A DNA stretch of 23,817 nucleotides, from the IMG/VR virus record IMGVR_UViG_3300048592_001397, positions 1 to 23,817 of that record. One strand, given 5' to 3'. The position numbers and the translations under genes are program-made. Shown here in pieces: positions 1 to 23,817 of the stretch. Below the pieces are notes generated by a model. It did not search any database, was not told the DNA's origin, and was given only the letters and a program-made list of their open reading frames with translations. The number at the start of each line of letters is the position of its first letter. The first letter of the stretch is position 1. Source of the stretch: a virus.

Positions 1-726
1 TTATGAGGCAGCCGAATTATTAGAGCCAACTCTTTTTGGATAGGGTTCAATATAGGGTTTTAGCTTTCGCATTATCTCATTTCTCACAGCTTTCCCGCCT
101 ACAGGGAAAATATATCTGTGCTTTGGTTGGATATCCTGCGTAGTAAATTTAGGGTCAAATTTTTTCAAAGTCTCCTTCTTGCGAGACCCAAAGATGCGAT
201 AGACTTCCTTTGGATGATACTTTCTGCCTTTTATGAAGTAGATCTTTGCTCCCCCAGGACAGGTTTTTCCAAAGTAGATTGCATTGCATGCTTGATATAT
301 TGTACCAATTTCTCCAGCTTCTGGGTCAGCATATGCGACAACCGCTTTACAGCGTTTACTATGCTGCAATTTCCTTAGCGATGCCGATATCAATTTGCTA
401 GGAACCCATGTTGGAGCCCAAGGAGCTGAGGCACCTCTGCACAGTTGTAGAATCGTTCCAGAGTATTCGCTTCCAAGATATCTCCTGTACAAATCATTTG
501 ACATGGGCGGCCCAAAACCAACAACTCCAGCTAGGCGATCGGAAGCAAAAAGTCCGTAGAAAAATATTGCCGATCCAATATTTCCTAGCCATTCATACTC
601 AAGAATAAAAGGAGATGCGGTCTTAAAATCTATTTCCTTTATGATTGCTTCAGACGGGTTAATTTCTATTTTCTCACTTTCTGCTGCTTTTGACTTCTTG
701 ATTTTGAACTGCCAGCATTCTTTCAT
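1..726 (-). CDS. Mom-like DNA-modification protein (GNAT-like fold)
   Basis: This 241-residue protein resembles the phage Mu Mom family. Mom proteins modify adenines in phage DNA to a carbamoylmethyl-type base, which shields the DNA from many restriction enzymes. The assignment is from recalled family motifs: EYEWLG near residue 43, CRGASAPWAP near 97-106 and AYADPEAGEIGTIYQACN at about 131-148, the last being highly characteristic of Mom-like proteins. The basic C-terminus would suit DNA contact. The frame is open upstream to 789, but I chose the ATG at 726-724 because it overlaps the upstream stop (TGA at 725-723) as ATGA, which implies translational coupling. The stop is at the first bases of the window. 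In Mu, mom is translationally activated by the zinc-finger protein Com. Here it is instead coupled to an unrelated membrane-associated protein, with a zinc-ribbon gene nearby on the other strand. Substrate and exact chemistry are inferred. Confidence 0.82.
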   Translation of the reverse strand: MKECWQFKIKKSKAAESEKIEINPSEAIIKEIDFKTASPFILEYEWLGNIGSAIFFYGLFASDRLAGVVGFGPPMSNDLYRRYLGSEYSGTILQLCRGASAPWAPTWVPSKLISASLRKLQHSKRCKAVVAYADPEAGEIGTIYQACNAIYFGKTCPGGAKIYFIKGRKYHPKEVYRIFGSRKKETLKKFDPKFTTQDIQPKHRYIFPVGGKAVRNEIMRKLKPYIEPYPKRVGSNNSAAS

Positions 727-1814
727 AGTATTTTTTTTCCGGTCATACGGAGTAGGAAATATAGAACAATGGCCTGGGAAAAATTGCATGCGACCTTAAA
801 ACTGTCTCCGAGAGGCTTTGTGACGTCGGTTGTTGCTCCCCAAGATGCCAAGGCATAAAGTAGTATCAGAAGATAGACCTTTGTATTGCGAAACTTGTCC
901 GTGAATACGAACTGGATTGAAGCATCAGGTCCGAGAATTTGTTTTCCTTGCTGATTGGATTTGTAGATAATATGAAAGGACCCTTGTGTTTCATCTGTTC
1001 TGCTCTTGGGAATCATTCCATAGTTGAATGTGTCTATATGCGAGTCAACTTTTTGCTCCTTGGAACTTAAGATAACAACATCAGTTGTAGGCGACACTTC
1101 GACAGTCGCCCCATGTGTCGGATTCTTGCTTTGCTCGGGATATATATAGTCAATATCGATTTTCATAATCCCATCAATCGGAATCTCAATTGTCGATGCT
1201 GTGTCTTCTGCTTTTTTGTTGATCGTTCTATATCCATCGACTGATGAGCGTAAAAAAATCACTTCTATTCCAGGAGGGTTAAACGATCTTGTCTTGCTAA
1301 TTGCCTCTATTGCCTCGGTAGAGTATTCCCGTCCAGTCTGAATTATCTTTGAATCGGTTATGACGTCGTTCCCGTCTGTAGCATAGATGCCGTCATTTTC
1401 GTTTATTGGATCAGGCTGCCCACTGGCATCTTTCTGAAGGGTGGGCAAAATATTCCTAAGTTCGGTCGGAAGTTTGCAGGAAAACTGCGCTAGGTCACTG
1501 GTATAAACAAAATCTTCAAGCTCCACATAGAAGTATGCATAAGGGTCATTCTTAACACATTTTATGAGTTTGCCGCGTCTGATGGGATGATACTCATACC
1601 TGACTCCTCCGTTTCCCCATCTATCAACGAATATAATTGTTACATCACTGCCTATTTTATTTTGAAAATTTGGGATATCTCCTTCTTGCATGTTTGTTCT
1701 TTTTCCAGTGTATCTGTAGCGATATTTATTGATAGAGCCATTTGGTAAATAGAACGTATTGAGGATATTCTTCAAGTATTTCGGTCTGTATGCAGAATTG
1801 AAAAGATAGATCAA
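723..1814 (-). CDS. Unrecognised protein with C-terminal membrane region, coupled to mom-like gene
   Basis: I do not recognise a named family for this 363-residue protein. The start is TTG at 1814-1812, six bases after a very strong AAGGAGGG ribosome site (complement of 1821-1828). The N-terminal third (residues 1-110) is rich in aromatic residues and predicted strands (YLFNSAYRPKYL, YRYRYTG, IIFVDRWGNGGVRYEYHP) and looks like a small beta-barrel recognition or docking domain. The middle is polar and contains a beta-rich stretch with IEIPIDGIMKIDIDYIYP. The C-terminus carries two hydrophobic segments, at about residues 308-327 (VYLLILLYALASWG) and 346-358 (AIVLYFLLRM), which would anchor it in the membrane. 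It shares an ATGA overlap with the Mom-like gene, so the two are probably made together. A membrane-associated accessory or defence role is only an inference from context. Confidence 0.75.
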   Translation of the reverse strand: MIYLFNSAYRPKYLKNILNTFYLPNGSINKYRYRYTGKRTNMQEGDIPNFQNKIGSDVTIIFVDRWGNGGVRYEYHPIRRGKLIKCVKNDPYAYFYVELEDFVYTSDLAQFSCKLPTELRNILPTLQKDASGQPDPINENDGIYATDGNDVITDSKIIQTGREYSTEAIEAISKTRSFNPPGIEVIFLRSSVDGYRTINKKAEDTASTIEIPIDGIMKIDIDYIYPEQSKNPTHGATVEVSPTTDVVILSSKEQKVDSHIDTFNYGMIPKSRTDETQGSFHIIYKSNQQGKQILGPDASIQFVFTDKFRNTKVYLLILLYALASWGATTDVTKPLGDSFKVACNFSQAIVLYFLLRMTGKKIL

Positions 1815-1820
1815 CGCTTG

Positions 1821-1828
1821 CCCTCCTT
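1821..1828 (-). promoter_or_regulatory. Strong Shine-Dalgarno fixing a TTG start
   Basis: On the minus strand this reads AAGGAGGG and ends six bases before the TTG at 1814. It is the best ribosome binding site in the left part of the window and is the reason for accepting the non-ATG start. Confidence 0.75.
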
Positions 1829-1962
1829 ATCTTCGTGGATATTTCGGAGTTGTGATCCCTGCACTTAGTTAAGAATTTCTTCGCACTCAGTGGACATTAG
1901 TTATGACATTGCCTCTCATAGGAAACATCTTGTAGAAGGTAAAAGGAGGCAGCCAGTGGCTG

Positions 1963-2103
1963 ATGCGGTGTGTATCTGCGGAACTGCAAGATAAGAATGA
2001 CAACCGTTGCGGCTGCTGCAAGGGATATCACCCAGCAACCGTGGGCGAGACCATCGGATGCGTGGACTGTGGAGAGGACTATCTCGTCTCATTTGTTGTG
2101 TGA
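1963..2103 (+). CDS. Small zinc-ribbon protein, possibly Com-like
   Basis: This 46-codon ORF encodes a protein with two CxxC pairs: RCGCCK at residues 15-20 and GCVDCG at 32-37, separated by 13 residues, a typical zinc-ribbon layout. An AAGGAGG ribosome site lies at 1943-1949, 13 bases before the ATG; an in-frame CTG at 1960 would give a tighter spacing. Mu Com, the translational activator of mom, is also a small protein with RCxxC followed about 16 residues later by CPRC, so a distant Com-like role is possible given the Mom-like gene about 1.2 kb away. However, it lies on the opposite strand and lacks other Com residues. It could equally be a late-gene regulator or an unrelated zinc ribbon. 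The spacing does not match Ogr/Delta proteins. Function is unproven, but the gene looks real from its ribosome site and cysteine pattern. Confidence 0.55.
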   Translation: MRCVSAELQDKNDNRCGCCKGYHPATVGETIGCVDCGEDYLVSFVV

Positions 2104-2340
2104 GTTGTCGAGCTAAGGCTTGCCCTTGTGACTTTCGTGAGCGCAAACACGTAGAGCCAAATACTGAAAGAAAAATGATGCTTTACCAAAAAAAACTTGC
2201 ATTCGTCACCAAACCAAGACTGGCGCATGGGTCCTTTCCTCAATAAAATCATAGGGGGTGACGAGGCACCCCTGGCGCTCGGGCGATGATGAAAATTTTC
2301 GAGGTGACTGACTGCAAACGCCCAAATCATTCCTGGCATT
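2104..2340. other. Non-coding region upstream of the terminase genes; candidate cos/late-leader region
   Basis: No convincing gene is seen in these 237 bases. The stretch contains an A-rich segment near 2168-2200 and a GC-rich dyad at 2254-2273. In lambda-type phages the packaging start site (cos) lies directly upstream of the small terminase gene, so this is where a cos site or a late leader would be expected. I cannot identify cosN, cosB or a late promoter by sequence alone. Confidence 0.35.
2254..2273. other. GC-rich dyad (possible cos element or RNA hairpin)
   Basis: GGGGTG at 2255-2260 pairs with CACCCC at 2267-2272 across a six-base loop (ACGAGG), with a possible extra G-U pair at the ends. 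No run of T follows, so it is not an intrinsic terminator. Its position about 70 bases before the small terminase start, its GC richness and its two-fold symmetry fit a cos element, but no match to a known cos sequence is claimed. Confidence 0.3.
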
Positions 2341-2997
2341 TTGATCCACTCAACATCACAGAAAAGCAAAATCGACTTGGCTAAGCAATTGAATACAGTA
2401 GAGTTTGCGGATCTTTTGCAGATTTCAAAGCAAACCGTAAGCAAAGCGATCAAGAGCGGCAGGCTCTCCAAATCAGTCAACCGCGTGGAAAACAACTACC
2501 TGATCGATGCTGCTCTCGGCGTGCAGGAGTTCTTTCAAAACGCGAGGTTGGACAAGGATCACACCGATCGCCATCACCTTCCCAAGCAATCAACCAGTCA
2601 CCCTTCTCATGAAGATGTGATGCCAACAAGTGAGTCCATCGCCATGGATCGTCACTACACTGCCCTCCTTAGCAAGCTGGCCTATCTGGAGAAAGCAGGC
2701 ACTCTCATTTCCGCCGAGAAATATCGAATCGAAGCATTCCAGGCCGCGCGTGCTACCAGGGATGCGGTCCTCTACACACCACAGGCAATATCCGCCGAAA
2801 TCAAAAGGCAAGTCCGCTCCTTTATCGCGGATAGGTTTGGTGAACAGCAGATCGATATCCATGAATACGAAATTGATGATCTGGTGGCCCGTATTCGCAT
2901 CGTCATGAAAGATGCATTGACCAGGGCTCTTCGTGACCTCGCTGACTCTCGCTTTACCGCTTCTGCCACTTCCTCTGAGGATGCTCCCGCTGACTGA
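2341..2997 (+). CDS. Small terminase subunit, Nu1-like DNA-packaging protein
   Basis: This 218-residue protein is the likely DNA-recognition subunit of the terminase. An N-terminal winged-helix/helix-turn-helix is visible at residues 19-45 (FADLLQISKQTVSKAIKSG), as in Nu1-type proteins, which bind packaging sites. The central part (about residues 100-150) is helical and charged and would suit oligomerisation and contact with the large subunit. The TTG at 2341 is taken as start, although no good ribosome site is visible; TTG at 2377 is an alternative and would still keep the HTH. The 3' end overlaps the large terminase start by 17 bases, the usual nu1-A arrangement. It is somewhat longer than lambda Nu1 (181 residues). 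Confidence 0.7.
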   Translation: MIHSTSQKSKIDLAKQLNTVEFADLLQISKQTVSKAIKSGRLSKSVNRVENNYLIDAALGVQEFFQNARLDKDHTDRHHLPKQSTSHPSHEDVMPTSESIAMDRHYTALLSKLAYLEKAGTLISAEKYRIEAFQAARATRDAVLYTPQAISAEIKRQVRSFIADRFGEQQIDIHEYEIDDLVARIRIVMKDALTRALRDLADSRFTASATSSEDAPAD

Positions 2998-4834
2998 TCG
3001 CGTGTATTCTGACCTTGTTTCCGTGACCGATGACTTCGTGCTTGGCACTCTGCCCAACCCCGATATCTCGATCATCGAACATGCGTCTCGAAATCTCTAT
3101 CTTGTCAGCGGCAAGAATCCCTTCCCAGGTTTGGTCGACTTCGACCGAACACCTTACCTCCGCGAAATTCTGGATGCGCTGATGCCCGACAATGGGGTGG
3201 AGAAGGTCGTCCTGCAGAAAGGTTGGCAAACCGGCGGAACGCTGTCAGCTTTGGCATTTATGCTATGGGTGATGGACGTGAACCCGGCACCTATGCTTAT
3301 CGTCCAACCTTCCGATGAACTTCGCGCCAAGTTCTCAAAGCAGCGTATAGCCCCGATCGTGGCCAACTGCAAATCCCTTCAGGGTAAGATCAAGGATTTA
3401 GAGCGCTATAAGCGCGACAAGACCAAGGAGAAGGATACGATCATCACCAAGCTCTTTCCTGGTGGCTTTCTGAACCTTGGGACCAGCAAAAGCGCAATAT
3501 CGCTGCGATCAGACAGCATTCAGTTCATCGTGTTCGACGAAGTGTCGGCCTATGATCTGGATTGCCAAGGTGAAGGCGATCCTTGCGGAATTGCCATTGG
3601 CCGAACCAGTGCTTACGAAGGTCGCAAAAAGATCTTCTATATCTCCACCCCGACAATCGCTGGCCAGTGCCGCATCGAGCAGGAATATCTCACCACAGAC
3701 CAGCGCAAGTTCTTTGTCCCCTGCTTATCGTGTGGCGAACTGCAGCTTATCGTGTGGAAGCAAATAGACTTTTCGGGAAAGGTTCCCGTTTTCCGCTGCA
3801 TTCGATGTAACGCAAGTCACTATGAGCAGGACAAAACTGAAATGCTTGCTGGAGGGCAATGGCGTCCAACGGCTGCCGCATTATTCCCCAATGTTCGCGG
3901 CTATTTTTTACCGGCTCTCTATGCGCCGGTCGGGATGTACTCCTGGAAAAGCTGCGTGGATCTCTTCAAAAAGGGGTATGAGAACCCCGTCGAGCTTAAG
4001 GTCTTCGTGAACAATTGCCTGGGCGAGACCTGGGAGGATCGCTCGGTCGCTTCTTTGGATGCCGGGGATATCCATGCACTTGCCGAGGATTATGATCCTA
4101 CCACCATTCTTCCCCCTGGTGCTGCTCTAGTTACCGCTGGGATAGATACACATCCAAACCATATCAACATCTGTACAAGGGCATGGGGTCGGGACGGTGA
4201 AAGCTGGGTGCTGGACTACTGGGTTATTTATGGCGACGGCAACGAGATGTCGACCTGGGCTCGCGTCGAGGAAAAGCTCTTGACCACCTATACTCATAGT
4301 CGCGGCGAAAGGCTTCGTATTGCAGCTGCTAGTGTCGACACCGGGGGGCATACAACCGCTGCCGTTTATGAATTCTGTCGCCCCAGATTGGGGGACTGCG
4401 TGATTGCCATAAAAGGCATCGGTAACCCTTCGGCCCCTATCATTGACAAACCCACGCTGCTCAAGGACGAGAATGTCTACCTGTTCAGGGTCGGCAAGCT
4501 TGCCACACACGGGCGCTTATTTTCCGACATTGCACGATCGATCAGCAGCCGCAAGGAGTACCGGGAGAAAGCAAGAAGCGGCATAAAGACCGAATATCGC
4601 GGGGCACAAATCATCCATTTTCATAAAGGTCTGGATCCGTCTTTTTACAAGGAGGTTTCCGCACCCAAGGCACGCTGGGTCAAACGCGAGGGCGGGTTCC
4701 AGCTGGCTTATGAATCGACTGATGGTGTTGCCGACCACGCCCACGACTGCCTTCGCTATGCCGACGCCGCCCGACATTTCCTGGACATCAATATCGACAG
4801 GCTATGTGACACGCTGGAGGGAAAAGTGGCATGA
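2981..4834 (+). CDS. Large terminase subunit, lambda GpA family
   Basis: This 617-residue protein is the packaging ATPase and endonuclease. It cuts concatemeric DNA and pumps it through the portal. The Walker A region is at residues 79-87 (QKGWQTGGT) and lacks the classic GKT, which is common in GpA proteins. Walker B is at 182-187 (FIVFDE). Two CxxC pairs (248-251 and 273-276) form the zinc element often seen between ATPase and nuclease domains. The C-terminal nuclease domain has acidic motifs GIDTH (D389) and SVDTGGHTT (D453), and a late HDCLRYADA segment. The ATG at 2981 is preferred over an upstream in-frame ATG at 2933, which would add a leucine-rich stretch overlapping nu1. The stop overlaps the next gene as ATGA. 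Confidence 0.95.
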   Translation: MLPLTDRVYSDLVSVTDDFVLGTLPNPDISIIEHASRNLYLVSGKNPFPGLVDFDRTPYLREILDALMPDNGVEKVVLQKGWQTGGTLSALAFMLWVMDVNPAPMLIVQPSDELRAKFSKQRIAPIVANCKSLQGKIKDLERYKRDKTKEKDTIITKLFPGGFLNLGTSKSAISLRSDSIQFIVFDEVSAYDLDCQGEGDPCGIAIGRTSAYEGRKKIFYISTPTIAGQCRIEQEYLTTDQRKFFVPCLSCGELQLIVWKQIDFSGKVPVFRCIRCNASHYEQDKTEMLAGGQWRPTAAALFPNVRGYFLPALYAPVGMYSWKSCVDLFKKGYENPVELKVFVNNCLGETWEDRSVASLDAGDIHALAEDYDPTTILPPGAALVTAGIDTHPNHINICTRAWGRDGESWVLDYWVIYGDGNEMSTWARVEEKLLTTYTHSRGERLRIAAASVDTGGHTTAAVYEFCRPRLGDCVIAIKGIGNPSAPIIDKPTLLKDENVYLFRVGKLATHGRLFSDIARSISSRKEYREKARSGIKTEYRGAQIIHFHKGLDPSFYKEVSAPKARWVKREGGFQLAYESTDGVADHAHDCLRYADAARHFLDINIDRLCDTLEGKVA

Positions 4835-5040
4835 AAACATATAGAGAGCAGCTGGATAGCGTCCAGCGAGCCATTGAAGCTATTGAATCAGGCGGTCAGG
4901 AGTTTGACCTGGAAGTGAATATGAACAGACGAAGCGTCAAGCGCGGTGACCTGAAGGAACTCTACCGACGTGAAGCCTTTCTGCGCCGCATGGTTTCGCG
5001 TGAAGGGGGATCTGATATTGAGTTCGTGGTACCAGGATAG
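4831..5040 (+). CDS. Head-to-tail joining protein, gpW-like
   Basis: This 69-residue protein sits exactly where lambda gpW lies, between the large terminase and portal genes. gpW attaches below the portal after DNA packaging and prepares the head for tail joining. The sequence starts with a helix (YREQLDSVQRAIEAIESG), followed by a short strand region (QEFDLEVNMNRRSVKRG) and a second basic helix (DLKELYRREAFLRRMV), matching the helix/beta-hairpin/helix plan of gpW. Its length agrees with lambda gpW (68 residues). The ATG overlaps the terminase stop by four bases, indicating coupled translation. Confidence 0.82.
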   Translation: MKTYREQLDSVQRAIEAIESGGQEFDLEVNMNRRSVKRGDLKELYRREAFLRRMVSREGGSDIEFVVPG

Positions 5041-5048
5041 GACAGCAA

Positions 5049-6515
5049 TTGACCGGATATATTGAAACAGAGGCTGGTGTTCTCATACCGGAAAGCCCGT
5101 ACCGATCGACATCCCGAAGCAACCCCGCTGTTGAGCATTGGAATCCACCTGACGCCAGTGCCGACGAGGCGATTCTGCCCGCTCTTTCTGCCTTGCGGAA
5201 TCAGAGCCATGATCTCGATCGTAACGAAGCCATTGCAAGAGGGGCTGTCGAGAATACGGTCAGTAACGTGGTAGCGGATGGATTGAGGCCACAAGCGAAG
5301 CTGGATCATGAGGTTCTAGGAATCTCGGAGCAGAAGGCTCGGGAGTTTGAGAAAGCAGCCGAACGAATCTTTGCGCTTCATGCCAGCTCAGTCTATTCGG
5401 ACTTTACAAGGTCAAACCCCTTCGGGATCAATCAGGCCATAGCGCTGCGTTCGGTACTGCTTGATGGAGACTGCCTCATTCTCAAGCGCTATAAGCCGGG
5501 ACCGGGTGCCATCCTTGGAACCTGTATCCAGATCATTGAAGGCTCCCGTCTGTGCAACCCTGACCTTGGAAGTGCGGACAAGGACATCAGAGAGGGGGTT
5601 GAGTTGAACGAAGATGGCGAGGCTGTGGCCTATCACATCGTGAGCCGGGACAGGATGCAAACCCTCCAGCCGGAGAGAACTATACGCATTCCACGTTTCG
5701 ACACGGAAGGCAATCCGATCGCACTTCATGTCTTCCACAGCCGCCTGCCTGGACAAACACGGGGGGAACCGTTCCTTGCTCCTGTCGTCGAGCGATTCAA
5801 GCAGCTTAGTCGCTATACGGAAAGCGAAGTTATGGCGGCAGTAATCAGCGCTTTTTTTAGTGTATTCGTCACGAGTGAAGGGCACGGGCCATTCGGGGAT
5901 CGAAAGGACATCCACCTTGCATCGCGGCAGGCGAACATGCAAACCAGATCCAAAGAGAAGTTTGGGTCAGGAATGCTGCTCAATATGCTGCCTGGAGAAA
6001 AGGTGGAAACACTTACACCGGGTCGACCAAATGCCAACTATCAGCCGTTCATACAGGCCGTACTGCAGCAGATCGGTATGGGACTATCCATTCCTTTCGA
6101 GGTTCTGACCCAGAATTTTCAGTCATCGTACACAGCAGCTCGTGCTGCGCTGCTGGAGGCATGGAAGTTCGTCATGATCCGTCGTGCTTGGACTATTTCC
6201 AAGATTTGTCAGCCTTTTTATGAATGGGCAATCGGAGAAGCAGTTGCAAAAGAGATGTTGTCAGCACCTGACTTTTCCCATGTGGTTAAGCGCAGAATTT
6301 ATACCTCTGCAGAGTGGGTGGGACCATCTATGCCTTCGATTGATAGATTGAAGGATGCGAAAGCAGATGAAATAAGACTTGTAACCCGCACAGCATCCAG
6401 AAGGTCAATTATTGAAGAGGCGGGTAAGGATTTTGAAAAGATGGAACGGGAAATTCAAAGCGAGCAAACTCTGGTCGTAGAACTTCTGCGCCCTACACAC
6501 AAGGATCCAGGCTAA
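5049..6515 (+). CDS. Portal protein, lambda GpB family
   Basis: This 488-residue protein forms the dodecameric DNA gate at the capsid vertex. Lambda-type portal signatures are visible: NEAIARGAVENTVSNVV near residues 58-74, FTRSNPFGINQAIALRSV near 118-135, the DGDCLI segment, HVFHSRLPGQTRGEPFLAP, and an IPFEVLTQNFQSSYTAARAA-type segment near 345-365. The start is TTG at 5049 with AGGA-type ribosome sites just upstream (5034-5043). The C-terminus after about residue 475 (TLVVELLRPTHKDPG) differs from the usual portal ending and abuts a minus-strand accessory gene whose stop overlaps the portal stop. A decayed second copy of the portal 3' end lies about 1 kb downstream, so this gene end is probably a recombination joint. 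Confidence 0.93.
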   Translation: MTGYIETEAGVLIPESPYRSTSRSNPAVEHWNPPDASADEAILPALSALRNQSHDLDRNEAIARGAVENTVSNVVADGLRPQAKLDHEVLGISEQKAREFEKAAERIFALHASSVYSDFTRSNPFGINQAIALRSVLLDGDCLILKRYKPGPGAILGTCIQIIEGSRLCNPDLGSADKDIREGVELNEDGEAVAYHIVSRDRMQTLQPERTIRIPRFDTEGNPIALHVFHSRLPGQTRGEPFLAPVVERFKQLSRYTESEVMAAVISAFFSVFVTSEGHGPFGDRKDIHLASRQANMQTRSKEKFGSGMLLNMLPGEKVETLTPGRPNANYQPFIQAVLQQIGMGLSIPFEVLTQNFQSSYTAARAALLEAWKFVMIRRAWTISKICQPFYEWAIGEAVAKEMLSAPDFSHVVKRRIYTSAEWVGPSMPSIDRLKDAKADEIRLVTRTASRRSIIEEAGKDFEKMEREIQSEQTLVVELLRPTHKDPG

Positions 6516-7252
6516 TTGATTGGAAAAAATGTGGTCGTTGTTTTCATCACAAGCTCAGGCTTTTCTCTTAATACGTTTTGCTCCCAAGTCAAGGAAGCTT
6601 GAATCACAGTCCCACACAATGGACAGAAAGGACGAAAAATTCTATCATCTCGTATGCCGCCTGGAAGAAATGGCGTAAATGACCACAATCTATTGCAATA
6701 ATATTCAGGAAGTATGTTGCACGAAGAGCACCTCGCGGATGTTTGATCGATCTCTTTCAAAGTTTTTCTATAAATAGATCTAGCTACTCTCGTTGAAACC
6801 TTATCAAGAAGAATCTGCTCTTCAGCACCAATTGAATAATTTTGGCTGATGAATTGTTCCACAATTGTTGGATTTACAGTGCTCAAATTCCGAAATAGAC
6901 GGCGTGCTTCTTGATGAACAGAGGAGGCTTTTTCGATCATTTGAAGATGTCTTGCAATGCGGTCGTCGATCTTTAAATACATTTTTACTATAGTTGCAGC
7001 AATCAGGAAGAAACCCAAAACCTGGAACGATATTTCACTTATCGCTCCAATTTGGCTGCTACCAAAAATTGTCTTCGGAACAAAATAGAGAATTGGAACA
7101 ATCAACGATAGACATTCGACAGAATGTGAAACAAATTTTGGCCACCGAAGAAGGTATTTGTGGGTTATCATTCGACGGATATTGAAAGAGAAGATTTTAT
7201 ACAGATTATTCTTGTAACTGGCGCTTTGATCGGCAGACACAAAGTACTCCAC
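6512..7252 (-). CDS. SLATT-like two-TM membrane protein with CxxC zinc-binding tail (mobile-element family)
   Basis: This 246-residue protein resembles the membrane proteins often annotated as mobilome CxxC-CxxC proteins, related in plan to SLATT proteins. It has two hydrophobic segments (about residues 44-62 and 72-92), a charged helical stretch directly after TM2 (KIDDRIARHLQMIEKASSVH), and a terminal cysteine module: C175xxC178, C186, C210xxC213. The text ARSIYRKTLKEI before the first CxxC fits the recalled family pattern, but the spacing between the CxxC pairs (31 residues) is longer than the usual 11. SLATT proteins are thought to act as membrane effectors in defence or conflict systems, often beside nucleotide-signalling enzymes; none is seen here. 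The start is GTG at 7252 with no clear ribosome site. A minus-strand sigma70-type promoter lies at 7303-7331. The gene points against the late operon, as expected for lysogenic cargo. Confidence 0.6.
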   Translation of the reverse strand: MEYFVSADQSASYKNNLYKIFSFNIRRMITHKYLLRWPKFVSHSVECLSLIVPILYFVPKTIFGSSQIGAISEISFQVLGFFLIAATIVKMYLKIDDRIARHLQMIEKASSVHQEARRLFRNLSTVNPTIVEQFISQNYSIGAEEQILLDKVSTRVARSIYRKTLKEIDQTSARCSSCNILPEYYCNRLWSFTPFLPGGIRDDRIFRPFCPLCGTVIQASLTWEQNVLREKPELVMKTTTTFFPIN

Positions 7253-7302
7253 AAAACATCACAGCAGAGAGGTTCTTCAACCCAAGAAGAGCGAAAGCAC
7301 TG

Positions 7303-7331
7303 AATATATATGAATAGATTCTGCCAATCAA
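7303..7331 (-). promoter_or_regulatory. Sigma70-type promoter for the SLATT-like gene
   Basis: On the minus strand TTGATT (7331-7326) and TATATT (7308-7303) are separated by exactly 17 bases. They match the consensus at 4 of 6 and 5 of 6 positions. Transcription would begin near 7296, giving a leader of about 45 bases before the GTG start at 7252. Confidence 0.5.
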
Positions 7332-7397
7332 CATTAGCAATATTACTCATATTTCGCTTAAAATTTACGCGACACATAATCGTCGGACAGTTTCCGT

Positions 7398-7572
7398 AGC
7401 ATGTGTTGCCCGTCCATGCCTTTGATTGACAGGCTTAAGAACTCTAAGGATGACGAAACAAGAATTACATCAAGGCGCCCGATCTTCCAATAATCGGGCC
7501 AGAATTTTTAGAAGATAGACCGGAAAATAGAGAACAATTGAGAGGAGATGAGGGCACTGATTTACGAACCAC
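7398..7572 (+). pseudogene. Decayed 3' end of a second portal gene
   Basis: Reading from the ATG at 7417 gives MPLIDRLKNSKDDETR, then RRPIFQ, a stop, SGQNF, a stop, KIDRKIENN, a stop and EEMRALIYEP. This aligns with the live portal segment MPSIDRLKDAKADEIR, then RRSIIEEAGKDFEKMEREIQ. Across the ungapped 48 bases 6330-6377 versus 7417-7464 I count 34 identities. The relic has three in-frame stops (TAA at 7492, TAG at 7510, TGA at 7540) and a small deletion. Some similarity may extend upstream to about 7398. It ends like a canonical portal C-terminus (EEMRAL), which the live portal has lost. This is a remnant left when accessory genes entered between portal and protease by recombination with a related phage. 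Confidence 0.8.
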
Positions 7573-7613
7573 TATCTAGACACTTCCGCTGGTTCTTAAA
7601 AAGGAGAGTCCCG

Positions 7614-7844
7614 TTAGCTCCTGTATGTAGAGGCGGAAACTTCGACTTGGAGTATTGTCTCCGCAACCGAAGCATCATTCGGATGGCTAGCGTTTGACAA
7701 TGCAAGCTGATGGGGCTTGATAGACTTTTCCAGCTCAGCGTTTAGCTTATGGTAAACTATAAACTCATCTTTGTTGAGCATATCAATTCGCCTAATCCAA
7801 GAGCCATGAGCCATGCGATCAGTTTTGTCATTTTCATTCTTCAT
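7614..7844 (-). CDS. Small hypothetical protein
   Basis: This 76-residue ORF (83 residues if started at the in-frame ATG at 7865) lies alone in the accessory region on the minus strand. The predicted protein is hydrophilic, with a helical middle (MLNKDEFIVYHKLNAELEKS) and no recognised domain. AAGGA immediately precedes the ATG at 7844 and TGAGGA immediately precedes the ATG at 7865; both spacings are tighter than ideal. It may be a real small accessory gene or a chance ORF. I do not recognise its function. Confidence 0.3.
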   Translation of the reverse strand: MKNENDKTDRMAHGSWIRRIDMLNKDEFIVYHKLNAELEKSIKPHQLALSNASHPNDASVAETILQVEVSASTYRS

Positions 7845-7912
7845 TCCTTTTCCGTTGAGAAACATTCCTCAGACGGACTGATCTAGCAATTGAAGATGAA
7901 AAAGTCAGTGTC

Positions 7913-7927
7913 ATGGCCGTTGGCCAT
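7913..7927. repeat. Palindrome upstream of a promoter
   Basis: ATGGCC, GTT and GGCCAT form a perfect six-base inverted repeat. It ends 16 bases before the -35 box of the promoter at 7944-7972, so it could be an operator site. It lies between the minus-strand small ORF and the plus-strand secreted-protein gene. Confidence 0.35.
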
Positions 7928-7943
7928 AGAAAGTACTATGAAG

Positions 7944-7972
7944 TGGACATACCTTGCTTGAATTCCCATAAT
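7944..7972 (+). promoter_or_regulatory. Sigma70-type promoter for the secreted protein
   Basis: TGGACA (7944-7949) and CATAAT (7967-7972) are separated by exactly 17 bases, each matching the consensus at five of six positions. Transcription would begin near 7979, about 37 bases before the ATG at 8016. This is the best promoter match I found in the window and suggests expression independent of the phage late operon. Confidence 0.6.
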
Positions 7973-8015
7973 TTCCTCAACCTTTATTAAAAAATTTTGT
8001 GAACGAGGTGCTTCA

Positions 8016-8549
8016 ATGAAAAGATCTGTGATGATGGGATTGCTTTCGATATCCGGAATCGCCTTTGCAAAACCTGGAAAATTAACACACATGCACGAAT
8101 CGTATCCAGACCCAGGCATAAAGTGTGTCCAGCTCCAAGGGCTTTGGGAGGGGGAATGCACAGAGAGTGGAGCGATGGTTGCAGCGCGGTTACAAGTTTT
8201 TCAAGATGGATGCACTGATCTTGCCTTTTACGACTTTGACTATCCAATTCCAGTTCACTATAAGTTTGGCAGGATTAACACAACAGGAAATTCGCCAGCC
8301 TTTAAGTCATTCCATAGCAGCACGTTCTATTCGGAATGGTCTGAAGATCAGAAGGCTTTTTCCTCCAAGGGCTATGGAAGTTCCCAGTACACATATTCAA
8401 GCAAGCCGGTCACTAATAGCGTAGAGTTTAACTTTACGGCAGCCCTCAATGGAGAGGAGCTGCTAACCGAATACGAAAGCCGACTACCAAATTCAACAGG
8501 TCCGGGATCTTCATACAGGTTGAATTGCACATATAGAAAATCCAGGTAA
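8016..8549 (+). CDS. Secreted hypothetical protein (lysogenic-conversion candidate)
   Basis: This 177-residue protein has a clear signal peptide, MKRSVMMGLLSISGIAFA, with likely cleavage after AFA at residue 18, so it should be exported to the periplasm or beyond. The mature part is rich in aromatic and polar residues and appears all-beta, with four cysteines that could form disulfides (C37, C48, C66 and one near the C-terminus in LNCTY). The pattern LQGLWEGECTESG resembles the first strand of small lipocalin-like or beta-barrel proteins, but I cannot assign a family. A GAGGTG ribosome site lies about seven bases before the ATG and a good promoter lies upstream. Exported proteins without a role in virion assembly, inserted in the late region with their own promoter, are typical morons. 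Function unknown. Confidence 0.7.
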   Translation: MKRSVMMGLLSISGIAFAKPGKLTHMHESYPDPGIKCVQLQGLWEGECTESGAMVAARLQVFQDGCTDLAFYDFDYPIPVHYKFGRINTTGNSPAFKSFHSSTFYSEWSEDQKAFSSKGYGSSQYTYSSKPVTNSVEFNFTAALNGEELLTEYESRLPNSTGPGSSYRLNCTYRKSR

Positions 8550-8650
8550 AGCGCAAGTCGCTGGAGTCTTCTGGCAATCATCACCAGGAACTACACGTTT
8601 TCTGGGGATTTTTTACAGTCTCTATCTGCGCAAAGATACCACGACTGCAA

Positions 8651-9010
8651 TCAAAGCCAGAAGAAAAGCGTAAGTCCAGCCATGATGTTTGGCCCGATAT
8701 TGTCGGTATTATCGAGAGTCTTGAGGCACTTTGCAGCAAGAAAAATCAATGCCAGCAGGCCAAAAATAATGATTCTCGATTGGAGTCCTCGTCGAAGCCC
8801 CGAATCGCGTTCGATGAATATCCCTCTAAAGACTGATATTCCGTGGATTAGAAACATCGACGCGAGCGGAATAAGAGAAAATATGAAGGCCCTGGGGCGG
8901 ACGAACGTGGGAATTAACTGAAGGGAATACGGGGTTGGTGATAGTGCAAAAAGAGCTGCAATAATCAGCATAATACTGAGATGACGCCGGAATGCGATCA
9001 GTCGAACCAT
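8651..9010 (-). CDS. Small integral membrane protein
   Basis: This 119-residue protein has about four hydrophobic segments: SIMLIIAALFAL, FIFSLIPLASMFLIHGI, RIIIFGLLALIFLAA and a C-terminal NIMAGLTLFFWL. The ATG at 9010 is chosen because GAGGT lies about seven bases upstream on the minus strand; the frame is open further, to 9118. A promoter-like pair lies at 9037-9066. No family is recognised. A holin is conceivable by size and topology, but the gene opposes the late operon and has its own promoter, so it more likely belongs to the accessory set between portal and protease. Confidence 0.55.
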   Translation of the reverse strand: MVRLIAFRRHLSIMLIIAALFALSPTPYSLQLIPTFVRPRAFIFSLIPLASMFLIHGISVFRGIFIERDSGLRRGLQSRIIIFGLLALIFLAAKCLKTLDNTDNIGPNIMAGLTLFFWL

Positions 9011-9036
9011 TTTGATACCTCGTTCTTCTTTTGGAA

Positions 9037-9066
9037 AGCATAGAAACACAAAGCGTCTGGGGTCAA
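9037..9066 (-). promoter_or_regulatory. Sigma70-type promoter for the small membrane protein
   Basis: On the minus strand TTGACC (9066-9061) and TATGCT (9042-9037) are separated by 18 bases, matching the consensus at 5 of 6 and 4 of 6 positions. The ATG follows at 9010. Confidence 0.45.
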
Positions 9067-9176
9067 TGAGATTCTTGAGGTTAGTGAACCCTGGATTCGT
9101 CCGCTTTCCGGTGGTCATTGCCGACTCCAGTGACTCCTGTACAGAGATCGACTATCTTCCGTTTCGTGGAGGGAAA

Positions 9177-10298
9177 ATGAGTCTGGCTTCGATAATTGAG
9201 TTGATACCGTGGGCGATGAATGAAGCCGGGCTTCGAGTTCTCATCACAGTTGCAGATCGCGGAATGGAACCACACGCTCTTGAAAAGAGCCTGGGCAAGC
9301 GTCCTGGCTATGCACACTCATCTACCGTTAGGGATGGAGTCGGAATTGTCCCAATCCAGGGGGCGATGTTCAAAAGAGCAAACCTCATCACCGAGGTGTG
9401 TGCCGTCACAAGCTATGAGATGGCATTCCGCGATCTTGCAACTCTCCTTGATGATGCCTCGGTCAAATCCATTGTCCTCAATATCGATTCTCCTGGAGGT
9501 GAGGCCAATGGCTGCTGTGATCTCGCCGAGTTTATCTTTTCCTCGCGTTCAAAAAAGCCGATCATCGCCTATATCAGTGGCCAGGGCTGTTCCGCTGCCT
9601 ACTGGATCGCGTCGGCATGCACTCGTATTGTCGCTTCTGAAACAGCCATGATTGGCAGCATCGGTGTCCAGTCGGTGATTCGATCGAAAAGCGATCCGTC
9701 TGAACTTCGCTTTGTAAGTTCCCAATCCCCCCTAAAAAATGCAGACCCTGCGACAGAAACTGGAGCCCGCGAAGTCCAGCGTATTGTGGATAGCCTCGGC
9801 GAGATATTCGTCGGCAAGGTGGCCAGTAATCGTGGCACCACAATCGAAACCGTACTGAAATCCTTTGGTCAAGGCGCAACCTTTCTCAGCGAAGATGCGC
9901 GAATGCGAGGGATGATTGATCATATAGCAACATTTGAAGGTCTAATGAGTGAATTGACAGAAGATGCGGGCTCGGAGCCCGCAAGTAAAATTGATGCGTC
10001 CGCACTGGAGCAGGTCAGAGTCCAGGAACGAAAGCGCATTGTAACCATTCAAAGCCTATGCCGTGGGCGGGTATCCCGGCAGTTCTGCGAGTCGTTGATC
10101 GACGAAGGACTTAGCGTGGAGGAGGCTGCTTTCAAGGTCCTGACGGAAGCCGATCGGGACGCCAAAGCAGGCGTTACGCGGTTGGTCGAAGCCGACCGAC
10201 TGCTGGATAAGGTGACATCCAAAAAGCAGGATGTACCGGCTGACGATGAGGCTGATGCCGACGTCGAACTGGCTATCAAACTTGGCCTCGTGGCGTGA
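9177..10298 (+). CDS. Head maturation protease, S49 (lambda gpC-like), with scaffold-like C-terminus
   Basis: This 373-residue protein belongs to the SppA/ClpP-fold peptidase S49 family used by lambda-type phages to process the prohead. The protease domain spans about residues 50-255, with VPIQGAMFKR, the IDSPGG turn at 103-108, the likely nucleophile S139 in GCSAAYWIAS, GSIGV at 160-164 and a candidate catalytic lysine near 187 (SPLKNADP). The remaining 110 residues are charged, helical and low in hydrophobicity (ALEQVRVQERKRIV, EEAAFKVLTEADRD). They probably act as an internal scaffold, as Nu3 does in the C gene of lambda. The ATG at 9177 follows a GGAGGG site; the frame is open further upstream, but that part overlaps the divergent gene. 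It should directly follow the portal gene but is separated from it by about 2.6 kb of cargo. Confidence 0.9.
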   Translation: MSLASIIELIPWAMNEAGLRVLITVADRGMEPHALEKSLGKRPGYAHSSTVRDGVGIVPIQGAMFKRANLITEVCAVTSYEMAFRDLATLLDDASVKSIVLNIDSPGGEANGCCDLAEFIFSSRSKKPIIAYISGQGCSAAYWIASACTRIVASETAMIGSIGVQSVIRSKSDPSELRFVSSQSPLKNADPATETGAREVQRIVDSLGEIFVGKVASNRGTTIETVLKSFGQGATFLSEDARMRGMIDHIATFEGLMSELTEDAGSEPASKIDASALEQVRVQERKRIVTIQSLCRGRVSRQFCESLIDEGLSVEEAAFKVLTEADRDAKAGVTRLVEADRLLDKVTSKKQDVPADDEADADVELAIKLGLVA

Positions 10299-10305
10299 GG
10301 TGAAT

Positions 10306-10689
10306 ATGGGATACGAACCAAAATTCGGGGATGTGGCCTCCTATCAGCCTCTTGATCTCATAGCGGGCGATTTCAACCTTCTTTCGGAAACCATAACGCT
10401 TGAAGCTGGACAGAACCTCAAGCGAGGAACGGTGCTTGGCAGGAAAACTGACTCGGGCAAGTACGTGATATCATCAAGGCTCAATGGTGCAAACGCCGAA
10501 ATCAAGGACGGCAGTGAAGATCCCAGCCGAATCCTGGCTGAGGATGTAGATGCCAGCAAAGAAGATCACCAGACGATTGCCTACCTCACGGGGTCTTTCT
10601 ATCCAAGGAGTCTGACTCTTGGCAAAGGGCATACGATAGCCAGCATTAAGGAAAAAATGGAACTGAGGTCGATCTTTTTTCAAGGCTGA
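10306..10689 (+). CDS. Head decoration protein, gpD-like
   Basis: This 127-residue protein follows the protease and precedes the major capsid gene, the lambda C-D-E order. gpD-type proteins bind as trimers on the expanded shell and stabilise it. The sequence shows the family pattern: an N-terminal arm, DLIAGDFNLLSETITLEAGQ, KRGTVLGRKTDSGKYV, then ILAEDVDAS and a C-terminal strand with a Phe-rich end (LRSIFFQG). The ATG at 10306 has a GAGGTGA site just upstream (about 10297-10303); the frame is open further upstream but lies inside the protease gene. The length is slightly above lambda gpD (110 residues). Confidence 0.87.
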   Translation: MGYEPKFGDVASYQPLDLIAGDFNLLSETITLEAGQNLKRGTVLGRKTDSGKYVISSRLNGANAEIKDGSEDPSRILAEDVDASKEDHQTIAYLTGSFYPRSLTLGKGHTIASIKEKMELRSIFFQG

Positions 10690-10714
10690 CCTCGCACCTT
10701 CTTTGTTTTGAATG

Positions 10715-10735
10715 GTAGCCCTGCGAACAGGCTGC
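10715..10735 (+). other. RNA hairpin between decoration and major capsid genes
   Basis: GTAGCCCTG at 10715-10723 pairs with CAGGCTGC at 10728-10735 around a CGAA tetraloop, with one bulged C and one G-U pair. A T-rich stretch begins only about 12 bases later, so it is a poor terminator. It may protect the capsid message from decay or act as a partial attenuator between the two genes. Confidence 0.3.
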
Positions 10736-10766
10736 TCCGTACTGGATTTTATTTTTAAGGTTTACT

Positions 10767-11795
10767 TTGACTCTTCCGATCTACTCCACCTACCACCTGC
10801 ATCGCGTGGTAAACCGGCTGAAACTCCAGCCTCGTTTCTTTCTTAATAGGTACTTTCCTACTGAAGTCACCCACGAATCCGAGGAAGTTTACTTCGACGT
10901 CGTGGAATCCTCCGAAGGCATCTCACCGTTCGTACATCCTCTGCATCAGGGCAAGCTCCTTACACATGAAGGATACGAGACAAAGTCCTATAAACCTGCT
11001 TACGTGAAGGAAAAAGTCGTTCATGATGCAGAGCGCCCGCTCAAGCGTCTTGCAGGCGAGCCATTCGGTGGCTCCCTTAGCGCCGAGCAGCGCATGCGCC
11101 TTCACGTTGTTTTGGATACTGAGAGGTTGCGGGAACGGCTCCAGAATCGCCTCGAAGTCATGGCAACTGAAGTTTGCAAAACAGGCAAGGCCACCATTAT
11201 CGGCGAAGGCCTCAGTGCTCAACTGGATTTTGGCCGTGATCCAGAGCTCACAATCACCGACCTGCCCGATGATCAGAAATGGACAAACCTTGATCTCAAT
11301 ATGACCGAGTTCCTTGAAGACAAGAGTCGCAGGGTTGCAACCAAATCCAATCGCAATGCGCGGGCGAATGACCTCATTCTCGGTTCCCGGGCCTGGACTC
11401 TCTTTCGCAACAACAAAGAGGTAAGAGCGGCAGCAACCTTGCTTCGCAACGTGGACTCTTCAGTCGTCCTGACGCCGAAGGAGCAATCAGAGGATATACA
11501 ATACAAGGGCTCCTTTGGTGACTACAACGTATTTGTACACTATGGAACTTACCTCGACGATGGCCGCGAGAAGCAGTTCTTTGATCCTCGTGAAGCCCTC
11601 CTGATCGGACGATCCATCGACGGCGTTCGCCACTTCGGAGCCATCAAAGACCGCAAGGCTCAACTCAAGGCCATGCCTTTCTTCCTGAAAAGCTGGGAAA
11701 GTGAAGACCCAAGTCATCGGTACATCATGATTCAATCCGCGCCACTCCTGGTTTCTTATGATCCCAACGCGGCCTGCCTGATGCAGGTGGCCTGA
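10767..11795 (+). CDS. Major capsid protein, lambda GpE family
   Basis: This 342-residue protein is the main shell subunit (HK97 fold). GpE-family features are visible: the N-terminal PRFFLNRYFP arm region, VESSEGISPFVHPLHQGKLL, SYKPAYVKEKVV, the helix SLSAEQRMRLHVVLDTERL, and the C-terminal YIMIQSAPLLVSYDPNAACL. Its length equals that of lambda gpE (341). The start is TTG at 10767, with TAAGGT five bases upstream; no better in-frame ATG exists near the conserved N-terminus. The 77-base gap before it contains a hairpin. Its stop overlaps the next start as TGATG. Confidence 0.93.
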   Translation: MTLPIYSTYHLHRVVNRLKLQPRFFLNRYFPTEVTHESEEVYFDVVESSEGISPFVHPLHQGKLLTHEGYETKSYKPAYVKEKVVHDAERPLKRLAGEPFGGSLSAEQRMRLHVVLDTERLRERLQNRLEVMATEVCKTGKATIIGEGLSAQLDFGRDPELTITDLPDDQKWTNLDLNMTEFLEDKSRRVATKSNRNARANDLILGSRAWTLFRNNKEVRAAATLLRNVDSSVVLTPKEQSEDIQYKGSFGDYNVFVHYGTYLDDGREKQFFDPREALLIGRSIDGVRHFGAIKDRKAQLKAMPFFLKSWESEDPSHRYIMIQSAPLLVSYDPNAACLMQVA

Positions 11796-12094
11796 TGAGA
11801 AGCCTGGAAGCAGAGAACTTCCTTGTTGAAGACAAAAGCCCGATCGACGGGCACTTCTTCGAGTATTCGGACAAGTCAAGCCAGCTGAAGCCCACCGTAA
11901 ATAGTCTGAAGGCCATCCTGCATGTGAGTACAGAAGTCGGTGGAGATTTGCAAAAGGGACTGAAAATCAGACGACTTGAAACCGGAGTCGTCTACGTCAT
12001 CAAAGAGGCATTTGTCAGTGGAGTCGGCGTGGTGGAGCTGGATCTTGAACGCGCGAAGAGTGGAAACGATAGCCTTGCCATCGGAAAGTTTTGA
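11795..12094 (+). CDS. Probable head-tail connector protein
   Basis: This 99-residue protein lies directly after the major capsid gene, where lambda-type heads encode connector or completion proteins such as gpFI/gpFII. The C-terminal half (LKIRRLETGVVYVIKEAFVSGVGVVELDLERAKS region, about residues 54-90) is a run of beta strands resembling gpFII-like joining proteins, which bridge the gpW ring and the tail. The N-terminal half is polar. The ATG overlaps the capsid stop. The family assignment rests mainly on position and size, not on a diagnostic motif. Confidence 0.55.
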   Translation: MRSLEAENFLVEDKSPIDGHFFEYSDKSSQLKPTVNSLKAILHVSTEVGGDLQKGLKIRRLETGVVYVIKEAFVSGVGVVELDLERAKSGNDSLAIGKF

Positions 12095-12528
12095 TGCACA
12101 ACCGTAAAGAGATCCGCAATGAAGTCCGTAGACTTCTGCAGTCAAAGCTCAATATCCAAAGATTCAGTGCCCGGACGTCGCCTCTTGATTCTGCCGATTT
12201 TCCTGCAGCCTTGATCTATTTTCCAAGCGAGCAGGTGCTTGATGATAAGGATGTTTACACAGAGCGCGAGCTGGAGCTGCGGGTTGAGGTTGGGATCATT
12301 CCAAGCCTCGACCCCGAAGATGAAATTTACAGTCTATCCGACGAGCTGGAAGCGCTACTCCTGGGGCCATCTCTGTCCAAGGTTCTAAGAAAGATTGATC
12401 TGGTGTCAGTTCATTTTATGGTCGAAGGCGATGGCGTTGATGTCGTGGCTGCAGCTCAGCATGTTTATCACATCAATTACCTCGTCCCACGCTCTGGCGC
12501 GATGATCCAGTTAAACGCAGTGGCGTGA
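12094..12528 (+). CDS. Probable tail-completion/terminator-like protein
   Basis: This 144-residue protein begins with a basic helix (HNRKEIRNEVRRLLQSKL), followed by ALIYFPSEQVL, a strand pair (ELELRVEVGII) and another helix (SLSDELEALLLG). This alpha/beta plan and the position between connector and baseplate genes match small tail terminator or completion proteins (lambda gpU, P2 gpS-like), which cap the tail tube and join it to the head. The ATG at 12094 overlaps the upstream TGA. A TTG at 12091 is immediately adjacent and could also be used. The assignment is by context and secondary-structure pattern. Confidence 0.55.
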   Translation: MHNRKEIRNEVRRLLQSKLNIQRFSARTSPLDSADFPAALIYFPSEQVLDDKDVYTERELELRVEVGIIPSLDPEDEIYSLSDELEALLLGPSLSKVLRKIDLVSVHFMVEGDGVDVVAAAQHVYHINYLVPRSGAMIQLNAVA

Positions 12529-13136
12529 GCGACACAATGGATATCGAAGAACTTCTGGCAGAAGTGAGTGAACTTTCCCGGCGCCTCTCAAATATGCTGC
12601 GCTATGGCCGCATCTCAGCGGTTGATTTGGCAAAGGGCCTCGTACGTGTTGAGTCTGGTGATATCAGGACCGACTGGCTTCCATTCTTCGCTAGAGCGGC
12701 AGGAAAGTCCCGCAGCTGGGAACCGCCAGTCGTCGGGGAACAGTGCATGGTGCTTTCCCCTGGTGGGGATCTGACACTCGGATGTGCGCTTCGTGGGCTT
12801 TATTCTGACTCTTTCGATCAGCCTTCTGAACTGGCTGATTTATTTGTGACTGAGACTGGCGATGGATTCTCAATAAGCTATGACTCAGCGTCAAACATAC
12901 TTTCACTTACAAGGCAGGATGGTCTTAAGATCCAGGTGAAGGCAGCGGCCATTTCCTTTGAAACGGACAAGGCCGAGATAAAAAACAGCACCTGCAGCCT
13001 GATACCAACGCTGGCAGAGATGGCTGAAATCATTGCGACCAGCAAGACCCCTACGATGATGGGTGATCGGGAATCCATCGGCAACGCAACCCGGCTTCCT
13101 CCTTTGAAGGAGAAGCTGGAATCATTTGTTGGATAG
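12525..13136 (+). CDS. Baseplate assembly protein V (tail spike)
   Basis: This 203-residue protein matches P2 gpV, the trimeric spike that punctures the outer membrane. An N-terminal helix (MDIEELLAEVSELSRRLSNM) precedes the OB-fold, which begins at LRYGRISAVDLAKGLVRV and contains RTDWLPFFARAAGKSRSWEPP and VGEQCMVLSPGGDL. The C-terminal part (LTRQDGLKIQVKAAAISFET) is a repeated beta pattern as expected for the spike. The start is GTG at 12525, overlapping the upstream stop as GTGA; ATG at 12537 is an alternative. It opens the P2-like tail module. Confidence 0.88.
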   Translation: MSDTMDIEELLAEVSELSRRLSNMLRYGRISAVDLAKGLVRVESGDIRTDWLPFFARAAGKSRSWEPPVVGEQCMVLSPGGDLTLGCALRGLYSDSFDQPSELADLFVTETGDGFSISYDSASNILSLTRQDGLKIQVKAAAISFETDKAEIKNSTCSLIPTLAEMAEIIATSKTPTMMGDRESIGNATRLPPLKEKLESFVG

Positions 13137-13138
13137 AC

Positions 13139-13327
13139 ATGCCGCTGCAAGGATCCGAAAGCGCCCTCGCGTCTGAACTCAAGAACGCAATGAAAAACGT
13201 CAAGGACTACAACGAAGCCTGGGAAAAAATGGCCGCGATAATTCTTTCTCACATAACAAAGAACGCCCTGGTTATCGGCGCATGCCCTTCTGGTGGCGGT
13301 CCCCTTTCGGGAGGTAAGCTCCAATGA
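13139..13327 (+). CDS. Small baseplate-cluster protein of unknown function
   Basis: This 62-residue protein lies between the spike gene and the gp25-like gene. It has an N-terminal amphipathic helix (ESALASELKNAMKNVKDYNE), a second helix (WEKMAAIILSHI) and a glycine-rich end with CPSGGGPLSGG. Similar small helical proteins ending in a Gly/Pro-rich motif occur at this position in other Mu/P2/WO-like tails, but I know no assigned function. The ATG is three bases after the spike stop, and the end overlaps the next gene as ATGA, so it is almost certainly translated. Confidence 0.6.
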   Translation: MPLQGSESALASELKNAMKNVKDYNEAWEKMAAIILSHITKNALVIGACPSGGGPLSGGKLQ

Positions 13328-13641
13328 TGGGCATGGATCAAAGAACCGGAAAACTCCTCGTGGGATTACCCTATGTCCAGCAGTGCATTCGCCGCATCCT
13401 TCGCACGCAAAAGGGCTCGATCCCCATGATGCGGTGGTTTGGTCTTGATCTGATGCAATACGTCGACAAAAGCATAACCAGCGAATGGCTTCTGAATCTT
13501 ACTTCCGATATCAGAGACGGCATCCAGCGGGCCATTCCTTCCGTGCGCTTCGTCTCCATCGAGCCTTCGGTAGAGGAAGCAAGGGTCAAACTTAAGGTCC
13601 GCATTGCTTGGCGGGATAGCCTTGTCGAGGTGGAGGGCTAA
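13324..13641 (+). CDS. Baseplate wedge protein, gp25/P2 W-like
   Basis: This 105-residue protein fits the gp25/gpW lysozyme-like baseplate family (P2 gene W), which forms the inner wedge that triggers sheath polymerisation. The typical N-terminal GLPYVQQCIRRILRTQKGSIPM (residues 14-35) and the C-terminal beta stretch RVKLKVRIAWRDS are visible. A GGGAGG site at 13309-13314 lies nine bases before the ATG at 13324, which also overlaps the previous stop. The gene sits in the standard V-W-J-I order. Confidence 0.8.
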   Translation: MMGMDQRTGKLLVGLPYVQQCIRRILRTQKGSIPMMRWFGLDLMQYVDKSITSEWLLNLTSDIRDGIQRAIPSVRFVSIEPSVEEARVKLKVRIAWRDSLVEVEG

Positions 13642-13643
13642 GC

Positions 13644-14483
13644 ATGCAGATTCCCCTTTTAATCGAGGATTTAAAGCACGGTGAAATTTTTCAGGATAAA
13701 CTCACCCGCTTCACGGAAACCTATCGCAGGGAAGTGCCGGAATTTGAGACTCCGCAGCCGTCTGATCCCATATATCAGATTCTTTCCGAGCTCGCCTACT
13801 CTGAGCTGATCATCCGGCAAAAGATCAACCATGCCGCGCTCGCACAGCTTGTCGCCCTCTCCAGTGAATTGGATTTTATCTTTCAGGGGCAGCGTCGTGA
13901 GGGAGAAGCCTTTGCAGACTTTCTTTCCCGCGTACTCCTGGCAATCGGTGCTTCATCCCCTGCGGGATCCCGAGAAATGTACCGCGCCCTGGCGATACTA
14001 TCGGGACGCTTCACGGTGGGGGATGCCGTTCATGGAGTGCTGGATGCAGCCGTTCGTCCCGAAGGAGGCAAAGTCGTCGTTTACATTCTGCCGGATTCCA
14101 AGGACGTGGCGATAGGAAACGGACTTGCCCGTGCCGTCTCTGAATATCTCACCAGGGAATCCGTAAAACCCGCTTTGGACGATGTGGAAGTCAGGGTTGC
14201 AAACTCTGTGACAGTCAATATTCAGGCAGACTTTCGCCTTAAACCTGGCTATGGACAAAGCGCACTCGACGCCATTCAGAAATCACTGCTCCTCTCCTGG
14301 CAACGTGAGCTGCGGCTTGGGTGGATGCCTTCCGTTTCCTGGATCACCAAAGAGCTGCATACGGCCGCAGTTGAAGCCGTCAAACTCAAAACCCCGATCT
14401 CAGACGCACCCGACTCACAGACCCGTGCAATTGAATACCCAAGCCCCGGTAAAATCACATTGGCATTGGAACGGCTCACTTGA
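13644..14483 (+). CDS. Baseplate protein J
   Basis: This 279-residue protein matches P2 gpJ-like baseplate wedge proteins. The N-terminal half is helical (YQILSELAYSELIIRQKIN, AALAQLVALSSELDF), followed by RREGEAFADFLSRVLLA, and the C-terminal half has the alternating pattern GGKVVVYILPD, SVKPALDDVEVRVANSVTV and LRLGWMPSVSWITKELHTA. The 'P..DV.V' strand before the C-terminal helices is typical of the family. A GGAGG site precedes the ATG. The stop overlaps the next TTG start. Its length is close to P2 gpJ (302). Confidence 0.88.
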   Translation: MQIPLLIEDLKHGEIFQDKLTRFTETYRREVPEFETPQPSDPIYQILSELAYSELIIRQKINHAALAQLVALSSELDFIFQGQRREGEAFADFLSRVLLAIGASSPAGSREMYRALAILSGRFTVGDAVHGVLDAAVRPEGGKVVVYILPDSKDVAIGNGLARAVSEYLTRESVKPALDDVEVRVANSVTVNIQADFRLKPGYGQSALDAIQKSLLLSWQRELRLGWMPSVSWITKELHTAAVEAVKLKTPISDAPDSQTRAIEYPSPGKITLALERLT

Positions 14484-14887
14484 TCCAGAATCACATAAGG
14501 CGCTATTTCCCAGCATATACCCCTCAGCGTTTGCTAGCCGTCCGCGACGGCGGCGTAAGCGGACAGTTTATCGAGGCTCTCCTTGTCGAGGGATCCCTTG
14601 AAAGGATTGCGCCTTATGCAATTTCCATCCGAAGGATGCTTCAGGAAAAAAGTGAGTTTCTGCGCTGCCGGGGAACGCTCAAGTCGATCCGAATGGCCCT
14701 CTCGTGGATCGGTATTCAAAACTTTACGTTCCACCGCCTTTCACCAACCACCTATGAGCTTGATCCTGGCCTTGTTCCGAGCCAGCTCCAGCTTAAAGCC
14801 ATCACCACAGCGCTGGAATTGTCCGCTCCTGCACGAGGGACACTGACACGTATTTTTCACGGAGATTTTGAAGTCAAGTATGTCTGA
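14480..14887 (+). CDS. Tail protein I (baseplate)
   Basis: This 135-residue protein follows J, as P2 gene I does. It contains the family-like stretches YAISIRRMLQEKSEFL and FLRCRGTLKSIRMALSWIG, and HRLSPTTYELDPGLVP. gpI attaches at the edge of the baseplate and links wedges to fibres. It is shorter than P2 gpI (176 residues). The TTG start at 14480 overlaps the J stop as TTGA. No fibre or fibre-chaperone gene (P2 H and G) follows; the next gene is the sheath. Confidence 0.75.
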   Translation: MIQNHIRRYFPAYTPQRLLAVRDGGVSGQFIEALLVEGSLERIAPYAISIRRMLQEKSEFLRCRGTLKSIRMALSWIGIQNFTFHRLSPTTYELDPGLVPSQLQLKAITTALELSAPARGTLTRIFHGDFEVKYV

Positions 14888-16046
14888 AGGTTACGTTCAC
14901 GGGATCGTCGTTGTATCCGGCACCAAAGAGGTAAGGATCATTCGCACGCCCAACCAGAGTGCAATCGGAGCAGTCGGCACAGCTCCCCATTCCAAAAGCA
15001 GTGTCAAAGATGAGGTCCCGGTTGCATTCTTTTCCAAAGAGGAAGCCCTTGGGGCAATTCATGAGTCGGGCGAGCCCAAAGGCACCCTCTATGATTCTCT
15101 GACGGGTATTTATGAGCAGGGAAATCCCACCGTCGTCGTCGTCAAAGCCAAATCTGAGTCCACTGCTGATATCGAGTCAGCCATCGAAAAGCTGCTCGAC
15201 GCAGAATCGGTTACAGGCATCAAACCCAAGGTGCTTGTTGCAGGCGGACACACTGGAACGGTCGCCATTGACCCGGATACACCTCTTGCGATTCTGGCTG
15301 ATCCCATAGTTAAAAAGCTGGCACAGACCGCTCGTCGATTGAACGGCATCGGAGTCGTTGACGGCCCGGCTGATGGCACGAAAGTGAAAGACTACCGGGA
15401 TATCAATGGTGATGAGGGAATATACATGGTGTATCCCAAGGTGAAGATTGCGGAGGGACAGGGCTACAGGGATGTGCCTGCCAGTTCCTACGTCGCTGGC
15501 CTTCTGGGAACCATCAACTATTGGGAGTCCCCTTCAAATCGGGAAATCCAGGGAATCGTTGGGACCAGTGTTCCGATCTCGTTCGCTCTCGATGATCCCC
15601 AGTCGCTTGGGCAAAGACTGAATGCGATGCAGGTATCAACGATCGTAAGGGCCATGGGCTTTCGCCTTTGGGGAGTAAGGGGAACAGGTGACCAGACTGA
15701 TCTGACTTCCAATCAACTTCAGAAATTGAGGATAAGGTATGCTGTGAAAGAAGCCCTTATCATCAGTCACCAGTGGGCTATCGCCAAGGGTCTCACCGCC
15801 ACCTACTTTGAGACAGTTGCTGCGAGTGTTAACAGCTACTTTGCATACCTGATGGGCCTTGGGGCCATCGCTGGAGGCGAGTGCGTCCCAAACAAAATAA
15901 AGAACACACCGGAAGCCCTTTTCGATGGCAGGGCTTATTTCACCTATCGTTTCACTCCAACACCTGTATCCGAAACACTCACGTTTGAAGAGGAAGTGAC
16001 TTCGGACTTTCTCACACAGGTCGCCACTGCTGCGAACGCTGCTTAA
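14880..16046 (+). CDS. Contractile tail sheath protein (P2 FI-like)
   Basis: This 388-residue protein is the contractile sheath. The N-terminus SEGYVHGIVVVSGTKEVRII is the usual start of P2-type sheaths, and VAFFSKEEALGAIHESGEPKG is typical of the N-terminal domain. The middle has KVLVAGGHTG and the IYMVYPKVKI region, and the C-terminus shows GECVPNKIKNTPEALFDGRAYF followed by TPTPVSETLTFEE, the sheath C-terminal signature. The ATG at 14880 is chosen by family alignment; TTG at 14868 is an alternative start. The gene overlaps I by eight bases. Length agrees with P2 FI (396). Confidence 0.93.
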   Translation: MSEGYVHGIVVVSGTKEVRIIRTPNQSAIGAVGTAPHSKSSVKDEVPVAFFSKEEALGAIHESGEPKGTLYDSLTGIYEQGNPTVVVVKAKSESTADIESAIEKLLDAESVTGIKPKVLVAGGHTGTVAIDPDTPLAILADPIVKKLAQTARRLNGIGVVDGPADGTKVKDYRDINGDEGIYMVYPKVKIAEGQGYRDVPASSYVAGLLGTINYWESPSNREIQGIVGTSVPISFALDDPQSLGQRLNAMQVSTIVRAMGFRLWGVRGTGDQTDLTSNQLQKLRIRYAVKEALIISHQWAIAKGLTATYFETVAASVNSYFAYLMGLGAIAGGECVPNKIKNTPEALFDGRAYFTYRFTPTPVSETLTFEEEVTSDFLTQVATAANAA

Positions 16047-16055
16047 GGATTCCAC

Positions 16056-16568
16056 TTGCTCTTACCTGCTGTACTTACGAATGCAACTGTTCAATTCAAC
16101 GGATCAAATTTTAGTGGGAAAGTCGAAGAAATCGTCATTCCCCAGCTCAGCTGGAAGGCTGAAGAGATCACGCTCGGGGGCATGCCTGGTGCCATTGAAA
16201 TCCCTGTTACGCTTGAGAAACTGACAGCGACTTTTAAGGTCCTGGAGCAAACTTACGAAGCCTACCTTGCTGCTGGCCTCAACTCGACGGGTCTTGTAAC
16301 GGCTCTCGTGACAGGTAGTGTCAAGGTCCCTGCAGGCCCTTCGGAGCCTGTTGTAAGCGTTCTATCCGGTTGGATCAAGAAGATCGAGGCGGGAACGTGG
16401 AAGGCAGGTGACATCAAAGCAGCCATGCAGTCCATAGAGCTTGCAGTATGGCGATGGTCCCTCACTCGTAACGGAGTGCCGCTCATTAATATCGACATGC
16501 CCAACGGTATTGTGTTCCTTGGTCCAATTGACCAGAACGCAATAACCCGCCAAAACCTTCTGATCTAG
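16056..16568 (+). CDS. Tail tube protein (P2 FII-like)
   Basis: This 170-residue protein is the major tail tube subunit. Typical FII features are LTNATVQFNGSNFSGKVEEI near the N-terminus, LGGMPGAIEIPVTLEKL and FKVLEQTYEAYLA, and the C-terminal ALVTGSVK and NIDMPNGIVFLGP. The start is TTG at 16056 with TAAGGA about six bases upstream. Its length matches P2 FII (172). It directly follows the sheath, as in the P2 FETUD operon. Confidence 0.9.
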   Translation: MLLPAVLTNATVQFNGSNFSGKVEEIVIPQLSWKAEEITLGGMPGAIEIPVTLEKLTATFKVLEQTYEAYLAAGLNSTGLVTALVTGSVKVPAGPSEPVVSVLSGWIKKIEAGTWKAGDIKAAMQSIELAVWRWSLTRNGVPLINIDMPNGIVFLGPIDQNAITRQNLLI

Positions 16569-16577
16569 GATTCCCTG

Positions 16578-16931
16578 TTGAAATTGGTTCTTGAATCACC
16601 GTTTACATTTAAAAGTGTCAACTACACCGAAATAGAAACATCTAACCGTATCCGGGTCAAGGAACGACGCTTGATCGAAAGCCTCGAATCGCTCTCCGAA
16701 ATGGACAACCTGCTGTCACTATGCGCATCGATCTGCGATATGGACACAGAAACCTTCGACCAGGTCGGCGATGAAGACTTTGAAAAGATAGCGCAACACG
16801 TCGTAACTCTCCTTGAGAAACGAGCGGAAAAAAAATCCGCCGATCCCGCTTTCAAGCGGCGAGATCGAAATCGCAAGAGCCGTGAGATTGATGCACCGAG
16901 AATACGGGTTCACGGCGTCCCAGACGCTTGA
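16578..16931 (+). CDS. Tail assembly chaperone, short form (P2 gpE-like)
   Basis: This 117-residue protein is the unshifted product of the tail-chaperone gene that precedes the tape measure. The N-terminal 80 residues follow the gpE plan: a beta arm (MKLVLESPFTF), a basic segment (RIRVKERRLIESLES), then LSLCASICDMD and DEDFEKIAQHVVTLLE. The TTG start has AGGA about eight bases upstream. Codons 85-86 lie in an A8 run (16828-16835) where ribosomes can change frame into the downstream E' frame. The last 31 unshifted residues (SADPAFKRRDRNRK and onward) are basic and appear non-conserved. Confidence 0.8.
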   Translation: MKLVLESPFTFKSVNYTEIETSNRIRVKERRLIESLESLSEMDNLLSLCASICDMDTETFDQVGDEDFEKIAQHVVTLLEKRAEKKSADPAFKRRDRNRKSREIDAPRIRVHGVPDA

Positions 16932-17046
16932 GATGCCAGAGGATGAGCTTATCTTCTGGCTCCAGGCTTTGAAAGAGGATGACGAGGAGGCTGCGCCTCG
17001 GGAGGGAGCGCAGTCCATTCAAACCGGCAGCTGGGAACTCGGATGA
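16578..17046 (+). CDS. Tail assembly chaperone, frameshifted E-E' fusion
   Basis: The downstream frame, 16834-17043, encodes NPPIPLSSGEIEIARAVRLM, MHREYGFTASQTLEMPEDEL and IFWLQALKEDDEEAA. The HREYG and DELIFWLQAL text is the typical C-terminal extension of P2-type tail chaperones. It lacks a convincing start of its own. Entry needs a -2 shift (or +1) at the A8 run 16828-16835. Slippage back by two re-pairs both AAA codons perfectly, giving a fusion of about 156 residues. P2 uses a -1 shift for E+E', while Mu is reported to use -2, so the -2 mode has precedent. The fusion ends at 17046 overlapping the tape-measure ATG. The shift direction is inferred. Confidence 0.7.
16828..16835 (+). promoter_or_regulatory. 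A8 slippery site for programmed frameshift
   Basis: Eight consecutive A residues fall on gpE codons GAA-AAA-AAA, starting at 16827. Slipping by -2 re-pairs AAA on AAA for both tRNAs and enters the E' frame at 16834. A +1 shift also enters it; a -1 shift instead ends after about 18 residues. Polymerase slippage on A8 is another possible source of the same products. Confidence 0.6.
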
Positions 17047-20000
17047 CGAGACAAGTCAACATAGAAATAAGAGCGGCCCTCGGGCAGGCCTTCAAGAACG
17101 CGTTTTCAACTACGGAAAATCGACTTTCAAGCCTGAAGCAGACTATCGGCACGCTCAGTTCCCAGGCAGGAAGCGTTCAGACACTGAGGGTTCTTCGTGA
17201 GAGGGTTTCAGACCTGACGCGAGATACCGGCAGGTACGATGCTGAAATCGTTAAGCTGAAGAGCGATCTTAAGGCCACCGAAACTGCCCAGGCTGGTCTG
17301 AAGAAGATAGTTTCGGATTCCAAAAAGGAACTGGCTCAGGCCAACCGTGAGGTGCTAAAAGCCTCTGACAGCCAAATGACTGCCAAAGCGCGACTTTCGA
17401 TGCTCACGGCGGAGTTTGGCCGAAACAGGACCAAGACAGACGAGCAGAAGAAGGCTCTCCGTGAAGCTGGAGCTGAGGTCGACAAGGCCCGTCAAAAGCT
17501 TGATCTTGCAAGGGAAAGCCAGCAAAAAGCGTCTGCGGCCTATGCTGACCACAAAACTCAGCTCGATGCCTTGACCGCTGCCGTAACGAGCAACCAAAGG
17601 GCTATCGACAAGGCTACGAAGTCGCTTGATATAAGCTCGTCGGCACTTTCCAAAGCGAAAGACCGGGTTGATCAGTATGAGAAAGAATTGACCGATGCCG
17701 GATATGACGTCAATCAGCTGACAAGCGCGGAGAAAAGGCTCGGTGTTCAGCTTGCGAAGAATCAGCATGCCTATTCTGATGTAAGTCGCTCCCGTATGCT
17801 TGCACAAAGGGCAAGAGAGCTTCAAAGCTCGGCCATTTCAGACTTCTATATTCTTGCAGCCTCGACAGCTGCCCTTGCCGTCCCGATAAAAATTGCAGGA
17901 GATTTTGAACAGGCCATCGCAAAAGTTGGAGCGACTACCCAGGCTACAAGCGAAGAAGTTGCGGAACTTGCGAGGCTTGCCAGGGACCTTGGCAAGGATA
18001 CAGTCTACTCGGCGACCGATGCTGCCAACGCGCAATCTTATCTCGGCCAGGCCGGATTCAACCCACGGGAAATAAAGTCCGCGCTTCCGGCCACCTTGAA
18101 ACTCGCCGAGGCTGGTGAAACCGATCTGGCCGAAACAGCAAACATGGCTTCCAATATGCTCAGGGGCTTTAGCCTTGACGCATCGGAAATGGCCCGAGTC
18201 GGTGATGTCCTGACAGCAACTTTCGTGGGATCAAACGCCACGCTTCGCGGCCTGGCTGAAACCATGAAATACGTGGCTCCGATCGCATCGGCCTTGGGTT
18301 CGACTATCGAAGAGATGAGCGCCTCGGCTGGTGTGCTGGGCAACGTGGGCATTCAGGATTCGATGGCCGGTACCGCCCTTCGTTCACTTTACAGCCGTCT
18401 CTCCGCACCACCCGCTGAAGCCCAGAAAGCTCTTGATGAGTTGGGTGTCAAGACACGGGATAAGAACGATAATTTTCGTGGTGCTCAGGTGATCATTGGG
18501 GATATCGCCAGGGCACTGGACAGGTTCGGCACTGCTGAGCGAATGGAGAAGATCAAAAAAATTGGCGGCGAGGAAGCTGCAGCCGGTACTGTTGAACTTA
18601 TCAAAGCCAAAAAGTCTGGTGTCCTTGACCTTGAGATCAGAAAATTGGAAATGGCTCCGGCCTTCCGTGCGGCGGTCGACGAACTCAAAAGCATGAGTCC
18701 CGAACGTCTTAAGCCGCTGGCTAACGAATTTGGTCTATCCATCAGGAAGGGGATGTCCAAGGCTCAAATCGCATCGGAATTGCCGAAGATCTTCGCTGGC
18801 ATAAAAGGTCCTGATCTCGAAGCGCGATTCAACGCCGTTTTTCCCAGGAAAGACATCAAGAAGGAAATACTTCCAGCTGAACTGAATCTTTCCAGTGAGA
18901 AAGCGCAAGCGGAACTGAAGCGACTCAGGATCCCTCAAAAAGGTTATTTTGGCGAGAATCGTTCAAACGAGGAGATCACTGGGGATGTGCTCAAAGCGTT
19001 GGAAAGTGAGCCACAGTCCAATCGTGATGAAAGCATGGCCATACTCTTTTCCAGATCACGCGAAGAGTTGCGCAGCCTGGTCGAAGAGGCTGCGAAAGGT
19101 CAGAAGAGTTTCTCTGAGCTGGCTTTACATCTGGAAAAGACCAACTCTGCATCCGAAATCTCTGAGAAACTGAACAATACGACCTGGGGCGCACTGAAAA
19201 ACATGAAGTCCTCGGTTGAGGAAACAGCCATCGCCATCGGCAGCATTTTCCTGCCTACCCTTGCGGATATTCTCAAGGACTTGAGCCCACTGATACAGTC
19301 ATTTGCCCTTTGGGTTGGAGAGCATAGGAATCTTACCAAGTGGCTCGGTTATCTGGCGGCTGGCTTTATTGCAAACAAAGCCCTGCTCATTGGATTCAAA
19401 CTCTCAATGAGTTCCCTGGCGGGAGTCATCAATTTTGCCAGCATTGTGAAAAGAGGCTGGGCAGTGACAATGGCCCTGAGCAGGACCGCATTACGAGCCA
19501 TGGCAAGCGGAGCGGGTACCGCCATCACTTCGATCTGGAATTTGGCAAAGTCCATTCAATTTGTGGCTCTGGCACAGCGGGCATGGAACCTTGTCATGCG
19601 CGTCAGCCCTATTGGGCTTGCGGTTACGGCTGCAGTCGCACTCGGAGCAGCTGCGGTCTATGTGTATAAGAACTGGGACTCCATTAAAGTCAAACTGGCA
19701 AAAGTTTTTGAGAAGATAGCCCCCATTGTCAAAACCGTTTGGGATGCAATCAAGCCATTTGTCGAGCTGACACCTCTTGGGTTCATTGTCGCCAACTGGG
19801 ATAAGGTTTCCGATTATTTTCGACGGTTCGCTGACAAGGTTAAACCATACTTCAAGATGATCGCCGGCATTTTTTCTTCAGATTCAAAGGCCGAGTTGAA
19901 ACTCACGGATGGTCGAAAGCTCCCGCTGAGAGAACTGACTGCCGCTGGCCCGGACCTTCCACGAAATGTAGCACGGCCAATCCCGACAACAAGTTCAAGC

Positions 20001-20156
20001 AACCTCACTCAGGTCGTCAACCAGAAAAACGACTTTCATATGCTCAGTAATGATGAGGGCTCAAAAAGGGCTGTCGAACATGTGCAGAAGGGTGTTCGTG
20101 AACCCTTCAAATGGCAACCAAGCCGCACCAATCTTGACCCGGTAGGTGCCCTTTGA
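17043..20156 (+). CDS. Tape measure protein (P2 T-like, TP901 domain)
   Basis: This 1037-residue protein sets tail length. The first 260 residues are an Ala/Lys/Gln-rich coiled coil. The TP901-type core spans about 285-460 (FEQAIAKVGATTQATSEEV, ARLARDLGKDTVYSATDAA, GNVGIQDSMAGTALRSLYS), ending with a GGEEAAAGTVELI motif near 507-520. Normally the SSALGALKQLKSS-type helix follows soon; here about 190 residues intervene, including a SAP-like helix pair at 551-584. Hydrophobic segments lie at about 767-785 and 853-875. At 3111 coding bases the protein is longer than P2 T (815 residues). The ATG overlaps the E' stop as ATGA, and the 3' end overlaps U as TTGA. Confidence 0.92.
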   Translation: MTRQVNIEIRAALGQAFKNAFSTTENRLSSLKQTIGTLSSQAGSVQTLRVLRERVSDLTRDTGRYDAEIVKLKSDLKATETAQAGLKKIVSDSKKELAQANREVLKASDSQMTAKARLSMLTAEFGRNRTKTDEQKKALREAGAEVDKARQKLDLARESQQKASAAYADHKTQLDALTAAVTSNQRAIDKATKSLDISSSALSKAKDRVDQYEKELTDAGYDVNQLTSAEKRLGVQLAKNQHAYSDVSRSRMLAQRARELQSSAISDFYILAASTAALAVPIKIAGDFEQAIAKVGATTQATSEEVAELARLARDLGKDTVYSATDAANAQSYLGQAGFNPREIKSALPATLKLAEAGETDLAETANMASNMLRGFSLDASEMARVGDVLTATFVGSNATLRGLAETMKYVAPIASALGSTIEEMSASAGVLGNVGIQDSMAGTALRSLYSRLSAPPAEAQKALDELGVKTRDKNDNFRGAQVIIGDIARALDRFGTAERMEKIKKIGGEEAAAGTVELIKAKKSGVLDLEIRKLEMAPAFRAAVDELKSMSPERLKPLANEFGLSIRKGMSKAQIASELPKIFAGIKGPDLEARFNAVFPRKDIKKEILPAELNLSSEKAQAELKRLRIPQKGYFGENRSNEEITGDVLKALESEPQSNRDESMAILFSRSREELRSLVEEAAKGQKSFSELALHLEKTNSASEISEKLNNTTWGALKNMKSSVEETAIAIGSIFLPTLADILKDLSPLIQSFALWVGEHRNLTKWLGYLAAGFIANKALLIGFKLSMSSLAGVINFASIVKRGWAVTMALSRTALRAMASGAGTAITSIWNLAKSIQFVALAQRAWNLVMRVSPIGLAVTAAVALGAAAVYVYKNWDSIKVKLAKVFEKIAPIVKTVWDAIKPFVELTPLGFIVANWDKVSDYFRRFADKVKPYFKMIAGIFSSDSKAELKLTDGRKLPLRELTAAGPDLPRNVARPIPTTSSSNLTQVVNQKNDFHMLSNDEGSKRAVEHVQKGVREPFKWQPSRTNLDPVGAL

Positions 20157-20569
20157 GCTATTCCTTAATCCGCAAGAACTATCTTGCACGGCTTGGAACC
20201 TTCCTTTTTGAAACCCAGGGCGTGCCCTTTCAAAAGCTTGAGCGGGACTCTTCCTATGACTGGGCAAAGCTAAAGATCATTGGCAGCCACCCGGTAAGGC
20301 AGTGGATTGCACCTGACGGCGAGAAGATCCAGATTCAGGGTTCAATCTATCCCTATTTTCGTGGTGGCCTTGGGCAGCTGAAAAAACTCCGTGACATGGC
20401 GGCTGATGGGAAGCCCTATTCGCTGATCTATGCTGACACTGCAGTCGGTGAATATCTTGGTGATTGGATCGTGACCTCCATCAAGGAAAGCCGAACTCAG
20501 TTCAATGACGACGGAACGCCAAGAAAAATTGACTTCACAATTGAATTGGAGAGTTATGCTGCTGCGTAA
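20153..20569 (+). CDS. Tail completion protein U (P2 gpU-like)
   Basis: This 138-residue protein matches P2 gpU in position and plan: MSYSLIRKNYLARLGTFLFE, PFQKLERDSSYDWAKL, the KIQIQGSIYPYFRGGLGQLK stretch, ADGKPYSLIYADTAVGEYLG and a C-terminal strand IDFTIELESY. gpU-type proteins sit near the tail tip and are needed for tail assembly. The start is TTG at 20153, overlapping the tape-measure stop as TTGA. Confidence 0.85.
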   Translation: MSYSLIRKNYLARLGTFLFETQGVPFQKLERDSSYDWAKLKIIGSHPVRQWIAPDGEKIQIQGSIYPYFRGGLGQLKKLRDMAADGKPYSLIYADTAVGEYLGDWIVTSIKESRTQFNDDGTPRKIDFTIELESYAAA

Positions 20570-20783
20570 AGTGAACGAAGGCGATGACATTGACCTTCTA
20601 TGTCTTGAAATCTATGGTTTCACGGACGGTTCTGTGGAGGCTGTGTTAAGGGAGAATCCAGAGGCGATGGACGACATCGATAACTCTGGTCGTGTTCTTG
20701 CGCTTGATCGTCCACTCGTTCTGAGACTTCCTGAAGTAAAAAAGCCGCAGGCGTTGGTGCAAATCACGAGGCTCTTTGATTGA
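20556..20783 (+). CDS. Tail protein X (LysM-like)
   Basis: This 75-residue protein resembles P2 gpX, a small LysM-like tail protein thought to assist hub assembly and peptidoglycan contact. LRKVNEGDDIDLLCLEIYG matches the typical start, in which a small 'GD..D.L....YG' motif is conserved, followed by VEAVLRENPE and a basic end. The ATG at 20556 has a GGAG site about four bases upstream; the frame is open further into U but the N-terminus fits best here. Unlike P2, where X lies in the head region, X is here between U and D, as in many other P2-tail relatives. Confidence 0.8.
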   Translation: MLLRKVNEGDDIDLLCLEIYGFTDGSVEAVLRENPEAMDDIDNSGRVLALDRPLVLRLPEVKKPQALVQITRLFD

Positions 20784-21745
20784 AACCGGCATTCAGACTA
20801 TTGATAGAAGGAAAAGACCAAACCGAGGAAATAGGGAAACGGTTGACCCGCCTTTCTGTGAAAGATGAGGCTGGAGTCAAGAGTGACAACCTGGAACTGG
20901 TTCTGTCGAATCGGCCTCATTTTAAATGGCCAACGAGAGGGCAACGGCTCGACGTTTCCTTGGGATACGAGGATCGACTTGTGAATATGGGAGCTTTTGC
21001 TGTCCGAAGCATCTCGGCTCGCGGCGCACCACATGAAGTCAAAATAGACGCCTTTCCCATTCACTCGATTCAAACCTTAAAGTCGCAGCGGGAGCAGTCC
21101 TGGGAAGTGATAAGCCTGCCCGACCTTGTGGATACAATTGCCAAAAGACACGGCCTAAAATCGGCTGTATCGCGGTCTTTTTCGGGAATCATGCTAGAAC
21201 ATGAAGATCAGAGTGAGAGTGATCTCGCATTTCTCTCCCGCATTGGCCGTCGGTATCATGCGATCGTCAAGACTCAGGGCGGGTTTCTCATCTTTTCTGA
21301 GTCAGGGCTTGGAGAGAGTTCGAGTGGAAAAGTTATCGAACCCCTGCGTCTGACAAAGTTCATCGACTACGAATATACAGGAGCCGATATGTCCTATACA
21401 GGGGTCAAGGCCAGCTACTGGAACAGACGAGCAGCCAGCAAAGGCCAGGTCCTGGTCGGAAAGGACGACAGGGTCTTTGATATTCGCTTTCACTATAAAA
21501 GTGAAACAACGGCCCGCAAAGCAGCTGAGTCAAAATTCAAGAGACTTAAAAATTCCGACGAAAAACTGTCCGTGACCATTCCGGGTAATCCCGAGGCTTT
21601 TGCCGAGCGAAAGTTTGCCGTTGTGAGTCTTGGGGAGGGGATCGACGATCTTTGGCTGTCCAAATCTGTTGAGCACATCCTGGAGCCGAATGCATTTGCA
21701 AGCAGGATCGAATTTGAAGGGAGAGACTATGTAAACGTGAATTGA
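20780..21745 (+). CDS. Tail hub protein D (P2 gpD-like, late control protein)
   Basis: This 321-residue protein matches P2 gpD, the central baseplate hub that links tube and spike. The N-terminal beta domain has LTRLSVKDEAGVKSDNLEL, RGQRLDVSLGYEDRLVNMG and the APHEVKIDAFPI pattern; the middle has LPDLVDTIAKRHGL and HEDQSESDLAFLSRIGRRY, which is diagnostic of the family; the C-terminus ends with SLGEGIDDLWLSKSVEHIL. The TTG start at 20780 overlaps the X stop as TTGA. It ends the canonical tail operon order E-E'-T-U-X-D. Confidence 0.92.
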   Translation: MKPAFRLLIEGKDQTEEIGKRLTRLSVKDEAGVKSDNLELVLSNRPHFKWPTRGQRLDVSLGYEDRLVNMGAFAVRSISARGAPHEVKIDAFPIHSIQTLKSQREQSWEVISLPDLVDTIAKRHGLKSAVSRSFSGIMLEHEDQSESDLAFLSRIGRRYHAIVKTQGGFLIFSESGLGESSSGKVIEPLRLTKFIDYEYTGADMSYTGVKASYWNRRAASKGQVLVGKDDRVFDIRFHYKSETTARKAAESKFKRLKNSDEKLSVTIPGNPEAFAERKFAVVSLGEGIDDLWLSKSVEHILEPNAFASRIEFEGRDYVNVN

Positions 21746-21782
21746 ATCCATGGCTCCCATTTTAGGAATTAAAGAGAGAAGA

Positions 21783-23087
21783 ATGTTTAGAAAGATTTGT
21801 TTTTGTGCCCTGATTTTAGCCGGGCTCGTACCTGAGGTTGGACTTTCGCAGGCGGAATTTCCAAATGATCGAATCGATATTGATTTCAATATCCTGCCTT
21901 CAAATGAATTCGTAAACGAAGCCGGTGGCCGCGCCATCGTCATCAGAAGAAAGCCCCGTGGTGTGAGGCGCTGCGACACCTCCGATGATTGCCCGCCAGC
22001 CATGATTATCAATGTTGATAACGGCAATACCAATATCAAGGGCAAGACGAATGTCAACGCCCTCTATGTGAATGGTCGCCCCATCATTGGCGAGACAGGG
22101 GAATGGCTTGGATCGGTGGAGAATATGAAGGGACCTCAAGGCGATCCCGGTCCACAAGGTCCGCAAGGCAGCGGCTGCAGAGTTGAGGATGCATTCATTG
22201 TCTGCGGAGACTACAGAATCAGCTTTGAAACCTTGCGCGGTCCCAAAGGTGATCAGGGTGATCCAGGACCACAGGGGCCACAGGGGCCACAGGGAGTCAG
22301 AGGTCCACAAGGATTGACAGGCCCCAAAGGCGAAATCGGTAACACTGGTCCCATTGGGCCTTCCGGTCCAAAAGGTGATTCCGGCGAATCCTGCAAAGTC
22401 CTCGATGGGCAAATTATCTGCGGGGCTCAGAAAATTTCCATCGAATCCCTTCGAGGTCCACAAGGCACGGAAGGTCCAAGAGGACTTAAAGGTGATAAAG
22501 GGGAACCCGGAGCGGGCTGCAGAATTCAGGATGGCTCGATCCAATGCGGCGAGTTTCAAATTGCCCTTGAATCCTTGAGGGGACCAATGGGCAATCCAGG
22601 ACCCGCTGGCGCAACTGGACCAAGAGGCGAAAGAGGCGAGATGGGTCCGCAGGGTTTGAAAGGCGATAAGGGGGACATAGGCGACAAAGGAGATTCCGGT
22701 CCAACCGGTCCAACCGGTCCAGCAGGAGTGAAAGGCGACGCTGGACCGAGAGGCTTTAGCGGCAGTACCGGCCCACAAGGACCAAAGGGGGATACAGGAG
22801 CCACGGGACCACAAGGTTTTAAAGGTGACAAAGGCGATAAGGGCGATCCTGGAGCACCTGGGCGAAACGGATTTGCCTCCTGCCGGTCTGTGACAAAGGA
22901 ATTCAAATTCTACGTTGAAGTCGTCAGTTGCGACGCTTCCGAAATTGTAACGGGAGGGGGCGCAAGCTGCATAACCGGAGTGAGCGTGAAATCAAGCGGG
23001 CCATCTGGAAATGGCTGGCGAGCGCAATGTACCGACCAGGCAGCCGCGTTGATGAACTCAGTTACAGCGATTTGCTGCAAGATGTAG
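21783..23087 (+). CDS. Collagen-like protein with signal peptide and cysteine-rich modules
   Basis: This 434-residue protein has long Gly-X-Y collagen repeats (e.g. [19 protein letters not shown]). Three similar cysteine modules interrupt them, with first Cys at about residues 132, 204 and 246: [GE][GS]C[RK] then about 9 residues to CG, then [IF]..ESLRGP-type text. The C-terminal 70 residues ([37 protein letters not shown]) form a Cys-rich knob that probably seeds trimerisation. The ATG at 21783 is preferred over 21750 because it begins an apparent signal peptide, [19 protein letters not shown], with likely cleavage at SQA/EF, and follows a GAGAGAAGA purine tract. A cytoplasmically assembled tail fibre would not need a signal peptide, so this may be an exported surface protein rather than a virion fibre. 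It is the last gene before a terminator. Confidence 0.85.
22266..22292 (+). repeat. Short in-frame tandem repeat in the collagen-like gene
   Basis: Three nearly identical nine-base units (GGACCACAG, then GGGCCACAG twice) encode the glycine-proline-glutamine run. Nine-base units preserve frame, so slippage would change fibre length without breaking the protein. Confidence 0.6.
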
Positions 23088-23125
23088 TCAGCTTAATTCA
23101 GCATGACCGCGAATAGTCATAATCC

Positions 23126-23160
23126 AGCCTCTGTAGCACTTTGCTGCAGAGGCTATTTCT
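23126..23160 (+). terminator. Intrinsic terminator after the late operon
   Basis: A long hairpin pairs 23126-23138 (A, then GCCTCTGTAGCA) with 23142-23154 (TGCTGCAGAGGC, then T) across a three-base loop, about 13 base pairs including one G-U. It is followed by ATTTCT, a modest T tract. It lies 39 bases after the collagen-like gene stop and closes the late transcription unit. Confidence 0.75.
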
Positions 23161-23172
23161 GAGAACGGTCTC
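23161..23172. repeat. Small inverted repeat before the wHTH gene
   Basis: GAGA and TCTC flank ACGG, ending four bases before the ATG at 23177. It could be an operator for the adjacent DNA-binding protein, but a repeat this short can arise by chance. Confidence 0.2.
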
Positions 23173-23176
23173 CAGC

Positions 23177-23500
23177 ATGCCGACACAAAAGAAAAATATG
23201 CATCAAGCCTTGGAACGTATAGGACCGAGGATTATAAGTTTTCTGGCAGACACGGGAAAGCCGGTTAACAAAGAATGCATACTGCAGTCTGTGACTGGGC
23301 GCCGCCAGTATATTCTGGCCACTCTTAAGACTCTGGTTCAAATGAAAAGAGTTGGACTCTCTGGAACGGGAGTTCGATCCGATCCCTTTCTGTACTCCGT
23401 TAAATGTTTACCAGAGGGGTCACCCTATAGTGAATGGCCCCACAGCGAAAGTTTCAAACTGGATACAGCCTATGATGATTTCCTGGAAATAACGGTATGA
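23177..23500 (+). CDS. Probable winged-helix DNA-binding protein
   Basis: This 107-residue protein starts at ATG 23177 (an open frame extends to 23141; a later ATG at 23198 is also possible). It contains a winged-helix-like segment: HQALERIGPRIISFLADTGK, then PVNKECILQSVTGRRQYILA as the likely HTH, followed by the wing (MKRVGLSGTGVRSDPFLYSV). The C-terminal 35 residues are acidic and unstructured. It sits just downstream of the late terminator, so it begins a separate unit, and its stop overlaps the next gene as ATGA. Regulatory or replication roles are both possible; I do not recognise the family. Confidence 0.55.
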   Translation: MPTQKKNMHQALERIGPRIISFLADTGKPVNKECILQSVTGRRQYILATLKTLVQMKRVGLSGTGVRSDPFLYSVKCLPEGSPYSEWPHSESFKLDTAYDDFLEITV

Positions 23501-23817
23501 GCATCATTTCCTTTGTTGATCAGCTTTCAGATAAAGGAATCACGTTAGCTTTAGACGGCGAAGAGTTGAAGCTCAGGGGGAATCGGAGCGCGCTAACGCC
23601 AAGCTTGCTTGAAGACGTCAAGAGCCGAAAAACAGAGATTGTCTCCCACTTGGAATCGCTGCGAATCAGCGGTGATGTAAGAAGTCCGAAAGCAGAACCC
23701 TTTCAAAACCGAGTATTTGAACTTCCCGGCGGAAAAACGGCCACCTTTACCAAGCAGGAATTCCACGAACTGGTGGAAGCTTTCAGGGTGCTGCACGCTT
23801 GGCAATATGAAAAATAG
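23497..23817 (+). CDS. TubC N-terminal docking-domain-like small protein
   Basis: This 106-residue protein ends exactly at the window edge (stop TAG). Residues 1-53 match the TubC_N docking-domain pattern: IISFVDQLSDKGITLALDGE, LKLRGNRSALTPSLLEDVKS and a following helix (KTEIVSHLES). In NRPS/PKS enzymes this fold mediates subunit docking, but stand-alone copies also occur in mobile elements, where their role is not established. The C-terminal half (VFELPGGKTATFTKQEFHEL, VEAFRVLHAWQYEK) is a separate helical part. The ATG overlaps the wHTH gene stop, so the two are coupled. No NRPS context is present. Confidence 0.6.
   Translation: MSIISFVDQLSDKGITLALDGEELKLRGNRSALTPSLLEDVKSRKTEIVSHLESLRISGDVRSPKAEPFQNRVFELPGGKTATFTKQEFHELVEAFRVLHAWQYEK

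Follow-up and report, generated by a model that had tools for sequence, protein, structure and literature searches.

The gene pair at the left end of the analysed DNA (the window, 23,817 bases, which is a whole IMG/VR virus record) encodes what by sequence and predicted fold is a complete, intact Mom-type enzyme that has a GNAT fold and retains the catalytic serine of phage Mu Mom, together with an upstream 363-residue protein, P0002, for which the searches returned no relatives. The reading that we favour, and to which we would give an even chance of being correct, is that the two genes were acquired by a temperate tailed phage as an anti-restriction cargo (moron) operon, located in a cos-side site before the small terminase subunit gene (terS), and that translation of mom is gated by P0002. 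Counted in favour of the cargo-operon reading were the identity of Mom, the anatomy of the pair, its AT-rich composition, the conflict genes that kin phages carry in the same stretch, and the anti-restriction effect and toxicity of Mom in Mu. Counted against it were the lack of relatives of P0002, the commonness of ATGA overlaps, the weakness of the hydrophobic segments in P0002, a cargo site that is not exclusive, and the existence of kin in which such genes were not recognised.

Table 1. Features of the gene pair and its surroundings, in window coordinates.
Feature	Position	Strand	Basis or remark
P0002, 363-aa orphan ORF, upstream gene of the pair	723..1814	-	ORF read; TTG start, TGA stop at 725-723
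mom, predicted DNA adenine-modifying GNAT-fold enzyme, 241 aa	1..726	-	ATG start, TAA at 3-1; Pfam, PHROGs, predicted fold
ATGA overlap, mom start and P0002 stop	723..726	-	Read from sequence
Strong Shine-Dalgarno AAGGAGGG, 6 nt 5' of the P0002 TTG	1821..1828	-	Read from sequence
A8 tract at the junction	731..738	-	Sole run of at least 8 A on the window minus strand
P0002 hydrophobic segment 1, residues 313-331	822..878	-	Kyte-Doolittle maximum 1.46
P0002 hydrophobic segment 2, residues 341-359	738..794	-	Kyte-Doolittle maximum 1.22
Com-like zinc-ribbon ORF at the edge of the cargo site, read divergently from the pair	1963..2103	+	Without the first CPxC seen in kin
terS, conserved gene that borders the cargo site on the right	2341..2997	+	phrog_57, terminase small subunit, 8.9e-14

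The original prediction had described the two reading frames as overlapping in ATGA and as sharing one strong ribosome site, and both statements agree with the sequence (Table 1): AAGGAGGG stands before the TTG start of P0002, and the mom start is preceded by CCGGAAAAAAAATACT and has no Shine-Dalgarno sequence of its own. An alternative mom start, an ATG at 789, would add 21 residues to the enzyme. When the 1,092 bases of the P0002 ORF were shuffled in 1,000 trials, the longest open run was 160 codons; since no shuffle exceeded this length, compared with the 363 codons observed, the ORF is not a product of chance. The GC content of the pair (41% and 40%, with 0.403 for P0002) is well below the 52% (0.517) of the structural genes. 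A promoter and terminator scan gave one promoter-like site against 5.3 expected, and a repeat search produced nothing of note. The left edge of the record coincides with the complement of the mom stop codon and the right edge with another stop codon, and such paired stop-codon ends were seen in none of the 11 kin records whose end bases were compared, by eye only. Provirus callers trim at gene borders, and the record ends look like the result of such trimming, so genes to the left of mom, perhaps belonging to the same operon, may be missing.

The earlier assignment of the downstream gene to the Mom family was borne out by profile and fold comparisons alike. Pfam PF25680 (Mom) was matched at 5.3e-29 with 101.8 bits against a cut-off of 27.1, residues 28-231 aligning with positions 3-202 of the 202-position profile, and the 241-residue product matched phrog_1384 (Mom-like DNA modification protein) at 8e-36. 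Relatives were found by tblastn in 255 phage records, each with less than 60% identity, and a search of IMG/VR with an alignment of six Moms yielded 574 matching stretches, the best 80 of which were kept as Mom loci. Five residues (R97, S110, Y144, Q145 and N148) were invariant in 22 out of 22 aligned Moms and D134 was nearly so, with S110 aligning with the catalytic S124 of Mu Mom. The predicted structure (pLDDT 85.7) had as its best PDB match 8bv8 (E 3.8e-13, TM 0.62-0.73), an entry entitled 'phage Mu protein Mom inactive mutant S124A', and the same entry was the sole match at E up to 0.01 (2.6e-31) when the alignment profile of the Moms was compared with PDB sequences. A full-length profile match, a GNAT-type fold, the catalytic serine and the conserved R, D and Y are thereby all present, which makes this an enzyme of known kind; only its partner P0002 might be new.

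Few DNA modifications protect against a wide range of restriction enzymes simultaneously, and the one made by Mom is among them. By analogy with Mu, the window enzyme would modify adenine in phage (and host) DNA, and this adenine modification would block restriction enzymes, whether encoded by the host or by rival elements. In Mu itself, Mom renders the DNA refractory to host restriction and is lethal when over-expressed (PMC4461284).

Two observations were made on the surroundings of mom genes in general. When 50 Mom records were searched with phrog_2, a large terminase was found in 22, and Mom lay at most 4 kb away in 8 of these 22, several of the records being short, which favours small distances. 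Furthermore, a ParB-like gene (named by eye) overlaps or adjoins Mom and is followed by the terminase genes in L033, L051 and L063, giving a recurring order of ParB, Mom and terminase.

In Mu, mom is paired with com, as the original prediction had stated: com (1269-1457 of locus L019) precedes mom (1378-2103), which starts inside it. The window pair resembles com-mom in that a Mom-family enzyme of the same fold and with the same catalytic serine is encoded by a gene whose start overlaps the upstream gene. It differs in that this upstream gene is the 363-residue orphan P0002, whereas that of Mu is the 62-residue Com, and in that the Com-like ribbon of the window phage family lies on the other strand, the window copy without its first CPxC. 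No match to the Com zinc ribbon was obtained for P0002 in Pfam, PHROGs or NCBIfam, and the pair is not a com-mom pair in this sense.

The frequency of start/stop overlaps was surveyed in the 80 Mom loci (the best 80 of 574), 77 of which contain an intact Mom ORF and three of which do not. In 13 of the 77 intact loci, the mom start overlaps by four bases the stop of an upstream ORF of 100 residues or more, and in 23 of the 77 that of an ORF of 40 residues or more, the upstream genes being of varied kinds. Since four-base overlaps are this common beside Mom, the ATGA overlap says little beyond placing the two genes in the same operon. What is special to the window pair is that the upstream gene is long, is an orphan and bears the sole good ribosome site. 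Translational coupling of mom to P0002 is supported by this anatomy, as read from the sequence. Because Mom is toxic in excess, as reported for Mu, mom would be translated only by ribosomes finishing P0002, and P0002 would act as a gate in the way that com does in Mu. If P0002 does gate or join Mom, it would represent a second solution beside Com; to our knowledge, how phages other than Mu keep Mom from killing the cell has been little described.

It is possible, and in our estimation rather unlikely, that P0002 and mom are cargo genes without a functional relation, placed on one transcript by ordinary operon packing, with P0002 unlinked to DNA modification. The overlaps with assorted upstream ORFs of at least 100 residues in 13 of 77 intact loci are what such packing would give, and neither phmmer nor tblastn placed a relative of P0002 beside any of the 80 Mom loci (best 80 of 574). 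However, since mom lacks an individual ribosome site and its enzyme is toxic in excess in Mu, coupling to P0002 should be under selection, and the foreign base composition is common to both genes, which also argues against this alternative.

The setting of the pair was compared with that in related phages. The kin set comprised 24 records obtained from relatives of the large terminase subunit (TerL), the window aside; a 25th match (L115, 27% identity) was excluded from all counts. TerL is about 95% identical in three of the 24, and terS is 91-94% identical in L012 (the same record as L002), L003 and L013 (the same record as L004). Homology between the window and L002 starts near 2121, just right of the pair, and nothing in the 24 kin loci matches the P0002-mom pair itself. 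Before terS, L002 carries a methylase and the type I restriction-modification genes hsdR-hsdM-hsdS, L004 a T5orf172/MUG113 nuclease-like gene, L005 an m5C methylase and an SNF2 helicase, L007 the Thoeris genes (ThsA 3e-123, ThsB 6e-78), L010 a PglX-like methylase, L103 AbiTii with a DUF3800 gene, and L107, L111 and L112 ArdA. Profile-confirmed defence or anti-restriction genes were thereby found in 8 of the 16 kin with at least 1.5 kb before terS (L002, L005, L007, L010, L103, L107, L111 and L112). Left outside the eight were L004 (nuclease domain only), L009 and L110 (judged by eye to carry genes already scanned in neighbours) and L104 (MmeI-type restriction-modification more than 10 kb away, L118). 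In L008, L102, L104, L105 and L109, few of whose ORFs were scanned, no such genes were recognised within about 10 kb of terS. The count of 8 out of 16 shows a cargo site and not an exclusive one, because the choice of kin ORFs to scan was made by eye, several kin have a cargo in common, and the gap between the portal and protease genes also holds such genes, as in L004, where a type IV restriction-like gene (7592-8623, plus strand; PADLOC mREase_IV, 4.6e-24) lies in that gap.

On the far side of the cargo, endolysin-like, RusA-, SSB-, helicase- and primase-like genes (named by eye) were found in L002, the only record in which the left border was read; with early and lysis genes beyond the cargo, the site is therefore placed inside the phage, between the lysis genes and terS. 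With variable conflict genes enclosed by conserved borders, the stretch before terS qualifies as a defence/counter-defence hotspot. A lambda-type gene order places cos beside terS, and from the order of its genes the window phage would likewise have cos there and would be temperate. The arrangement is reminiscent of the cos-side antiviral hotspots of P2 and P4, in which variable defence cargo lies between conserved phage genes by the packaging genes (PMC9122126). In comparison, the window phages are a different group with lambda-type terS and terL, their site lies between lysis genes and terS, and it holds both defence and anti-restriction genes. A terS-side site with restriction-modification, Thoeris, AbiTii, ArdA and Mom genes in one phage group offers a practical hunting ground for more defence and counter-defence genes.

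Several cargo genes of this phage group deserve mention in their own right. In L005, a single run on the minus strand (285-6991) comprises the m5C methylase, the SNF2 helicase, a ParB-like gene and two ORFs without a profile match, possibly an undescribed multi-gene defence system. In L007, an apparently complete Thoeris pair (1448-2829, minus strand; ThsA with a macro domain and the TIR protein ThsB) is found on a phage contig. An AT-rich (39% GC) cargo gene of the window (6512-7252, minus strand) lies between the portal and S49 protease genes, a second cargo site of the group; its product matched NCBIfam mob_CxxC_CxxC at 3.5e-13 (below the cut-off of that family) and, weakly, SLATT. Between the portal and protease genes of L002 (14180-17281), chemoreceptor-like and CheY-like cargo genes were seen (named by eye).

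The small Com-like ORF at the flank of the cargo site (Table 1) was considered as a partner of mom and rejected, being divergent from the pair, kept in kin without mom and interrupted in some of its copies. These copies were located in L002 (8013-8171), L004 (2129-2287), L104 (8734-9042) and L105 (8931-9086); the frame is open in L104 and broken by in-frame stop codons in L002 and L004, which gives the ORF beside terS the look of a decaying gene. The window ORF had no Com-family profile match at E up to 1, and it is probably not part of the system.

When P0002 was compared with Pfam, PHROGs, NCBIfam and PADLOC, no family rose above threshold, and the same four collections gave no match to a nuclease or other known-effector profile; PADLOC-DB returned no family for either P0002 or Mom at E up to 1. 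Relatives were found neither in GenBank phages (tblastn at E up to 1), nor in PLSDB plasmids (tblastn), nor among PDB sequences. Short exact patterns found none in IMG/VR (six peptide patterns and N-terminal patterns) or in GTDB genomes (peptide patterns), and a degenerate DNA pattern for FNSAYRxxYxxNxL had no matches in IMG/VR. The best tblastn result against the 24 kin loci was E 0.32 over 30 residues. A search of 100 whole virus records (80 with Mom, and 20 of the 24 kin) gave no match in any record at E up to 0.1, an empty answer that shows little without a positive record, and a relaxed tblastn of the N-terminus gave six scattered partial matches at E 6-10. Two candidate families were discarded: phrog_30351 (E 0.02, residues 3-102), which was matched in none of eight kin records and in one of 14 control genomes (Methanosarcina), and Pfam SRAP (0.067 and 0.026), which remained under the family cut-off. 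P0002 is by these sequence comparisons an orphan in the collections searched and, since it has no relatives there, its role is read from its position alone.

The original prediction had also given P0002 C-terminal membrane segments, and this found only weak support: two hydrophobic stretches are present, but they are weak, with maxima (Table 1) below the cut-off of 1.6 on the Kyte-Doolittle scale over 19 residues. Three Lys or Arg residues occur in the 18 residues before the first segment, two between the segments and three in the stretch of 8 residues that starts at the end of the second. Given the positive-inside rule, this distribution favours a cytoplasmic location for the large domain and the C-terminus. 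The beta-rich N-terminus of the original prediction is conjectural, as an AlphaFold2 model of P0002 alone reached a mean pLDDT of only 32.9 and gave no usable fold. In the cargo-operon reading, P0002 would consist of a cytoplasmic domain tethered to the inner membrane through a C-terminal hairpin, with an activity most likely accessory to modification.

A two-gene conflict module had been put forward originally, in which Mom marks self and, in its explicit form, a membrane-anchored P0002 acts as a sensor or effector that harms cells or DNA without the Mom mark. The identity of Mom, the coupling judged by anatomy and the conflict setting (restriction-modification, Thoeris, AbiTii, methylases and ArdA in kin) stood up to analysis, but P0002 as the other half of such a module is not supported so far, and we consider the module improbable. 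Effectors often combine a cytoplasmic domain with two hydrophobic segments, and the cargo site is common to restriction-modification, Thoeris and AbiTii genes, both of which would suit a module of this type; the lack of any effector or nuclease profile match and of relatives for P0002 does not, nor does the presence of pure anti-restriction genes (ArdA) in the same stretch. A restriction-modification system pairs a nuclease with a modifying enzyme, and no nuclease was recognised in P0002; more genes could lie past the record end. A self-marking Mom with an attacking partner has already been predicted in print, for Mom domains of jumbo phages that are fused to REase-fold nucleases and regarded as restriction-modification-like (PMC7824862). 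As in the window, a phage there combines Mom with a second function; the jumbo-phage fusion, however, is to a recognisable nuclease, unlike the separate window partner, which has no nuclease similarity. Searches of the open-licence PMC literature yielded no description of a membrane-type partner in a Mom operon, and PMC5512222 makes no mention of Mom.

About equally improbable, if not slightly more so, is a combined proposal in which P0002 senses or attacks DNA without the Mom mark, is made in lock-step with Mom and is sometimes fused to it by a -1 frameshift at the junctional A8 tract, incoming DNA being marked or judged at the membrane. The P0002 frame ends in GGA AAA AAA ATA CTA TGA, and a -1 slip on the A8 tract would lead into a P0002-Mom fusion frame that is open for 604 residues. 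The tract falls within the 69-nt stretch that permits fusion and is unique on its strand of the window (Table 1), and the chance of such an A run there was 0.0125 in a first-order simulation. That this slip by itself yields small amounts of a fusion, whose modifying enzyme would be tethered to the membrane and act at the point of DNA entry, is very unlikely, as the slip was noticed after the fact, no stable structure was detected downstream of the tract (z 0.42 and 0.55), no relatives are there to show conservation, and an A-rich leader could simply aid initiation of mom.

At the other end of the window, a collagen-like protein with G-x-y repeats and a signal-like N-terminus is encoded after the tail genes (21750-23087, plus strand). 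At the right edge lies a gene with a TubC_N docking domain (23497-23817, plus strand; Pfam 3.8e-12), at the stop codon of which the record ends.

Follow-up and report, generated by a model that had tools for sequence, protein, structure and literature searches.

The 23.8-kb IMG/VR virus record IMGVR_UViG_3300048592_001397, analysed here over positions 1–23,817 (hereafter referred to as the window), carries a gene resembling the SLATT family between a portal gene and a degraded stretch of DNA that the original prediction took for a second, divergent portal end. How does a phage come to have two portal ends on either side of one passenger gene, and is the junction between portal and protease a place where such genes are regularly exchanged? 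The joins by which phages gain passenger genes can seldom be seen. In the window, the remnant of a gene end reveals how one passenger was probably stacked on an earlier one. Moreover, close relatives in which the site is empty or differently filled make the exchange open to direct study. In what follows, loci of relatives compared with the window are designated by L-numbers.

Organization of the head-gene region

The window contains a terminase gene (2933–4834), followed by the live portal gene, which belongs to the lambda family (5049–6515, plus strand; PF05136, E = 6.5e-88). Next comes the SLATT-like cargo gene (6512–7252, minus strand), encoding a 246-aa protein that has two hydrophobic segments and, in its C-terminal part, CxxC...CxxC. 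The region upstream of this gene (7253–7397) meets the old portal tail at a putative recombination joint. Beyond the portal relic (7398–7572, plus strand) and the relic of an outer-membrane β-barrel gene (7796–7926, minus strand), both described below, lie two further cargo genes. One (8016–8549, plus strand) encodes a 177-aa secreted protein with an N-terminal signal-like segment and without a significant Pfam, PHROG or NCBIfam match, and the other (8651–9118, minus strand) encodes a membrane protein that is common to L004 (92%, tblastn); blastn similarity resumes at 8609. The right border of the cargo site is the gene for the S49 head maturation protease (9012–10298, plus strand; PF01343, E = 1.1e-19; phrog_53, E = 4.3e-70), whose real start is probably near 9171; identity to L014 begins at 9164. 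The window also encodes a decoration protein, a PF03864 capsid and a contractile-tail module. An open reading frame at 7614–7865 (minus strand) was discounted as a gene, being a frame-shifted reading through the barrel-gene relic.

Two observations lie aside from this arrangement. A Mom-family DNA modification protein is encoded at the window edge (1–789, minus strand; PF25680, E = 6.8e-29). Distant homologues (38%) of the membrane protein are found upstream of terminase in L018 (2382–2711), L019 (2184–2513) and L020 (5105–5434), and this cargo therefore seems to be mobile between phage sites.

A second, decayed portal end

Judged from its sequence, the stretch at 7398–7572 derives from the 3′ end of a lambda-type portal gene and has decayed; it is a second tail, divergent from the live one. 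The 34 identities in 48 ungapped positions that first pointed to this relationship are exact and constitute the best 48-base match between the two regions (6330 against 7416). When gaps are allowed, 80 of 131 columns are identical (blastn of the interval against the portal, E = 6e-7), and none of 3,000 dinucleotide shuffles reached the score of the relic, whether against the window's own tail or that of L003, which places the similarity above background. Furthermore, a profile of portal C-terminal ends, built from the tails of 16 other portals with the window's own gene excluded, matched the relic at both the protein level (hmmsearch with stops masked, E = 1.2e-7) and the DNA level (nhmmer, E = 9.6e-7), and this was its only match in 12 portal–protease intervals. 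The profile detected no portal relic in the 11 other intervals, and stacking has thus been seen once among the occupied junctions.

The homology extends over about 7389–7560, its convincing part being 7410–7535. The three predicted in-frame stops are all present and the alignment reveals a gap of 12 bases in the relic, so that the stops and the indel mark it as non-coding. By contrast, the proposal that it ends like a canonical portal C-terminus, in EEMRALIYEP, has to be abandoned: these residues lie past the last stop and past the homology, none of 17 portals ends in this manner, and the last 5–25 portal residues differ between all lineages. As proposed, the SLATT-like gene is flanked by a portal end on either side. 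The live and relic tails correspond to the same portion of the portal, so the relic represents a duplicate portal end and not one half of a gene split by an insertion. Simple gene-splitting insertion is thereby excluded, and a further portal end must have been provided.

About 220 bases beyond the portal relic lies a second fossil, namely the outer-membrane barrel gene reduced to its upstream region and signal-peptide start, the gene body being lost. It reads MKMTKLIAWLMALG and then runs to a stop. This stretch (7796–7926) shares 83% DNA identity with positions 9230–9360 of L003/L014, where an intact PF13505 gene starts. The order of a portal tail followed by a minus-strand barrel gene is common to L003, with an HNH gene in between, and L039, with efflux cargo in between. 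Because the order in the window matches that in L003 and L039, the whole stretch from 7398 to 7926 most plausibly represents the eroded remnant of an earlier junction, in front of which the SLATT-like gene was placed. The leaders of the barrel-gene relic (7813–7851) and of the membrane-protein gene (8992–9030) are 72% identical over 39 bases around their start codons; possibly this is a shared leader behind which genes were swapped, or else chance.

Cargo at the portal–protease junction

Relatives were gathered by portal and terminase searches, and most of the close ones derive from metagenomes 3300048xxx. L024 is a prophage from an isolate genome, and its record ends in an integrase-like gene. 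The patterns used found no terminase relative in 84,980 GTDB species genomes, although this one clade member comes from an isolate genome. We measured the portal–protease interval in 82 loci and counted as the window's clade those whose portal is at least about 49% identical.

Eleven lineages in this clade have an empty junction with a portal–protease gap of 35–250 bp (L022/34, L023, L024, L026, L027, L029/30, L031, L032, L033, L051–53 and L054). Among more distant phages, overlap between the portal and protease genes is common (−4 bp in ZRG1 and phi3LM21, and longer in Lily). The occupied junctions of the clade span 1.45–10 kb (the window, L003, L004, L025/L039, L015/17, L018 and L019/20, plus L021, whose contig ends in cargo) and hold eight unrelated cargo sets. 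The window has 2.5 kb of cargo, L003 has an HNH gene resembling type IV restriction enzymes together with the outer-membrane barrel gene, L015/L017 have a lipoprotein gene, and L018 and L019 have genes for two different pairs of proteins without assigned function. In L004 (7679–11841), the junction encodes a CZB protein, a cytochrome c′-like protein, MarR, an MCP–rhodanese fusion, a response regulator and a membrane protein, a collection of chemosensory and redox genes. The cargo of L025/L039, about 10 kb, includes genes for CNNM/CorC, an outer-membrane efflux protein and an RND transporter, and is followed by a barrel gene, the protease and the capsid. In L039 (1543–11800; G001 record), these 10 kb within the head-gene cluster encode a DUF1232 protein, CNNM/CorC, the efflux protein and a 1052-aa RND pump resembling those of the heavy-metal efflux type. 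After the portal of L021 (3596–4698, minus strand) are encoded a 180-aa protein and the C-terminal part of a putative restriction-modification protein, a reading given by a weak PADLOC match (E = 0.013); the contig ends at this point. Independent samples yielded similar occupied junctions more than once (L003/L008/L002, L015/L016/L017 and L019/L020). The long portal–protease gap of L011 was not accepted as moron cargo, as it holds forward genes resembling virion structural genes; L012, like L011, also has a long gap.

Relatives thus provide both an empty site and different cargo at the same site, the two observations that had been named as support for a moron hot spot. The portal–protease junction of this temperate-type myophage clade is such a hot spot.

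The portal 3′ end is exchanged with the cargo

Pairwise comparisons place the left breakpoints in the last portal codons and the right breakpoints at or upstream of the protease gene. L018 and L019 are 92% identical in the left flank and 90% in the right flank with their cargo swapped; the two diverge within the last ~10 portal codons and become similar again some 75 bp ahead of the protease gene. Measured from the stop of the window's portal, similarity between the window and L014 is lost 57 bp upstream and regained at 9164, beside the protease start; between the window and L013, it is lost 95 bp upstream and regained at 8609. Portal identity among these three is about 86–99% through most of the gene, about 82% at 6201–6350 and 63–70% thereafter. 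Starting at about 6050, and sharply from about 6350, the live portal 3′ end departs from relatives that are otherwise 93–99% identical, and the GC content, 0.54 before, drops to 0.45 over the final 300 bp. The breakpoints, the loss of identity in the tail and the fall in GC content together identify the portal 3′ end as part of the exchanged unit. Since the portals of the window, L013 and L014 are highly identical through most of their length but 63–70% identical in the tail, portal tails travel with the cargo. Portal ends differ between phages that elsewhere are about 95% identical.

A more tentative idea, which we regard as possible but doubtful, is that the variable portal C-terminus serves as an exchange handle and that each cargo set brings its own portal end. 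If true, recombination in a head gene would drive the turnover of restriction-type endonucleases, chemosensory proteins and a 10-kb efflux set, and stacked portal tails would record the order of events.

The SLATT-like gene and its joint

The best match of the SLATT-like protein is TIGR04402, a mobilome CxxCx(11)CxxC family (E = 3.5e-13), at 50.2 bits against a cut-off of 70; SLATT_4 gives E = 0.017 and 15 bits against a cut-off of 55. The designation 'SLATT-like' is thus fair with regard to the similar architecture but weak as a family assignment, because the protein stays below the curated cut-offs of both SLATT and TIGR04402. The protein has no significant Pfam match, and no match in PADLOC or in phage or plasmid collections. 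The gene runs antiparallel to the late operon and is probably expressed in the lysogen; any role in defence is a guess. A weak promoter-like match in 7253–7397 points towards it, in a region where a consensus scan yields about as many sites as in shuffles. No donor combining this portal end with the SLATT-like gene was found in viral contigs, plasmids or phages. Site-specific insertion of a transposon or integrase element at a gene 3′ end was considered and rejected, as no recombinase-like open reading frame is listed in 6512–7398 and there is no exact flanking repeat.

Origin of the duplicate portal end

We consider it rather probable that the fossil at 7398–7572 records one exchange at the hot spot, in which a unit of portal end and SLATT-like gene entered and was stacked on the resident tail. 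The incoming molecule would have carried the portal 3′ end of a related phage, followed by the SLATT-like gene. On one side, it would have recombined homologously within the portal gene body, and on the other it would have been joined non-homologously in front of the resident portal 3′ end, a one-sided, homology-anchored illegitimate recombination. The product would comprise a working hybrid portal, the SLATT-like gene, a startless second portal tail and then the content of the old junction. The resident tail, now useless, would have decayed by stops and a deletion, and the barrel gene of the old junction would later have been lost down to its leader. The original prediction had the cassette arrive with one phage's portal end and replace the contiguous portal–protease junction of another. 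In our reading, the live end is likelier to have come with the cassette and the relic to have been the resident's. Simple replacement does not fit, because the new layer appears stacked in front of an old tail and barrel leader that survive.

The affinities of the relic bear on this reading. Its best alignment is with the L003 portal tail. Where L003 and L004 share a base that the window's live tail lacks, the relic carries this shared base at 13 sites, the base of the window at 6 and neither of the two at 4. This 13:6 ratio favours a two-phage origin, and the relic and live tails are likely to derive from two different phages. A tree of 163 sites, which lacks the power to prove this, does not place the relic and leaves a grouping with the window's own tail unrejected (AU p = 0.10–0.46). 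Such a grouping would be expected if the portal 3′ end had been copied within one phage, through unequal or template-switch recombination; the SLATT-like gene would have been caught between the two copies, of which the downstream one then decayed. This would likewise put the downstream copy beside the resident junction. However, the 13:6 preference for L003/L004 runs counter to a local copy, and the live tail is foreign to its backbone (63–70% identity against about 95% elsewhere), which leads us to regard local duplication as unlikely.

Stacking could also have occurred far earlier in another phage; a block reaching from the portal tail to about 8600 and including both tails would then have been imported at once as a ready-made cassette. 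An L004-like backbone flanks 6420–8609 on both sides and the GC content is low across the whole block, as this scenario would have it, but no donor is seen and the same stacking is still required, elsewhere and with a second transfer in addition; we judge it improbable. Finally, the joint is known from a single metagenomic contig and has no second copy in IMG/VR, which might suggest an assembly chimera of two phage populations. Misassembly would not create a degraded relic to which no sampled portal is nearly identical, and the recurrence of similar occupied junctions in independent samples also speaks against an artefact, making this explanation highly improbable. We therefore retain entry of a portal end with the SLATT-like gene and its stacking on the resident tail.

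Comparison with known systems

The mosaic accretion of cargo, or morons, between phage late genes is a concept reportedly introduced by Hendrix, Juhala and colleagues, and moron exchange in mosaic phages is of a known kind. The literature searched held nothing relevant on a described portal–protease moron site; the site, the range of its cargo and the visible stacking are new as far as searched. Like morons, the cargo described here consists of extra genes between conserved late genes, often on the opposite strand, lower in GC content and variable or absent in relatives. Unlike morons, at least eight cargo sets occupy one junction in one clade, with up to 10 kb of DNA, and the 3′ end of the upstream structural gene changes with the cargo, a copy of it persisting as a fossil.

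A process familiar from DNA uptake by bacteria, homology-facilitated illegitimate recombination, likewise combines homology on one side with a non-homologous join on the other and would produce exactly one duplicated gene end, although for the present locus we infer the process from anatomy only. Mobile elements integrate at gene 3′ ends, where the end is replaced and the 3′ fragment displaced. The window shares with them an element that has a live gene end on one side and, on the other, a homologous 3′ fragment that has been displaced, whereas its insert has no recombinase, there is no exact target repeat, and the displaced fragment and the live end are divergent in sequence.
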